Shown here piece by piece: positions 1 to 64,000 of a stretch of DNA of 64,000 nucleotides. A program made the position numbers and the translations under genes. This stretch comes from Paraburkholderia sp. IMGN_8 (GTDB taxonomy: Bacteria; Pseudomonadota; Gammaproteobacteria; Burkholderiales; Burkholderiaceae). How positions within the stretch are numbered: position 1 is the first letter of the stretch; each line of letters begins with the position of its first letter. The stretch lies in contig NZ_CP150900.1 of NCBI RefSeq assembly GCF_038050405.1, forward strand, positions 992,001 to 1,056,000, written 5' to 3'. A model generated the notes under the pieces. It made no database searches. It saw only the letters and a program-made list of their open reading frames with translations, and was not told where the DNA came from.

Positions 1-233
1 GCGTTGCCGAGGTTCAGTTGCAGCGCGGCGTCTTCCGGGCGCAGGTTCACCGCGCGCCGCACGAGCTCGGCAGCTACGGCGTGCTGGCCCTGCTGGTGGC
101 GCAGTACGCCCAGCAGGTGCAACGCATCGACGTGCGCGGGATTGCCGTCGAGCGTCGCGCGATAGCCGCGCTCGGCGTCGTCGAGCCGGCCGTCACGATG
201 CGCCGCGAAAGCGCGGTCAAATACAGGTTGCAT
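1..233 (-). CDS. TPR-repeat protein, N-terminal part (runs off the window edge)
   Basis: The reverse strand reads without a stop from an ATG at 233 to the window edge, giving 77 residues. The text contains two helix-turn-helix units typical of tetratricopeptide repeats (residues about 1-35 and 36-70), with the usual pattern of an AxxxxxxGxxxxAExxYR first helix followed by NPxxxDALHLLG. This start is very common in Burkholderia TPR proteins of the SPINDLY/O-GlcNAc-transferase-like group, but the catalytic part, if any, is outside the window. There is no strong Shine-Dalgarno upstream. It is divergent from the arsR-like gene. Function beyond protein-protein interaction cannot be judged from this piece. 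Confidence 0.75.
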   Translation of the reverse strand, partial: MQPVFDRAFAAHRDGRLDDAERGYRATLDGNPAHVDALHLLGVLRHQQGQHAVAAELVRRAVNLRPEDAALQLNLGN

Positions 234-301
234 GACGGAGGGATGGTCTTTCGGGTGAGGCGAACGCCGCATTTTCCCACACTCGCCGACGCTGCCCCGG
301 A

Positions 302-350
302 TTTGACCTCGCGCGTCAACATCTATAACATGTGAATACATGTTCATATG
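302..350 (+). promoter_or_regulatory. Promoter with overlapping ArsR/SmtB-type operator
   Basis: TTGACC at 303-308 and TATAAC at 324-329 form a plausible sigma-70 promoter with a short 15-nt spacer. An inverted repeat, AACATGTGAATACATGTT (327-344; 7-bp arms, 4-bp centre), lies over the -10 region and the expected start point. On the reverse strand it reads ATATGAACATGTATTCACAT, close to the TGAACA-N2-TATTCA core of 12-2-12 SmtB/ArsR operators. It sits directly upstream of an ArsR-family gene, so autorepression relieved by metal is the expected logic. Confidence 0.6.
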
Positions 351-371
351 TACGTTGACGTACCGCTCGCT

Positions 372-719
372 ATGGCTTCCATCACACTGCCTTTCAGCTT
401 AGAAGACCGTTCGGTAGACACCATCGTGCCGCTGGCCGATCTGTTCCGCTTGCTGGGAGACCCAACGCGCCTGCGCATCGTGCTCGCGTGCGTCGACGAG
501 CGGCGCGCGGTCGGTGCGATTGCCGAGGCGCTGGGCTTGTCGCCGTCGCTGGTGAGCCACCATCTGCGCCTGTTGCGCGCGGCGCGTATCGTGCGCGCGG
601 AGCGCCAGGGCAAGCAGGTGTTCTATCTCGCCGCAGACCGTCACATCAGCGCGATGCTGGCCGGCATGCTCGAGCATGTGGCCGAACCGCTCGCCGAATT
701 ACCTCTGGATCCGTCATGA
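372..719 (+). CDS. ArsR/SmtB-family metal-responsive repressor
   Basis: This is a 115-residue winged-helix regulator of the ArsR family. The pattern LFRLLGDPTRLRIVLAC is the classical ArsR helix 1-2, followed by a recognition helix around SPSLVSHHLRLLR and a wing with RAERQGKQVFYLA. The C-terminus carries His and Glu residues (HISAML...EHVAEP) that could form an alpha-5 metal site of the NmtR/CzrA kind, which is inference. An alternative ATG at 348 lies inside the predicted operator, so the ATG at 372 is preferred; neither has a clear Shine-Dalgarno. Its stop codon overlaps the start of the CDF exporter gene (ATGA), so the two are translationally coupled, and the regulator very likely controls that exporter in response to Zn, Co or Ni. 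Confidence 0.85.
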   Translation: MASITLPFSLEDRSVDTIVPLADLFRLLGDPTRLRIVLACVDERRAVGAIAEALGLSPSLVSHHLRLLRAARIVRAERQGKQVFYLAADRHISAMLAGMLEHVAEPLAELPLDPS

Positions 720-1912
720 AGAAAACCACCACTCCGAACCCGGCCGCCGAAGAGCGCGACGACGACCACGTACCGGTGTGGCTCGATGGGGCACTTGATG
801 GGGGCGATAGCGAAGATGCGCGAATCGATGGCGAGGCCGGTGCCGACCCCGCTCATGCCGGACATGAGCACGAACACGGTCATGAGCACGGCGCGGCCCG
901 CGCACATCCGGCCGATTCACAGGGGGCGGGCGATCACGCGGAGCCTGGCCATCAGCACAGCCACGGCGGTGAAAGCCACGCCGGTCACCACCACAGTCAC
1001 TCCGGCCACCATCACCACGCTCACGCACCTGTCGAAGGCCACGGCCGCGCCTTCGCGCTCGCCGTCGCGCTGAACGTCGCGATCGTGGTGATTCAGGGCA
1101 TCTACGGCGTGATCGCGCATTCCACCGCGCTGCTCGCCGACGCCGGCCACAATCTCTCCGACGTGCTCGGCCTGCTGCTTGCCTGGGGCGCCGTATGGCT
1201 CACCACGCGTCGGCCGTCAGCTCGCTATACGTTCGGCTACGGCGGCTCGTCCATCCTCGCGTCGCTCATCAATGCCGGACTGCTGCTGTTCGCGTGCGGC
1301 GTGATCGTCGCCGAGGCGGTCGGGCGATTGATGAACCCGGCGCCGGTCGCGGGGCTCACCGTGTTCGTCGTCGCGACGGTCGGCATCGTTGTTAACGGTA
1401 TCTCCGCGTGGCTTTTCATGCGCGGCCAGAAGGAAGACCTGAACATTCGCGGCGCCTTTCTGCATATGGCGGCGGACGCAGGCATCTCGGCGGCGGTCGC
1501 GATCAGCGGTCTGGTGATTCTCTACACCAACTGGACGTGGCTCGATCCGGTGATGAGCCTGCTCGTGGTCGCTGTGGTCGTGTACGGCACCTGGGGCCTG
1601 CTGCGTGATTCGGTGCGGCTCGCGCTCGACGGGGTGCCGGCCGGCGTCGATCTGCAACACATCCACGAGTATCTCGCCGGCCAGCCGGGCGTCACCGAGG
1701 TACACGACCTGCACGTCTGGGCGCTGTCGACCACCGGCAATGCGCTCAGCGCGCATCTGGTGATGCCGGGGGGACATCCCGGCGACGAGTCGCTCGACGG
1801 CATGGTCGTCACGCTGCGCGAACGTTTTTCGATGCAGCATGCGACGCTGCAAGTCGACCTCGGCACCACCGAGCACCGCTGCGCGATGGATCATCCGCCG
1901 CACGCGCACTAA
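716..1912 (+). CDS. Cation diffusion facilitator (CDF) metal exporter, His-rich N-terminus
   Basis: This 398-residue inner-membrane metal/proton antiporter of the CzcD/DmeF type has about six transmembrane helices from residue 112 on. The two transport-site motifs are HNLSD in TM2 and HMAAD in TM5; the HxxxD pair is the zinc/cobalt-type signature. A C-terminal cytoplasmic ferredoxin-like domain follows (TEVHDLHVWALS), ending in a His-containing tail. Residues about 48-109 are a cytosolic stretch dense in His, Glu and Gly (HEHEHGHEHG, HHHSHSGHHHH), longer than in CzcD. The ATG at 716 is chosen because it overlaps the arsR-like stop and removes an out-of-character extension. It is co-transcribed with the ArsR repressor. 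Metal specificity cannot be fixed from sequence; Zn, Co or Ni are likeliest. Confidence 0.9.
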   Translation: MKKTTTPNPAAEERDDDHVPVWLDGALDGGDSEDARIDGEAGADPAHAGHEHEHGHEHGAARAHPADSQGAGDHAEPGHQHSHGGESHAGHHHSHSGHHHHAHAPVEGHGRAFALAVALNVAIVVIQGIYGVIAHSTALLADAGHNLSDVLGLLLAWGAVWLTTRRPSARYTFGYGGSSILASLINAGLLLFACGVIVAEAVGRLMNPAPVAGLTVFVVATVGIVVNGISAWLFMRGQKEDLNIRGAFLHMAADAGISAAVAISGLVILYTNWTWLDPVMSLLVVAVVVYGTWGLLRDSVRLALDGVPAGVDLQHIHEYLAGQPGVTEVHDLHVWALSTTGNALSAHLVMPGGHPGDESLDGMVVTLRERFSMQHATLQVDLGTTEHRCAMDHPPHAH

Positions 1913-2014
1913 AGCCCCGCGGCATCGGCGCCGGCGCCGCGATTGATGCAGCGCACCGTCGATTGGCGTACGGGCGGCGTACACTAGAACGCACTGCTGC
2001 CTCCGGAGTTCCGC

Positions 2015-3739
2015 ATGGACGCTGCTCGAAGCGACGCGTCGCCGGTGCTGATCGTCGGCGCGGGTCCGACCGGACTCGCCGCGGCCATGAGTCTGGCGCG
2101 TGCGCACATCCCCGTGCGTCTGATCGACAAGGCGATGCGGCCGAACCCGCACTCGCGGGCCATCGGCATTCAGGCGCGCACGCTCGAACTGTTCGAGCAG
2201 CATCGGCTGATCGAGCCGTTTCTCGAGCTCGGTCATCGGGCGCGAATCGCCAATCTCTTTTCAAATGGGCAGCGCCTCGCGCGGCTCGATTTCGATCCGC
2301 TGCACACGCGCTATCCCTATCTGCTGTTTCTCGATCAGGCGATCACCGAACGTCTGCTGACCGAGCATCTGGCGACGTTCGGCGTGACGATCGAACGGGG
2401 CGTCGAGCTGACGATATTCTCGCAAGGCGTGACCGGCATTCAGGCGACGCTGCGTCGCGCGGACGGTCACACGGAGACCCTGCATCCGTCGTACATGATC
2501 GCCGCCGACGGCGCGCATAGCGTGATCCGTCACCGGCTCGGTTTGAACTTTACCGGCAAGACTTTCGAGCAAAGTTTCCTGCTCGCCGACTTGCACGCTG
2601 AAACCGATTGGCCCGAAGACGAGTTCCATATCTTCGCTTCAAGCGAAGGTCTGGTCGCGCTGTTTCCGATGGGCCACGGCCGCCATCGTCTGATTGCCGA
2701 TCATCCGGCCGAGCCCGCCGCTACCGCTGCGCCCGCCACGCCCGCAGTGCTCGGCGAGCCGCCGCTCAACATCGTGCCTCCGCCGCCGCTCGACGAATGC
2801 CGGGCGTTGATCGCGCGGCGCGTCAATCACCGGGTCGAGGTGTCGGACCTGGCGTGGTCGTCGTACTTCCATCTGAACAGCCGGATGGTGGAGAAGCTGC
2901 GCGTCGGGCGCGTATTCCTTGCCGGCGACGCCGCCCATGTGCACAGCCCGGCCGGCGCGCAAGGGATGAACACGGGCATTCAGGAAGCCTTCAACCTCGG
3001 CTGGAAGATCGCGCGGGTGCTCAACGGCGCGGCGCCGGACCGCCTGCTCGATACCTACCATCTGGAGCGCTATCCGATCGAGCGTGACGTGCTGCGGCAA
3101 ACCGGCTTCATCACCCAGATGGCCGAAGCCGATCACGGACCGCTGAAGCTGCTGCGCGAGCGGGTGATGCCGGTGCTGGCCGCGCTCGGTCCGCTACGCG
3201 ATGCGGCGCGTCTGACGATCAGCGAATTGTCGATCCAGTATCGGCGCAGTCCGCTGACGTTCGAGCGCGTACTCGACGGCGGGCCGCGCGCCGGCGAACG
3301 GGCGCCGGATGCGCTGGTGCATGTGGTAGACGGGCCGCTGGGGCGCGCGCCCGGCGTCGGCTGCATTTTCGATCTGCACGACCCGGCGTTCTTTTCGCTG
3401 TTCCTGCTGGTGCCGCCGGTCCCCGCCGACGAAACGCCGCTCGATCCGGCCGCCAAACACGAGCCGCCGCCGGATGCGGAACTGGAGCGGCTTGTCGCCG
3501 AGGTCGAGAAATTGTTGCCGGGCGCAGTGCGTATCTGGCGCGTGACGGATACGACGGGTGAGGGTGGCCCGCCGCTGGCCGAATCGTATGGCCGCACGCG
3601 GCCATCGTTCTATCTGGTGCGGCCGGACGGCTACGTCAGTGCACGCGGCCGCACCGGCTCGGATTTGCAAGGCTTGCTGCGGCACTGCGAGGCGTGGTTT
3701 ACCGTCGGCGGAGTAGTACCGGAGCAGGCGGCCCTTTGA
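2015..3739 (+). CDS. FAD-dependent class A monooxygenase (PheA/TfdB/MhpA-like)
   Basis: This 574-residue flavoprotein hydroxylase has a Rossmann FAD site at residues 12-21 (IVGAGPTG). The DG motif AADGAHSVIRHRLG is near residue 170, and the second FAD motif GDAAHVHSPAGAQGMNTGIQ is near residue 308. A C-terminal thioredoxin-fold-like segment ends in FYLVRPDGYVSARG, as in phenol, pentachlorophenol and 3-(3-hydroxyphenyl)propionate hydroxylases. The expected reaction is NAD(P)H- and O2-dependent hydroxylation of an aromatic or polyketide substrate. GGAG lies 8 nt before the start. It stands alone with no ring-cleavage genes next to it, so its substrate is unknown. An Ala/Pro-rich insert around residues 230-250 is unusual but in frame. 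Confidence 0.85.
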   Translation: MDAARSDASPVLIVGAGPTGLAAAMSLARAHIPVRLIDKAMRPNPHSRAIGIQARTLELFEQHRLIEPFLELGHRARIANLFSNGQRLARLDFDPLHTRYPYLLFLDQAITERLLTEHLATFGVTIERGVELTIFSQGVTGIQATLRRADGHTETLHPSYMIAADGAHSVIRHRLGLNFTGKTFEQSFLLADLHAETDWPEDEFHIFASSEGLVALFPMGHGRHRLIADHPAEPAATAAPATPAVLGEPPLNIVPPPPLDECRALIARRVNHRVEVSDLAWSSYFHLNSRMVEKLRVGRVFLAGDAAHVHSPAGAQGMNTGIQEAFNLGWKIARVLNGAAPDRLLDTYHLERYPIERDVLRQTGFITQMAEADHGPLKLLRERVMPVLAALGPLRDAARLTISELSIQYRRSPLTFERVLDGGPRAGERAPDALVHVVDGPLGRAPGVGCIFDLHDPAFFSLFLLVPPVPADETPLDPAAKHEPPPDAELERLVAEVEKLLPGAVRIWRVTDTTGEGGPPLAESYGRTRPSFYLVRPDGYVSARGRTGSDLQGLLRHCEAWFTVGGVVPEQAAL

Positions 3740-3812
3740 GCCGGCCGGCTCTGTCGCGCAACGACCGGTAAAGCCGCCGGGACCGCCTTGTGCGTTGCCT
3801 TACGCCTTACGC

Positions 3813-4064
3813 TTACGCGAAAGAAGAAGCCGCCGGCATCAGTTGATCGCGATGTTTGACGAGCGCCTCTCTGACGATGTCCGACATCGCGATGCCGTTC
3901 GCATCCGGTTGGTCGAGCGTCGCCAGCAACGCGCGCCGCATGCGCGGCTCCCAGAAGCGGTGAATATGATCGGCGATGCCGGCCAGCGCCTCTTCGCGGT
4001 CCGGCATCGACTCGAAGAACTCGCCGATCCGGTTCGCCATGTCGATCAGGTTCTGGTCATCCAT
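3813..4064 (-). CDS. fdsD: NAD-dependent formate dehydrogenase delta subunit
   Basis: This small 83-residue protein, with sequence features such as DQNLIDMANRIGEFFESMPDREEALAGIADHI and a C-terminal REALVKHR, matches the FdsD family. FdsD is the small subunit needed to make active soluble molybdenum formate dehydrogenase and is thought to help cofactor insertion or assembly. The ATG at 4064 has GAGG six bases upstream; an alternative GTG at 4076 overlaps the fdsA stop codon (GTGA). It is the last gene of the fds operon and overlaps or abuts fdsA. In Cupriavidus and related species a further gene, fdsC, lies between fdsA and fdsD; it is absent here. Confidence 0.9.
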   Translation of the reverse strand: MDDQNLIDMANRIGEFFESMPDREEALAGIADHIHRFWEPRMRRALLATLDQPDANGIAMSDIVREALVKHRDQLMPAASSFA

Positions 4065-4072
4065 GGCTTGCC

Positions 4073-7030
4073 TCACTTACCCGACGTTGCATTGGCCAAC
4101 TCACGCTGCTTCAGCAGATCGAGCTGCTCGGTGTTGAAGCGCGAATACTCCTGCTGCCACTGCGACGGCTGTTCGACCGGCATCACCTGCACCGCGGTAA
4201 CCTTGTATTCCGGGCAGTTGGTGGCCCAGTCCGAGCTATCGGTGGTGATCACGTTCGCACCCGATTCGGGGAAGTGGAACGTCGTGTAGACGACACCCGG
4301 CTGCATCCGCTCGGTCACCTTCGCGCGCAACACGGTCTGGCCCGCGCGCGATTCGATGCCGACCCAGTCGTCGGTCTTGATGCCGCGTTCTTCCGCGTCG
4401 TGCGGATGCAGTTCCAGACGGTCTTCGTCGTGCCAGCGCGAGTTTTCGGTGCGGCGCGTCTGCGCGCCGACGTTGTACTGCGACAGGATGCGGCCCGTGG
4501 TGAGCAGCAGCGGGAACTTGCGCGTGACCTTTTCAGGCGTTGCGATGAACTTCGTAATCACGAACTTGCCCTTGCCGCGCACGAAGGTGTCGATGTGCAT
4601 GGTCGGCGTGCCGTCGGGCGCGTTCTCGTTGCAGGGCCACTGGATGCTGCCGAGCTCGTCGAGCTTTTTGTACGAAACGCCGTGGAAGGTCGGCGTGAGA
4701 CGGGCGATCTCGTCCATGATTTCGGACGGGTGCGCATAGTCCATCTCATAGCCGAGCGCGCGCGCGAGCAGCACCGTGACTTCCCAGTCGGCGTAGCCCG
4801 GCACCGGCGGCATCACCTTGCGCACGCGCGAGATGCGGCGTTCCGCGTTGGTGAAGGTGCCGTCCTTTTCGAGGAACGACGAACCCGGCAACAGCACGTG
4901 CGCATACTTCGCGGTCTCGTTGAGGAAAATGTCCTGCACGACGATGCATTCCATCGACGACAGCGCCGCCGACACATGATGTGTGTTCGGATCGGACTGC
5001 ACGATATCCTCGCCCTGGCAGTACAGGCCCTTGAAGGTGCCATGCACCGCGGCGTCGAACATGTTGGGAATGCGCAGGCCCGGTTCCGGTTGCAACGTGA
5101 CGTTCCATGCTTCTTCGAACAGCGCGCGCGTGATCGGATCGCTGATGTGACGATAGCCGGGCAGTTCGTGCGGGAACGAGCCCATGTCGCACGAACCCTG
5201 CACGTTGTTCTGGCCGCGCAGCGGATTCACGCCGACGCCTTCGCGCCCGATGTTGCCGGTCGCCATCGCGAGGTTGGCGATGCCCATCACCATCGTCGAA
5301 CCTTGCGCGTGCTCGGTGACGCCGAGGCCGTAGTAGATCGCGGCGTTGTGGCCGGTGGCGTAAATGCGGGCGGCGGCGCGCACTTCTTCGGCCGGCACGC
5401 CGGTGAGCTCCGCGGTGGCTTCCGGCGCATTTTCAGGCAGCGCGACGAATGCCCGCCATTGCTCGAACGCACGCGTTTCGCAGCGCCCGGCGATGAAGGC
5501 TTCGTCGAGCAGGCCTTCGGTGACGATCACATGCGCGAGCGCGTTGATGATCGCGACGTTGGTGCCCGGACGCAGTTGCAGATGATGCGACGCCTTCACG
5601 TGCGGCGTATCGACGATATCGATGCGGCGCGGATCGACCACGATCAGCTTCGCGCCTTCGCGTATGCGGCGCTTCATCCGCGAGCCGAACACCGGATGGC
5701 CGTCGGTCGGATTCGCGCCGATCACCATGATCACGTCGGCTTTATCGACTGACGCGAAAGTCTGCGTGCCGGCCGATTCGCCGAGCGTCGTCTTCAGGCC
5801 GTAGCCGGTCGGCGAGTGGCACACGCGCGCGCAGGTGTCGACGTTGTTGTTGCCGAACGCGGCGCGCACGAGCTTCTGCACGAGATACGTTTCTTCGTTC
5901 GTGCAACGCGACGACGTAATGCCGCCGATCGAATCGCGGCCGTGCTTCGCCTGGATGCGGCGGAACTCCGAGGCCGCGTAACTGAGCGCTTCTTCCCAGC
6001 TGACTTCGCGCCACGGATCGGTGATCTTCGCGCGGATCATCGGCCTGGTGATGCGGTCCTTGTGGGTCGCGTAACCCCATGCGAAGCGGCCCTTCACGCA
6101 GGCGTGGCCTTCGTTGGCCCGGCCGTTCTTGTGCGGCACCATCCGCACGACCTGGTTGCCCTTCATCTCCGCCTTGAACGAGCAGCCGACGCCGCAATAC
6201 GCGCACGTCGTGACCACCGAATGCTCGGACTGGCCGAGCATGATGACGGATTTTTCCTGCAAGGTCGCGGTCGGGCACGCGGCGACGCACGCGCCGCACG
6301 ACACGCACTCCGATTCCATGAACGGCTGGTTTTCGCTGGCCGCGACGCGCGACTCGAAGCCGCGCCCGGCGATGGTCAGCGCGAACGTGCCTTGTGTCTC
6401 TTCACAGGCGCGCACGCAGCGATTGCAGACGATGCACTTCGACGGGTCGTATGTGAAGTACGGATTCGATTCGTCCTTCTTGTCCTTCAGGTGATTTGCG
6501 CCATCGAAGCCGTAGCGCACTTCGCGCAAGCCGGTCACGCCCGCCATGTCCTGCAGTTCACAGTCGCCGTTGGCGGGGCAGGTCAGGCAGTCGAGCGGGT
6601 GATCGGAGATGTACAGCTCCATCACGTTGCGCCGCAGCGATTGCAGGCGATCGGTTTGCGTGCGCACTTTCATGCCGGCTTCGACCGGCGTCGTGCACGA
6701 GGCCGGATAGCCGCGCTTGCCTTCGATTTCGACCAGGCACAAGCGGCATGAACCGAACGGTTCGAGCGAGTCGGTCGCGCAAAGCTTCGGCACGTTCACG
6801 CCGGCTTCCACGGCGGCGCGCATCACCGACGTGCCGGCCGGCACCGTCACCGCCTGGCCGTCGATTTCGAGCGTGACGTCGATGTCGGCATGACGGAGCG
6901 GCGTGCCGTAGTCGGTGTCGTCGAAGAACGAGCGGGGCGCGCGTTGTTGTTGTGTCTGCAGTGCTTGCGATTTGCACGCGCAGTTGCCGGAACCGCAGCC
7001 ACCGGCAGGGGAGTTGGGCACGTCGGACAT
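4073..7030 (-). CDS. fdsA: NAD-dependent formate dehydrogenase, catalytic molybdenum subunit
   Basis: This 985-residue alpha subunit of the soluble FdsABGD complex oxidises formate to CO2 and feeds electrons to NAD+. An N-terminal NuoG-like region carries a 2Fe-2S site (Cys84, 95, 98, 112) and a His/Cys cluster (HPLDCLTCPANGDC). It is followed by two ferredoxin-type 4Fe-4S motifs (Cys199-209 and Cys242-252) and the catalytic-domain cluster CAYCGVGC (Cys276, 279, 283 and Cys311). The molybdenum ligand is cysteine 404 in RVCHSPTG, in the place of selenocysteine in other enzymes. A molybdopterin-dinucleotide-binding domain fills the C-terminus. The first 25 residues are unusually Cys/Gly-rich. 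AGGAG precedes the chosen ATG. Confidence 0.97.
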   Translation of the reverse strand: MSDVPNSPAGGCGSGNCACKSQALQTQQQRAPRSFFDDTDYGTPLRHADIDVTLEIDGQAVTVPAGTSVMRAAVEAGVNVPKLCATDSLEPFGSCRLCLVEIEGKRGYPASCTTPVEAGMKVRTQTDRLQSLRRNVMELYISDHPLDCLTCPANGDCELQDMAGVTGLREVRYGFDGANHLKDKKDESNPYFTYDPSKCIVCNRCVRACEETQGTFALTIAGRGFESRVAASENQPFMESECVSCGACVAACPTATLQEKSVIMLGQSEHSVVTTCAYCGVGCSFKAEMKGNQVVRMVPHKNGRANEGHACVKGRFAWGYATHKDRITRPMIRAKITDPWREVSWEEALSYAASEFRRIQAKHGRDSIGGITSSRCTNEETYLVQKLVRAAFGNNNVDTCARVCHSPTGYGLKTTLGESAGTQTFASVDKADVIMVIGANPTDGHPVFGSRMKRRIREGAKLIVVDPRRIDIVDTPHVKASHHLQLRPGTNVAIINALAHVIVTEGLLDEAFIAGRCETRAFEQWRAFVALPENAPEATAELTGVPAEEVRAAARIYATGHNAAIYYGLGVTEHAQGSTMVMGIANLAMATGNIGREGVGVNPLRGQNNVQGSCDMGSFPHELPGYRHISDPITRALFEEAWNVTLQPEPGLRIPNMFDAAVHGTFKGLYCQGEDIVQSDPNTHHVSAALSSMECIVVQDIFLNETAKYAHVLLPGSSFLEKDGTFTNAERRISRVRKVMPPVPGYADWEVTVLLARALGYEMDYAHPSEIMDEIARLTPTFHGVSYKKLDELGSIQWPCNENAPDGTPTMHIDTFVRGKGKFVITKFIATPEKVTRKFPLLLTTGRILSQYNVGAQTRRTENSRWHDEDRLELHPHDAEERGIKTDDWVGIESRAGQTVLRAKVTERMQPGVVYTTFHFPESGANVITTDSSDWATNCPEYKVTAVQVMPVEQPSQWQQEYSRFNTEQLDLLKQRELANATSGK

Positions 7031-7044
7031 ATGAGGCTCCTGGG

Positions 7045-8601
7045 TCAGGCCGCGGCCGCTTTGGGCGCGTGATCGAGGCCGAAATCTTCGGGGAAATGGT
7101 CGAGCGCGGACAGCACCGGGAACGGCGTCATGCCGCCCATCGCGCACAGCGAGCCGGACACCATCGTGTCGCACAGGTCACGCAGCAGCTGCACTTGCCG
7201 CGTCGAGGTGTCGCCGTTGCGAATCCGTCCGATGACTTCGACGCCGCGCGTCGAGCCGATCCGGCACGGCGTGCATTTGCCGCACGATTCCAGCGCGCAG
7301 AAGTGCATCGCATACTGCGCGAGTTCGGCGAGATTCGAGGTGTCGTCATGCACGACGATGCCGCCGTGGCCGACCACCGCGCCGACGGCCGCATACGCCT
7401 CGTAGTCCATCGGAATGTCCCACTGGCTTTCCGGCAGATAGGTGCCAAGCGGACCGCCGACTTGCGCGGCGCGCGCCGGCCGCCCGCTTGCCGTGCCGCC
7501 GCCGTAGTCGTAGAGCAGTTCGCGCAGCGTCACGCCGAACGCGAGCTCGACGAGGCCGCCTTGCTTCACATTGCCCGCGAGCTGGAACGGCAGCGTGCCG
7601 CGCGAGCGGCCCATGCCGAAGTCCTTGTAGAACGCGGCGCCGCGCGCGAAGATGATCGGCACCGTTGCGAGCGTGATGACGTTGTTGATCACGGTCGGCT
7701 GGCCGAACAAGCCGACCAGCGCCGGCACCGGCGGCTTCGCGCGGACGATGCCGCGCTTGCCTTCGAGCGATTCGAGCAGCGCGGTTTCCTCGCCGCATAC
7801 GTAGGCGCCCGCGCCTTTCGCGACGAACAGCTCGAAGCGGTGCGCCGAGCCGAGCACGCTGTCGCCGAGCCAGCCCGCGGCGCGCGCCTTGGCGATCGCG
7901 GCTTCGAGCGTCGCGATCGAGTGCGGATACTCGCTGCGCACGTAGATATAGCCGACCGTCGCGCCGGTCACGACGCCCGCGATGATCATTCCTTCGATCA
8001 GCACGTACGGATCGCTCTCCATCACGAGGCGGTCGGAGAAGGTGCCGGAATCGCCTTCGTCCGCATTGCAGACGATGTATTTCTGCGCCGCTTGCGCGCC
8101 GCGCACCGTGCGCCATTTGATGCCGGCCGGGAACGCCGCGCCGCCGCGGCCGCGCAGGCCCGATTCGATCAAGGCTTCGCAGGCGGCGTCGCCGTCGGTG
8201 TTCAGGGCTCGCTGCAAGCCTTCGAGGCCGCCGTGCGCGACGTAGTCGTCGATGGACAGCGGATCGGTGATGCCGATGCGCGCGAAGGTCAGACGCTGCT
8301 GTTTCTTCAGATACGGAATCTCATCGACAACGCCCGCGCGGCGCGCATGCTCGCCGCCTTCGATGAAACCGGCGTCGAACAGCGAGGCGATGTCGGTCTC
8401 TTCCACATTCGCATAGCCGATGCGGCCTTCGGCCGTTGCGACTTCGACAAGCGGTTCGAGCCACAACAGGCCGCGCGAACCGTTGCGGACCAATTCGATT
8501 TCAATACCGCGGCGCGCGGCTTCGGTTTCGATCGCCTGCGCCAGTGCGTCCGCGCCGAGCGCGAGCGCCGACGAATCACGGGGAACGTAAACGCGCGTCA
8601 T
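7045..8601 (-). CDS. fdsB: NAD-dependent formate dehydrogenase beta subunit (NuoF-like)
   Basis: This 518-residue NuoF homologue is the diaphorase part of formate dehydrogenase that passes electrons to NAD+. An N-terminal NuoE-type thioredoxin-like domain of about 110 residues precedes the NuoF core. The FMN/NADH-binding loop GLRGRGGAAFPAGIKW and the glutamate-rich CNADEGDSGTFSDR are present, as is the FMN-proximal motif GAGAYVCGEETALLESLEG. The C-terminal 4Fe-4S motif ESCGKCTPCR is also seen. GGAGG lies seven bases before the ATG. The start overlaps the fdsG stop (ATGA), and fdsA follows after 14 bases, so this is the middle of a tight operon. Confidence 0.97.
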   Translation of the reverse strand: MTRVYVPRDSSALALGADALAQAIETEAARRGIEIELVRNGSRGLLWLEPLVEVATAEGRIGYANVEETDIASLFDAGFIEGGEHARRAGVVDEIPYLKKQQRLTFARIGITDPLSIDDYVAHGGLEGLQRALNTDGDAACEALIESGLRGRGGAAFPAGIKWRTVRGAQAAQKYIVCNADEGDSGTFSDRLVMESDPYVLIEGMIIAGVVTGATVGYIYVRSEYPHSIATLEAAIAKARAAGWLGDSVLGSAHRFELFVAKGAGAYVCGEETALLESLEGKRGIVRAKPPVPALVGLFGQPTVINNVITLATVPIIFARGAAFYKDFGMGRSRGTLPFQLAGNVKQGGLVELAFGVTLRELLYDYGGGTASGRPARAAQVGGPLGTYLPESQWDIPMDYEAYAAVGAVVGHGGIVVHDDTSNLAELAQYAMHFCALESCGKCTPCRIGSTRGVEVIGRIRNGDTSTRQVQLLRDLCDTMVSGSLCAMGGMTPFPVLSALDHFPEDFGLDHAPKAAAA

Positions 8602-9083
8602 GCCGTTACCTCCACGCATTTACTGGCGGCGGCGAAGAGCGCGTCGAACTTTTGCGGCGTGACTTTCGCGTGCAGCGTGCCGTTGAGCATCATTGCCGGC
8701 GAGAGCGCACATTGGCCGAGGCAATACACCGATTCCAGTTCCACCGTCGCGTCATGCCGATGCTCCGCATCGAAACGGCAGCTGGTGTGCGCCTCGATAT
8801 GTTGCGCGAGCGCTTCGGTGCCCATGCTGCGGCACGCCTCCGCGCGGCACAACTGCACCGTGACGGGCGCGGCGGGCTGCGTGCGGAAGTAGTGGTAGTA
8901 GGTGATGACGCCGTGGACTTCCGCGCGCGACAGGTTCATTGCGCGCGCGAGCGGCGCAACCGTGTCTGGCGGCACGTAGCCGAGTTCATCCTGAATCGCG
9001 TGCAGTACCGCAAGCAGCGACATGCCCGGCTGGGCGTGACGTTGCACGAGTTGATCCGGCGCGATGGCGAGGGAATCGTCCAA
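8598..9083 (-). CDS. fdsG: NAD-dependent formate dehydrogenase gamma subunit (NuoE-like)
   Basis: This 161-residue thioredoxin-like 2Fe-2S protein is the gamma subunit that links the FdsB flavin centre into the electron chain. The iron-sulfur ligands are visible as CRAEAC and CLGQC, about 40 residues apart, the usual NuoE pattern. The N-terminal half (LLAVLHAIQDELGYVPPD...VHGVITYYHYFR) is the standard helical bundle. No ATG fits: the gene starts with TTG at 9083, preceded by GGAGGAG at a spacing of seven, which is strong support for this start. It is the first gene of the operon and is divergent from the fdsR-like regulator across 134 bases. Confidence 0.95.
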   Translation of the reverse strand: MDDSLAIAPDQLVQRHAQPGMSLLAVLHAIQDELGYVPPDTVAPLARAMNLSRAEVHGVITYYHYFRTQPAAPVTVQLCRAEACRSMGTEALAQHIEAHTSCRFDAEHRHDATVELESVYCLGQCALSPAMMLNGTLHAKVTPQKFDALFAAASKCVEVTA

Positions 9084-9100
9084 GTGGGGGCTCCTCCAAA

Positions 9101-9223
9101 GTCATATATGCACTTGTCATTCATAATGAGTGCACCTATGCTTTGTATATTAGATACGGGATAGCGGAACAATAGGCGTGTGAAACGCCTCGTGCAATAG
9201 GAAAGAGAAGATCATATATGATC
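9101..9223. promoter_or_regulatory. Shared fdsG / fdsR control region with CATATATG palindromes
   Basis: The divergent promoter region contains CATATATG twice (9103-9110 and 9213-9220). The second copy is the core of a perfect 14-bp palindrome, GATCATATATGATC (9210-9223), that covers the fdsR start codon. A further palindrome, TCATTCATAATGA (9117-9129), lies inside a wider TGCACT / AGTGCA repeat. These are good candidates for binding sites of the fdsR product acting on both sides. No protein-binding evidence is available from sequence alone. Confidence 0.5.
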
Positions 9224-10297
9224 AGGATCGAGTGCCAGGCGCAGCTGGTCGTGAGAGGTCCGGACGGCCGTGAGGCAAGCCTGTCGGACGTGGTGCCGCT
9301 GCTTGCGCTGGTGGACGAGTCCGGCAGCATCGCGCAGGCGGCGACGCTTAAGGGTTTGTCCTACCGGCACGCGTGGGGTTTGCTGCGCAGCATCGAGGAG
9401 CGTTTGGGCGGTCCGTTGATCGCGAAGGAGCGTGGCCGCGGCTCGGTGCTGTCCGAACTCGGGCAAGCGGTGCTGCGTGCGCAGCGTCTGTGCGGCGAGC
9501 GGCTGGACGGCAATATGCAGGCGCTCGCCAGCGAGGTCGCGAGCGATCTGAACCGCTGGCTGGCACCACCCGCCGACGACGTGCGGATTCACGCGTCGCA
9601 CGGCTATGCCGTCGCTGCGCTGGTGACGGCGCTGGTCGCGAACGATCTGCCGGTCGACATCAAGTACCGCGATAGCGCGGACGCTGTCAGTGCACTGGCG
9701 CGTAGCGAATGCGATCTGGCCGGTTTCCATTTGCCGCTCGGCGAGTTTCGCGCGGCGTGCGCCGACACATATCGACGCTGGCTCGATCCGCAACGCCACG
9801 TGCTCGTCCATCTGACGCGGCGCAAGCAGGGCCTGTTTCTCGGTAAGGGCAATCCGAAACGAATCAGTGGTCTGAGCGATCTCGCGCGCGGCGATATCCG
9901 CTTCGTCAATCGTCAGCCCGGTTCCGGTACGCGGATGCTGCTCGATCTTGCGTTGAGGCAAGTCGGCGTAGATCCGGATCGGGTCAACGGCTATGCGTCG
10001 ACGGAGCTGACGCATTCGGCGATCGCCGCGTTTGTGGCGAGCGGCATGGCGGACGTGGGCTTCGGCGTCGAGCCGGCGGCGCATCACTTCGGGCTCGACT
10101 TCATTCCGATCGTCGACGAAGACTATTACTTCGCCTGCGACCGCGCGCGGCTGGAGCGCGCGCCGCTCGCGACGGTGATCGAACTGCTGCGCGGCGATGC
10201 ATTTCGCCACAGCGTCGAACAGCTCGAAGGCTACGATCCGCACGACTGCGGCAAGCTGCTCGATCTCGATGTGGGGCTCGGCGAAGCAGCGCTGTAA
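9218..10297 (+). CDS. fdsR: FdsR-type transcriptional regulator: ModE/LysR-like HTH plus periplasmic-binding-protein-like domain
   Basis: This 359-residue regulator has an N-terminal winged helix of the ModE/LysR sort (residues 20-90: LLALVDESGSIAQAATLKGLSYRHAWGLLR). A C-terminal substrate-binding domain of the molybdate/tungstate PBP type follows (FVNRQPGSGTRMLLDLAL; YASTELTHSAIAAFVASGMADVGFG). This architecture matches FdsR, known in Cupriavidus necator to sit divergently from the fds operon and control it in response to formate. The same family is also annotated as a molybdate- or tungstate-sensing regulator, so the ligand here is inferred from position. A purine-rich GAAAGAGAAG lies upstream of the ATG, which itself is inside a palindrome. 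Confidence 0.85.
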   Translation: MIRIECQAQLVVRGPDGREASLSDVVPLLALVDESGSIAQAATLKGLSYRHAWGLLRSIEERLGGPLIAKERGRGSVLSELGQAVLRAQRLCGERLDGNMQALASEVASDLNRWLAPPADDVRIHASHGYAVAALVTALVANDLPVDIKYRDSADAVSALARSECDLAGFHLPLGEFRAACADTYRRWLDPQRHVLVHLTRRKQGLFLGKGNPKRISGLSDLARGDIRFVNRQPGSGTRMLLDLALRQVGVDPDRVNGYASTELTHSAIAAFVASGMADVGFGVEPAAHHFGLDFIPIVDEDYYFACDRARLERAPLATVIELLRGDAFRHSVEQLEGYDPHDCGKLLDLDVGLGEAAL

Positions 10298-10407
10298 GCG
10301 GCTGTAAACATCAAGGTGCCTTTGGCGCTGCGTGGGGCGTCCGTTTGGGATACTCTCTCAACTTCCGCTTCCGCCTTAACCGCGCGCTGTGCCGCGCCGA
10401 ATCCGAT

Positions 10408-10671
10408 ATGAAAGTTCTTCTTCACGCGTGTGCTGCCGTTGCGACGGCAGGGGTGCTTCTCGCCACCGTTTCCGTTGCTTTCGCACAGAATGCGCCTGGC
10501 GTGCCGGGTGGCATCCTGCAAGACGAGTTCCGTCTTGCCGAACATCCGCAAATGCCGTTTGCTGCGTCAGCGCCTTCGGATAAATATCAGTCTGGCAAAA
10601 AATCAGCCATGCGCAAGCGGGGCGATTTGGGCGATCCGAACGGCTGCAATCTGCAGTGTCCTAAAGACTAG
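10408..10671 (+). CDS. Small secreted protein of unknown function
   Basis: This is an 87-residue protein. It has a clear signal peptide (basic start MKVLLH, hydrophobic core to about residue 25, cleavage after AFA). The mature part of about 60 residues is rich in Pro, Lys and Asp and ends with two cysteines in NGCNLQCPKD, suggesting one disulfide in the periplasm. I do not recognise a named domain. No strong ribosome binding site is seen before the ATG. A perfect 9-bp hairpin follows the stop. The neighbouring genes (fdsR upstream, a Yx(FWY)xxD-repeat secreted protein convergent downstream) give no functional hint. Confidence 0.65.
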   Translation: MKVLLHACAAVATAGVLLATVSVAFAQNAPGVPGGILQDEFRLAEHPQMPFAASAPSDKYQSGKKSAMRKRGDLGDPNGCNLQCPKD

Positions 10672-10726
10672 TGAGTGGACAAATAAGCAGACGAACAAGC
10701 GTTTTCGTTTTTGCTTTCGTTCGCGC

Positions 10727-10756
10727 GACGCCGGCGTTCTGCCGGCGTCTTCGTTT
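10727..10756 (+). terminator. Hairpin terminator after the small secreted-protein gene
   Basis: GACGCCGGC at 10727-10735 pairs perfectly with GCCGGCGTC at 10741-10749 around a five-base loop. It is followed by the interrupted T-run TTCGTTT. It lies between two convergent genes. Confidence 0.6.
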
Positions 10757-10782
10757 GGTGTTCCTTGCGTGGCGGCTATCGG

Positions 10783-11151
10783 TTAGGGCTTCGCCGTATG
10801 CCACATGTCCTTGAAGCCGTCCCCTTTCATGTCTCCCGCCTGCTTGTCGGCTGCGTAGCGATACAGCGGATGGCCTTTGTACGCCCATTGCTGTTTGCCG
10901 TCGGCGGAAGGGATTAGCGTCCAGTCGCCTGACGGCTTGTCCGAAGGGCTCGCTACCGCAGCAGGCCAGTAGCTCATGCAGCCGCCGGTGCAGGCGCTCG
11001 CGCCGGGCGTGGTGTCTTTGTCGAAGGTGTAGAGCGTCATGCCGTCCGCGGTAACGAAACGGCCATCGACGACTTTCGGCGCCTCGGCGAAAGCAGCTTG
11101 TTGCAGCGCGAGCAGCGTGAGCGTGGAGAGGCAGAAGAGAGTCTTGCGCAT
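10783..11151 (-). CDS. Secreted COG4315 protein (Yx(FWY)xxD repeats)
   Basis: This 122-residue exported protein has a signal peptide ending at AFA-EAP (residues 1-22). The mature part has two copies of the family motif, LYTFDKD (ending a first unit) and LYRYAADKQAG (second unit). A conserved CTGGCMSYWPA segment lies between them, with two cysteines likely to form a disulfide or bind metal or haem. This family (COG4315, predicted lipoprotein with conserved Yx(FWY)xxD motif) is periplasmic and of unknown biochemical role; there is no lipobox here, so it should be soluble. AGGAG precedes the ATG at a spacing of eight. It stands alone between convergent and divergent neighbours. Confidence 0.85.
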   Translation of the reverse strand: MRKTLFCLSTLTLLALQQAAFAEAPKVVDGRFVTADGMTLYTFDKDTTPGASACTGGCMSYWPAAVASPSDKPSGDWTLIPSADGKQQWAYKGHPLYRYAADKQAGDMKGDGFKDMWHTAKP

Positions 11152-11580
11152 GATGTCGGCTCCTGATTTTGGTGTTGGTCTCGCGCGGCACATGGCGTGC
11201 AGGCGCGCGTGGCGAATAAACGATTGAATGTGTGCGTTTATTCCATTCGCGGCCTGGTTCGCCGCGCTGATGCTTGCCAGCAAAAAGACACGCTCGATGA
11301 AGCATTGAGCGGGCCTTCTGTTTTATAGGCGTTTTCCGTGCGCCGCGCTGTGCCTGGTGCGGTACCGAGGTGAACCTCGCGCACGCCGTTTGCCGGATGC
11401 TGGCATCTGCGCGAGCCTGCGAATCGGACCTGGTGCGCCAGGAAAACGTTGCCGGAGTTTGTATGCTGGATCACTGACGTGAGCCAAATTTACTCAATAA
11501 ACGGCGCCGCGATGCTATGCTGAGGCGCAAAACCGGCAGGTACCGTTTTCAAAGAATACCTAATTAACCCGGAGTTAGGC
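11152..11580. other. Gene-free stretch ahead of the glycosyltransferase-like gene
   Basis: These 429 bases hold the leader of the COG4315 gene and the upstream region of the downstream glycosyltransferase-like gene. The last 100 bases are clearly AT-richer than the surroundings and contain TATGCT at 11516-11521 as a possible -10, but no properly spaced -35 is visible. I find no convincing reading frame, RNA gene or repeat here. Confidence 0.5.
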
Positions 11581-12552
11581 ATGCTGAGAAAGGTAGTCGA
11601 TCGCGCAAAACAGATCCGGCGCAGCGAGGGGTTCAAGCATTCCGTGGCCATGCCCAGCCGAATGTCGCTCCATGCCAAACAGCGTTTGAACAAGGGCGTA
11701 TTTGCAATCGAGATTCGGGAGAATTCCGGTTTTTTCTCCGCGATGCAGATGGTCCTGTTTATTCTGATGTATTGCGACGAAAAAAATCTGACTCCGCGCA
11801 TTTCAGCCCGCGGGGGAATATATGGTGACCCCGAAGGAAAATTGGACTGGTTCTCAGCTTTCTTCGAGACGGTGCGGACGCCGTCGGGCGCAACGCCGAC
11901 GCAAAATGTGAGGACGTCGACGGTTCGCGATCTGGTTCAGTTGGGCTTTCGCCAACGGTATGAACACCGGCTTCAACTCAAGAGCGCGAGCGAACTCTTT
12001 CACGCGCATTATCGACCGGCCGCGCACATCTTCGCCGAGGTCAACTCCATCTGTGAACGGCTCGAGATCGGCGCATCAACCCTCGGCGCGCATTTCAGAG
12101 GCACGGATAAGAACCTGGAAGCCATGCCGGTTTCATGGGGAAACTTTTGCCGGCTGGTGGAATCGACGCTTGCGGAAAATCCGCATTTAACCAGCATCTT
12201 CGTATCGAGCGACGAACAGGCGTTTATCGACTATTTCGTCGCGTGGCCATTCAGCAAACCAATCAAGGTAGCGCCCGCAAAATTACTCGCAAACGGCAGC
12301 ACACCCATTCATTTCAGCGGCTATCCAGGACTTGAAATCGGCCGTGAGGCGCTGGTTTCCAGCCTGCTGCTTTCGAGTTGCGGGTTTCTCGTGAAAACGC
12401 CGTCTTATTTGTCCGCATGGTCCAAAATATTCAATCCGTCACTTCCGGTGAGGCTCGCGTCGCCCCCGCGTCCGGATGCGTTCTGGTTTCCCGACAGTCG
12501 GCTCTGGATCGAACAGGATGAGCAGAGCAGGGTCCTGTTTGATGGGCAGTAG
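11581..12552 (+). CDS. NodZ/FUT8-like (GT23-type) glycosyltransferase homologue
   Basis: This 323-residue protein has no signal peptide. The segment STLGAHFRGTDK (residues 167-177) matches the HxRxTDK donor-binding motif of the alpha-1,6-fucosyltransferase fold (NodZ, FUT8, POFUT). It is followed by IFVSSDEQAFIDYF and a C-terminal FLVKTPSYLSAWSKIFNP, which correspond to the SSD and S-x-(F/Y)S motifs of that family. A GDP-sugar transferase acting on a surface polysaccharide is therefore likely, but the substrate is unknown. CGGAG lies before the ATG. Base composition and codon use are AT-richer than neighbours (frequent aaa, att, ttt), and the gene sits by itself next to the 3' end of ssrA. 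Both facts suggest acquisition by transfer. Confidence 0.6.
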   Translation: MLRKVVDRAKQIRRSEGFKHSVAMPSRMSLHAKQRLNKGVFAIEIRENSGFFSAMQMVLFILMYCDEKNLTPRISARGGIYGDPEGKLDWFSAFFETVRTPSGATPTQNVRTSTVRDLVQLGFRQRYEHRLQLKSASELFHAHYRPAAHIFAEVNSICERLEIGASTLGAHFRGTDKNLEAMPVSWGNFCRLVESTLAENPHLTSIFVSSDEQAFIDYFVAWPFSKPIKVAPAKLLANGSTPIHFSGYPGLEIGREALVSSLLLSSCGFLVKTPSYLSAWSKIFNPSLPVRLASPPRPDAFWFPDSRLWIEQDEQSRVLFDGQ

Positions 12553-12616
12553 GTCGAACATCGGCGGGTCGAGCGCACTCTGGCGGTCGATCGTGATGCA
12601 TGGGAATGACGGGCAG

Positions 12617-12657
12617 CAAAAAACCCCGCGAAGCGTCGGCCTGGCGGGGTTTTTTGT
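12617..12657. terminator. Bidirectional terminator between the glycosyltransferase gene and ssrA
   Basis: A-run, ACCCCGC, 14-base loop, GCGGGGT, T-run: the stem is flanked by A and T tracts on opposite sides, so it can end transcription from both the plus-strand gene and the minus-strand tmRNA gene. Confidence 0.8.
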
Positions 12658-12685
12658 AAAACATTGCAGCCACTTGCAAGGTGTT

Positions 12686-13055
12686 TGGTGGAGGCGGCGG
12701 GAATCGAACCCGCGTCCAGAAGCACTCTACGACTAGTTCTACATACTTAGTTCTGTCTTTTGATTTAACCACCACGACGCGGACGAACACGCTGCGTGAC
12801 GGCGATTCACTAGATTTTCGACCCGGGCGTCGTGACGCCGCCAAGGCTTAACTGACGTATATGACCTCTGTCGGTATTGCTACCGGTCTTGCGACTCTAA
12901 CCCGTCAGTGAGCCAGGCAGAGGACGGCGGCCCTTAGGCTGCCAGTGCGAACGTTTCGTCGTTTGCAGTTACGTTTTTCCCATTGATTAACGAGGTGACG
13001 GGTCCTCGGTATGCCCTAGCCGCTTCGCAACCCCTGTCGAAACCAGGTCGCCCCC
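12686..13055 (-). ncRNA. ssrA: tmRNA (transfer-messenger RNA)
   Basis: This is a 370-nt tmRNA that rescues stalled ribosomes with SmpB. The 5' end GGGGGCG pairs with the 3' CGCCTCC preceding ACCA to form the tRNA-like acceptor stem. The T-arm region GGTTCGATTCC is intact and CCA is encoded (12686-12688 on the reverse strand). The tag reading frame runs from GCA at 12966 to TAA at 12934 and encodes ANDETFALAA, the degradation tag with the usual LAA end. The body between carries several pseudoknot-forming GC-rich stems. AT-rich DNA about 35 bases upstream of the mature 5' end may hold the promoter. The 3' end is a known favourite integration site for islands. Confidence 0.97.
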
Positions 13056-13181
13056 GCGGTTCGTTGCCCAAAATTCTGGGCCAACGTAGATTTTACAATA
13101 GTTTGACAGCGACGTCTTTGCTGATTGCCTGGCCGATCGCGGATTGCTGTGCTGCTGCGGCGGCGGTGTATCAGGCAAGGT

Positions 13182-13895
13182 TCAGCCGATCTCGCGCAGC
13201 AGCTTCTGCAATTCAGCCGGCGACTGCACAACGTGCTGTGCATGCCATTGCGTCGGCGGGATATCGTTGCCGCAGTAGCCGTACGCAGCGGCCACCGTCT
13301 TCATGCCGGCCGCGAAGCCCGCCTGCACGTCGCGCAGGTCGTCGCCGACATAGATAATGCGTTCCGGCGCCAGATCCAGCTCGCGCGCGGCGTGCAGCAA
13401 CGGCGCGGGATGCGGCTTCGAATGCGGTGTCGTATCGCCGCTCACCACGCAGCCTGCGCGTTCTTCGAGGCCCAGTTGCGCCACCAGCGGCTCAGTCAGC
13501 CGGGCCGCCTTGTTTGTCACGATGCCCCAGCGCACGCCGCGTTCGTCGAGCTCGTCGAGCAATTCGGGGATGCCGGGAAACAGGGTGGTCTCGATGCACA
13601 AGTCCGCTTCGTAATTGGCGAGAAACTCCTCGCGCATCGACGTGAACTCGTGGTTGTCGGGGCCGATGCCGAAGGCGCCGCCGATCAGTCCGCGCGCGCC
13701 CGCGGAGGCGAGTGGCCGCAGGTCTTCGAGCGGCACCATCTCGAGGCCGCGGTCGTGGCGCATTTTGTTGACGGCGGCGGCGAGATCGGGCGCCGTGTCG
13801 GCCAGGGTGCCGTCAAGGTCGAACAACACAGCCTGGAAAAGGCCGAGGTCGGCGTCGTCATCTTCGCGTTGGGGCAGGGGCGTGGGATCGCTCAT
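13182..13895 (-). CDS. gph: Phosphoglycolate phosphatase
   Basis: This 237-residue HAD-superfamily hydrolase removes phosphate from 2-phosphoglycolate made during DNA repair and oxygenase side reactions. Motif I is FDLDGTL at residues 25-31 (nucleophile Asp26, acid/base Asp28), and motif II is the TNK in GIVTNKAARL. The lysine of motif III is in SKPHPAPLL and the acidic motif IV is YVGDDLRDVQAG. The cap domain is the helical C1 type. It is followed 24 bases upstream on the same strand by ubiG, the usual ubiG-gph pairing in this family, so they form an operon. The ATG follows a GGAAAG-like purine run. Confidence 0.95.
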   Translation of the reverse strand: MSDPTPLPQREDDDADLGLFQAVLFDLDGTLADTAPDLAAAVNKMRHDRGLEMVPLEDLRPLASAGARGLIGGAFGIGPDNHEFTSMREEFLANYEADLCIETTLFPGIPELLDELDERGVRWGIVTNKAARLTEPLVAQLGLEERAGCVVSGDTTPHSKPHPAPLLHAARELDLAPERIIYVGDDLRDVQAGFAAGMKTVAAAYGYCGNDIPPTQWHAQHVVQSPAELQKLLREIG

Positions 13896-13919
13896 TGATT
13901 GGAAAGAGGTCGGGGCGGA

Positions 13920-14618
13920 TCAGACGTCGCGGCGGCAAGCGAGAATATAGTTCACGCTCGTGTCGGCGGACAGCGCGAAATGCTTGCTGAGCGGGTTGTA
14001 CACGATACCTTTGATGTCGACCGTACGCAGGTCGGCGGCGCGCACGAAGCCCGCCAATTCCGAAGGACGGATGAAGCGCGCGTAGTCGTGGGTGCCCTTG
14101 GGCAGCATCCGCGCGATATATTCGGCGCCGATCACCGCGAACAGGTAAGACTTCACGTTGCGGTTCAGCGTGGAGAAAAACACCCAGCCACCGGGTTTCA
14201 CCAATGTCTTGCAGGCGGCGACGATGGCGGCCGGTTCGGGCACGTGCTCGAGCATTTCCATGCAGGTCACGACGTCGTATGTGCCCGGTTCGCGGGTGGC
14301 GAGCGCCTCGGCGGCGATTTCCTCGTAACTAACGGTTACACCACTTTCAAGGCTGTGAAGATCTGCCACGCCGAGCGCCTGGCTCGACAGGTCGATTCCC
14401 TTCACATGCGCGCCCAGTCCCGCCATCGATTCCGACAGAATGCCGCCGCCGCAGCCGATATCCAGAACGCGTTTGCCGGCCAGATGCGCATGCGTGTCGA
14501 TCCAGCTAAGGCGGATTGGGTTGAGTTCGTGCAGCGGCTTGAATTCGGCGTTGGGGTCCCACCAACGATGCGCGAGATCGCTAAATTTCTGCAGTTCGTG
14601 GGGATCGGCATTGGTCAT
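13920..14618 (-). CDS. ubiG: Ubiquinone biosynthesis O-methyltransferase
   Basis: This 232-residue SAM-dependent methyltransferase carries out both O-methylations of the ubiquinone ring. The SAM-binding motif VLDIGCGGG is at residues 51-59, and [11 protein letters not shown] marks motif II. The N-terminal [31 protein letters not shown] is the UbiG signature, and the C-terminal [14 protein letters not shown] is the membrane-lipid-interacting insert. The ATG at 14618 is preferred over an upstream extension because family proteins begin here; GAGG lies ten bases before it. It is first in the ubiG-gph unit. Confidence 0.96.
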
Positions 14619-14805
14619 GGGGAAGCTGCCTCGATGAGAGCGGTGAGCGGGCGCTCGAGGATAAACCCTGAGTATATAGGCCGGCGGACGGGGCGGCAAA
14701 ATGCCGCGCCGCGCTGCGCGGCCAGCTAGAGCATTCGATTCCATTGCATTGCGCTTTTCGTCGTGCGACGCAGGCGGGAGCCGTGCAACGCAAAGAACAA
14801 CGGCA

Positions 14806-14834
14806 TAAAAAAAGCCCCGCCGAAGCGGGGCTTT
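14806..14834 (-). terminator. Terminator of the OmpA-family gene
   Basis: On the minus strand the stem AAAGCCCCGC / GCGGGGCTTT closes on a short loop and is followed by a run of seven T residues, directly after the OmpA-family stop codon. Confidence 0.9.
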
Positions 14835-14855
14835 GATACTGCGGTAATTTGTAGC

Positions 14856-15506
14856 TTACTGCTTCGAAGTACCGACAACTTCGACTTCCACGCGACGATC
14901 CGGTGCGAGGCAGGCGACGAGTTGCTTGTGGTTCTTCTGGTTGCAGCCGGTCGTGACCGGGTTACGCTTGCCCTTGCCTTCCGTGTAGATGCGGTTGGCT
15001 TCGATGCCCTTGCTGACCAGGTACGACTTCACAGCTTGAGCGCGGCGCAGCGACAGACGGTCGTTGTACTTGTCCGAACCGATGCGGTCCGTGTAACCCG
15101 TTGCAACGATAACTTCCAGGTTCAGGCCTTGGACCTTCGATGCGAGGTCGTCCAGCTTTTCCTTGCCAGCCGGCTTCAGGACAGCCTTGTCGAAGTCGAA
15201 CAGCGCATCAGCTTGATACGTAATCTTTTGGCTCGTGATAGCCGGTGCAGCAGGTGCGACCGGAGCCGGCGGCGTCGGAGCCTGGGCAACCAGGGCGCCA
15301 TCACACTTAGCGTTGGCCGTTGCCGGCGTCCAGAATGCATCGCGCCAGCAAAGCTCGTTCGTGCCGTTCATCCACACGTATTCGCCGGTGCCATTCACCC
15401 AGTTGTCGTTCGTAGCTTGTCGCGACGCCGGCACCGATTGCGCCATGGCGGATGCAGCCATAACTGCGGTAGCTGCAATGAACGCGAGCTTTGAAAGTTT
15501 ATTCAT
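14856..15506 (-). CDS. ompA: OmpA-family outer-membrane / peptidoglycan-binding protein
   Basis: This 216-residue exported protein has a signal peptide (residues 1-22, cleavage after AMA). A short region with two cysteines (NELCWRDAFWTPATANAKCDG) and a Pro/Ala linker follow. The C-terminal OmpA/MotB domain spans about residues 95-210. The peptidoglycan (diaminopimelate) binding signature is visible as TGYTDRIGSDKYNDRLSLRRAQAVKSYL. It lacks the N-terminal eight-stranded barrel of E. coli OmpA, which is usual for the short Burkholderia form. GAGGAG lies at good spacing before the ATG, and codon use is that of a highly expressed gene. It is divergent from gyrA. Confidence 0.92.
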   Translation of the reverse strand: MNKLSKLAFIAATAVMAASAMAQSVPASRQATNDNWVNGTGEYVWMNGTNELCWRDAFWTPATANAKCDGALVAQAPTPPAPVAPAAPAITSQKITYQADALFDFDKAVLKPAGKEKLDDLASKVQGLNLEVIVATGYTDRIGSDKYNDRLSLRRAQAVKSYLVSKGIEANRIYTEGKGKRNPVTTGCNQKNHKQLVACLAPDRRVEVEVVGTSKQ

Positions 15507-15982
15507 ATTTCTCCTCTCGAAATTGAGATTACCGCAGGTTTACTGCGAGCCTGTTGACGAAGACAAGTCATACATTGCTCGAAGTATAACATCGGTGTAG
15601 AACAAAAAACGTGCTGTGTAGACTTCGAGCAGTGTCTAACTCTTTGTGCGTTGGCATTTTGCCATATCGTTCCCTTCCAACGATAAAAAAATCTGCCCCC
15701 GATCAAATCGCCCTCCAATTGTGGTGCATGCGCAACAGAAGCAATCCCCGGAAGGCGCCGCCAGTCATGGCTGAGCGGCGGATTGGCCCATGCACAAATC
15801 GGGCCTGCCCCGGCTCGATAGCAGGTCGCCCAGGTGCCTTTCGCGTGCGCCTGCTAATAGGTATACGTACCCTCGTCGGGGACGGATGCGCGGCATGTTA
15901 GAATCGCGTGATGCGTTGCGCCTGCAATGCTTACGCGAAGGCGCGGTGTTGTCGTCGTCTTCGCACGTAAAAGATACGGATA
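15507..15982. other. Divergent ompA / gyrA intergenic region
   Basis: This 476-base spacer contains no credible gene. On the minus strand TATACT (15583-15588) is a likely -10 for the ompA-type gene, preceded by an AT-rich tract. TAGAAT at 15899-15904 is a possible -10 toward gyrA but lacks a good -35. A 7-bp inverted repeat GTGCATG (15724-15730) / CATGCAC (15789-15795) is present with a 58-base spacing; its significance is unclear. Confidence 0.5.
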
Positions 15983-18619
15983 ATGGATCAATTCGCCAAA
16001 GAGACTTTGCCAATCTCCCTAGAGGAGGAAATGCGCCGTTCGTATCTCGATTACGCGATGAGCGTGATTGTGGGGCGTGCGCTTCCCGATGTTCGCGATG
16101 GCCTGAAGCCGGTGCACCGGCGCGTGCTGTACGCGATGCACGAACTGAACAACGACTGGAACCGGGCTTACAAGAAGTCGGCGCGTATTGTCGGCGATGT
16201 CATCGGTAAATATCACCCGCACGGCGACACGGCTGTCTACGACACGATCGTCCGGATGGCGCAGGATTTCTCGCTGCGCTACATGCTGGTGGACGGTCAG
16301 GGCAACTTCGGCTCGGTCGACGGCGACAATGCCGCGGCCATGCGGTACACCGAAATCCGCATGGCGAAGATCGGCCACGAACTGCTGGCCGACATCGACA
16401 AGGAAACGGTCGACTTCACGCCGAACTACGACGGCAGCGAAAACGAGCCGGCCATTCTGCCGGCGCGCATTCCCAATCTGCTGATCAATGGCTCGTCCGG
16501 TATTGCAGTCGGCATGGCGACCAATATCCCGCCGCACAATCTCAACGAAGTCGTCGATGCGTGTCAGCATCTGCTGAAAAACCCGGAAGCGACGATCGAC
16601 GAGCTGATCGAGATCGTCCCGGCGCCCGATTTCCCGACCGCCGGCATCATCTACGGCGTGGCCGGCGTGCGCGATGGCTATCGCACCGGCCGTGGCCGCG
16701 TGGTGATGCGCGCGCTCACGCACTTCGAGGAAATCGACCGCGGCCAGCGCATGGCGATCATCGTGGACGAGTTGCCGTATCAGGTGAACAAGCGCTCGCT
16801 GCTGGAGCGTATCGCCGAACTGGTCAACGAGAAGAAGCTCGAAGGCATCTCCGATATCCGCGACGAATCCGACAAGAGCGGTATGCGCGTCGTGATCGAA
16901 CTCAAGCGCGGCGAGGTGCCTGAGGTCATTCTCAACAATCTGTATAAGGCGACCCAGCTTCAGGATACCTTCGGCATGAACATGGTCGCGCTGGTCGACG
17001 GCCAGCCGAAGCTGCTCAACCTGAAGGAAATGCTGTCGTGCTTCCTGTCGCATCGCCGGGAAGTGCTGACGCGGCGCACTGTATACGAACTGCGCAAGGC
17101 GCGTGAACGCGGTCATGTGCTCGAAGGTCTGGCGGTCGCACTCGCCAACATCGACGATTTCATCGCGATCATCAAGGCCGCGCCGACTCCGCCGATTGCC
17201 AAGCAGGAATTGATGGCGCGTCCGTGGGATTCGTCGCTGGTGCGGGAGATGTTGGCGCGCGCGGAGACGGAAAACGCCTCGGCCGGCGGCCGCGAAGCGT
17301 ATCGCCCTGATGGTTTGAATCCGGCGTTCGGCATGCAGGCCGACGGCCTCTACCGCTTGTCCGACACCCAGGCTCAGGAAATTTTGCAGATGCGTCTGCA
17401 ACGCCTGACCGGTCTGGAGCAGGACAAGATCATCGGTGAGTATCGCGAAGTGATGGCGCAAATCGCCGACCTGCTGGACATTCTGGCCCGCCCGGAGCGC
17501 ATTACCGCGATCATCGTCGACGAACTGACGTCGATCAAGGCCGAATTCGGCGACGCGCGCCGCTCGAAGATCGAGCTGAACGCGACCGAGCTGAATACCG
17601 AAGACCTGATCACGCCGCAAGAGATGGTTGTGACCATGTCGCACACCGGCTATGTGAAATCGCAGCCGTTGTCCGAATATCGCGCACAAAAGCGCGGCGG
17701 TCGCGGCAAACAGGCGACTTCCATGAAGGAAGACGACTGGATCGACACGCTCTTCATCGCGAACACGCACGATCACATCTTGTGCTTCTCGAACCGCGGC
17801 CGCGTGTATTGGGTCAAGGTTTATGAAGTGCCGCAAGGTTCGCGGAACTCTCGTGGCCGTCCGATCGTCAATATGTTCCCGTTGCAGGACGGCGAGAAGA
17901 TCACGGTCGTGTTGCCGGTCAAGGAATTCTCGGCCGACAAGTTCGTGTTCATGGCCACCGCGTTAGGAACGGTAAAGAAGACGCCGCTGGAAGCCTTCAG
18001 CCGGCCGTTGCGCAAGGGTATTATTGCGGTCGGTCTGGATGACGGCGATTATCTGATCGGCGCCGCCATCACTGACGGCCAGCATGACGTGATGTTGTTT
18101 TCGGATTCGGGCAAGGCAGTGCGCTTCGACGAGAACGACGTGCGTCCGATGGGCCGCGAGGCGCGCGGTGTGCGCGGTATGCAGCTTGAAGACGGTCAGA
18201 ACGTCATTGCGCTGCTGGTGGCTGGCGACGAGCAGCAGTCGGTGCTCACCGCAACCGAAAACGGCTTCGGCAAGCGCACGCCGATCACTGAGTACACGCG
18301 CCACGGTCGCGGTACGAAGGGGATGATCGCGATCCAGACATCGGAGCGTAACGGCAAGGTGGTCGCCGCCACGCTGGTGGATCCGGAAGCGCAGATCATG
18401 CTGATCACCAATACGGGCGTGCTGATCCGCACGCGCGTGTCGGAAATTCGAGAAATGGGGCGCGCAACCCAAGGTGTTACACTCATCAGCCTTGACGAAG
18501 GGACCAAGCTTTCAGGTCTGCAACAGGTTGCTGAGGCGGAAGCGGATGTGGATGTCGAAGGTGACGCCGAAGGTCCCGCTGAAAGCGACAACGGCGGTGA
18601 AGACGGTGGTGCAGCCTGA
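15983..18619 (+). CDS. gyrA: DNA gyrase subunit A
   Basis: This 878-residue topoisomerase II subunit cuts and rejoins DNA while GyrB drives supercoiling with ATP. The winged-helix/tower core contains catalytic Tyr122 (RYTEIRM). The quinolone region has Thr83 and Asp87 ([10 protein letters not shown]), the susceptible-type residues usual for Burkholderia. The C-terminal beta-pinwheel starts with the GyrA box QKRGGRGK, needed for DNA wrapping. The last 30 residues are an acidic tail ([21 protein letters not shown]), which in other bacteria tunes wrapping. An insert around residues 400-450 ([15 protein letters not shown]...) is typical of betaproteobacteria. It starts the gyrA-DUF2059-serC gene order seen throughout Burkholderia. 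Confidence 0.98.
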
Positions 18620-18740
18620 TCCGCGTCGGCGGCTCTCAGTCTCAGTTATTGGGTGAAAGCTGCGCAGGGAAAAAATGGCGTATCGGGCCGATACGTATCC
18701 CGCGCAGCTGGCAGTTCAAGTTAATTTCTCTTAGGGAGTA

Positions 18741-19346
18741 ATGATGCAAAAACGATTCAAACAACTGATGTTGCTGGCTGCACTCGTGCCGACCTTTGCT
18801 ATGGCTCAAGCGCTTCAGGGCCAGGCTCCGGCGGCTCCGGCTGCTGCCGCGGCACCGGTTGATCCGGCCAAGCAGGCTGCCATCAAGGACCTGCTGGACG
18901 CAATCGACGCACAGAAGCTCGTCGGCGCCATCGGCAACAGCGCGCAAATGCAAGCCAAGCAACTGGTTCCGGCCATCCTGTCGGACGCTCTGAGCGAAAA
19001 CAAGACGATGACGGACAAGCAGAAGCAGGCTTCCGTCCCGACGCTGCAAAAGAACGCAGTGCCGAAGCTGGTTGACGGCGCGGGCCAGGTGTTCGCAACG
19101 GACGGTTTCCGTCAAGACGCAATGCAAGCTCAGTACGACGCATACGCGAAGTACTACAGCACGTCGGAAATCAAGGACCTGACCACGTTCTACAAGAGCC
19201 CGACCGGCCGCAAGTTCATCCAGGTGCAAGACCAGGTTGGCCGCGACGTCGTGAACGGCTTGATGCAAAAGTACATGCCGCAATCGATCAAGGCAACGCG
19301 TGACCAGGCCGACAAGGAAGTCGCGTCGGTCAAGCCGGCTAAGTAA
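18741..19346 (+). CDS. DUF2059-containing exported protein
   Basis: This 201-residue protein has a signal peptide (residues 1-23, cleavage after AMA), an Ala/Pro-rich linker and a C-terminal helical DUF2059 domain (DAMQAQYDAYAKYYSTSEIKDLTTFYKSPTGRKF). The family is periplasmic and of unknown function. Two ATG codons occur in tandem (18741 and 18744); GGGAG serves either. Codon use is strongly biased, implying high expression. It lies between gyrA and serC, a position conserved in Burkholderia, with a 120-base gap on the gyrA side that probably holds its own promoter. Confidence 0.9.
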   Translation: MMQKRFKQLMLLAALVPTFAMAQALQGQAPAAPAAAAAPVDPAKQAAIKDLLDAIDAQKLVGAIGNSAQMQAKQLVPAILSDALSENKTMTDKQKQASVPTLQKNAVPKLVDGAGQVFATDGFRQDAMQAQYDAYAKYYSTSEIKDLTTFYKSPTGRKFIQVQDQVGRDVVNGLMQKYMPQSIKATRDQADKEVASVKPAK

Positions 19347-19616
19347 GCTCAGGTCGAAAGGCTGCGCTGACATCGCGCTAGCCGCCGGTCGGCACGCTTC
19401 ACAGCGTCCGGGTTTGGCGGGTTGGCGGTGACAATGCGATAATGGTCGTTTGCGCACGCGCGCAGACGGCCATTTTCTTTTTGGGTGCGAAATCGTCGTC
19501 AAACTCGCGTTGTCAGATTCGCGATGCCACCTTCTCGATGTTGAGCTTCGCGGTTGCCAACTTCGCCGATTTTTACGCGATTTACGTTTTTCGCGCCTGC
19601 TTCCGGGGACCCCACG

Positions 19617-20699
19617 ATGCGCGTCTTTAATTTCTCCGCCGGCCCTGCGGCCATGCCAGAAGAAGTGCTGCGCCAGGCAGCCGACGAGATGCTCGATTGG
19701 CAAGGCAGCGGCATGAGCGTGATGGAAATGAGCCATCGCGGCAAAGAGTTCATGTCGATCCACGAGGAAGCACTCGTCGATTTGCGCGAGTTACTCTCGG
19801 TGCCGGCCAGCCACCGTATCCTGTTCCTGCAAGGCGGCGGTTTGGGCGAAAACGCGATCGTGCCGATGAATCTGCTCGGCGCGAAACCGCGTGCCGACTT
19901 TGTCGTAACGGGTTCGTGGTCGCAGAAGTCGTTCAAAGAAGCGCAAAAGTACGGCACCGTGCATCTGGCGGCGAGCGGCCAGACGGCGGACGGCTTCACG
20001 CGCGCGCCGGCGCGCTCCGAATGGCAACTGTCGGACGATCCGGCTTACGTGCATCTGTGCACCAACGAGACGATCCACGGTGTCGAGACCTTCGAAATCC
20101 CCGATATGGGCGATATTCCGCTGGTCGCGGACGTGTCGTCGCACATCCTGTCGCGCCCGATGGACATCGCCAAATACGGCGTGCTGTACGGCGGCGCGCA
20201 GAAGAACATCGGCATGGCGGGCGTGACGGTCGTGATCGTGCGCGAAGATATGCTGGATCGCGCGCAGTCGATCTGCCCGTCGGCGTTCGAATGGAAGACC
20301 GTCGCCGAGAACAATTCGATGTACAACACGCCGCCCACCTACGCGATCTACGTCGCCGGGCTGGTGTTCAAGTGGTTGAAGAAGCAGGGCGGCCTTGCCG
20401 CGATGGAAGCGCGTAACCTCGAAAAGTCGAAGCTGTTGTACGACGCGATCGATTCGAGCCGCTTCTATCTGAACAAGGTCGAGCGTGGCTCGCGCTCGCG
20501 GATGAACGTACCGTTTTTCCTCGTCGACGAGTCGCGCAACGAAGATTTCCTGGCCGGCGCGAAAGCGCGGGGAATGGTGCAGCTAAAGGGCCACAAGTCC
20601 GTCGGCGGCATGCGGGCGTCGATTTATAACGCCGTCCCGCTCGAAGGCGTCAAAGCGCTTGTCGAATACATGAAGGAATTCGAACAGCGCAGCGCCTGA
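19617..20699 (+). CDS. serC: Phosphoserine aminotransferase
   Basis: This 360-residue PLP enzyme of fold type I converts 3-phosphohydroxypyruvate to phosphoserine (serine pathway) and also acts in pyridoxine synthesis. The start [14 protein letters not shown] is the family N-terminus, so an upstream in-frame extension to 19554 is rejected. The PLP lysine is Lys196 in YGGAQKNIG, and the phosphate-binding QGGGLGENA loop is at residues 72-80. It is the first gene of the serC-pheA-hisC-tyrA-aroA-cmk-rpsA supraoperon, a linkage of serine and aromatic synthesis known in pseudomonads and betaproteobacteria. Confidence 0.97.
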
Positions 20700-20762
20700 T
20701 GTTTCAGACATTCAGGCGCGCGCATCCTTTCCAGTAGTTTCCCGGCAGGGCCGTTTTCACGC

Positions 20763-21845
20763 ATGGACGACGAACTCAATACCCGACTCAAACCCCTTCG
20801 CGAGCGCATCGACGCGCTCGACGCGCAGCTGATCGCGCTGCTCAATCAGCGGGCGGCGGTCGCGCTCGAAGTGGGCGAGGTCAAGAAGTATTTCAACGCG
20901 CCGGTGTTCCGCCCTGAGCGCGAACAGCAGGTGATCGCGCGCTTGCAAGACATGAGCGAAGGGCCGCTCGCGAGCGAACATATCAGCGCGATCTGGCGCG
21001 AGATCATGGCCGCGAGCCGCGCGCTCGAAAAACCCATCAAGGCCGCGTATCTCGGCCCGGTCGGCACCTATAGCGAGCAGGCGATGCACGAGTACTTCGG
21101 TCAGTCGATCGAAGGCCTGCCGTGTCCGTCGATCGACGAAGTGTTTCGCGCGGTCGAAGCAGGCGCCGCGGAATTCGGCGTCGTGCCGGTCGAGAATTCG
21201 ACCGAAGGCGCAGTGTCGCGCACGCTCGATCTGCTGCTGCAAACGCAGCTCACGATCGGCGGCGAACTGGCGCTGCCGATTCACCACAACCTGTTGACCC
21301 TGAACGGCGGCCTCACCGGCGTGACGCGCGTGTGCGCGCATGCGCAGGCGCTCGCTCAATGCCAGCGCTGGCTTTCCACGAACGCGCCGCATCTGGAGCG
21401 CCAGGCGGTGTCGAGCAACGCGGAAGCAGCACGCATGGCTGCGGACGATCCGACAGTCGCGGCCATCGCCGGCGATCGCGCCGCGACGCACTACGGTTTG
21501 CAGGTCGCATACGCGCTGATCCAGGACGATCCGCATAACCGCACGCGCTTCGTGATGATCGGCAGGGAGCGGACCGGCGTCAGCGGGCACGACCAGACGT
21601 CGCTGATCGTTTCGGTGGCGAACGAGCCGGGCGCGGTATTCAAGCTGCTCGAGCCACTCGCGCGCCACAGCGTATCGATGACGCGTTTCGAATCGCGTCC
21701 GGCGCGCGTCGGCACGTGGGAGTACTACTTCTACATCGACGTCGAGGGCCATCGCGACGATCCGGCGGTCGCCGCCGCGCTCGCCGAACTCGGCCAGAAG
21801 GCCGAGTTCCTGAAGATCCTCGGCTCGTATCCGCGCGCCCGCTAA
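20763..21845 (+). CDS. pheA: Bifunctional chorismate mutase / prephenate dehydratase
   Basis: This 360-residue fusion makes phenylpyruvate from chorismate. An AroQ-type mutase domain spans residues 1-90 (LRERIDALDAQLIALLNQRAAVALEVGEVK). The prephenate dehydratase domain runs from about 95 to 275, with the NRTRF active-site motif. A C-terminal ACT domain (about 285-360) contains MTRFESRP, the phenylalanine feedback site. Length and order match P-proteins. The gene follows serC by 63 bases and precedes hisC by 68 bases, in line with co-transcription. Confidence 0.97.
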   Translation: MDDELNTRLKPLRERIDALDAQLIALLNQRAAVALEVGEVKKYFNAPVFRPEREQQVIARLQDMSEGPLASEHISAIWREIMAASRALEKPIKAAYLGPVGTYSEQAMHEYFGQSIEGLPCPSIDEVFRAVEAGAAEFGVVPVENSTEGAVSRTLDLLLQTQLTIGGELALPIHHNLLTLNGGLTGVTRVCAHAQALAQCQRWLSTNAPHLERQAVSSNAEAARMAADDPTVAAIAGDRAATHYGLQVAYALIQDDPHNRTRFVMIGRERTGVSGHDQTSLIVSVANEPGAVFKLLEPLARHSVSMTRFESRPARVGTWEYYFYIDVEGHRDDPAVAAALAELGQKAEFLKILGSYPRAR

Positions 21846-21913
21846 TGCCTCGCTAGTGGCACTCGAGCGCGCCAGCTGCGCATTCATTTACTAAATAGTC
21901 GTTCGGAGATTTC

Positions 21914-23026
21914 ATGACAACGTCCTTCGGTCCTTCTTATGTGCGCGCGATTGCGCCTTACATCGCCGGCAAACCGATTTCGGAAGTCGCACGCGAGTTC
22001 GGCCTCGACGAAGCGACCATCGTGAAGCTGGCGTCGAATGAAAATCCGCTTGGCATGCCGGAGTCGGCGCAGCGCGCCATGGCGCAGGCCGCCACCGAAC
22101 TCGGCCGCTATCCGGACGCGAATGCGTTCGAACTGAAGGCCGCGTTGAGCGAGCGCTACGGTGTGCCGGCTGACTGGGTCACGCTTGGCAACGGCAGCAA
22201 CGATATCCTCGAAATCGCCGCGCACGCGTTGGTGGAGAAGGGTCAGTCGATCGTATACGCGCAGTATTCGTTCGCCGTGTACGCACTGGCCACGCAAGGC
22301 GTGGGCGCACGCGCGATCGTCGTGCCGGCCGTCAAGTACGGCCACGACCTCGACGCGATGCTCGCCGCGATTACCGACGATACGCGCCTGATCTTCGTCG
22401 CGAACCCGAACAACCCGACCGGCACGTTCATCGAAGGCCCGAAACTCGAAGCGTTTCTCGACAAGGTGCCGCGTAGCGTGGTCGTCGTGCTGGATGAGGC
22501 ATACACCGAATATCTGCCGGAAGAAAAGCGCTACGACTCGATCGCGTGGGTGCGCCGTTATCCGAATCTGCTGGTGTCGCGCACATTCTCGAAGGCGTTT
22601 GGTCTGGCCGGCTTGCGCGTCGGTTTCGCGATCGCCCAGCCCGAATTGACCGATTTGCTGAACCGTCTGCGTCAGCCGTTCAACGTGAACACGCTGGCGC
22701 AAGCGGCGGCGATCGCGGCGCTGAACGACAAGGCGTTTCTGGAAAAGAGCGCCGCGTTGAATGCGCAAGGCTACCGTCGCCTGACCGAAGCATTCGACAA
22801 GCTCGGCCTCGAATATGTGCCGTCGGACGGCAACTTCGTACTGGTGCGTGTCGGCAACGACGACGCAGCCGGCAATCGCGTCAACCTCGAATTGTTGAAG
22901 CAGGGCGTGATCGTCCGACCGGTCGGCAATTACGGTTTGCCGCAATGGCTGCGCATCACGATCGGCCTGCCGGAAGAAAACGAAGCGTTCCTCGCGGCGC
23001 TTGAAAAGACGCTCGCCACCGCTTAA
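21914..23026 (+). CDS. hisC: Histidinol-phosphate / aromatic aminotransferase
   Basis: This 370-residue PLP aminotransferase of class I/II is a HisC homologue. The Schiff-base lysine is Lys227 in SRTFSKAFGLAGLRVG, and the N-terminal LASNENPLG and FVANPNNPTG cofactor motifs are intact. In this supraoperon the HisC-like enzyme is thought to serve aromatic amino acid transamination (phenylpyruvate or prephenate) as well as, or instead of, histidine synthesis. This is established for the pseudomonad supraoperon and inferred here. A terminator-like hairpin follows its stop and abuts tyrA. Confidence 0.93.
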   Translation: MTTSFGPSYVRAIAPYIAGKPISEVAREFGLDEATIVKLASNENPLGMPESAQRAMAQAATELGRYPDANAFELKAALSERYGVPADWVTLGNGSNDILEIAAHALVEKGQSIVYAQYSFAVYALATQGVGARAIVVPAVKYGHDLDAMLAAITDDTRLIFVANPNNPTGTFIEGPKLEAFLDKVPRSVVVVLDEAYTEYLPEEKRYDSIAWVRRYPNLLVSRTFSKAFGLAGLRVGFAIAQPELTDLLNRLRQPFNVNTLAQAAAIAALNDKAFLEKSAALNAQGYRRLTEAFDKLGLEYVPSDGNFVLVRVGNDDAAGNRVNLELLKQGVIVRPVGNYGLPQWLRITIGLPEENEAFLAALEKTLATA

Positions 23027-23042
23027 GCGGTAGACCTTGACC

Positions 23043-23077
23043 CGCGCGCCTGGATCGATCTGTGGCGCGCTTTTTTC
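23043..23077 (+). terminator. Terminator-like hairpin between hisC and tyrA
   Basis: GCGCGCC pairs with GGCGCGC around a 13-base loop and is followed directly by six T residues. The T-run ends two bases before the GTG taken as the tyrA start, so the element may act as an attenuator or partial terminator inside the supraoperon. Confidence 0.7.
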
Positions 23078-23078
23078 T

Positions 23079-24020
23079 GTGATCGACGTGGCCGCGTTCT
23101 CTTTTAACAAGCTGGTGATTTTCGGTGTCGGCCTGATCGGCGGATCGCTCGCGCGCGCGTTGCGAGAGCGCGGCGAGGCGGCAGGCGCGCGCACGGTGAT
23201 CGGTGTCGGGCGTTCGCCCGCGTCGACCGAGCGTGCGCTGGTGTTGGGTGTAATCGACGGTACTGCGGCGCTAAATGACGATGCTGCATTGCGCGCAGCA
23301 TTGTCCGGCGCGGATCTCGTGCTGCTTGCCGCGCCAGTCGCGCAGACTCAGTCGCTGCTCGAACGAATCGCGCTGTTTCTCGACGCGGACACGATCGTCA
23401 CGGACGCAGGCAGCACCAAATCCGACGTGGTCGCCGCCGCCCGAGCGGCGCTCGGTGCGCGGATCGGCCAATTCGTTCCGGGCCATCCGATTGCCGGGCG
23501 TGAGTCGAGCGGGGTGGATGCCGCCTTGCCCGACCTGTATGTGAACCGCAACGTCGTGTTGTGCGCGCTGCCGGAGAACGCGCCCGAGGCCGTCGCGCGG
23601 GTTGCCGCGATGTGGGCTGCCACCGGCGCCGCTGTGCACGAGATGACGCCGGAGCAGCATGACCGCGTGTTCGCGTCGGTCAGCCATTTGCCGCACGTGT
23701 TGTCGTTCGCGCTGGTCGAGCAGATTCTCAACTCGCCTGACGCTGCGCTGAAATTTTCATTTGCTGCCGGCGGCTTCCGCGATTTCACGCGGATCGCAGC
23801 GTCGAGCCCGGAAATGTGGCGCGACGTGTGCGTCGCGAATCGCGTCGCGCTGCTCGACGAACTCGATGCTTACACGACGGTGCTTGCGCGCTTGCGGGCG
23901 GCGATCGAGGCAGCCGACGGCGCCGCGCTCGAAGCCGTGTTCGCGCGCTCGCGTGTCGCGCGCACCGAGTGGCAGGAGCAGCGCGGTGCGGCTGTCGCGC
24001 CCAGCGACGCCTCGAAATAA
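23079..24020 (+). CDS. tyrA: Prephenate dehydrogenase
   Basis: This protein of about 313 residues is an NAD(P)-dependent dehydrogenase making 4-hydroxyphenylpyruvate for tyrosine. It has a Rossmann site [17 protein letters not shown] near the N-terminus. The catalytic region has [16 protein letters not shown] with the conserved His and Ser, and the dimerisation domain contains [11 protein letters not shown]. The start is uncertain: GTG at 23079 or GTG at 23088 both lie just after a terminator-like hairpin and neither has a Shine-Dalgarno; a TTG at 23037 would place the hairpin inside the gene. It is followed by aroA after 19 bases. Confidence 0.93.
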
Positions 24021-24039
24021 CCGGAAACTGGACTCAATC

Positions 24040-25344
24040 ATGGAATTCCTCGATCTCGGACCATTTTCCCGTGCGTCCGGCACGGTTCGCCTGCCAGGCT
24101 CGAAGAGCATTTCGAACCGGGTGCTGCTGCTCGCAGCGCTCGCCGAAGGCGAAACGACCATTACGAATCTGCTCGATTCGGACGACACGCGCGTGATGCT
24201 CGACGCGCTCGAAAAGCTCGGCGTGCGCCTGAAGCGCGACGGCGACACCTGCGTCGTAACCGGCACGCGTGGCGCGTTCACCGCTCGTACCGCCGACCTG
24301 TTCCTCGGCAACGCGGGCACGGCGGTGCGCCCGTTGACGGCGGCGCTCGCGGTCAATGGCGGCGACTATCGCGTGCACGGCGTGCCGCGCATGCACGAGC
24401 GGCCGATCGGCGATCTGGTCGACGGCCTGCGTCAGATCGGCGCGAAGATCGACTACGAAGCGAATGAAGGCTATCCGCCGCTGCGGATTCGCCCAGCGCA
24501 GATTTCTGCGGACGCGCCGATCCGCGTGCGCGGCGACGTGTCGAGCCAGTTCCTCACCTCGCTGTTGATGACGCTGCCGCTGTTGCGCACCGAAAGCGGC
24601 GTAACGACCGTGCAGGTTGACGGCGAACTGATCTCGAAGCCGTACATCGAGATCACGATCAAGCTGATGGAGCGCTTCGGCATCAAGGTCGAGCGCAACG
24701 GCTGGCATCAATTCGTGGTGCCGGCCGGCCAGCGCTATCAGTCGCCGGGCACGATCATGGTGGAAGGCGATGCGTCGTCGGCGTCGTATTTTCTGGCGGC
24801 CGGCGCGCTCGGCGGCGGGCCGCTGCGGGTGGAAGGTGTCGGCCGGGCCAGCATCCAGGGCGACGTCGGTTTTGCCGATGCGCTGATCAAGATGGGTGCG
24901 AACCTGCAGATGGGCGACGACTGGATCGAAGTGCGCGGCGTCGGCCATGACAGCGGCAAGCTCGAGCCGATCGACATGGACTTCAACCTGATTCCCGACG
25001 CAGCGATGACCATCGCCGTCGCCGCGCTGTTCGCCGACGGCACGACCACGTTGCGCAACATTGCCAGCTGGCGCGTGAAGGAAACCGACCGGATCGCCGC
25101 GATGGCAACGGAACTGCGCAAGGTCGGCGCGAAGGTGCAGGAGGGCGAGGATTTCCTCGTCGTCACGCCGCCTGAAAAATTGATTCCGAACGCCTCGATC
25201 GACACTTACGACGATCACCGCATGGCGATGTGCTTCTCGTTGGTGAGTCTCGGCGGCGTGCCGATCCGGATCAACGACCCCAAATGCGTCGGCAAGACGT
25301 TCCCCGATTATTTCGAGCGCTTTATCGCGCTCGCTCAACCCTGA
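24040..25344 (+). CDS. aroA: 5-enolpyruvylshikimate-3-phosphate synthase
   Basis: This 434-residue EPSP synthase carries out the sixth step of the shikimate pathway. The PEP/shikimate-binding start [10 protein letters not shown] is at residues 19-28 (Lys22). [10 protein letters not shown] is the glyphosate-site motif with the conserved Gly of class I enzymes. [10 protein letters not shown] near the C-terminus is the second family signature, and the DDHRMAM motif is present. The ATG at 24040 is chosen because family proteins begin close to it; an in-frame extension back to 23761 overlaps tyrA and is rejected. It is in the middle of the supraoperon with cmk 35 bases downstream. Confidence 0.97.
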
Positions 25345-25379
25345 TTCGTCCCCGAATCGACTGACGTGCGACTTTTTCG

Positions 25380-26066
25380 ATGAAACCGACCCGTCCCTTT
25401 CACCAGACGCCCGTCATTACGATCGACGGCCCGAGTGCCTCCGGCAAAGGCACCGTGGCCGCGCTGGTTGCCGCGAGCCTCGGTTTTCACTTGCTGGATA
25501 GCGGCGCGCTGTACCGGCTCGCCGCGCTCGCCAGCATGCGCTACGACATTGCGCCGGACGATGCCGATGCGCTCGCAGCACTGATCGACGACCTGCACAT
25601 CACGTTTCGCGAGGGCCTCGCGCAGCTTGACGGCGTCGACGTATCCGCCGAGATTCGCGCGGAGGAGGTCGGCAGTCGCGCCTCGGCGATCGCCGTGCAC
25701 GCGCCCGTGCGCGCCGCGCTGGTGGCGCGTCAGCGGGCTTTCCGCAAGGAACCGGGGCTGGTCGCCGACGGCCGCGACATGGGCACTGTGATCTTCCAGG
25801 ACGCGATTCTGAAGGTGTTCCTCACGGCCAGCGTCGAGGCCCGTGCCGCGCGCCGGCATAAGCAATTGATCCAAAAAGGATTTTCTGCTAATATACATGA
25901 CTTGCTCCGGGATTTGCGTGAGCGCGATGAGCGTGACAGTCAGCGCGCAGCCGCGCCGCTCAAGCCCGCGGCAGATGCAAAGCTGCTTGATACCTCCGCA
26001 TTGTCGGTCGACCAGGCGGTCGAACAGGTGGTGCAGTGGTATGAAGCTTTAGTCCCGCATGCTTGA
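25380..26066 (+). CDS. cmk: Cytidylate kinase
   Basis: This 228-residue nucleoside monophosphate kinase makes CDP and dCDP from CMP and dCMP. The P-loop is GPSASGKGT at residues 17-25. [13 protein letters not shown] is the CMP-binding NMP domain, and [15 protein letters not shown] is the second substrate motif. The lid region [33 protein letters not shown] is complete. The short N-terminal extension is normal in betaproteobacteria. aroA, cmk and rpsA are neighbours in many proteobacteria; rpsA follows here after 179 bases, which probably contain a separate rpsA promoter. Confidence 0.97.
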
Positions 26067-26245
26067 TGAATGTACGAATTGTGCATAAGCCGCGGGCGCA
26101 GTAGAAGTAGTGTTGTCAGTAGGTGCTCCGCGTGTGTCGTGGAGCGTGTATTAACCCCTTAACCCCGCGTGGCATTCGCATTCTTGGCCGTTGCTGACCG
26201 TCCGGCCAGCCGGGCACCGCGAGAACCGTGCAAATTTTGATTTTT

Positions 26246-27958
26246 ATGTCCGACCTGCAAACCTCTACCCCGAATACCGAATCTTTTGCGGCTCTGTTCG
26301 AAGAGTCGCTGACCAAGCAAGACATGCGCGCCGGCGAAGTGATCTCCGCCGAAGTCGTGCGTGTTGACCACAACTTCGTGGTCGTCAACGCTGGTCTCAA
26401 GTCCGAAGCCTACATCCCGCTCGAAGAGTTCCTGAACGACGCGGGCGAGGTAGAAGTGCAGGCGGGCGACTTCGTTTCCGTCGCGATCGACGCGCTGGAA
26501 AACGGCTATGGCGACACCATCCTGTCGCGCGACAAGGCGAAGCGTCTGGCTTCGTGGCTGTCGCTGGAAAAGGCGCTCGACAACAACGAACTCGTGACCG
26601 GCACGATCACGGGCAAGGTCAAGGGCGGCATGACCGTCATGGTCAACGGCATCCGCGCGTTCCTGCCGGGTTCGCTGGTTGACACGCGTCCGGTCAAGGA
26701 CACGACCCCGTACGAAGGCAAGACCCTCGAATTCCGCGTCATCAAGCTCGACCGCAAGCGTAACAACGTCGTGCTGTCGCGCCGCGCTGTGATCGAAGCG
26801 ACCCAGGGCGAAGAGCGCGCAAAGCTGCTCGAAACGCTGAAGGAAGGCGCGATCGTCGAAGGCGTGGTGAAGAACATCACCGATTACGGCGCATTCGTGG
26901 ACCTCGGCGGTATCGACGGCCTGCTGCACATCACCGACATCGCATGGCGTCGTGTGCGTCACCCGAGCGAAGTGTTGTCGGTTGGCCAGGAAGTCACCGC
27001 GAAGATTCTCAAGTTCGATCAAGAGAAGAACCGCGTTTCGCTGGGCATCAAGCAACTGGGCGACGATCCGTGGGAAGGCATTTCCCGCCGCTACCCGTCG
27101 GGCACGCGCCTGTTCGGTAAGGTCACCAACATCACCGACTACGGCGCATTCGTCGAAGTGGAATCGGGCATCGAAGGCCTCGTCCACGTGTCGGAAATGG
27201 ACTGGACGAACAAGAACGTTGCACCGTCGAAGGTTGTTCAGCTGGGCGACGAAGTCGAAGTCATGGTTCTTGAAATCGACGAAGACCGTCGCCGTATCAG
27301 CCTCGGCATGAAGCAATGCAAGCCGAACCCGTGGGACGACTTCAGCCGCAACTTCAAGAAGGGCGACAAGCTGCAAGGCGCAATCAAGTCGATCACCGAC
27401 TTCGGCGTCTTCATCGGTCTGCCGGGCGGCATCGACGGTCTGGTTCACCTGTCGGACCTGTCGTGGAGCGAAACGGGCGAAGAAGCGGTTCGCAAGTACA
27501 AGAAGGGCGACGAAGTGGAAGCAATCGTTCTCGGCATCGACGTCGAGAAGGAACGCATTTCGCTGGGCATCAAGCAGCTCGAAGGCGACCCGTTCAGCAA
27601 CTTCGTTGCAATGAACGACAAGGGCGCGATCGTCGACGGCGTGGTCAAGACGGTGGACGCGAAGGGTGCGGTGGTTCAGCTGTCGGCGGAAGTCGAAGGC
27701 TACCTGCGCGCTTCGGAAATCGCCCAGGACCGCGTGGAAGATGCTCGCAACGTGCTGAAGGAAGGCGACAAGGTCAACGCGATGATCATCAACATCGATC
27801 GCAAGTCGCGCGGCATCAACCTGTCGATCAAGGCCAAGGACTCGGCCGAACAGCAGGAAGCGATTCGTGGCCTCGCGTCGGACAACAGCTCGGCTGCAAC
27901 CGGCACGACGAACCTCGGCGCGCTGTTGAAGGCCAAGCTCGACGGCCAGAACCAGTAA
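26246..27958 (+). CDS. rpsA: 30S ribosomal protein S1
   Basis: This 570-residue ribosomal protein has six S1 RNA-binding repeats (about residues 25-90, 105-170, 190-260, 277-347, 364-434 and 451-520). It begins with the ribosome-anchoring FAALFEESL segment. Repeats three to five show the IGxFGVFVGL-like core most clearly ([20 protein letters not shown] and similar). S1 unwinds and docks mRNA on the 30S subunit. The ATG at 26246 follows an AU-rich stretch without a Shine-Dalgarno. This resembles the E. coli rpsA leader, which lacks one and is autoregulated by S1. Codon use is highly biased. ihfB follows 22 bases later. Confidence 0.98.
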
Positions 27959-27980
27959 GCTCTGAGAGGTCTGCTGCAGT

Positions 27981-28304
27981 ATGACCAAATCGGAATTGGT
28001 CGCCCAGCTGGCTACGCGATTTCCGCAACTTGTCCTCAAGGATGCGGATTTCGCGGTGAAGACGATGCTTGATGCGATGTCGGAGGCGCTTGCCAACGGT
28101 CATCGCATCGAAATTCGCGGCTTCGGCAGCTTCGGCCTCAATCGTCGTCCTTCCCGCGTCGGTCGTAATCCGAAGTCGGGCGAGAAGGTGCTGGTACCCG
28201 AGAAGTACGTACCGCACTTCAAGCCTGGCAAGGAATTGCGCGAGCGGGTCGATCGGCGTGCGGGCGAGCCGTTGAAGGCCGAAGAGCCGGATGACGATCT
28301 GTAA
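27981..28304 (+). CDS. ihfB: Integration host factor subunit beta
   Basis: This 107-residue DNA-bending protein pairs with IhfA. The HU/IHF signature is [24 protein letters not shown], with the intercalating proline in the beta-arm (RNPKSGE). Residues 95-107 are an acidic tail (EEPDDDL) found in betaproteobacterial IhfB. The rpsA-ihfB order is the same as in E. coli. A strong terminator follows about 70 bases after the stop, closing the supraoperon. Confidence 0.97.
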
Positions 28305-28645
28305 AACCTCGCTGTGCGGTTCGTAGCGTGGCATCGGTAGCGTCAGCGGCCAAAGCCAGACGGCAAAAGACCAGAAAAAGCGCCTTCGGGCGCTTTTTTT
28401 TTCCGTACTGCGTTTGTACGCTGGATACGGCATGTAGAGGCGCGTGGCGCATCCTGAAATCAAACGCACTGGCCAATACATTCGCCGGCGGCAAAATAAA
28501 ACTCGCGTAAGTCCGCAATCAGCCAGTTCCTGCCCAGCCGCGAGGGCTTCAATTACAATACGGGTCACTTCGGCGCGGGCAACACCGTGGCGCGACGCGT
28601 CATCAAGCCGGCGTCACCCCGCAACTGCCGTCAAGAGACCTATTC
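28305..28645. other. Intergenic region between ihfB and lapA
   Basis: These 341 bases contain the terminator listed separately and the upstream region of lapA. No credible short gene or RNA is visible. A run CAATTACAATACGGG around 28551-28566 could contain a -10 (TACAAT) for the lapAB unit, but no good -35 matches it. Confidence 0.45.
28375..28402 (+). terminator. Terminator of the rpsA-ihfB unit
   Basis: AAAAAGCGCC, a TTCG-type tetraloop, GGGCGC and a run of ten T residues form a textbook intrinsic terminator. The A-run on the other side would allow activity in both directions. Confidence 0.93.
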
Positions 28646-28939
28646 ATGAAATTTATCGTCTGGCTGATCCGTGTACTGGTGTTCGTGCTGCTGCTGGTGC
28701 TCGCGCTCTCCAATACGCAACCTGCTACGCTGAATTTCCTCGCTGGCTACGCCTGGTCGGCTCCGTTGATCCTGATCGGCCTTGCCTTCTTTGTGGCTGG
28801 GCTGCTGGCCGGGCTGGTGTCGTGGATGCCGGCCATGGTGCGCTTGCGCATGGAGAACGGCCGGCTCAAGCGCGAGTTGCGGGTAGCGCGCGAAACTCCG
28901 GTGGTGGTCGAACAACCGCCGATGCCGCCGCTGATCTAA
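28646..28939 (+). CDS. lapA: LapA-domain (DUF1049) inner-membrane protein
   Basis: This 97-residue membrane protein has two transmembrane helices (about residues 3-23 and 38-62), separated by the short periplasmic loop SNTQPATLNFLAGYAWSAP. A cytoplasmic coiled segment (RLRMENGRLKRELRVARE) follows. This is the LapA family, partner of LapB in controlling lipopolysaccharide synthesis through LpxC turnover and LPS transport in E. coli. It sits directly upstream of lapB (75-base gap), the usual arrangement, so they should be co-transcribed. Confidence 0.92.
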   Translation: MKFIVWLIRVLVFVLLLVLALSNTQPATLNFLAGYAWSAPLILIGLAFFVAGLLAGLVSWMPAMVRLRMENGRLKRELRVARETPVVVEQPPMPPLI

Positions 28940-29014
28940 GTTTTCTTCCGCCTCGCGTGCTGACCGTGCGCGCGGCTTTCCGTTTTTGCCTTCCCGCTCG
29001 TTTGCATTAATCGC

Positions 29015-30190
29015 ATGGATCTAGACTTCTGGTGGCTGCTTGCCGTACCCGTCGCTTTCGCGTTCGGCTGGATGGCCGCGCGCTACGACCTCAAGACGCT
29101 GCTGTCTGAAAGCGCCAACCTCCCGCGTTCGTATTTCCGTGGCCTGAATTTCCTGCTCAATGAGCAGCCGGATCAGGCGATCGATGCGTTCATCGAAGTG
29201 GTCAAGCTCGACCCCGAAACGGTCGAGTTGCACTTCGCGTTGGGCAATCTGTTCCGGCGCCGCGGCGAGACCGACCGCGCGATTCGCGTGCATCAGAACC
29301 TGCTGAGCCGAGCCGATCTGCCTGTCACCGAGCGCGATCACGCGCTGTACGAATTAGGCCAGGACTTCCTGAAGGCGGGCTTGCTCGATCGCGCGGAGGA
29401 AACCTTCCGCGCGCTCGAAACGGGCGACTATGCGTTGGGCGCGCAACGCGCGCTGCTGACGATCTACGAAATCGAGAAAGACTGGGTCAAGTCGATCGAC
29501 ACCGCGCGCCATCTGGAAACGATGGGCGCTGAATCGCTCGATAAGGAAATCGCGCAATTCCATTGCGAACTGGCCCAGGAAGCGCTGCAACAGAAGAACC
29601 CGGATGAAGCGCGCCGTCAGCTTGGTTTTGCGTTGAAAGCCAACCCGACTAACGTGCGCGCCACGATCCTGTTCGGCGACGTCGATGCGGCAGGCGATGC
29701 GCAAGAGGCCGCCATTACCCAATGGCGGCGCGTCGAGGAACAGAATCCGGCGTATCTGCCGCTCGTCGCCGAAAAGCTGATGAAGGCCTACGAAACGCTC
29801 GGCCGCCCGCAAGAGGGTGCCGATCTGCTGACCACGTGGGTGGATCGCTATCCGTCGAACGATCTGCTCGACGTCGCGTATCAGCACGTCGCGGTGTTGC
29901 GCGGTCCCGACGCCGCGCATGCACTGGCGCGTTCGCAGATGCAGAAGTCACCTAATCTGGCAGGTATGACGCGTCTTCTGGAAGCGCAGCAAGCCGTCGC
30001 GGAAGAGCCGCGGCGCAGCGAGCTCGAACTGATGCGCACGCTGATCCGTCAGCGCACCAAAAATCTGCCACGGTATACGTGCCAGAATTGCGGTTTTCGG
30101 GCGCGGCTTTTCTATTGGCAGTGCCCGGGTTGCAGCGGTTGGGAAACCTATGCGCCGCGTCGCGTCGAACCGATCGCGGCGTCGAATTGA
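29015..30190 (+). CDS. lapB: Lipopolysaccharide assembly protein B
   Basis: This 391-residue inner-membrane-anchored TPR protein has one N-terminal transmembrane helix (WWLLAVPVAFAFGWMAARY) and about nine tetratricopeptide repeats facing the cytoplasm. A C-terminal rubredoxin-like zinc site is formed by CQNC and CPGC (residues about 357-375). In E. coli LapB (YciM) presents LpxC to FtsH and so limits LPS synthesis. Length and architecture agree with that protein. The next genes (ugd, hldA, hldD) also feed LPS core synthesis, a coherent envelope cluster. Confidence 0.95.
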   Translation: MDLDFWWLLAVPVAFAFGWMAARYDLKTLLSESANLPRSYFRGLNFLLNEQPDQAIDAFIEVVKLDPETVELHFALGNLFRRRGETDRAIRVHQNLLSRADLPVTERDHALYELGQDFLKAGLLDRAEETFRALETGDYALGAQRALLTIYEIEKDWVKSIDTARHLETMGAESLDKEIAQFHCELAQEALQQKNPDEARRQLGFALKANPTNVRATILFGDVDAAGDAQEAAITQWRRVEEQNPAYLPLVAEKLMKAYETLGRPQEGADLLTTWVDRYPSNDLLDVAYQHVAVLRGPDAAHALARSQMQKSPNLAGMTRLLEAQQAVAEEPRRSELELMRTLIRQRTKNLPRYTCQNCGFRARLFYWQCPGCSGWETYAPRRVEPIAASN

Positions 30191-30334
30191 CGCCACTGCG
30201 ACCGCGCCGGCACCGGCCGCGCGGCTGCCTCGCCACGCGGATGGCAACAGCGCATGCGTGGGCGGACCTCGCAACGTGTTCATAACCGGCTTCATCACCG
30301 GGAATCATCACCGGAACCCTCTACCGGAAAGCGT

Positions 30335-31750
30335 ATGAAAATCACCATTATCGGCACAGGCTATGTCGGCCTCGTCACTGGCGCGTGTCTCGCCGAAATC
30401 GGCCACGACGTCTTCTGTCTCGACGTCGATCCGCGCAAGATCGAAATCCTCAACAACGGCGGCGTGCCGATTCACGAGCCGGGTTTGCAGGAGATCATCG
30501 CTCGCACGCGCGCGGCTCGCCGCATCACGTTTTCGACGGATATCGAAGCGAGCGTCGCGCACGGCGACGTGCAGTTCATCGCCGTCGGCACGCCGCCCGA
30601 CGAAGACGGCTCGGCCGATCTGCAATACGTGCTTGAAGCTGCGCGCAGTATCGGCCGCACAATGAACGGCTTCAAGGTGATCGTCGACAAATCGACGGTG
30701 CCGGTCGGCACCGCGCAGCGCGTGCGCGCGGTGGTCGAAGAGGAACTGGCCCGGCGTGGTCTCGCCAACAGCGAGAAGCACCGCTTCTCGGTAGTCTCCA
30801 ATCCTGAGTTTCTGAAAGAAGGCGCAGCGGTGGACGATTTCATGCGCCCCGATCGCATCGTGATCGGCAGCGACGAAGACGAAGCCGGCCTGCGCGCGCG
30901 CGAACTGATGAAGCGTCTGTACGCGCCGTTCAACCGCAATCACGAACGCACGCTGTATATGGACGTGCGCTCGGCCGAGTTCACGAAATACGCAGCCAAT
31001 GCGATGCTCGCCACGCGCATTTCGTTCATGAACGAGATGTCGAATCTGGCGGATCGCGTCGGCGCGGATATTGAAGCAGTGCGTCGCGGTATCGGTTCGG
31101 ATCCGCGTATCGGCTATCACTTCCTGTATGCCGGTTGCGGCTACGGCGGATCGTGCTTCCCGAAGGACGTGCAGGCGCTGATTCGTACCGCGAGTGAAAG
31201 CGGCCACAACCTGCGCATCCTCGAAGCCGTCGAGGAAGTGAACTACAAGCAGAAGGACGTGCTTGTGCGCAAGATCACGCACAAGCTCGGCGAAGATCTG
31301 AGCGGCCGCACCTTCGCCGTTTGGGGGCTCGCGTTCAAGCCGAATACCGACGACATGCGCGAAGCGCCGAGCCGCCGCGTGATCGCCGAGTTGCTGGCGC
31401 GCGGCGCGCAGGTGCGCGCGTACGATCCGGTCGCTGTGACCGAAGCGCGCCGCGTGTTCGCGATCGATTTGCACGAAGCGCCGGAGCAGCTCACGCGTCT
31501 GCATTTCGCCAGCACCCAGGACGAAACGCTCACCGGCGCCGACGCGCTTGTGATCGTCACCGAATGGAAGGAATTCAAGAGCCCGGATTTCGTGCATCTG
31601 AAATCGGTGCTGAAGTCACCGCTGATTTTCGACGGCCGTAACCTGTACGAACCGGACGCGATGACCGAGCTCGGCTTCGACTATCACTCGATTGGACGAC
31701 CTTATGCCCAACCCTTCGAACTTCCGGCCGATGCCGCAAACCATGCCTGA
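30335..31750 (+). CDS. ugd: UDP-glucose 6-dehydrogenase
   Basis: This 471-residue enzyme oxidises UDP-glucose to UDP-glucuronate in two NAD-dependent steps. The Rossmann motif is GTGYVG at residues 7-12, and the catalytic cysteine is Cys274 in [10 protein letters not shown]. The lysine and asparagine of [12 protein letters not shown] are also present. In Burkholderia, UDP-glucuronate feeds 4-amino-4-deoxy-arabinose on lipid A/core and capsule or exopolysaccharide. The start at 30335 ([10 protein letters not shown]) fits the family; an in-frame extension to 30254 is rejected. The 3' end overlaps the likely start of hldA. Confidence 0.96.
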
Positions 31751-32711
31751 GGCCGCTCAGTCCAGGTCCACGGCCGAGCTCACCGTGGTACCGCGTGCGC
31801 AGCTCGGCGCCGCGCGTGTGCTGGTGGTCGGCGATGTGATGCTCGATCGCTACTGGTTCGGCGATGTGAACCGCATCTCGCCGGAAGCGCCGGTGCCGGT
31901 CGTGCACGTGCAGCGCCAGGAAGACCGGCTCGGTGGCGCCGCAAACGTGGCACGCAATGCGGTTGCGCTGGGCGCGCAAGCGGGTTTGTTGTGTGTAGTC
32001 GGCCATGACGAACCCGGCGAGCGTATCGTGCAGTTGCTCAGCGAAAGCGGTGTGACGCCGCATCTCGAACGTGACCCCGCGCTGCTCACCACGATCAAGT
32101 TGCGCGTACTGTCGCGTCAGCAACAGCTGCTGCGTGTCGACTTCGAAAACACGCCGACGCACGAAGTGCTGCTCGCGGGTCTCGCCCGTTTCGACGACTT
32201 GCTGCCGTCGCATGACGTGATCCTGATGTCGGACTACGCGAAGGGCGGCCTCACGCACGTTACGCAGATGATCGCGAAGGCGCATGCGGCGGGCAAGCCG
32301 GTGCTGGTCGATCCGAAGGGCGACGACTGGGAGCGCTATCGCGGGGCGACGCTGATCACGCCGAATCGCGCCGAGTTGCGCGAAGTGGTCGGCCAATGGA
32401 AATCCGAAGAAGATCTGATCGCGCGCGTGACCAGACTGCGCGCCGATCTCGACTTCAAGGCGCTGCTGTTGACGCGTTCGGAAGAGGGTATGACGCTCTT
32501 CTCCGACGACGGCATCCTGCACGCTTCGGCCGTAGCACGCGAAGTGTATGATGTATCGGGCGCGGGCGACACCGTGATCGCCACACTCGCCGCGATGCTC
32601 GGCGCGGGCCTGACGCTGGTCGAGGCGGTTGGGCTCGCGAACCGCGCGGCCGGCATCGTGGTCGGCAAACTCGGCACTGCTACCGTCGACTACGACGAAC
32701 TCTTTCATTGA
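31704..32711 (+). CDS. hldA: D-glycero-beta-D-manno-heptose-7-phosphate kinase
   Basis: This PfkB-family sugar kinase of about 335 residues corresponds to the first domain of HldE/RfaE; the nucleotidyltransferase domain is missing, so this organism should encode it separately. The GG region is [14 protein letters not shown], and the C-terminal anion-hole/catalytic motif is [16 protein letters not shown]. It phosphorylates heptose-7-phosphate at O1 in ADP-heptose synthesis for LPS inner core. The start is uncertain: ATG at 31704 has a weak GGA upstream, and later ATGs at 31731 and 31743 are possible. All overlap the ugd 3' end, so the two are coupled. hldD follows. Confidence 0.93.
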
Positions 32712-32854
32712 TGCGGCCCGCCCGGCCTCCAGTTTTACGCCCGGTTGCGGCGCGAAACAGGTGAGCCGCGGGGCGTCAACTGAACCTGTCAATTGGAGTT
32801 AACGCTTTAGCGCTTACTCCGATCCCATGCAAAGCTCACTAGCGCAGGACCATC

Positions 32855-33847
32855 ATGACCCTCATCGTCACCGGCGCGGCCGGCTTTATCGGCAGCAATC
32901 TCGTGAAGGCGCTCAACGATCGCGGCGAGCAACGCATCATCGCGGTCGACAACCTCACGCGCGCGGACAAATTCAAGAATCTCGTCGACTGCGAAATCGA
33001 CGACTATCTCGACAAGACCGAATTCGTCGAACGCTTCAGGCGCGGCGACTTCGGCAAGGTGCGCGCGATTTTCCACGAAGGCGCCTGCTCGGACACGATG
33101 GAAACCGACGGCCGCTACATGATGGACAATAACTTCCGCTATAGCCGCGACGTGCTCGACGTGTGTCTCGCGCAGAACATTCAGTTTCTGTATGCGTCTT
33201 CGGCGGCGACGTATGGCGGTTCGAGCCGTTTCGTCGAAGAGCGCGAAGTCGAGCAGCCGCTGAACGTATACGGCTATTCGAAGTTCCTGTTCGACCAGGT
33301 GATCCGCCGCGTGCTGCCTACCGCGAAGAGCCAGATCGCGGGCTTCCGTTACTTCAACGTGTACGGTCCGCGCGAAACGCATAAGGCGCGCATGGCGTCG
33401 GTGGCATTCCACAACTTCAACCAGTTCCGCGCCGAAGGCAAGGTCAAGCTGTTCGGCGAGTACAACGGTTATGCCGCGGGCGAACAGACGCGCGATTTCG
33501 TTTCCGTCGAAGACGTGGCGAAGGTCAACCTGTTCTTCTTCGACAACCCGGACAAGTCGGGCATCTTCAACCTGGGCAGCGGCCGCGCGCAGCCATTCAA
33601 CGACATCGCGAGCACGGTGGTCAACACGCTGCGCTCGCTGAACAACGAAGCGCCGTTGTCGCTCGCTGATCAGGTGCAGCGCGGGCTGATCGAATACATT
33701 CCGTTCCCCGATGCATTGCGTGGCAAGTACCAATGCTTCACGCAAGCGGACCAGTCGAAGCTGCGCTCGGCGGGCTACGACGCGCCGTTTTTGAGCGTGC
33801 AGGAAGGCGTCGATCGTTACGTACGTTGGCTATTCGGCCAGGTGTAA
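32855..33847 (+). CDS. hldD: ADP-L-glycero-D-manno-heptose 6-epimerase
   Basis: This 330-residue short-chain dehydrogenase-fold epimerase carries out the last step of ADP-heptose formation. The NADP site is TGAAGFIG (residues 6-13), the catalytic YxxxK is Tyr139-Lys143 in VYGYSK, and the substrate loop [14 protein letters not shown] is characteristic of HldD. Together with hldA immediately upstream it supplies heptose for the LPS core. A nested inverted repeat follows its stop codon and forms the leader of the next gene. Confidence 0.97.
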
Positions 33848-33870
33848 ATCTTTCGCATCCCTCTTTAAAC

Positions 33871-33923
33871 TGGAATCTCCCGGTTGGTGATGGTCGCCAA
33901 CCGGTTGTACGAGGGAGATTCCA
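33871..33923 (+). promoter_or_regulatory. Leader hairpin burying the Shine-Dalgarno of the ComEA-like gene
   Basis: TGGAATCTCCC (33871-33881) is perfectly complementary to GGGAGATTCCA (33913-33923). Inside it a second stem pairs CGGTTGG (33881-33887) with CCAACCG (33897-33903). The right arm contains the GGGAG Shine-Dalgarno of the ATG at 33925, so folding would block translation initiation. There is no U-run after the stem, so it is not a simple terminator. Confidence 0.7.
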
Positions 33924-33924
33924 T

Positions 33925-34290
33925 ATGTTTCGAAAAACTCTGGTTACCGCGGCCATGCTCGCCGCTTTCGGCCACGCGTATGCGGCGGTCGACGTCAACA
34001 CGGCTAACGAGGATGCGCTGCGCGGCATCAAGGGCATCGGTGCTGCCAAAGCGAAAGCCATTCTCGAAGAGCGTTCAGCGCATGGTCCATTCAAGGACCC
34101 GGCCGATCTCGGCAAGCGCGTCAAAGGCATGGGCGGGCATACCGTCGAGCGCCTGCAGGCGGAGGGTCTCGCTGTCGGTCCGGCTGGCGCGGCTGCTGGC
34201 GCGCAGGCTGCGGCGCCTCTCCAGACCAAAGGCGCGGCCGTTGCGGGCAATACGCAAAAGAGCGATGCCACTGTCGCGGTGAAGAAATAG
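33925..34290 (+). CDS. ComEA-like helix-hairpin-helix exported protein
   Basis: This 121-residue protein has a signal peptide (residues 1-20, cleavage after AYA). It is followed by one ComEA-type double helix-hairpin-helix unit (VDVNTANEDALRGIKGIGAAKAKAILEER...GPFKDPADLGKRVKGMG). A low-complexity Ala/Gly/Lys tail ends in VAVKK. The fold binds double-stranded DNA without sequence preference and in ComEA pulls transforming DNA into the periplasm. A role in DNA uptake is inferred only from the domain. GGGAG lies eight bases before the ATG but is part of a strong upstream hairpin. Confidence 0.9.
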   Translation: MFRKTLVTAAMLAAFGHAYAAVDVNTANEDALRGIKGIGAAKAKAILEERSAHGPFKDPADLGKRVKGMGGHTVERLQAEGLAVGPAGAAAGAQAAAPLQTKGAAVAGNTQKSDATVAVKK

Positions 34291-34359
34291 CCTGACGCGG
34301 GCCTTGCGCGCGGGGCGGGTCATCTGCGCGCAGCGTCTGCTAACGTAGTTTCCCTTTAT

Positions 34360-34437
34360 GGTCGGAGTTGGCAGGAACACTCCTTCAGCTGTCATGCAGA
34401 TGACTGGCTCCCGCGGTTCTCAGCCGCGGGCTTTTTG
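34360..34437 (+). ncRNA. Candidate small RNA or structured 3' UTR ending in a terminator
   Basis: Three consecutive perfect hairpins occur within 70 bases: GGAGT/ACTCC (34364-34368 with 34379-34383), GTCAT/ATGAC (34391-34395 with 34400-34404) and CCCGCGG/CCGCGGG (34410-34416 with 34424-34430). The last is followed by CTTTTT. This layout is that of a short regulatory RNA with an intrinsic terminator. No clear promoter is visible, so it may instead be processed from the ComEA-like gene transcript. Confidence 0.45.
34408..34436 (+). terminator. Intrinsic terminator upstream of cysM
   Basis: CCCGCGG / CCGCGGG stem with a seven-base loop, followed by C and five T residues. It ends transcription from the ComEA-like gene and any small RNA start just upstream. 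Confidence 0.85.
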
Positions 34438-34610
34438 CGTGGTTCTCTGCGCTGTTTTTGCGTGCCCGACGAGCGTCGAATGAGCGCGATGCACCAGCCG
34501 CCCGGCATCGCTGCATCCATGCGGGCAGAAGGGCCGCGCGGCAGCCGCGCACACGGTGGTTTAGAATTGATGGATTAAAGACTCCACGCATCGACAGCAC
34601 TAGAACCGAT

Positions 34611-35513
<903 letters not shown>

Positions 35514-35547
35514 GCGCGCGTAGCTGGCGTTAAGTCGTTTTAGCCAT

Positions 35548-35577
35548 AAAAAAGCGCCGGTCCAGCCGGCGCTTTTT
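35548..35577. terminator. Bidirectional terminator between cysM and mltB
   Basis: AAAAAAGCGCCGG, TCCA loop, CCGGCGCTTTTT: stem flanked by A and T runs, placed between two convergent genes. Confidence 0.93.
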
Positions 35578-35608
35578 GTTTCACTTTTTCCAGGTGTCGC
35601 GGCGCAGC

Positions 35609-36835
35609 TTACTGCGAAGCCGCACTTGGCGCCGCCGCATTGTTGCCGTTCACCGCATCGCTTGTCGCCATCTGCGCTTTGACCCGCTCGCCTAACTGAT
35701 AAACCGCGAGCGCATAAAAGAAGCTGCGGTTATAGCGCGTCAATACATAGAAGTTCTTCAAGCCCAGCATGTACTCGGTGCCCCGCCCCGGCGAGGGCAG
35801 ATCGACCACCGTCACCGGCGTACCCGCTTCCGACGCGATGTCGATCCCCGGCTCGTTCACAAGCAGCCCGGCGCGCAGCAGTTGCTGCAACGGCCAGTGC
35901 GGTTCCGGCTGACCGTCGGCGGCGGCTTGTGCAACGCCGAGGCTGCCCGCGTCCGTGCCGATCTTCCACACCACGGGCCGGCCGTTTTCCCAACCGTTCT
36001 GACGCAGATAGTTCGCCACGCTGCCGATCGCATCCGCCTGGCTCGTGCGCAGATCGATCTGCTTGTTGCCGTCGTAGCTCACCGCGTATTGCACGATGCT
36101 GCTCGGCAGGAATTGCGGAATGCCGATCGCGCCGGTGTACGAGCCGAGTACCGTGGTCGGATCGATCTGCGATTCGCGCGTCCACACCAGATAGTCTTCG
36201 AGATTCTTGCGGAAGGTCGCCTGGCGATCCGCGCGATTGGCGGTGTTCGGGTAGTCGAAGCTGAGCGTGGTCAGCGCGTCGAGCACGCGGAAGTTGCCCA
36301 TGAAGCGGCCGTAGATCGTCTCCACACCGATAATGCCGACGACCACCTCCGGCGGCACGCCGAACTCTTCATAAGCACGTTGCAGCGTTGCCTGGTTGGC
36401 GCGCCAGAAGCGCACGCCGGCGTTGATGCGAATCTGGTCGAGAAAGCGCGACTGATACACGCGCCAGTTCTTGACCGACGGCGAGGGCGACGGCGTGACG
36501 AGCTTGACCGCGGTCGCCGAATAGCTCACGCGTGCGAACAGCGCGTGCAGCGCGGCCTGGTCGAAGTCGTAGCGCGCTGACATGTCGTTGATGAACGCAT
36601 CGACATTCGGATTATTCGCATAGCGCTGCGGGATGATTTCTTCTTCGAAGGTTTGCTCCTGCGGCACCGCCTGTTGCGGCTGGCTTTGCGTGACCTGCAG
36701 CGGCGGCTTTGGCGCGGTGCTTTGCGCCATTGCCGGACTGGCTGCTGTGAACACGCACCATGCGACGGACAGTGCGGTGGCGACGCGCGTTGTGCGTAGC
36801 CGGTTTCGTGCAGACAGAGCAAGCTTGACGGTCAT
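35609..36835 (-). CDS. mltB: Lytic murein transglycosylase B
   Basis: This 408-residue GH103-family peptidoglycan lyase cleaves between MurNAc and GlcNAc with formation of 1,6-anhydro ends. The N-terminal signal peptide (about residues 1-37) has no lipobox, so the product should be soluble and periplasmic. A Gln/Pro-rich linker precedes the catalytic domain. The catalytic glutamate is Glu172 in IIGVETIYGRFMG. GSYTGAIGIPQFLPSSI and the C-terminal NFYVLTRYNRSFFYALAVYQLGE are the family motifs. It is convergent with cysM and divergent from the deacetylase-like gene. Confidence 0.94.
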   Translation of the reverse strand: MTVKLALSARNRLRTTRVATALSVAWCVFTAASPAMAQSTAPKPPLQVTQSQPQQAVPQEQTFEEEIIPQRYANNPNVDAFINDMSARYDFDQAALHALFARVSYSATAVKLVTPSPSPSVKNWRVYQSRFLDQIRINAGVRFWRANQATLQRAYEEFGVPPEVVVGIIGVETIYGRFMGNFRVLDALTTLSFDYPNTANRADRQATFRKNLEDYLVWTRESQIDPTTVLGSYTGAIGIPQFLPSSIVQYAVSYDGNKQIDLRTSQADAIGSVANYLRQNGWENGRPVVWKIGTDAGSLGVAQAAADGQPEPHWPLQQLLRAGLLVNEPGIDIASEAGTPVTVVDLPSPGRGTEYMLGLKNFYVLTRYNRSFFYALAVYQLGERVKAQMATSDAVNGNNAAAPSAASQ

Positions 36836-37038
36836 AGTGAGCTAGGGCGCAGTGCAAAAAAGACAGGGGAAAAACGGATCGGGGCAGTATACCCGACGCC
36901 TTCTGCAAAACTGCGCCCAGCACGCGTCACAGCCGCATCGTGTGGTAACTTGACGATAGTTGGCGCGCCGAGGGCGCGCGCCCTTGGACGGAGACACGCC
37001 GCGCACGCCTCGAAGGCGCCGCGCCGCAGAAGAGAATC

Positions 37039-37962
37039 ATGGCAACAGGCTTTTATACTCACGCCGACTGTCTGCTGCACGATATGGGGCAATGGCATCC
37101 CGAATGCCCGGCGCGCCTGCAGGCAATCGAAGATCAACTGATCGCAAGCCGCATCGACTCGCTGATCGAACGCGAGTCGCCGCCGCTGGCTGACGAAGCC
37201 TCGTTATTGCGCGTGCATACCCAGGCGCACATCGATTACATCCGCAGCCGCTCGCCCGCCGAAGGCCTTGCCGAAATCGACCCCGACACGTCGATGAACC
37301 CGCACACCTTGCAGGCCGCGTTGCGTGCCGCGGGCGCCGCGGTAGCCGCCACCGACGCCGTCATCGAAGGCCGTTACGACAACGCGTTTTGCAGCGTGCG
37401 CCCGCCCGGCCACCATGCCGAGCCGGCGCGTGCGATGGGCTTCTGTTTCTTCAACAACGTTGCGATTGCCGCACGCCATGCGCTCGACGTGCACGGCATG
37501 CAGCGCGTCGCGATCGTCGACTTCGACGTCCATCACGGCAACGGCACCGAGGCCGCATTCTCGGGCGATTCGCGCGTGCTGATGTGCAGCATCTTCCAGC
37601 ATCCGTTCTACCCGTTCACCGGCGCCGACAATCAGGCGCCCAACATGTGCAACGTGCCGATGCCGGCGCGTTCGAAGGGCATGGCGGTGCGCGAGGCGGT
37701 CGATATGCTGTGGCTGCCGCGTCTGCACGAATTCAAGCCGGAGATGATCTTCATCTCGGCCGGCTTCGACGCGCATCGCGAGGACGATCTCGGCAACATG
37801 GGCCTCGTCGAGGACGACTACGCGTGGATCACCGATCAGGTGCGCGGGATCGCGAACCGCTATGCGCGCGGGCGTATCGTCAGTTGCCTGGAAGGCGGGT
37901 ACAACCTGTCGGCGCTCGGGCGCAGCGTGGTCGCGCATGTGCGCGCGCTGGCCGGGATCTGA
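37039..37962 (+). CDS. Histone-deacetylase-family amidohydrolase
   Basis: This 307-residue zinc hydrolase belongs to the arginase/deacetylase fold. Motifs in order are RPPGHHAEPARAMGFCFFNN (general-base histidines), DFDVHHGNGT (zinc Asp and His), SAGFDAHREDDLG (second zinc Asp) and LEGGYN (transition-state tyrosine). The bacterial relatives act on acetylpolyamines or other acyl-amides; histones are not the substrate. The enoyl-CoA hydratase gene follows 38 bases later and the two may be one unit. GAAGAGAA before the ATG is a modest ribosome binding site. Confidence 0.92.
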   Translation: MATGFYTHADCLLHDMGQWHPECPARLQAIEDQLIASRIDSLIERESPPLADEASLLRVHTQAHIDYIRSRSPAEGLAEIDPDTSMNPHTLQAALRAAGAAVAATDAVIEGRYDNAFCSVRPPGHHAEPARAMGFCFFNNVAIAARHALDVHGMQRVAIVDFDVHHGNGTEAAFSGDSRVLMCSIFQHPFYPFTGADNQAPNMCNVPMPARSKGMAVREAVDMLWLPRLHEFKPEMIFISAGFDAHREDDLGNMGLVEDDYAWITDQVRGIANRYARGRIVSCLEGGYNLSALGRSVVAHVRALAGI

Positions 37963-38000
37963 GGCGCGGCGCGAAAGCGAACTTCAATGAGGAGTAAGCC

Positions 38001-38801
38001 ATGAATGCGGATGTTCGCAACGCTTCACTGCTGCAGATCGAACACGACGCTTATGGTGTGGCGGGCGTCGTGCTGGTGACGATGAACCGGCCGGACGCGT
38101 TCAATGCGCTGTCGGAGGCCTTGCTCGACGAACTGCAGACCGTATTGGCGGAACTCGCGCAATCCGAAGCACGGGTGGTCGTCATCGCCGGTGCTGGCCG
38201 CGCCTTCTGCGCAGGGCACGATCTGAAGGAAATGCGCGCGGCGCCATCGCTTGCGTATTACCAGGCATTGTTCGCACGCTGTACGAAGCTGATGCTGACG
38301 ATTCAGCGCTTACCGCAACCGGTCATCGCGCGCGTGCACGGCATTGCCACGGCAGCCGGTTGCCAGCTTGTCGCAATGTGCGATCTCGCGATCGCCGCCG
38401 ATACGGCGCGGTTTGCCGTCTCGGGCGTCAACCTGGGCCTGTTTTGCGCGACGCCTTCGGTGCCGCTGTCGCGCAACCTGTCGCGCAAAGCGGCGCTCGA
38501 AATGCTGCTGACTGGCGATTTCATCGACGCACCTGAGGCGAAGCGTCAGGGGCTTGTGAACCGCGTCGTGCCGGCGGACGCGCTCGACGCCGAGGTCGCG
38601 AAGCTCGCCACCAGCATCTGCGCGAAACAGGTCGAAGCAGTCAGCGCCGGCAAGGGCCTGTTCTACCGTCAGCTCGAAATGGGCATTGAAGCGGCTTATC
38701 AGCTCGCTGGCCAGACAATGGCCTGCAACATGATGGACGACTCCGCGCTCGAAGGCGTGCAGGCATTCATCGACAAACGGCCGCCCGACTGGCAGCGCTA
38801 G
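38001..38801 (+). CDS. Enoyl-CoA hydratase/isomerase family protein
   Basis: This 266-residue crotonase-fold enzyme resembles the ECHDC3 subgroup. The oxyanion-hole residues are in FCAGHDLKEM and in GIATAAGCQLVAMCDLAIA. The catalytic Glu of classical hydratases is not obvious at its second position (NLGLFCATPSVPLSR replaces the usual E-x-x-x-G-x-x-P), so the chemistry may be different from fatty-acid hydration. GAGGAG lies ten bases before the ATG, overlapping a small spacer after the deacetylase-like gene. The specific substrate cannot be told. Confidence 0.9.
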   Translation: MNADVRNASLLQIEHDAYGVAGVVLVTMNRPDAFNALSEALLDELQTVLAELAQSEARVVVIAGAGRAFCAGHDLKEMRAAPSLAYYQALFARCTKLMLTIQRLPQPVIARVHGIATAAGCQLVAMCDLAIAADTARFAVSGVNLGLFCATPSVPLSRNLSRKAALEMLLTGDFIDAPEAKRQGLVNRVVPADALDAEVAKLATSICAKQVEAVSAGKGLFYRQLEMGIEAAYQLAGQTMACNMMDDSALEGVQAFIDKRPPDWQR

Positions 38802-38840
38802 GCGCGCGCCGCCGTTCGTGCCGGGCCTTCGCCGGAGCGC

Positions 38841-39749
38841 TCAGACTTTAGAAGCCCGCGCCTCGATCCACGCAATCAACTCTCCGATCACGCGGTCGCG
38901 GTCCAGATCGTTCATTGTCTCGTGATAGCTGTCCTCGTACAGCGTGAGCGTCTTGTCCGGCGAGCCGGCGTGCTGGCCGAAATCGCGGCTGCCATCGGGT
39001 TCGGTGAGCTTGTCCGCGGTGCCGTGGTACACCAGCAGCGGCACACGCAAGCCCGCGCGGCCGCGTTCGATGCGCGCCATCGCCTGCAGAAGCTCCGCGC
39101 CGGTGCGCGCGGGGATCGCACCGTGATGAACCAGCGGGTCATTGCGATTGGCGTTCACCACTGATGGAAGGCGCGACAGCAAAGCCGCGTCGATCTTCAT
39201 TGCCGGGAAGCTCGGCCAGAGGCGGCTGATCACCTGGCTCAGCTTGAGCATCCAGCGCGGCACGTCGTGGCCGGGCGCGAGTGCGGGGCTCGACAGGATC
39301 AGACCGCTCAGTCGCCGGCCAGTCGCGTCAAGGCGCTCGATCGCGTAGAGCGCGGCCACTGCGCCGCCCATGCTGTGCCCCATCAGGAAGAGCGGGGCGC
39401 AACTCTGCGCCGCGGCGTCGAGCAAGGCTTGCGCATCCAGCAGATAGTCGTCGAAACGCCTCACGTAGGCGCGTTTGCCGGGCGCATGCCCATGCCCGCG
39501 CAAATCGATCGCGACCAGTTCGATGCCGGCCGCATTCAGACGCGCGGCCAGCGCGGCGTAGCGCCCCGCGTGCTCCACGAGCCCGTGCACCAGCGCAACC
39601 GTGGCGCGCAGCGGCGCGGTTGCGGCCCAGCGATATAAGGGCAGTTCGAAGCCGTCGCTCGTCGTGACTGTCGCGAGCAGCGGGGCGCCGCTGCGGATGC
39701 CTTTGGCGGGACGCGCATTGCCGGGTTGGGTTGTCTCCATAGCCGCCAT
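38841..39749 (-). CDS. Alpha/beta hydrolase, monoacylglycerol-lipase-like
   Basis: This 302-residue serine hydrolase of the Hydrolase_4 family has the nucleophile elbow GHSMGG, the oxyanion region VALVHGLVEHAGRY and the cap segment LSRLPSVVNANRND. The catalytic Asp is in YHGTADKLTEPDGS and the His in YEDSYHETMND. Lysophospholipase or monoacylglycerol lipase activity is the usual annotation. There is no signal peptide, so it is cytosolic. AGGAC precedes the ATG at 39749; a second ATG at 39740 is possible. It is divergent from metN. Confidence 0.9.
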   Translation of the reverse strand: MAAMETTQPGNARPAKGIRSGAPLLATVTTSDGFELPLYRWAATAPLRATVALVHGLVEHAGRYAALAARLNAAGIELVAIDLRGHGHAPGKRAYVRRFDDYLLDAQALLDAAAQSCAPLFLMGHSMGGAVAALYAIERLDATGRRLSGLILSSPALAPGHDVPRWMLKLSQVISRLWPSFPAMKIDAALLSRLPSVVNANRNDPLVHHGAIPARTGAELLQAMARIERGRAGLRVPLLVYHGTADKLTEPDGSRDFGQHAGSPDKTLTLYEDSYHETMNDLDRDRVIGELIAWIEARASKV

Positions 39750-39916
39750 TTGTCCTGTTTTTGATCCGCCCGATCATAGTCGCAGCGGTTGAGCGTACGC
39801 GAGAATTGCTTACCGGGTGCGCCTCTAATTCTCTTTGGTTATGAAAAGATCGTAATTGATTATTAAAGGGTATGTCGACGCTGCGGTAGAATTGCGGGCT
39901 CAAATCCCAATAAAAG

Positions 39917-39980
39917 CAACGGCGGCCGCTTGTCGGGAGCGCGAAACGCTCGCTGGCAAACTCCGCCGTTTCGTTTTTCC
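39917..39980 (+). promoter_or_regulatory. Structured leader with U-run directly before metN
   Basis: AACGGCGG (39918-39925) pairs with CCGCCGTT (39963-39970). An inner hairpin GAGCG-CGAAA-CGCTC (39937-39951) is extended by TTGTC / GGCAA. The outer stem is followed by TCGTTTTTCC and then the metN ATG. It resembles an attenuator or intrinsic terminator in a 5' leader. No known SAM or methionine riboswitch consensus is recognised. Confidence 0.5.
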
Positions 39981-41015
39981 ATGATCGAAATACGCAATAT
40001 TTCTCAGCGCTTCGCGGGGCCCCGGGGCTGGGTCGAGGCGCTGCACAACGTCAATCTGTCGATTCCGGCGGGTGAGGTGTTCGGCATTATCGGCCGCAGC
40101 GGCGCGGGCAAGAGTACGCTCGTGCGCACCCTCAACCTGCTGACGCGCCCGACCGAAGGCAACATCGTCGTCAACGGCCGCGATCTGACGACGCTGCCCG
40201 CCGCGCAATTGCGCGAGGCGCGCCGCGAGATCGGCATGATCTTCCAGCACTTCAACCTGCTGTCGTCGCGCACGGTGTTCGACAACGTCGCGTTGCCGCT
40301 CGAACTGGCCGGCATGAAGCGCGACGAGATCGAGGCGAACGTGCTGCCTTTGCTCGATCTGGTCGGGTTGTCGGCGCAGAAGGATCGCTATCCGGCGCAG
40401 ATCAGCGGCGGGCAGAAGCAGCGCGTCGGCATCGCGCGTGCGCTGGCGAGCAAACCGAAGGTGTTGCTCTCCGACGAGGCAACCTCCGCGCTCGATCCCG
40501 AGACGACCCGCGCGATTCTCGATCTGCTCAAGCGCATCAATCGCGAGCTCAACCTCACCGTCGTGCTGATCACGCACCAGATGGACGTGATCAAGCAGGT
40601 CTGCGACCGCGTCGCGGTGCTGGACGCGGGCCGTGTCGTCGAGCAGGGCAAGGTCATCGACGTGTTCCTGCAACCGCATCACGAAGTCACGCGCGCGCTG
40701 ATCGGCGACGTGATCGCGCAAGAGCTGCCGCCCGCGATGAAAGCGCGCGTCGCAGAGCGCCTGAAGACCGGCAGCGGCCACTTGCTGCGTCTCGCATTTA
40801 CTGGCTCGGGCGTCGATCAGCCGATTCTGTCCGAGACGATTCGCCGCTATGAACTCGACTTCAACATCCTGCATGGCCAGATCGACGAGATCCAGGGGCA
40901 GGCGTTCGGCTCGCTCGCCGTGCTCGCGGGCGGCGAACCGACCAAAGTCGCACAGGCGCTGACGTATCTGCGTGAACAGGGTGTGGTGGTAGAGGAGCTG
41001 TCATATGTTGAGTGA
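39981..41015 (+). CDS. metN: Methionine ABC importer ATPase
   Basis: This 344-residue ATPase of the D/L-methionine importer has Walker [10 protein letters not shown] (residues 38-46), signature [15 protein letters not shown] and Walker [16 protein letters not shown]-terminal NIL (ferredoxin-like) domain starts at about residue 265 and in E. coli binds methionine to stop transport. It begins at 39981 with [11 protein letters not shown]; an in-frame extension to 39930 runs through the leader hairpin and is rejected. There is no clear Shine-Dalgarno. Its 3' end overlaps metI by 11 bases. Confidence 0.97.
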
Positions 41016-41658
41016 AATGTTCGATATGTTCGTCCAGTCGTTCTGGGAAACGCTCGTGATGGTGGGCATTTCCGGACTGGTCGGCGCGGCGGTCGGTTTG
41101 CCGCTCGGCGTGCTGTTGTATTTGACGGACCATCAGGGCGTGTTGCAGAACATCGCCGTGAACCGCGTAATGGGCGTGGTCGTCAACGCCGTGCGTTCGA
41201 CGCCGTTCATCATCTTGCTGGTCGCGGTGATTCCGTTTACGCGGCTGGTGGTGGGTTCGTCGATCGGTACCGCCGCGGCCGTGGTGCCGCTGACGATCGC
41301 CGCCGCGCCGTTCATCGCGCGTCTGGTCGAGACCGCTTTGCGTGAAGTCGATCGCGGTCTGATCGAAGCCGCGCAGGCGATGGGCGCGACCACCAGTCAG
41401 ATCGTCTTCAAGGTGCTGTTGCCGGAGTCGTTGCCGGGCGTGGTGGCCGGTTTGACGATTACATTCGTGTCGCTGGTTGGCTATTCGGCGATGGCCGGTG
41501 CGATCGGCGGCGGCGGGCTCGGCGATCTGGGCATCCGTTATGGATATCAGCGTTTCTTGCCGGAAGTGATGTTGACGGTCGTGGTGATTCTGATCGTCTT
41601 CGTACAACTGGTGCAGTCGTTCGGGGATTGGCTCGTACGTCGTTTGAGTCACAAGTAA
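41005..41658 (+). CDS. metI: Methionine ABC importer permease
   Basis: This 217-residue inner-membrane permease has five to six hydrophobic helices. The EAA loop [25 protein letters not shown] couples to MetN, and [26 protein letters not shown] is the typical MetI C-terminal signature. GAGGAG lies inside the 3' end of metN at good spacing from the ATG at 41005, so the two are translationally coupled. metQ follows after a 187-base GC-rich repeat-like spacer. Confidence 0.97.
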
Positions 41659-41663
41659 ACAAG

Positions 41664-41816
41664 GGTCATCGGAACCCCTCGAGAAAACGCCGGGCCGCCC
41701 CAAGTTTTCCGCTCCGCGGGGAGTCCTCCGCCCCGAAGGAAGTCCCCTTGGGGGATTGGGGGATCGCCCCCTCGCGGGGCCTGGCGCGAAGCGGCAGGTC
41801 TGGGGACGCTCTCAAC
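41664..41816. repeat. GC-rich intergenic repeat-like block between metI and metQ
   Basis: This spacer is a dense patchwork of C and G runs with internal complementarity: CCCCAAG (41698-41704) with CTTGGGG (41747-41753), and GGGGG (41758-41762) with CCCCC (41767-41771). It ends in CGAAGCGGCAGGTCTGGGGACGC. Blocks of this look recur between genes in Burkholderia and Paraburkholderia genomes, so I list it as a probable interspersed repeat; only one copy is in this window. Confidence 0.5.
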
Positions 41817-41845
41817 AGAATCAATAAATTCGGAAAAGGTCGATC

Positions 41846-42646
41846 ATGCAACGTCGTTTCATTCTCAAGCTGGCCGCCACGCTCGGCGCCGCGTCGCTGT
41901 TCGCTGTTGCTTCGGCTGCTCAGGCGGACGATTCGATCAAGGTCGGCGTGACCGGCGGTCCGCACGCGCAGATCATGGAAGTCGTGAAGACGGTCGCGGC
42001 GAAGAACGGTCTGAACATCAAGATCGTCGAGTTCTCCGACTACGTGCAGCCGAACGCGGCACTGGCCGGCGGCGACCTGGATGCCAACAGCTACCAGCAT
42101 GACCCGTACTTGCAGGCGCAGGTGAAGGATCGCGGCTACAAGCTGATCCGCGTCGCCGACACGGTCACATACCCGATGGGCATCTATTCGAAGAAGGTGA
42201 AGTCGCTGGCCGAGTTGCAGCCGGGCGCGAAGATCGCCGTGCCGAACGATCCGACCAATGGCGGCCGCGCACTGTTGCTGCTGCAAAAGCAGGGTCTGCT
42301 AAAACTGAAGGCGGATGCCGGCCTGAAGGCGACGCCGCTCGACATCGTCGACAACCCGAAGAAGCTGAAGATCGTCGAACTCGACGCCGCGCAAATCCCG
42401 CGCTCGCTGAACGACGTGGACGCCGCCGCGATCAACACCAACTTCGCGATGGAAGCGGGCCTGAAGCCGAAGCAGGACGCCATCGCGATCGAGGACCCGA
42501 AGGGCCCGTACGTGAACATCATCGCGATCCGCGAAGCCGACCGGAACAAGCCGTGGGTCGCCAAGCTGGTCGCGGCGTATCACTCGCCGGAAGTGAAGCA
42601 GTTTGTCGAAAGCAAATTCGGCGGGTCGGTGATCGCCGCCTGGTGA
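41846..42646 (+). CDS. metQ: Methionine-binding protein of the MetNIQ importer
   Basis: This 266-residue NlpA-family substrate-binding protein delivers methionine to MetNI. The signal peptide is residues 1-27 with a standard cleavage site AQA-DD. No cysteine lipobox is present, so unlike E. coli MetQ it should be a free periplasmic protein. Family motifs are KVGVTGGPHAQIMEVV, DANSYQHDPYL, PNDPTNGGRALLLL and AINTNFAMEAGL. It is separated from metI by a GC-rich repeat-like spacer but lies on the same strand, with a terminator after it. Confidence 0.96.
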   Translation: MQRRFILKLAATLGAASLFAVASAAQADDSIKVGVTGGPHAQIMEVVKTVAAKNGLNIKIVEFSDYVQPNAALAGGDLDANSYQHDPYLQAQVKDRGYKLIRVADTVTYPMGIYSKKVKSLAELQPGAKIAVPNDPTNGGRALLLLQKQGLLKLKADAGLKATPLDIVDNPKKLKIVELDAAQIPRSLNDVDAAAINTNFAMEAGLKPKQDAIAIEDPKGPYVNIIAIREADRNKPWVAKLVAAYHSPEVKQFVESKFGGSVIAAW

Positions 42647-42707
42647 TCTGACGGCCATTCGACGTAGCAAGACATGGCGGCAAAGCAAAATTAGAGTCGT
42701 AAGTCTT

Positions 42708-42734
42708 AACCCGGGGTTGCCGCCCGGGTTTTTT
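42708..42734 (+). terminator. Terminator of the metNIQ operon
   Basis: AACCCGGG / CCCGGGTT stem with a seven-base loop followed by T residues, about 60 bases after metQ. Confidence 0.9.
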
Positions 42735-42747
42735 AGAGATTAAAATA

Positions 42748-42843
42748 GAACGATCGTTCGATATTGCCGTCACGCCGCTGAGGAGCGATATCCTCCTGCT
42801 AAAGCGCCCGCGACGCGGCTGCCGTAAGGGCAGTCGCTATAAT
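42748..42843 (+). promoter_or_regulatory. etfBA upstream region: 12-bp palindrome and -10 element
   Basis: GAACGATCGTTC (42748-42759) is a perfect palindrome within a wider imperfect AATA...GATATT frame, the size expected for a TetR-type operator. TATAAT at 42838-42843 is a consensus -10 located 40 bases before the etfB start; the matching -35 is poor, which suits an activated or regulated promoter. TetR-type control of fatty-acid and branched-chain degradation genes, including etf, is known in betaproteobacteria; assignment here is inference. Confidence 0.5.
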
Positions 42844-42883
42844 GTTCGTTGGGTTGACGTATTCGTAACTTTGGAGCGTGTGC

Positions 42884-43633
42884 ATGAAAATCCTGGTGCC
42901 AGTCAAGAGAGTGGTCGATTACAACGTGAAAGTCCGGGTCAAGTCGGACGGCACGGGCGTCGACATCGCGAACGTGAAGATGTCGATGAATCCGTTCGAC
43001 GAAATCGCGGTTGAAGAAGCCGTTCGTCTGAAGGAAGCGGGCGTGGCGACCGAAGTGATCGCCGTGTCGGCAGGCGTGACGCAATCGCAGGAAACGCTGC
43101 GCACGGCGCTGGCGATCGGCGCGGACCGCGCGATCCTGATCGAATCGAACGAAGAGCTGCAGCCGCTGGCGGTCGCCAAGCTGCTGAAGGCGCTGGTCGA
43201 CAGGGAACAGCCGCAGCTGATCATCCTCGGCAAGCAGGCCATCGACGACGATTCGAACCAGACCGGCCAGATGCTCGCCGCGTTGGCTGGCCTGCCGCAA
43301 GCGACGTTTGCTTCCAGGGTCGTGGTGGCTGACGGTAAGGCGACGGTGTCGCGTGAAGTTGACGGTGGCGCGGAAACGCTGTCTTTGAACCTGCCCGCCG
43401 TGGTCACGACCGACCTGCGTCTGAACGAGCCGCGCTATGTGACGCTGCCGAACATCATGAAGGCGAAGAAGAAGCCGCTGGAAACGATCAAGCCGGAAGA
43501 CCTGGGCGTTGACGTGACGCCGCGCCTGAAGACGCTGAAAGTCGCCGAGCCGCCGAAGCGCTCCGCCGGTGTGATGGTGCCGGATGTGAAGACGCTGGTC
43601 GAGAAGCTGAAGACCGAAGCCAAGGTGCTGTGA
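42884..43633 (+). CDS. etfB: Electron transfer flavoprotein subunit beta
   Basis: This 249-residue AMP-binding subunit of ETF carries electrons from acyl-CoA dehydrogenases to ETF-quinone oxidoreductase. It shows the family start [20 protein letters not shown], the [16 protein letters not shown] signature and the recognition-loop region [25 protein letters not shown] precedes the ATG at 42884; an earlier GTG at 42878 is rejected. etfA follows after 14 bases and an acyl-CoA dehydrogenase gene lies after that, so donor and carrier are encoded together. Confidence 0.97.
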
Positions 43634-43647
43634 GGGAGACAGAGCAA

Positions 43648-44583
43648 ATGACGAATCTGGTAATTGCTGAACACGACAACGCGTCGATCAAGGCCGCGAC
43701 GCTGAACACGATTGCAGCCGCGCAGAAGATTGGCGGTGATATTCACGTGCTGGTGGCGGGTCACAACGCGCAAGCGGCGGCCGATGCTGCGGCGAAGATT
43801 GCAGGTGTTTCGAAGGTGCTGCTCGCTGACGCGCCGCAACTCGAAGCGGGCCTCGCAGAAAACGTCGAAGCGACGGTGCTGAACATTGCGAAGGACTATT
43901 CGCACATCCTCGCGCCGGCCACCGCCTACGGCAAGAACATCGCGCCGCGTATCGCCGCGAAGCTGGACGTCGCCCAGATCAGCGACATCACGGCAGTGGA
44001 CAGCGCCGACACGTTCGAGCGCCCGATCTACGCAGGTAACGCCATCGCAACGGTTCAATCCGCTGATCCGATCAAGGTCATCACGGTTCGTTCGACCGGC
44101 TTCGACCCGGTTGCGGCCGTTGGTGGCAGCGCATCGGTCGAGAAGATCGAAGCGGCAGCCGACAGCGGCCTGTCGCAATTCGTGAGCCGTGAAGTGACGA
44201 AGCTGGACCGTCCGGAACTGACCTCGGCGAAGATCATCGTGTCGGGTGGCCGGGGGCTCGGCAACGGCGAGAACTACACCAAGGTTCTGGAGCCGCTGGC
44301 GGACAAGCTGGGCGCAGCGCTCGGCGCATCGCGCGCGGCAGTGGACGCGGGCTTCGTGCCGAACGACTATCAGGTGGGCCAGACCGGCAAGATCGTCGCG
44401 CCGCAACTGTATGTTGCAGTCGGCATCTCGGGTGCGATCCAGCATCTGGCCGGCATGAAGGACTCGAAGGTGATCGTGGCGATCAACAAGGACCCGGAAG
44501 CGCCGATTTTCAGCGTCGCCGATTATGGTCTGGTGGGCGACCTGTTCACGGTCGTGCCGGAACTCGTTAGCGAGCTCGGCTAA
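43648..44583 (+). CDS. etfA: Electron transfer flavoprotein subunit alpha
   Basis: This 311-residue FAD-binding subunit of ETF has an N-terminal alpha/beta domain (residues 1-185) followed by the FAD domain. The latter contains [43 protein letters not shown] and [29 protein letters not shown] lies before the ATG at 43648, 14 bases after etfB, so the two are coupled. A strong terminator follows about 40 bases after the stop, so the acyl-CoA dehydrogenase gene probably has separate or read-through expression. Confidence 0.97.
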
Positions 44584-44623
44584 CCACCGCGGCGTCCTGT
44601 AAAAAGGCGTCTGGCAGCGAATG

Positions 44624-44660
44624 AAGGGCGCAGGACCTATCAAGTCCAGCGCCCTTTTTA
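44624..44660 (+). terminator. Terminator after etfBA
   Basis: AAGGGCGC (44624-44631) pairs with GCGCCCTT (44649-44656), with an inner GGAC/GTCC helix and a T-run. It lies 25 bases before the next gene. Confidence 0.88.
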
Positions 44661-44684
44661 TATCAAGGCAGGAGGAGAACTGAC

Positions 44685-46472
44685 ATGTATAACGCGCCCA
44701 TCAAGGACATGCTGTTCGCGATGAAAGAGCTGGCCGGTCTCGAAGAGATCGCTAAATTGCCCGGCTTCGAAGACGCGAATCTCGACACGGCTCAAGCCGT
44801 CCTCGAAGAGTCGGCGAAACTGTGCGGCGAAGTGCTGGCGCCGCTGAACGTCGAAGGCGACCGCAACCCGAGCAGTTGGAAGGATGGCGTGGTGACAGCG
44901 ACGCCCGGGTTCAAGGACGCGTTCCGCCAGTTCGCGGAAGGCGGCTGGCAAGGCGTGCAACACCCGGTCGACTATGAGGGCCAGGGGCTGCCGAAGCTGA
45001 TCGCCACGCCGTGCGTCGAGATGCTCAATGCGTCGAACCTGTCGTTCGCGCTGTGTCCGCTGCTGACCGACGGCGCGATCGAAGCGCTGCTCACCGCCGG
45101 CACTGAAGCGCAAAAACAAACCTATGTGCCCAAGCTGATTTCCGGCGAGTGGACCGGCACGATGAACCTGACCGAGCCGCAGGCCGGCTCCGATCTCGCG
45201 CTGGTGCGCACGCGCGCCGAGCCGCAAGGAGACGGTTCGTTCAAGCTGTTCGGCACGAAGATTTTCATCACGTGGGGCGAGCACGATATGGCGAAGAACA
45301 TTGCCCATCTCGTGCTGGCGCGCACGCCGAACGCGCCGGAAGGCGTGAAGGGCATTTCGCTTTTCATCGTGCCGAAGTTTCTCGTCAACGAAGACGGCTC
45401 GCTCGGTGAGCGCAATGACGTGCATTGCGTGTCGATCGAGCACAAGCTCGGCATCAAGGCGAGCCCGACCGCGGTGCTGCAATTCGGCGATCACGGCGGC
45501 GCGATCGGTCACCTGATCGGCGAAGAAAATCGCGGCCTCGAATACATGTTCATCATGATGAACGCGGCACGTTTCGCCGTGGGCATGCAGGGCGTCGGCG
45601 TGTCGGACCGCGCGTATCAGAAGGCCGTCGCGTACGCGAAGGATCGCGTGCAGAGCCGTCCAGTGGATGGCTCCGCGAAGCAATCTGTTGCGATCATTCA
45701 GCACCCGGACGTGCGCCGCATGCTGTCGACGATGCGTGGCCTGACCGAAGCGTCGCGTGCATTGGCCTACGTTGCCGCCGCCCACTGCGATATCGCGCAT
45801 CGTCATCCGGACGAAGCAAAACGCGCCGAGCATCAGGCGATCTACGAATACCTCGTGCCGATCGTGAAGGGGTGGAGCACAGAGTTGTCGATCGACGTGA
45901 CGAGTCTTGGCGTGCAGGTGCACGGCGGCATGGGTTTCATCGAGGAAACGGGCGCTGCGCAGTACTACCGCGACGCGCGCATCCTGCCGATCTACGAAGG
46001 CACGACCGCGATCCAGGCGAATGATCTGATCGGCCGCAAGACGGTGCGAGACGGTGGCGCGGTGGCGAAGTCGCTGCTGGCTGACGTAGCTGAAACCGTC
46101 GACGCGCTCGGCGCACAGCAAGGCCCTGCGTTTGAATCGATGAAGAAGTATCTGGCGCAAGGACATCGGTCGCTGAGCGCCGCGGTCGATTTCGTTGTCG
46201 CTCACACGAAATCGGATCCCAATGCGGTGTTCGCCGGCGGCGTGCCGTATCTGAAGCTCGCGGGCATCGTGCTGGGCGGTTGGCAGATGGCGCGCGCGTT
46301 GCTCGTGGCTGCTGAAAAGCGCGCCGAAGATCCGTCGTTCTACGGCGCTAAGATCGCCACCGCGCAGTTCTATGCCGAGCACGTGTTACCGCAAGCGTCG
46401 GCACTTGAAGCTTCTATCGTTAGCGCTAAGGGCGGCGAGGGTGTGCTGGCGTTGTCGGAAGATCAGTTCTGA
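44685..46472 (+). CDS. Acyl-CoA dehydrogenase (FadE-like, about 595 residues)
   Basis: This 595-residue flavoenzyme of the long acyl-CoA dehydrogenase type is common in Proteobacteria. An extra N-terminal helical piece (MYNAPIKDMLFAMKEL...) precedes the usual fold. Visible motifs are MNLTEPQAGSDLALVRTRA, KIFITWGEHDM (FAD/substrate), HKLGIKASPTAVLQF and, at the catalytic region, SLGVQVHGGMGFIEETGAAQYYRDARILPIYEGTTAIQANDLIG. The Glu in YEGTTAIQ is the likely base. It oxidises acyl-CoA to enoyl-CoA and passes electrons to the ETF encoded immediately upstream. GGAGGAG precedes the ATG. Chain-length preference is unknown. Confidence 0.95.
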   Translation: MYNAPIKDMLFAMKELAGLEEIAKLPGFEDANLDTAQAVLEESAKLCGEVLAPLNVEGDRNPSSWKDGVVTATPGFKDAFRQFAEGGWQGVQHPVDYEGQGLPKLIATPCVEMLNASNLSFALCPLLTDGAIEALLTAGTEAQKQTYVPKLISGEWTGTMNLTEPQAGSDLALVRTRAEPQGDGSFKLFGTKIFITWGEHDMAKNIAHLVLARTPNAPEGVKGISLFIVPKFLVNEDGSLGERNDVHCVSIEHKLGIKASPTAVLQFGDHGGAIGHLIGEENRGLEYMFIMMNAARFAVGMQGVGVSDRAYQKAVAYAKDRVQSRPVDGSAKQSVAIIQHPDVRRMLSTMRGLTEASRALAYVAAAHCDIAHRHPDEAKRAEHQAIYEYLVPIVKGWSTELSIDVTSLGVQVHGGMGFIEETGAAQYYRDARILPIYEGTTAIQANDLIGRKTVRDGGAVAKSLLADVAETVDALGAQQGPAFESMKKYLAQGHRSLSAAVDFVVAHTKSDPNAVFAGGVPYLKLAGIVLGGWQMARALLVAAEKRAEDPSFYGAKIATAQFYAEHVLPQASALEASIVSAKGGEGVLALSEDQF

Positions 46473-46513
46473 TGCTTCACCTATCTCGAGCGACGTAGCG
46501 AAAGCTCGGGCGT

Positions 46514-46553
46514 AAAAAAACAAACGGCGCCTTGTGAGGCGCCGTTTGTTTTT
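46514..46553. terminator. Bidirectional terminator between the acyl-CoA dehydrogenase gene and dadA
   Basis: AAACAAACGGCGCC, six-base loop, GGCGCCGTTTGTTTTT: a 14-bp perfect stem with A and T tracts on either side, between convergent genes. Confidence 0.95.
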
Positions 46554-46621
46554 GTCAGGCTGGTCCGTCTGCAATAACAATCCTGCGCAGACCGGCTCAA
46601 CCGCTCGCGAAGCGTTAAAGC

Positions 46622-47908
46622 TTAAGCATAAGCCGGACGATGCGCTTCGGCGCTCTCGCCGAGATAGCGGTGCGCCGACAGGTCGTCCGCCTTGATCGCC
46701 GGTTGCTTGCCCGACATCACGTCGGCCAGCAACTGACCCGAGCCGCACGACATCGTCCAGCCGAGCGTGCCGTGGCCCGTGTTCAGGAACAGGTTCGGCA
46801 CGGGCGTGCGGCCGACGATCGGCGTGCCGTCCGGCGTCATCGGGCGCAGGCCGGTCCAGAAGGTGGCCTTCGACGTATCGCCGCCGCCCGGGAACAGATC
46901 GTTCACGCAGAGCTCAAGCGTTTCGCGGCGCGCCTGGCGCAACGACTTGTCGAAGCCGACGATCTCCGCCATGCCGCCGACGCGAATCCGGTCGTCGAAA
47001 CGCGTGATCGCGATCTTGTAGGTTTCGTCGAGCACGGTCGACACCGGCGCCGCCGCCGCGTTGACGATCGGCGCGGTGATCGAATAACCCTTGAGCGGAT
47101 AGACCGGAATCTTCACGAGGCCGGACAGGAATTGGGTCGAGTACGAACCGAGCGCGACGACGAACGAATCCGCGCGCACCAGTTCGCTACCGCATTGCAC
47201 GCCGGCGATGCGGTCGCCCGCCATCGCGAGTGCATCGATCGGCGTGTTGTAGCGGAATTTGACGCCCAGTCGCTCGGCCAGCGCGGCGAGGCGCGTGGTG
47301 AACATCTGGCAGTCGCCGGTTTCGTCGCCCGGCAGACGCAGGCCGCCCGTCAGCTTGTGCGAGACCGCGGCGAGCGCCGGTTCGGCTTGAGCGAGTTCGG
47401 CGGCCGACAGCAGTTCGTACGGCACATTGGCGTCTTTCAGCACCGCGATATCTTTCGCGGCGCCGTCGAATTGTTGTTGCGTGCGGAACACCTGCAACGT
47501 GCCGCCGGTGCGGCCTTCGTACTGGATACCGGTGTCGGCGCGCAGCGCCTGCAGACAATCGCGGCTGTATTCGGCAAGGCGGACCATGCGGCCCTTGTTC
47601 ACCGCATAACGCGACTCCGTGCAGTTCTGCAGCATCTGCCACATCCACTGCAGCTGGAATTGCGTGCCGTCGAGGCGGATCGCCAGCGGGGCATGCTTCT
47701 GGAACATCCACTTGACCGCCTTCAGCGGCACGCCAGGCGCCGCCCACGGTGATGCATACCCCGGTGAAATCTGGCCGGCGTTGGCAAAACTGGTTTCGAG
47801 CGCCGGGCCGGCCTCGCGATCGATCACGGTCACGTCATGACCCGCACGCGCCAGATAATAAGCACTCGTCACCCCGACGACGCCACTGCCCAAAACGACG
47901 ACTCGCAT
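46622..47908 (-). CDS. dadA: D-amino acid dehydrogenase small subunit
   Basis: This 428-residue membrane-associated FAD enzyme oxidises D-alanine and other D-amino acids to keto acids, feeding electrons to quinone. The FAD site is [18 protein letters not shown] (from residue 6). [19 protein letters not shown] is the DadA signature, and the C-terminal [39 protein letters not shown] closes the FAD domain. The ATG at 47908 is family-typical; a longer in-frame start at 47971 is rejected. It is divergent from an Lrp-type regulator, which is the usual activator/repressor pairing for dad genes. Confidence 0.96.
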
Positions 47909-47944
47909 AGTTGCTCCGAAAAGATTTGAGGGCGGTGTGTTCGT

Positions 47945-48017
47945 CGATTCGTTTGGATTCGTTCGATTCACGAGGTGTAATGCGGTTCGCCCAGTGTTAA
48001 CCGCTATACTATTAACA
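47945..48017. promoter_or_regulatory. dadA / lrp divergent control region with phased repeats
   Basis: GATTCGTT occurs at 47946-47953 and again at 47956-47963, one helical turn apart, with a third partial copy (CGATTC) after it. TGTTAA (47995-48000) and TTAACA (48012-48017) form an inverted repeat around TATACT (48005-48010), a probable -10 for the plus-strand regulator. Phased repeats and such palindromes suit binding by an octameric Lrp-type protein. Confidence 0.5.
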
Positions 48018-48066
48018 GTCAGGTAGGTTTTGTTATTGTATTTTCAGGATTTTCAGAAAAAACATC

Positions 48067-48567
48067 ATGCGTACACAGCGCCACCCGGTTCGCGCCCTCG
48101 ACAAACTCGATCACAGGATCCTGCGGCTGCTGCAGGAGGACGGCCGCATGGCGATGAAAGACCTCGCCGAGCAGGTCGGGCTGTCGGTAACGCCGTGCAT
48201 TGAGCGTGTCAAGCGCATGGAGCGTGACGGCGTGATCACCGGCTATCACGCGCGCGTGAATCCGGCGGAATTGGGCGCGGCGTTGCTGGTGTTCGTCGAA
48301 ATCACGCTCGATCACAAAAGCGGCAACATGTTCGACCAGTTCCGCCGCGAGGTGCAGAAGATCCCAGAGGTGCTGGAGTGCCACCTCGTCTCGGGCGATT
48401 TCGACTATCTGATCAAGGCGCGTATCGGCGAAATGGCCGACTACCGGAAGCTGCTGGGCGACATCCTGCTGCAACTGCCCGGCGCGGTGCAGTCGAAGAG
48501 CTATGTGGTGATGGAAGAGATCAAGGAAACGCTGACCATCGCGGTCGGTGATCAAGCGGCGCGGTAG
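48067..48567 (+). CDS. Lrp/AsnC-family transcriptional regulator
   Basis: This 166-residue regulator has an N-terminal HTH (LDKLDHRILRLLQEDGRMAMKDLAEQVGLSVTPCIERVKRMERDGVI). A C-terminal RAM/ACT-like domain (residues about 70-155) senses amino acids. The length and the LECHLVSGDFDYLIKARIGEMADYRKLL segment are those of true Lrp rather than AsnC. Its position, divergent from dadA across 158 bases with phased repeats, points to control of D-amino acid catabolism, probably alanine or leucine responsive; this is inference from the pairing seen in other Proteobacteria. Confidence 0.93.
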   Translation: MRTQRHPVRALDKLDHRILRLLQEDGRMAMKDLAEQVGLSVTPCIERVKRMERDGVITGYHARVNPAELGAALLVFVEITLDHKSGNMFDQFRREVQKIPEVLECHLVSGDFDYLIKARIGEMADYRKLLGDILLQLPGAVQSKSYVVMEEIKETLTIAVGDQAAR

Positions 48568-48580
48568 GGTGAGGCTGGGC

Positions 48581-48615
48581 TCGACAAACGGCGTAAACAC
48601 TGTATATTTATACAG
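48581..48615 (+). promoter_or_regulatory. LexA (SOS) box over the promoter of the radical SAM gene
   Basis: CTGTATATTTATACAG (48600-48615) matches the CTGT-N8-ACAG LexA consensus, with a palindromic A/T core differing at one central base from the ideal form. TCGACA (48581-48586) and TATATT (48603-48608) with a 16-base spacer form a good sigma-70 promoter whose -10 lies inside the box, the standard arrangement for SOS repression. Confidence 0.85.
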
Positions 48616-48665
48616 GTGTTCTGCGACGTTTTTGTTTGCCGTCTTTGTTTTTGCCCGCTCGAGCC

Positions 48666-49799
48666 GTGACCCATCCCGACACCGAATTTCCGATCGCTCC
48701 GCCCGCGCCTCGCAAAGGGCGCGGTGCGGTGACGAACCTGCAGGGCCGCTATGAAGTCGACCAGCGCGAAGCGGTGGACGACGGCTGGCTGCCGTCCAGC
48801 GAGGATGACGAGGGGTCGAAGGTCTTGCGTACCCAGGTATTCGAAGAGCAGGCCAAGACCATTCTCACCCGCAATGCGTCGCCGGATATCCCGTTTAGCG
48901 TGTCGCTGAATCCGTATCGCGGCTGTGAACACGGCTGTATATATTGTTTCGCGCGGCCCACGCATAGTTATTTAGGTCTGTCGCCCGGGCTCGATTTCGA
49001 AAGCCGTATCTATGCGAAGGTCAATGCGCCGGAATTGCTCGAGCGCGAACTGTCGAAGAAGTCCTATGTGCCGGAGCCGATTGCTCTAGGCGTTAATACA
49101 GACGCATGGCAGCCCACCGAACGCGACTTGCGCCTCACGCGGCGGGTGATCGAGGTGCTCAGCGAGCGCGGCCAACCGTTTGCGGCGATCACCAAATCAT
49201 CGCTGATCGAGCGCGATATCGATCTGCTCGCGCCGATGGCGGCGCGCGGGCAGTTCATGGCGGCGATCACGATCACCACGCTGGACGCGGACGTCGCCCG
49301 CACGCTCGAACCGCGAGCGGCCACGCCGTCGCGCCGCCTGCGCACGATTCGTACTTTGAGCGAGGCAGGGATTCCGGTGGGCGTGAGCATCGCGCCGGTG
49401 ATTCCGTTCGTCACCGAACCGGACATGGAGCGCGTGCTGGAAGCCTGTGCGGAGGCTGGAGCAAGCAATGCGAGCTATATCGTGCTGCGCTTGCCGTGGG
49501 AAGTCGCGCCGCTATTCAAGGATTGGCTTGCGGCGCATTTTCCCGATCGTGCGGATCGGGTGATGAGTCGCGTGCGCGATATGCGGGGCGGGAAGGACTA
49601 CGACTCGTCGTTCGCGCATCGAATGAAGGGCGAGGGCTTGTGGGCGGATCTGCTCAAGCAGCGGTTCCACAAAGCGGTGCGCCGTCTTGGTCTGAACGAG
49701 CGAGATCGTGGGATCCTGGATATGTCGCACTTTCGCCGTATGGAGCCGTCGCGCCCGGCCCACCCGGCGCGCGACGATCCGCAACTCGATCTTTTTTAG
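48666..49799 (+). CDS. SOS-controlled PA0069-family radical SAM protein
   Basis: This 377-residue radical SAM enzyme has the cluster motif Cys87-x3-Cys91-x2-Cys94 in YRGCEHGCIYCFARPTHSYL. It belongs to the PA0069 / SplB-related COG1533 family, whose namesake spore photoproduct lyase repairs a thymine lesion with the same chemistry. The C-terminus (GKDYDSSFAHRMKGEGLWADLLKQRF) is characteristic of this family. No function has been shown that I know of. The start GTG at 48666 is favoured over TTG at 48636 because it is 50 bases beyond the LexA box and avoids a hydrophobic extension; neither has a strong Shine-Dalgarno. SOS control suggests a role in DNA repair or damage tolerance. Confidence 0.9.
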   Translation: MTHPDTEFPIAPPAPRKGRGAVTNLQGRYEVDQREAVDDGWLPSSEDDEGSKVLRTQVFEEQAKTILTRNASPDIPFSVSLNPYRGCEHGCIYCFARPTHSYLGLSPGLDFESRIYAKVNAPELLERELSKKSYVPEPIALGVNTDAWQPTERDLRLTRRVIEVLSERGQPFAAITKSSLIERDIDLLAPMAARGQFMAAITITTLDADVARTLEPRAATPSRRLRTIRTLSEAGIPVGVSIAPVIPFVTEPDMERVLEACAEAGASNASYIVLRLPWEVAPLFKDWLAAHFPDRADRVMSRVRDMRGGKDYDSSFAHRMKGEGLWADLLKQRFHKAVRRLGLNERDRGILDMSHFRRMEPSRPAHPARDDPQLDLF

Positions 49800-49814
49800 C
49801 GCAGCGGCGCCGCG

Positions 49815-50282
49815 TTATTGCGACAGCGCTTTGGCCGCTTGCACCTGGCTTTCGAAGTATGTCTGGAACAAGATTGCGAGGCCCGTCATCAGCAGGAACG
49901 CGCCGATCAGCAGCGAAAAGATCACGACGAAAATGACCGTCCAGCCAGAGCGGCTCTTGCGCTGGGTTTGCGCGTTGAACTGCGCGTCCCATTTTTCGTC
50001 AGGACGCAGGCCATAGACGATCGCGGCGAGAAACGCCGCAAGCAGCGAAACTGCACCGGGAAATGCCAGCACCCAGCCGAGCATCGAGGTCCGCTCGCTT
50101 GCCACCACCAGCATGGCGCCCGGAATGCCGATCAGTGTGCCGATCAGATGTGCCCAGCCGTAGATGTCGCGCAGTCCATAGAGATAGAAGCGATGTGCGC
50201 CGAGGCTGCCGAAGAAGAACGCCAGCGCGGCTGTAATCGTCTTGGATCTGAAGCGCGGGGAAGTCGAAGCAAGGGTGGACAT
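49815..50282 (-). CDS. TM2-domain membrane protein of unknown function
   Basis: This 155-residue protein has three to four hydrophobic helices (about residues 17-32, 42-62, 68-90 and 113-140). The first pair is a TM2 domain with the characteristic GSLGAHRFYLYGLRDIYGWAHL. No catalytic motif is visible. The last 20 residues (FQTYFESQVQAAKALSQ) are amphipathic. Family members are inner-membrane proteins of unknown role. It is convergent with the radical SAM gene, 15 bases apart, with no terminator seen between them, and the ribosome binding site is weak. Confidence 0.85.
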   Translation of the reverse strand: MSTLASTSPRFRSKTITAALAFFFGSLGAHRFYLYGLRDIYGWAHLIGTLIGIPGAMLVVASERTSMLGWVLAFPGAVSLLAAFLAAIVYGLRPDEKWDAQFNAQTQRKSRSGWTVIFVVIFSLLIGAFLLMTGLAILFQTYFESQVQAAKALSQ

Positions 50283-50475
50283 GTAGGCAAGAGCAGAGTG
50301 ACAGGCGGTCGAAAGGAGCGGCGCGCTGGTGGACGCGGACCGACGCGCATTCTACGCCCGCCGCGCGTCGGCGGTCACGCGACGTGCGGCCACATCCGCG
50401 GCGCGGGTGATTGGTCGGCGCCTATTGGTGCCTGCTTCGGCGCTTGTCTGCCCGGCGAGGAGGTCAGGGCACGGC

Positions 50476-51729
50476 TCACGGTGCTTTATACGTAACGCGA
50501 TAGACCGCGCCCGCGTAATCGTCGCTGATCAGAAGCGACCCGTCTGGCATCGGCAGTACGTCAACAGGGCGGCCCCAGACTGCTTCGCCTGGTTGAAGCC
50601 AGCCTTCGGCAAATACTTCCTGGCGCGCGTTGCTGCCGTCCGGACTGGTGATCACCCGCACGACGCGGTAACCGACCTTCGTGCTGCGATTCCACGAACC
50701 GTGCTCGGCGATGAAAATATTGTCGCGATAAGCGGCCGGAAACATTGGACCGCTGTAAAACCGCATGCCGAGCGAAGCGACGTGGGCGCCGAGTTTGACC
50801 ACTGGCGGGGTAAATGAGCTGCACGGGTGGTCTTTGCCGAATTCGGGGTCGGGCGTGTCGCCGCCGTGGCAGAACGGAAAGCCGAAATCCATGCCGGCGC
50901 GCGGCGCGTGGTTCAGCTTGTCGTCCGGCACGTCGTCGCCCATCAGGTCGCGGCCGTTGTCGGTGAACCACAGCTCGTGTGTGACCGGGTGCCACGCGAA
51001 GCCGACCGTATTGCGTACGCCGCGCGCTACCACCTCATAATGGCTGCCGTCCGGGTCCATTCGTCCGATCATTGCGAAGCGATTGCGATCTTTCAGGCAG
51101 ACGTTGCAGGGTGCGCCTTGCGGCACGTACAGTTTGCCGTCGGGCCCGAAAGCGATGAATTTCCAGCCATGATGAGTCTCTGTAGGCAATTTGTCGGTGA
51201 CGACGACCGGCGTCGGCGGATCGTTCAGGTGGGTATCGATTGCGTCGAAGCGTAGAATTTTCGACACCGCGGACACATACAGCGCGCCGTCCCGCCACGC
51301 GACGCCTGCCGGCGTCTGCAGCCCGGAAGCGATCACATGGCGAGCCGTTACGCGCCCGTTCTGCAATTCGAGCGCGTAGACATGGCCGTCGAGGCTACCT
51401 ATATAGAGCGTGCCCTTCGGCGAGAGCGCCATCCCTCGCGCGCTCGGCACAGCGTCCGACAATACCTCGATGTGGAAGCCGGGCGGCAGTTTGATGCGCT
51501 CGACCGGCAACGCGGCCAGCGCCGGCAGGGCGGTGGCGGCAAACCACAGCGCTGCCACGGTGCGTAGGGATCGCACGCTCGCGGCGCGTGTGAAGCCGGT
51601 CGGCGGAGCTAATAGGGTAAAAACGGCAAAAGGGGTGAACAGCGCAAACAGCGCAAGCGCAGCGAACAAAAACGCAGGCAGTAGCAGGAGTTCCACGGGC
51701 GTTCCGTCAGGTAATTCGGGCGTTTCCAC
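50476..51729 (-). CDS. Sorbosone-dehydrogenase-like PQQ-type beta-propeller protein
   Basis: This 417-residue protein has a six-bladed beta-propeller related to PQQ-dependent sugar (L-sorbosone / glucose) dehydrogenases (about residues 75-417). Motifs include LPPGFHIEVLSD, GVRNTVGFAWHPVTHELWFTDNGRD, NHAPRAGMDFGFPFCHGGDTP and IFIAEHGSWNRSTKVGYRV. The catalytic histidine of soluble glucose dehydrogenase is not certain. The N-terminus carries two hydrophobic stretches. GTG at 51729 has AGG upstream, while a GTG at 51576 would leave a single clean signal peptide (VRSLRTVAALWFAATALPALA). It is probably periplasmic, and its substrate is unknown. Confidence 0.85.
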   Translation of the reverse strand: METPELPDGTPVELLLLPAFLFAALALFALFTPFAVFTLLAPPTGFTRAASVRSLRTVAALWFAATALPALAALPVERIKLPPGFHIEVLSDAVPSARGMALSPKGTLYIGSLDGHVYALELQNGRVTARHVIASGLQTPAGVAWRDGALYVSAVSKILRFDAIDTHLNDPPTPVVVTDKLPTETHHGWKFIAFGPDGKLYVPQGAPCNVCLKDRNRFAMIGRMDPDGSHYEVVARGVRNTVGFAWHPVTHELWFTDNGRDLMGDDVPDDKLNHAPRAGMDFGFPFCHGGDTPDPEFGKDHPCSSFTPPVVKLGAHVASLGMRFYSGPMFPAAYRDNIFIAEHGSWNRSTKVGYRVVRVITSPDGSNARQEVFAEGWLQPGEAVWGRPVDVLPMPDGSLLISDDYAGAVYRVTYKAP

Positions 51730-51794
51730 GTTGCCTGGCGCGCCCGTCTGTATGGCCGGCGCAACCCCGCCGCTCAGTTTATCCCGGTAAGTGT

Positions 51795-51823
51795 TTGTTA
51801 TGGCGTCGGTTTCCCGCTATAAT
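51795..51823 (+). promoter_or_regulatory. Sigma-70 promoter of the rpsP operon
   Basis: TTGTTA (51795-51800) and TATAAT (51818-51823) with a 17-base spacer, 46 bases upstream of rpsP: a near-consensus strong promoter. Confidence 0.85.
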
Positions 51824-51868
51824 CGCGTGTTTCAGTCGTTCCGCACCCCGGTTTTCAAGGATTCTAAT

Positions 51869-52123
51869 ATGGTCATCATCCGCTTGGCTCGTGGCGGCTC
51901 CAAGAAGCGCCCGTTCTACAACATCGTCGCAACTGATTCGCGTAACCGTCGTGACGGCCGCTTCATCGAGCGCGTTGGCTTCTACAACCCCGTCGCTACC
52001 AAGGGTGAGTCGCTGCGTATCGCTCAAGACCGCCTGACGTACTGGCAAGGCGTTGGCGCACAACTGTCGCCGACCGTCGAGCGTCTCGTGAAAGAAGCGC
52101 AAAAGGCGCAGCCGGCTGCTTAA
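51869..52123 (+). CDS. rpsP: 30S ribosomal protein S16
   Basis: This 84-residue protein begins [21 protein letters not shown], the S16 signature. AAGGA lies before the ATG. It is the first gene of the conserved rpsP-rimM-trmD-rplS operon and is read from the strong promoter just upstream. Codon use is highly biased. An in-frame upstream extension to 51791 runs through the promoter and is rejected. Confidence 0.98.
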
Positions 52124-52252
52124 TGGTAGCTAGCGTGCGTATCGTCGTCGGTTCGGCCGGCGGCTCGCGCAGCTTGCGTGAGCAGTCCGATGCGCGAGTT
52201 ATTTTGCAGTTCGTGCTGAAGCAGGCGTCGAAGTTGGCAGCGAGGTTCTCTT

Positions 52253-52978
52253 ATGTCTGAGCGTGATTCCGGCAGTTCAGGTCGCGCCAGGACGGCACCG
52301 CGCGCGAAGACGTCTGATCAGGCGCCATTCGGTGCATTCGTCCGCAAGTCGGTCGAACGGGCCGAGGGCAAGGCGAAAGCCAATGTTGCAAGCGCCGGTT
52401 CCAACGCAGCAGAAATGCGCGCGGAAACAGCGGAAAGCTGGCCGGCCGATGCGATCGAGGTCGGCGCAATCGTCGACGCTTATGGCCTCAAAGGCTGGGT
52501 CAAGGTAGTCGCGCATGCGGATGCCGGCCACGGCGGCGATGCGTTGCTGAGCGCGAAGCGCTGGTGGCTCATGAAAGGCCACGAGCGCAAGTCGGCGCCG
52601 TCTCTGCAGGCGAAAAAGCATAGCGACAGTGTGGTTGCACATCTGGGTGGCGTCGCTGACCGCGATGTGGCGCTGGCACTGCGTGGCTCCCGCGTCTATA
52701 TCAGCCGCAGCGAATTCCCAGTCCTCGAGGCCGACGAATTCTATTGGGTCGACCTGCTCGGTCTGGATGTGGTGAACGTTGCCGGGGTCGCACTCGGCAA
52801 GGTTGCAGACATGATCGACAACGGCGCGCACTCGGTGTTGCGCATCGAATACCCGGCCACCGATAAAAGCGGTAAGCCGGTCACCGGCGAGCGTTTGATC
52901 CCGTTCGTCGGCGTCTTTGTCAAAACGGTGGATCAGGCGGCGAAGCAGATCATCGTCGACTGGGAAGCCGATTACTAA
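52253..52978 (+). CDS. rimM: Ribosome maturation factor RimM, N-terminally extended
   Basis: This 241-residue 16S rRNA processing factor binds S19. The RimM barrel begins at about residue 67 ([23 protein letters not shown]), and the PRC-barrel follows at about 165 ([22 protein letters not shown]), ending in VDWEADY. The first 65 residues are a polar, Arg/Ser/Ala-rich tail not found in E. coli RimM (182 residues). There is no good alternative start: the next in-frame ATG at residue 54 lacks a Shine-Dalgarno and leaves only about 12 residues before the domain. GAGG precedes the first ATG. Confidence 0.95.
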
Positions 52979-53002
52979 ATGAGTCGCTGACCGGAGAGAG
53001 CG

Positions 53003-53770
53003 ATGCAGTTCGATGTCGTTACGCTCTTTCCTGATATGTTTCGTGCGCTGACCGACTGGGGTATCACCAGCCGTGCGGCGAAGCAGGAGCGCTACGGGTT
53101 GCGTACGTGGAATCCACGTGATTTCACTACGGATAACTACCGCACAATCGACGATCGCCCGTACGGCGGCGGCCCCGGCATGGTGATGCTGGCCAAGCCA
53201 CTGGAAGACGCGATCGGCGCGGCGAAAGCGGCGCAGGCGGAGCAGGGCATCGGCGCCTCGCGCGTCGTGATGATGTCACCGCAAGGCGCTACGCTGAATC
53301 ACGATCGTGTCATGCAGTTTGCTGCCGAGCCCGGACTGATTCTGTTGTGCGGGCGCTATGAAGCGATCGATCAGCGTTTGCTCGACCGCGCCGTCGACGA
53401 AGAAGTCAGCCTCGGCGACTTCGTGCTGTCAGGCGGCGAGTTGCCTGCCATGGCGTTGATGGACGCCGTCGTGCGCCAGTTGCCCGGCGTGTTGAACGAC
53501 TCGCAATCGGCGGTGCAGGACAGTTTCGTCGACGGGCTGCTGGATTGCCCGCATTACACGCGCCCTGAAGAATATGCTGGCGTGCGTGTGCCCGATGTGC
53601 TGCTCGGCGGCCATCATGCGGAAATCGAAGCGTGGCGCCGACGTGAAGCCTTGCGCAACACGTTGAACAAACGGCCCGATCTGATCGTGAAGGCCAGAAA
53701 GAACAAGATGTTGAGCCGTGCCGACGAGGCATGGCTTGCGAGTCTCGCGAAGGAAGAGTCGAAGGCGTAA
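53003..53770 (+). CDS. trmD: tRNA (guanine-37-N1)-methyltransferase
   Basis: This 255-residue SPOUT methyltransferase makes m1G37 to prevent frameshifting. The trefoil-knot motifs are [31 protein letters not shown] and [21 protein letters not shown], with a C-terminal helical domain containing [34 protein letters not shown] lies before the ATG. It is 24 bases after rimM and 133 bases before rplS, in the usual operon order. Confidence 0.98.
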
Positions 53771-53903
53771 AGCCTTGGTCTTTCGAGCGGACATAGGCGG
53801 CGCCGCACATGCGTGTACGGCGCCTGATGTGAACCCATCCTCTATCGGGGCCGTAGCCGCAAGGCAGGTACGAACGCCGACAAGATGGACTTAGGAGTCA
53901 GTG

Positions 53904-54290
53904 ATGAATCTGATTGCAAAACTCGAGCAGGAAGAAATCGCGCGCGCCCTCGGCGAGAAGACCATCCCCGAATTCGCCCCCGGCGACACGGTGATCGTCA
54001 GCGTGAATGTGGTTGAAGGTACGCGTAAGCGTGTTCAGGCCTACGAAGGCGTCGTGATCGCCAAGCGTAACCGTGGTCTGAATTCGTCGTTCATCGTCCG
54101 CAAGATCTCGTCGGGCGAAGGCGTCGAGCGTACGTTCCAGACGTACTCGCCGCTGCTGGCAAGCATCGTCGTGAAGCGTCGTGGCGATGTGCGTCGTGCG
54201 AAGCTGTACTACCTGCGCGACCGTTCGGGCAAGTCGGCCCGGATCAAGGAAAAGCTGGTCTCGAAAGACCGCGCTGCTTCCCAAGCGTAA
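53904..54290 (+). CDS. rplS: 50S ribosomal protein L19
   Basis: This 128-residue protein has the L19 signature [22 protein letters not shown] (seen as [18 protein letters not shown]) and the C-terminal [33 protein letters not shown] precedes; the ATG at 53904 is used rather than the GTG immediately before it. It is the last gene of the rpsP operon and is followed by an intrinsic terminator. Confidence 0.98.
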
Positions 54291-54299
54291 ATGCCGTAA

Positions 54300-54328
54300 G
54301 AAAAAGCACCCCTCGCGGGTGCTTTTTT
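54300..54328 (+). terminator. Terminator of the rpsP operon
   Basis: AAAAAGCACCC, CTCG loop, GGGTGCTTTTTT, ten bases after rplS. Confidence 0.93.
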
Positions 54329-54383
54329 GTTTGCCAGGTCAAAATAGAGGCATGTCCCCTATCCGCTCGTTCCGAGAGACCCG

Positions 54384-55091
54384 TTGACCCGCCCTGTCTT
54401 TGAGCCTGAAACTTTGCCTGTCGAAGCGACGGGCGCCGATCTGCCACCGGTGGCTGCCGGGCGTCTGACGCCCGATGGCCTGCGCGCGCGGTTCGAGCAG
54501 CGTCTCTCCTGGACGCCCGAGCCGGTTATCGAAGTGCCCTGGCGCGATATTCATGCCGATCCGCGAGTCGCCGCGGTACTGGTGCCGTTGGTAGTCCGCG
54601 ATAACGGCTTGACCGTGCTGCTGACGCAGCGCGCCGACCATCTGAACGATCACGCGGGCCAGGTGAGTTTTCCAGGCGGCCGCCACGAACCATTCGATGC
54701 CGACGCCATCGCCACCGCGCTGCGCGAAGCACAGGAAGAGGTCGGTCTCGATCCTTCGCGCGTCGAGATTCTCGGTGCGTTGCCTGACTATCTGACGGGC
54801 ACCGGTTTTCGCGTGACGCCTGTGATTGGCCTCGTGCATCCGCCGTTCACTTTGAAAGCCGATTCGTTCGAAGTGGCCGAAGTCTTCGAAGTACCGCTTG
54901 GTTTTCTGATGGACCCCGCGCATCACGAAGAGCGCGTGTTCCGTTGGGAAGGCGGCGAGCGCCGCTTTTTCGCGATGCCGTATCCGCGTACGGCATCGGC
55001 GGATCTTGAGAATCAGGCGGGTGGCCATCATTTCATCTGGGGCGCGACAGCCGCGATGCTGCGCAACTTCTATCGTTTCCTCGCGGCTTGA
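54384..55091 (+). CDS. NUDIX hydrolase, CoA pyrophosphatase type (NudL-like)
   Basis: This 235-residue protein has the Nudix box at about residues 99-121 (GGRHEPFDADAIATALREAQEE and following), preceded by QRADHLNDHAGQVSFPGG, the UPF0035/NudL signature of coenzyme A diphosphatases. These cut CoA or acyl-CoA to phosphopantetheine and ADP. The gene starts with TTG at 54384; GAGAG is six bases upstream, and an ATG-initiated frame just ahead ends at the same point, so no better start is seen. It lies between the rpsP operon terminator and a CobD/AmpE-like gene. Confidence 0.9.
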   Translation: MTRPVFEPETLPVEATGADLPPVAAGRLTPDGLRARFEQRLSWTPEPVIEVPWRDIHADPRVAAVLVPLVVRDNGLTVLLTQRADHLNDHAGQVSFPGGRHEPFDADAIATALREAQEEVGLDPSRVEILGALPDYLTGTGFRVTPVIGLVHPPFTLKADSFEVAEVFEVPLGFLMDPAHHEERVFRWEGGERRFFAMPYPRTASADLENQAGGHHFIWGATAAMLRNFYRFLAA

Positions 55092-55219
55092 TTCACGCCT
55101 GAGCCGCACTAGGGGCTGTGCAGTTGTTGGCTGTTTGTCAACGTCTGCGCTCAGTCTCATCCGACCCTGTGCTATCGTTATAAAATAATCGTAAAAACTC
55201 GAAAAGCACGGCGCATCGC

Positions 55220-56158
55220 ATGACTTTTTTCTCCGTATTGCTGGCTTTGATCATCGAACAGGTGCGCGCGCTGTCGCCGAACAATCCGGCGTCGGCGTTG
55301 CTTCAATACCATGCGGAGTCTGCGGCGCACGGATTCGATGCCGGCAAGCCCAAGCATGGCTTGCTCGCATGGCTGGTGGTGGTGGTGCCGTGGACGCTGG
55401 CCGTCGCGCTCGTCTACTACGTGCTGTACCACATTCACTTTGCGCTGGCGTTCCTGTGGAACGTTGCGGTTCTCTACTTCACGCTCGGCTTCCGGCAGTT
55501 CAGCCACTACTTCACCGATATCCACCTCGCGTTGAATAACGACGATGTGCCGCGCGCGCGTGAAATTCTCAACGAATGGACCGGCCTCGATACGGTTGAT
55601 ATGCCGGTCAGCGAGATCGTGCGTCATACGCTGATCCATGCAGTCGTCGCATCACATCGGCATGTGTTCGGTGTGTTCTTCTGGTTCCTGATTCCGGTTG
55701 GGCCGGCGGGCGCGGTGCTGTATCGGATCGCCGAATATCTGGCGCGCACGTGGGCACGGCCGGTCGAGGACCGTACCGTCGCGTTTTCGAGCTTTGCGCA
55801 GCGGGCGTTCTTCGTGATCGACTGGGTGCCTTCGCGGCTGACGTCGCTTGGTTTTGCGATCGTCGGCAATTTCGAAGACGCGATTTATGCATGGCGCAAC
55901 CACGCGCGTCAGTGGCCGGATGTGAACGACGGTGTGTTGCTCGCCGCGGGCAGCGGGGCGCTGGGTGCGCGTCTGAGCGGCCCGCTGGCCGAGCCGTCGA
56001 GTCTCGATGCGCTCGCCACCGGCGACGGCGGCCCGATGCAGGTCGGCGACGACTGCACGCCGCGCACGCTGCAATCTGCAGTCGGCTTGGTGTGGCGCGC
56101 GGTGGTGCTGTGGATGATCTTGCTGTTGATGCTGACGATCGCGGTGTGGCTCGCTTGA
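55220..56158 (+). CDS. CobD/CbiB/AmpE-family integral membrane protein
   Basis: This 312-residue inner-membrane protein has about four hydrophobic helices (residues 1-15, 48-82, 148-180, 290-312). FFSVLLALIIEQVRAL at the start, LNEWTGLDTVDMPVSEIVRHTLIHAVVASHRHVFGVFFWFLIPVGPAGAVLYRIAEYL in the middle and the Glu/His pairs are those of the AmpE branch of the CobD/CbiB family. No cobalamin genes are adjacent, so a role in adenosylcobinamide synthesis is doubtful; a cell-envelope or beta-lactam-sensing role like AmpE is possible. It is followed by a strong terminator. Confidence 0.85.
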   Translation: MTFFSVLLALIIEQVRALSPNNPASALLQYHAESAAHGFDAGKPKHGLLAWLVVVVPWTLAVALVYYVLYHIHFALAFLWNVAVLYFTLGFRQFSHYFTDIHLALNNDDVPRAREILNEWTGLDTVDMPVSEIVRHTLIHAVVASHRHVFGVFFWFLIPVGPAGAVLYRIAEYLARTWARPVEDRTVAFSSFAQRAFFVIDWVPSRLTSLGFAIVGNFEDAIYAWRNHARQWPDVNDGVLLAAGSGALGARLSGPLAEPSSLDALATGDGGPMQVGDDCTPRTLQSAVGLVWRAVVLWMILLLMLTIAVWLA

Positions 56159-56184
56159 GCGCAAGCCAACGCTCGCGCTGCCGC

Positions 56185-56222
56185 AAAAAGAAAGGCCGGG
56201 CAAAAGCCCGGCCTTTCTTTTT
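56185..56222. terminator. Bidirectional terminator after the CobD/AmpE-like gene
   Basis: AAAGAAAGGCCGGGC, AAAA loop, GCCCGGCCTTTCTTTTT between convergent genes. Confidence 0.95.
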
Positions 56223-56242
56223 GTCACCTCGGTAACTCTGCT

Positions 56243-56563
56243 TCACCCATCTAACGGGTCGCGCGCCGTCCCACATTGCCAGCACACCGTGAACTGCGCT
56301 TCGAGCGTCTCGCCACAATGACCGCAGCGCCAGGTTGGCGAACCCGCCGCCGGTCCATGCGAAGCTGCTTCGATCAACTGCCGGGCCAGCGCCTCATCGC
56401 GCTCGTCGACGAGCCACAACTCCGGCGCGCACTGATCCGCTGGGATATCGCCGAGCGCACCGTTCAGATAACGGTTGTGCAACTCGCAGGCGATGCCCGC
56501 CGCCGCCAGCACGTTGACCCAATGCTGTCCGATGATCAGATTCGGCGCGCGCATCAATTTCAT
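56243..56563 (-). CDS. DUF2007 protein with C-terminal zinc ribbon
   Basis: This 106-residue protein has an N-terminal DUF2007 domain (MRAPNLIIGQHWVNVLAAAGIACELHNRYLNGALGDIP...PELWLVDERDEALARQLIEAA), a ferredoxin-like fold related to the PII-type signal proteins. It is followed by a zinc ribbon CGHC...CWQC. Its exact role is unknown. It begins one base after the rsgA stop on the minus strand, so it is the third gene of an M48 protease-rsgA-DUF2007 unit. The start at 56563 is chosen to match the family; a longer frame into rsgA is rejected. Confidence 0.88.
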   Translation of the reverse strand: MKLMRAPNLIIGQHWVNVLAAAGIACELHNRYLNGALGDIPADQCAPELWLVDERDEALARQLIEAASHGPAAGSPTWRCGHCGETLEAQFTVCWQCGTARDPLDG

Positions 56564-56564
56564 T

Positions 56565-57515
56565 TCAGCGCACGATCTGATTGGCTTCGTGCACGAGTTG
56601 CGCGTAAAGCGCATGCCGTTCGCGCCGGATGCGGCCATCGGCGACCGCTTCAAGAATCGCGCAGCCCGGCTCGTGCAAGTGATGGCAGTTGTAGAAGCGG
56701 CAGTTCGCCAGCAGCGGACGAAACTCGAGAAACGCGCGTTCGAGCCGGCCTTCGGTCAGGTGATGCAGGCCGAATTCCTGGAAACCCGGCGAGTCGATCA
56801 ACGCGCCGCCATCGCCGTCTGGACCGTCCGGCAACGGATAGAGCCGCGTGAAGGTCGTGGTATGACGCCCGCTGTTCAACGCGGTCGAAATTTCGCGGGT
56901 CGCGACTTCGGCGTCTGGAATCAGTAGATTCACCAGCGTCGATTTGCCCATCCCGGACTGGCCGAGCAGCAGCGTGGAGTGGCCATGCAGATGCTCGATC
57001 AAAGCGGCACGGGCGGCGTCAGGCTGCGTCTTGATCGACACTTCGACCACTGTATAGCCCAGCGCGCGATAGCGTTCGAGCCGCGCCCGCGCGCCTTCCA
57101 GTTCCGCGACAACATCGATCTTGTTCAGCACGATCAACGGCTTCAGTTCGTTCGCTTCGGCGGCGACTAGGGCGCGGCCGAGCAGGTCTTCGCTGAAATG
57201 CGGTTCGGTCGCGAGCACGATCAGCAACTGATCGAGATTCGCGGCGAATAGCTTCGACTTGTACTGATCCGAGCGATACAGCAGATTGCGCCGTTCGCCG
57301 ATCTCGACGATCACGCCTTGGTCCGCCGAGGTCGGCTCGTAGATCACGCGATCGCCGACTGCCACTTCGCTGCGCTTGCCGCGCGGGAAGCATTGAAGCA
57401 TCGCGCCGCCGTCTTCGGGGGCGACCAGGTAGTGTCGCCCGTGGGCGGCGACCACCAGGCCGCCTACACGCGTGCTGGACGGCGCGCGCGGCGCTTTCGG
57501 GGAGCGGCCGCTCAT
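56565..57515 (-). CDS. rsgA: Ribosome small-subunit-dependent GTPase A
   Basis: This 316-residue circularly permuted GTPase acts late in 30S maturation. An N-terminal OB domain (about residues 17-90) is followed by G4 (VLNKID), then the P-loop [12 protein letters not shown] and G3 DSPGFQEFG. The C-terminal zinc finger is [16 protein letters not shown]. The order G4-G1-G3 is the hallmark of the family. Its ATG overlaps the M48 protease stop by four bases (ATGA), indicating coupling. Orn, encoded divergently, is a frequent neighbour of rsgA in other Proteobacteria as well. Confidence 0.97.
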
Positions 57516-58771
57516 GCGTGCCGCAGCAGACGGTCGATCCGCTGCGACGCCGGCGGATGCGAATAGTAGAACGCGGTGTAAAGCGGATCCGGCGTCAGGG
57601 TGGACGCGTTGTCCTCGTACAGCTTCACGAGCGCGTTGACGAGATCTTGCGCATCGGTTTGCGTCGCGGCGAAGGCGTCGGCTTCGAACTCGTGCTTGCG
57701 CGAGCTGAGGCTGCCGAGCGGCGTGACGAAGAACACGAACACCGGCAGGGCGAGGAAGAACAGCACCAGCGCAAGGCCGCTATTGCCGCCGATCAGCGAC
57801 GGCCGCACGCCCAGCCCTTCGTAGAACCAGACGCTTTCGTTGAGCCAGCCGAGCAGGGCGAGCGTCACGAGGCTGAGCGCAAACGTCACGAGCATCCGCT
57901 TGATCACGTGACGGCGCTTGAAGTGCCCGAGTTCGTGCGCGAGCACCGCTTCGATCTCGTTGCCAGACAGGCGCGCCAGCAGCGTATCGAAGAACACGAT
58001 CCGCTTGGCCGCGCCGAAGCCGGTGAAATACGCGTTGCCGTGCGCCGAACGGCGGCTGCCGTCCATGACGAACAGGCCCTTCGCGGCGAAACCGCAGCGC
58101 TGCATCAGCGCTTCGATACGGCTTTTCAGCGCTTCGTCCTTGAGCGGCTCGAACTTGTTGAAAAGCGGCGCGATAAAGGTCGGATACAGCACCAGCACGA
58201 GCATCTGGAACGCGACCCACACGATCCACGTCCACAGCCACCACAGGCTGCCGGCCTGGTTCATCAGCCACAGCACGACAAACAGCAGCGGCAGGCCGAA
58301 CGCGGCGCCGAGCAGCACGCCTTTGATGCGGTCGAGGAAGAAAATGCCCTTGCTCATCCGGTTGAAGCCGAAGCGTTGCTCGATCACGAACTGACGGTAG
58401 TAGTCGAACGGCAGGTCGATTACGCTGGTGATCGCGATCACCGAGGCGACCAGCGCGATCTGGCCGGCGTAGCCGCGGCCGAGCCAGTCGGAGATCGCCA
58501 GGTCGAGCGCCTGCACGCCGCCAAGCAGCGTCAGGCCGATCAGCACGGCGGCGCTGACGACGATCTCGATCATCGTCAGTCGCGTGCGTTCGACGGTGTA
58601 GTCCGCGGCGCGCTGGTGCGCGGTGAGCGCGATGGTGCCGGCAAACTGGCTCGGCACCTGCTCGCGGTGGCCGGCGACGAAGCGGATCTGCCGCGACGCG
58701 AGCCACAGTTTGGTGCCGACCATCGCCACGACGGCGACGACGAACAGAACGGTGAAGTACAGGGTAGGCAT
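57512..58771 (-). CDS. M48-family (Ste24/HtpX-like) membrane metalloprotease
   Basis: This 419-residue inner-membrane zinc protease of the CAAX-prenyl-protease-1 type has the zinc motif HELGH at residues 279-283 and a downstream Glu ligand in [13 protein letters not shown]. It has about seven hydrophobic helices (residues 1-22, 64-84, 101-120, 150-170, 176-200, 292-312, 328-350). The architecture is that of full-length Ste24 rather than the shorter HtpX. Bacterial members take part in membrane protein quality control. It is upstream of rsgA in the same unit, divergent from orn. Confidence 0.93.
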
Positions 58772-58916
58772 CCGGGGATTCCGTGGTATCTATGCGAGAA
58801 TTATATGTTTCTTCCCGCCTGCCGGCGGGGACACTCTCAAACCAATCTCAAACGAACATTCGCCGTGGCGCCAGTGCTTCCAGCAAGCCTGTTGCCCGGC
58901 CATCAAGGTTGCTTTC

Positions 58917-59540
58917 ATGACTGACATCCTCGCTTCCACCGAACAGCCGCCGCTCGTGCGCAGCGACATGAACCTCATCTGGCTGGACATGGAAATGACC
59001 GGGCTCGAACCCGACACCGACCGCATCATCGAAATCGCGGTGGTGGTGACGAATTCGACGCTCGACAGGATGGTCGAAGGTCCCGTGCTGGCGATTCATC
59101 AGGCCGACGAGACGCTCGCCAAAATGGACCAGTGGAACCAGAACACGCATGGCCGCTCGGGCCTGATCGACCGCGTGAAGGCGTCGACCGTCAGCGAGGC
59201 CGACGCTACCGAACAGATTCGCGATTTTCTGAGCGTCTATGTACCGCCGGGCAAATCGCCGATGTGCGGCAACTCGATCTGCCAGGACCGCCGTTTCATG
59301 GCGCGCTGGATGCCGGACCTCGAGCGCTTCTTCCACTACCGCAATCTCGACGTCAGCACCTTGAAGGAACTGTGCCGCCGCTGGCAGCCGGCCATCTACA
59401 AGGGCTTCCAGAAGCGCGCGATGCACACCGCGCTGGCCGACATTCATGAATCGATCGACGAACTGAAGTACTACCGCGAGCACTTCCTGATTCCGTCGGC
59501 GCCGGAAGCACCGGCCCCCGAAGCGCCGGCAGTGGAATAA
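58917..59540 (+). CDS. orn: Oligoribonuclease
   Basis: This 207-residue DEDDh 3'-5' exonuclease clears two-to-five-nucleotide RNAs and pGpG from cyclic-di-GMP breakdown. The catalytic acids are Asp24 and Glu26 ([10 protein letters not shown]), the second Asp is in [10 protein letters not shown], and His/Asp are in [19 protein letters not shown] Pro/Ala/Glu tail of about 15 residues is added. The ATG at 58917 matches family length. It is divergent from the M48-rsgA unit across 145 bases. Confidence 0.97.
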
Positions 59541-59559
59541 ATCGTCTGCGGTTTCGGAT

Positions 59560-60201
59560 TCAATCCTGCCGGGGTGCGCGCTGCGCGTTCTTCGGCCGGA
59601 ACGCCTTCACCACGTCGGCGTTGGTTTCCACGTACGGGCCGCCGATCAGGTCGATGCAATAGGGCACCGCGGCGAAAATGCCCGGCACTTTCACCGTGCC
59701 GCTTTCGCCGTCGCGCAGACCTTCCAGCGTTTCCCTGATCGACTTCGGCTGACCCGGCAAGTTGACGATCAGCGCCGCGTGCTCCGCCGTTTCGCGGATC
59801 ACCGCCACCTGGCGCGACAGAATCGCCGTCGGCACGAAATTCAGGCTGATCTGCCGCATTTGCTCACCGAAACCCGGCATTTCCTTCGTGGCCACCGCCA
59901 AAGTCGCTTCGGGCGTCACGTCGCGGCGCGACGGGCCGGTGCCGCCGGTCGTCAGCACCAGATCGCAGCCCACTTCGTCCACTAGTTCGATCAGCGTCGC
60001 GGAAATGGTCGGCGCGTCGTCCTGAATCAGGCGCGTGACGACCTGCCACGGCGAGGTCAGCGCCGCGCCGAGCCACTCCTGCAAGGCCGGAATGCCTTTG
60101 TCCTCGTAGACGCCGGTGGATGCGCGGTCGCTGATCGACACGAGGCCGATCAGGATTTCGTCGGGGTGCTGATGCGTCGGCTTATGCGTCGCGGTCGTCA
60201 T
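59560..60201 (-). CDS. mog: Molybdopterin adenylyltransferase
   Basis: This 213-residue MogA-type enzyme adenylates molybdopterin before molybdenum insertion. It shows the MoCF motifs [45 protein letters not shown] and [17 protein letters not shown]. It supports molybdoenzymes such as the formate dehydrogenase encoded elsewhere in this window. The start at 60201 lies inside the darP 3' end, overlapping by 20 bases, so the two are co-translated. A short N-terminal His/Thr stretch is atypical but harmless. Confidence 0.95.
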
Positions 60202-60793
60202 CGTCGTCTTCCAGGCCTTCTTCAGCGTCGGAATCGGTGTCGGCGGACGGGCCGTCCGCATTCTTGATCCACTGGAACAGCTCGCGGAAGTAGCGCGGCG
60301 GCTTGCTTTGCTGCGCTTCCTTGCGGGCGTTGCGGATCAGCGTGCGGCCCTGCTGCGGGTCGGCGTTGGGGTGCTGGCGGATGAACTCGGTCAGCGCGGC
60401 GTCGTCGGCGAGCAGTTTTTCGCGGGTGCGCTCGATCCAGTGCAGCTTGGCGGTTTCCGCCTTGTTGACGCCGTTGTAAGTGTCGAGCGCGGTGCGCAGC
60501 GCGGCGGTTTCCTCGTCGAGGAGCGAGCGCATTACGCGGCCGACGTACTGCACCTGGCGGCGCTTGCCTTCGTGGTCGGTGATGCGGCGTGCTTCGCGCA
60601 CCGCGTCGTCGAGCTTTTCGGGCATCGGCATGCGCTTGAGCGCGTCTTTCGGCAGCGCGATCAGCGCTGAGCCGAGTTCCTGCAACTCGTGCATTTCGCG
60701 CTTGAGCTGGGACTTGCTGGGACGGTCGTAGCCGTTCTCGTCGACTTCGGGCTCGACGGGTTCAATGGGTTGAATGCGGGTTTTGCGTGTCAT
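60182..60793 (-). CDS. darP: Dual-action ribosome maturation protein DarP (YjgA)
   Basis: This 203-residue helical protein of the YjgA/DUF615 family takes part in 50S subunit maturation. It begins [14 protein letters not shown] and shows the family core [25 protein letters not shown]...[19 protein letters not shown] and [32 protein letters not shown]. The C-terminus is a highly acidic tail ([16 protein letters not shown]). It is divergent from pmbA, its usual neighbour in many Proteobacteria. Confidence 0.96.
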
Positions 60794-61015
60794 ACCGATA
60801 TTGTAGCGTGCCGCGCCCGCCGAACCCGAGGTGCTGCCGTGCACAAGGCATCGCACGTTGCGAAGCCGCGGCCATCCGCAGTCCAGCGAATGCCAGGTAC
60901 GGCGTCGCGTACCTTGCTATGATCGCGGGATGCGTCACTACGTAAATGAGCACGCAGGTGCGCAGCATGTGCGAACACACAGGGCCGCTCGGCCCCGAAC
61001 AGGACGGCAACGACA

Positions 61016-62386
61016 ATGGCAGCAGACATGGACGTCAAGCAGCGCTTTTTTCCGCACACCCAGGATGAACTGAAGGAAATCGCCTCGGACATCCTTCGTC
61101 ACGCGAAGTCGCTCGGCGGCACCGACGCCGCGACCGAAATCTCCGAAGGCGACGGCCTGTCCGTCTCCGTGCGGCGCGGCGAAGTCGAGACGATCGAACA
61201 TAACCGCGACAAGATGGTCGGCGTGACGGTGTTCATCGGCAACAAGCGCGGCAACGCGAGTACTTCGGACTTTTCGTCGCAAGCCTTGAAGGACACGGTC
61301 GCGGCGGCGTACAACATCGCGCGCTTTACCGCCGAAGACGACTGCGCGGGTCTCGCCGAAGCCGAGTTGCTCGAAACCGCGCCGCGCGATCTCGATCTGT
61401 ATCACCCGTGGAACCTTTCTGCCGACGAGGCGGTGGAAATCGCCCGTCGCGCGGAAGATGCCGCATTCGCGACCGATCCGCAGATCAGGAACTCGGAAGG
61501 CGCGAGCGTCTCGGCGCAGCACTCGCAGTTCGTGCTGGCCACCTCGCGCGGTTTCCTCGCGGGCTATCCGTATTCGCGCCACTACATCGCGTGCGCACCG
61601 ATCGCCGGCAGCGCCCGCAACATGCAGCGCGACGACTGGTACACGTCGACCCGCAGCGCGGATGAGCTCGCCGATCCGGAAGCGGTCGGCCGTTACGCGG
61701 CGCAACGCGCGCTGGCGCGCATCGGTGCGCGCGGTCTCGACACCCGCAAGGTGCCGGTGCTGTTCGAAGCGCCGCTCGCCGCCGGTATTCTCGGCGCGTT
61801 CGTGCAGGCGACCAGTGGCGGCGCGTTGTACCGCAAGACCTCGTTCCTCGTCGACAGCCTCGGCAAGCCGGTGTTCGCGCCGCACGTGCAGGTGGTCGAA
61901 GATCCGCACGTCGCGCGTGCGATGGGCAGCGCGCCGTTCGACGAAGAGGGCGTGCGCACCAAACAGCGCCCGGTGGTGAAAGACGGCGTGGTGCAAGGCT
62001 ATTTCCTGTCCACCTACTCGGCGCGCAAGCTCGGCATGCAGACCACCGGCAACGCAGGCGGTTCGCACAACCTGTCGCTGCGCAGCTCGAACACGCGTCC
62101 TGAAGACGACTTCGAGGAAATGCTGAGGAAGCTCGGCACGGGCCTGTTGCTGACCGAGCTGATGGGGCAGGGCGTGAACTACGTGACGGGCGACTATTCG
62201 CGCGGCGCGTCGGGCTTCTGGGTCGAGAACGGCAAAATCCAGTATCCGGTCGAGGAAATCACGGTGGCGAGCACATTGCAGGAAATGTTCCGCCATATCG
62301 TCGCGATCGGTGCGGATACGATTACGCGCGGCACCAAGCAGACCGGTTCGGTGCTGATCGAACGGATGACGATCGCTGGGCAGTAA
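61016..62386 (+). CDS. pmbA: TldE/PmbA metalloprotease subunit
   Basis: This 456-residue component of the TldD/TldE heterodimer processes modified peptides and degrades unfolded ones. The family core SARKLGMQTTGNAGGSHNL and the C-terminal GQGVNYVTGDYSRGASGFWVENGKIQYPVEEITVASTL are complete. TldE itself lacks the zinc site, which is on TldD, not in this window. Two ATGs (61016, 61028) are possible; the first is used. It is divergent from darP and convergent with folA. Confidence 0.96.
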   Translation: MAADMDVKQRFFPHTQDELKEIASDILRHAKSLGGTDAATEISEGDGLSVSVRRGEVETIEHNRDKMVGVTVFIGNKRGNASTSDFSSQALKDTVAAAYNIARFTAEDDCAGLAEAELLETAPRDLDLYHPWNLSADEAVEIARRAEDAAFATDPQIRNSEGASVSAQHSQFVLATSRGFLAGYPYSRHYIACAPIAGSARNMQRDDWYTSTRSADELADPEAVGRYAAQRALARIGARGLDTRKVPVLFEAPLAAGILGAFVQATSGGALYRKTSFLVDSLGKPVFAPHVQVVEDPHVARAMGSAPFDEEGVRTKQRPVVKDGVVQGYFLSTYSARKLGMQTTGNAGGSHNLSLRSSNTRPEDDFEEMLRKLGTGLLLTELMGQGVNYVTGDYSRGASGFWVENGKIQYPVEEITVASTLQEMFRHIVAIGADTITRGTKQTGSVLIERMTIAGQ

Positions 62387-62429
62387 GCGCCGGTTTTAGC
62401 CGCTGGTTTTAACCGCGGGCTCCACAAAC

Positions 62430-62463
62430 AAAACGCCACGCAAGCCATCGCGTGGCGTTTTCT
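62430..62463. terminator. Bidirectional terminator between pmbA and folA
   Basis: AAAACGCCACGC, eight-base loop, GCGTGGCGTTTT between convergent genes. Confidence 0.9.
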
Positions 62464-62511
62464 CATCCGTGTGCGAGTCGTGCTCGATGCGTCAAACGCT
62501 GGCCAACAACC

Positions 62512-63012
62512 TCAAGCGCCCTTGCGCCGATAGGTGACGAACGCGTAATCGAAATCGTTCGGTGCGTGCGCGCGATGCGTTTCGTGCGCAACTTCTTCCC
62601 ATTCGTTTTCGTCGAGTTCGGGGAAAGTGGCGTCGCCCTCGAAGTCCGCCGAAATCTCGGTGATGATCAGCTTGTCCGCCTGACGCAGACCCTCGGTATA
62701 TAACTGCGCGCCGCCGATCAGAAACGCTTCCGGCGCCTGATCCTGCGCGGCCAGCTTGAGCGCGTCTTTCAGGGTGGTTGCGGTATCGCAGCCCTGAAAA
62801 CGCCGCGTGGCATCCCGTGTCACGACGATGTTGCGGCGTCCCGGCAGCGGCCGGCCGATCGATTCATGCGTCTTACGGCCCATGATGATGGGCGCGCCCA
62901 TCGTGGTGCGCTTGAAGAACGCGAGGTCTTCGGGAAGTCGCCAGGGCAACTGGTTGTCGCGGCCGATCACGCCGTTATTGGCGCGAGCGACGATCAGGGT
63001 GAGCGTCGTCAT
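62512..63012 (-). CDS. folA: Dihydrofolate reductase
   Basis: This 166-residue NADPH-dependent enzyme makes tetrahydrofolate and is the trimethoprim target. [27 protein letters not shown] carries the substrate site with the catalytic acid Asp29. [25 protein letters not shown] and [13 protein letters not shown] bind cofactor. The ATG at 63012 gives the family start [17 protein letters not shown]; an in-frame extension to 63096 is rejected. It is convergent with pmbA. Confidence 0.97.
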
Positions 63013-63136
63013 CGAATGGAAAGGGGAACGTAACCGGACTGATTCTACCTGACGCGCAAGCCGGGTCCGCTGCTTCTGCCGGACTGCGAGCAGCAACGCC
63101 GCGCCGGGAGGCGGACGAACCCTGACCGGCGCGGCG

Positions 63137-64000
63137 TCATTCCTGCGTGGGCTCGTCGGGCGCGCTCATCTCGCGCAACCCGTGGTGGCCCATCAAGCGG
63201 TACAGCGTGACGCGCGAAATATTCAGATCCACCGCCGCCTCGTTCAGGCGGTGACGATGGCGCAGCAGCGCCGCTTCGATCGCGCGCTTCTCGGCGGCAT
63301 CGCGCGCTTGCGACAGGCTCATGGTCTGCTGCTCGGTGAAGTGGGCGAGGTCGAGGTCGTTTGCGGAAATCAGCTTGTCCTCCGCCATCACGATCGCGCG
63401 GCGCACGCGGTTGATCAGTTCGCGCACATTGCCCGGCCAGTTGTAGTTGTACATCGCTTCGATCGCCGACGGCGCGAAGCCGCGAATCTTGCGCGCACTG
63501 TCGACCTTGAACTTGCGCAGAATGTGGTGCGCGAGGATTTCGATGTCTTTGCCGCGCGCGCGCAACGGCGGTTCGTCGACGCGCAACACGCACAGACGGT
63601 GGAACAGGTCGGCGCGGAACTGTCCGTCGCGCATCGCGTTTTCCAGATCGACGTGCGTGGCCGAAATGATCCGCACGTCGACCGGAATCGACTCGCGGCC
63701 GCCGAGCCGCTCGATCTTGCCTTCCTGCAGGAAGCGCAACAGGCTCGCCTGGCTTTCGAGCGGCAGATCGCCGATTTCGTCGAGCAGCAGCGTGCCGCCG
63801 TCCGCCGCTTCGACCCGGCCGATCTTGCGCTGATTGGCGCCCGTGAATGCGCCGCGCTCGTAGCCGAATAGTTCGGACTGCAACAGATGGTGCGGGATCG
63901 CGCCGCAATTGATCGCGATGAACGGTGCCTTGCGGCGCGGCGAGCGTTCGTGGATCGCCAGCGCGGTGAGCTCCTTGCCGGTGCCCGACTCGCCGGAGAT
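63137..64000 (-). CDS. Sigma-54-dependent transcriptional activator, C-terminal part (runs off the window edge)
   Basis: About 287 residues are present from the window edge to the stop. The AAA+ core is nearly complete: Walker A GESGTGKE at the very edge, the sigma-54-contact loop ERGAFTGA, Walker [14 protein letters not shown] and the arginine-finger region LFHRLCVL. The sensor II motif is [21 protein letters not shown]. The C-terminal Fis-type HTH is [36 protein letters not shown]. The N-terminal sensing domain lies outside the window, so the signal is unknown. It needs RpoN and activates -24/-12 promoters. Confidence 0.93.

Follow-up and report, generated by a model that had tools for sequence, protein, structure and literature searches.

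A PA0069-family radical SAM gene with a predicted LexA operator and a conserved clamp-type C-terminal motif in Paraburkholderia

The window analyzed here is a 64,000-nucleotide (64-kb) stretch of the Paraburkholderia sp. IMGN_8 genome, in which a radical SAM gene is preceded by a sigma-70-like promoter and a LexA-type box that covers the whole of the -10 hexamer. The features of the locus are the following:

48581-48586, + strand: -35-like hexamer TCGACA, from the promoter search
48600-48615, + strand: LexA-type operator CTGTATATTTATACAG, from the exact CTGTN8ACAG pattern and the matrix scan
48603-48608, + strand: -10 hexamer TATATT, from the promoter search, inside the LexA-type box
48666-49799, + strand: PA0069-family radical SAM gene, GTG start, 377 amino acids (NF033668, 473.8 bits against a cut-off of 360; PF04055)
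48924-48947, + strand: CEHGCIYC, [4Fe-4S]/SAM motif with Cys 87, 91, and 94 (GTG = residue 1), from alignment conservation
49089-49121, + strand: GVNTDAWQPTE, residues 142-152, with invariant T145, D146, Q149, and P150, from conservation
49782-49796, + strand: QLDLF, beta-clamp-binding-type motif, residues 373-377, from the alignment (definition in PMC11139829)

The promoter has a 16-bp spacer and matches 10 of the 12 hexamer positions, and three promoter-like sites are seen between 47500 and 50800, against 0.8 expected. The initial annotation, whose interval began at the -35 hexamer (48581) rather than at the gene proper, described a LexA box on the -10 of such a promoter, 50 bases 5' of a CxxxCxxC gene. 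This is borne out: exactly 50 bases separate the end of the box from the GTG start, and the box scores 29.5 by a matrix built from nine boxes of its own genome with the window box left out (training sites, 19.6 to 33.2). The runner-up in the 64 kb scores 8.0, and the window box is comparable to the boxes of the genome's own lexA and recA. The pattern CTGTN8ACAG occurs a single time in the window (0.27 expected) and at least once in 22 of 100 shuffles; the bare pattern is thus weak, and the claim stands on the matrix and the orthologues. An alternative TTG start is possible upstream at 48636, although the GTG start is favored because relatives align over 100% of the query.

Orthologues were drawn from 84 genomes of the same family beside the window's own (a match in 85 of 120) and from the phylum, where 111 of 299 sampled genomes contain a member over the family cut-off; 108 of these were used, the other three being already in the sample, and six phylum genomes below the cut-off were excluded. 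Two same-family loci below the cut-off (L098 and L099) were counted as box misses, L098 lying at a contig end with unreadable upstream sequence, and the miss scored at L022 is unfair, since a second, split copy in that locus was taken. Within 350 bp, we observe the exact CTGTN8ACAG in 60 of 84 same-family, 8 of 8 same-order, and 19 of 27 other same-class loci, or 87 of 119 same-class loci overall against none of 73 in other classes. Matrix sites over threshold give a similar distribution (62/84, 6/8, 18/27, and 0/73, respectively), with a background of 3 among 2,362 other windows in the same-family, same-order, and same-class groups. Ahead of the 87 orthologous boxes, hexamers with at least five of six matches to TTGACA start 18 to 21 bases 5' of the box 21 times, whereas no other offset between 10 and 39 has more than two.

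In the 73 other-class loci, an unbiased 4-gap-4 dyad search returns GTTC-N7-GTTC as the top word, present within 250 bp in 64 loci where 0.2 would be expected; within 350 bp it is found in 66 of the 73, with a background of 6/1,297. We take GTTCN7GTTC to be the alphaproteobacterial LexA box. The scan of other Proteobacteria proposed by the initial annotation thus finds boxes at most loci, in two unrelated designs, with some clades having neither, and two repressor designs on one gene point to selection to keep the gene in the SOS response. Among 80 named genomes, the best of at least 596 candidates, 62 carry one of the two boxes, including two named Pseudomonas loci (L300 and L301); the initial annotation's suggestion that PA0069 belongs to the LexA regulon of Pseudomonas met no support in the literature searched.

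The expected LexA link across classes therefore stands in its breadth, but it is not uniform: the 350 bp upstream are free of an exact box in 24 of the 84 same-family loci. A search for lexA in 29 genomes, namely 28 of the 39 without an exact box at the PA0069 gene and G311, whose site fails the matrix, gave a match in 28, of which 26 are over the cut-off, and upstream regions were read for 26 of 30 lexA loci. Fifteen of the 24 box-negative same-family genomes were rechecked, and in all 15 lexA keeps two CTGTN8ACAG boxes; loss of LexA was thus rejected as the reason for the missing boxes, and in these genomes it is the PA0069 gene itself that lies outside the regulon. The 15 genomes fall into three genera, perhaps Cupriavidus/Ralstonia-like: in one (g24), the box is absent from all nine genomes rechecked, and another (g3) is mixed, with five rechecked genomes lacking the box and four loci (L016, L017, L018, and L044) carrying it. 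A Xanthomonas-type LexA box is present at four lexA genes of that kind but at only 1 of 12 otherwise box-less orthologues (L163), and it was likewise set aside. From the operator and its orthologues we strongly infer LexA control of the PA0069-family gene. Repression by LexA and induction in the SOS response are, in our judgment, very likely, and DNA damage would probably switch the gene on.

SOS control of a radical SAM gene is already known and is not new here. It was predicted for splB in alpha- and betaproteobacteria in 2012 (PMC3323433), in a study whose beta set includes twelve Burkholderia entries, with B. phytofirmans and B. xenovorans among them. With its LexA box 5' of a radical SAM SplB homologue, this "splB" is probably the same gene, although the source calls it a photolyase and a spore photoproduct lyase (SPL) homologue, whereas the SPL profile and donor cysteines fail for the protein studied here. 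PA0069 kin were placed among core SOS genes by 2021 (PMC8565304), and a radical SAM protein is reported in the Gram-positive core regulon and in Balneolaeota (PMC7739468). Further reports describe a Streptomyces radical SAM gene with a LexA site (PMC9380542), SplB-like proteins linked to ImuB-C operons (PMC3765255), and SOS boxes at radical SAM genes of Acidovorax citrulli (PMC6595937). No assigned reaction for the PA0069 family was found in the literature searched.

The protein passes the curated cut-off of the PA0069 family, in agreement with the initial family assignment, and nothing sets it apart from that family, with which it shares the profile score, the three cluster cysteines, and a C-terminal Q..LF. 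We take the family to belong to COG1533. The cluster cysteines are conserved in 190/190, 191/191, and 191/191 of the sequences aligned there, and a Pfam scan of the protein finds the radical SAM domain (PF04055) alone. Many records of the family are labeled "DNA repair photolyase"; the photolyase FAD-binding domain (PF03441) is absent from the protein and, at an E value of 1e-3, from the whole genome.

Neighboring genes from 160 loci were grouped into clusters, of which the 25 largest were inspected by eye. For the window's family no repair gene was recognized among them, and a repair operon was rejected as context. In 11 of 73 loci from other classes, L112 among them, the PA0069 gene is followed in the same direction, at a median gap of 48 bp, by a gene that looks rnhB-like (RNase HII) on visual inspection of its sequence. 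A codirectional gene lies within 60 bp downstream in 28 of 160 loci. Upstream in the window are an Lrp-type regulator gene (48067-48567), whose 215.6 bits fall just short of the 233 required for Lrp, and, divergently oriented, a gene for D-amino acid dehydrogenase (46622-47971); in some members of the family, genes that look similar by eye also lie close to the PA0069 gene. Carriage by phages or plasmids was considered and rejected: the 11 phage records all fall short of 80% query coverage, there are two viral contigs, and of 77 plasmid-collection records 27 cover at least 80%, none with at least 60% identity. One same-family genome (G118, contig C6, locus L022) carries a full copy and, in addition, two fragments that match model positions 70-336 and 1-70 and lie about 47 kb from each other, which looks like the splitting of a second copy.

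What points most strongly to a function is the C-terminal clamp-type motif QLDLF, which the initial annotation had missed. Beta-clamp-binding motifs are defined as Q-phi-x-[L/M]-[F/L] or a six-residue form, with a 2001 consensus of QL(S/D)LF (PMC11139829), and are often C-terminal in transposases and other clients (PMC4549789). Across 193 aligned proteins, the last conserved block comprises Q373 (191/192) and L376 (190/191), and tails that differ in length and sequence nevertheless terminate in QLSLF, QLDLF, QMSLL, QGSLF, and the like. Two of the 192 loci (L097, with an altered tail, and L099, truncated) are excluded from the motif counts. Within the last 12 residues, the published definition is matched by 138 of 190 orthologues and failed by 52, and a looser form is matched by 182. 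The pattern Q[LMG]xL[FL] occurs in the last ten residues of 162 of 190 orthologues, compared with none of 908 neighboring open reading frames of at least 150 residues, which were called mechanically and may include some that are not genes. Glycine at motif position 2, which lies outside the published definition, accounts for 34 of 186, and the motif is exactly C-terminal in 161 of 186; in the other 25 (e.g., QLRLFADE, QLSLFGD) further residues follow position 5, and about three of these match the six-residue form. The linker from F356, counted with L168 also excluded, spans 5 to 45 residues (median, 8) and is rich in Pro, Ala, and Arg, and the predicted structure has a flexible tail (mean pLDDT of 54 and 55 in the last two blocks). 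Many same-family genomes without the box still keep a QGSLF-type tail, showing that operator and motif are not coupled.

A comparable tail is found in the Rv2578c family of Actinomycetota (NF038135), a separate NCBIfam family for which the window protein scores 230.8 against a cut-off of 430; six sampled members are 34 to 35% identical to the window protein and carry a QLTLL-type C-terminal motif. Among Streptomyces proteins of this family, which are close relatives representing few independent events, 93 of 120 have the motif, and QLTLI ends 20 of the other 27. A Nonomuraea record (EQLRLL) agrees with the clamp definition, whereas Gemmatirosa (QLSLGI, whose Ile takes a place that the six-residue form reserves for F or L) and Arthrobacter (GQEPLF) are near but off it; in relatives from Paenibacillus and Nostoc the motif is missing. 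Relatives from clostridia were given no weight as support: among the matches listed, 114 of 120 terminate precisely in QLSFF or QLSIF, but the proteins are near identical and their position 4 departs from the definition. Two of three actinobacterial loci, those of Streptomyces and Nonomuraea, have GAACN4GTTC upstream, and it is absent at the Arthrobacter locus.

The clamp-type motif is a trait of the PA0069 family and is new here, as no description of it was found in a literature search; nor was any link between radical SAM enzymes and the sliding clamp, as judged by titles and the starts of abstracts. Pol II and Pol V are both SOS controlled. Their clamp-binding peptides, QLGLF and QLNLF, resemble the tail of the window protein (PMC11139829), with the difference that these are polymerases and the window protein is a radical SAM enzyme. 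That the window protein's tail docks on DnaN is a prediction we judge likely.

We propose that DNA damage would lead to cleavage of LexA, which leaves the operator over the -10 hexamer and allows transcription of the gene. The product, predicted to fold as a radical SAM TIM barrel, would cleave SAM to a 5'-deoxyadenosyl radical, as its cluster motif suggests, and its flexible tail would dock through QLDLF in the peptide pocket of DnaN, so that the enzyme is recruited to stalled forks and gaps, where the clamp marks the DNA. At such sites, in the weakest step of the scheme, radical chemistry may reverse or alter a damaged base so that polymerases can pass. A DNA lesion seems to us the reasonably likely substrate. 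Taken as a whole, the scheme describes a radical SAM enzyme that is induced in the SOS response, tethered to the clamp, and active on DNA at stalled forks by a chemistry unlike that of SPL; this is the reading we lean toward. Its extension is an evenly balanced proposition: that the whole SOS-controlled PA0069/Rv2578c (COG1533) family is a sliding-clamp client, the first clamp-tethered radical SAM enzyme, carrying out direct radical repair or bypass at stalled forks without the SPL cysteine relay.

The enzyme could instead serve the damage response by acting on a protein, a nucleotide, or RNA, with the motif only recruiting it to the fork or to another partner. RlmN, MiaB, and SuiB, which modify RNA or peptides, are indeed among the lower structural matches of the window protein. 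Against this, a clamp motif combined with SOS control suggests work on DNA, and radical SAM is the sole Pfam domain; we regard such a substrate as unlikely.

Closer in structure is SPL itself, and the gene might encode an SPL orthologue under SOS control that repairs 5-thyminyl-5,6-dihydrothymine or a similar thymine dimer, in line with the "splB/photoreactivation" reading proposed in PMC3323433. The kinship to SplB suggested by the initial annotation holds at the level of predicted fold: SPL (4FHC type; PF20903, TIGR04070) is the closest solved fold, with SPL chains taking the first five places among Foldseek hits and the first six among VIA rows. A profile-profile comparison with SPL reaches a probability of 88 (E value, 3e-6) over 94 columns in the C-terminal half only, and one orthologue (L290) touches the SPL model TIGR04070 with an E value of 5e-4 and 19.1 bits, against a cut-off of 400. 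The kinship fails at the level of SPL profile and hydrogen-donor cysteine. Neither the window protein nor its genome matches the SPL Pfam family PF20903, and the protein has no TIGR04070 match at an E value of 1e-3. Against the PDB, the family profile lists SPL only at E values of 0.6 to 1.1 over about 38 positions, and SPL does not appear in a single-sequence search at E values up to 1. SPL uses hydrogen donors of the C141 and C74 types (PMC5368176). The three cluster columns are the only columns of the window protein with Cys in more than 60 of 193 sequences; the next-best column has 46, and the one nearest the active stretch has 7. Because only 94 columns align, the SPL cysteines were placed by eye, as was the pairing of GVNTDAWQPTE with the SPL donor-Cys stretch (FEAACTSD), and the argument is the lack of any widely conserved extra Cys. 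By this alignment, neither a C141-type nor a C74-type donor is a trait of the PA0069 family. Moreover, a PA0069 member coexists with a strong PF20903 protein (246 to 273 bits) in three genomes (G147, G269, and G285), and these PF20903 proteins end without a clamp motif. The same absence is seen in the SPL-type comparison proteins (L310-L312), PF20903 members matching 4FHC (L310, E value of 5e-60; 281.9 bits on TIGR04070, below the cut-off of 400), whereas the window protein has QLDLF. SPL orthology is, on this evidence, distinctly improbable.

That the C-terminal motif is a degradation tag clearing the protein after the SOS response, rather than a clamp ligand, fits its mostly terminal position but is very unlikely, as the 25 proteins with residues after position 5 argue against a plain C-terminal degron and the motif varies along the clamp definition of PMC11139829.

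In the favored reading of a clamp-tethered enzyme, the absence of the SPL donor Cys means that the substrate radical must be quenched another way, speculatively by hydrogen from 5'-deoxyadenosine or from a tyrosine. It is also a warning against assays on spore photoproduct alone. The conserved clamp motif gives the PA0069 family a place of work, and if clamp binding is true, the SOS response would hold a clamp-borne radical enzyme beside the clamp-borne polymerases.

The own genome (9.1 Mb, two contigs) contains 62 CTGTN8ACAG palindromes compared with 49 for a reversed control pattern, so that genome-wide the pattern by itself means little. AT-rich boxes include two 5' of lexA and one 5' of recA. 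A box at C2:1758555 lies at the 5' end of a FAN1/VRR-NUC-type nuclease gene (L108:2964-4748), a probable further member of the genome's SOS set. An SRAP (SOS response associated peptidase) gene (L106:10190-11185) starts 400 bp past a LexA-type box at C1:4331031, and a LigT/2'-5' RNA ligase-family gene (L101:3258-3854) about 240 bp past one at C1:2052822; an RNA-ligase-type gene inside the SOS set would be unusual. Finally, CTGTAGACGAAAACAG or its complement occurs at least five times among the matches listed (C1:302479, 471195, and 3243893; C2:381777 and 2175379), and these copies are probably a repeated element and not SOS boxes.
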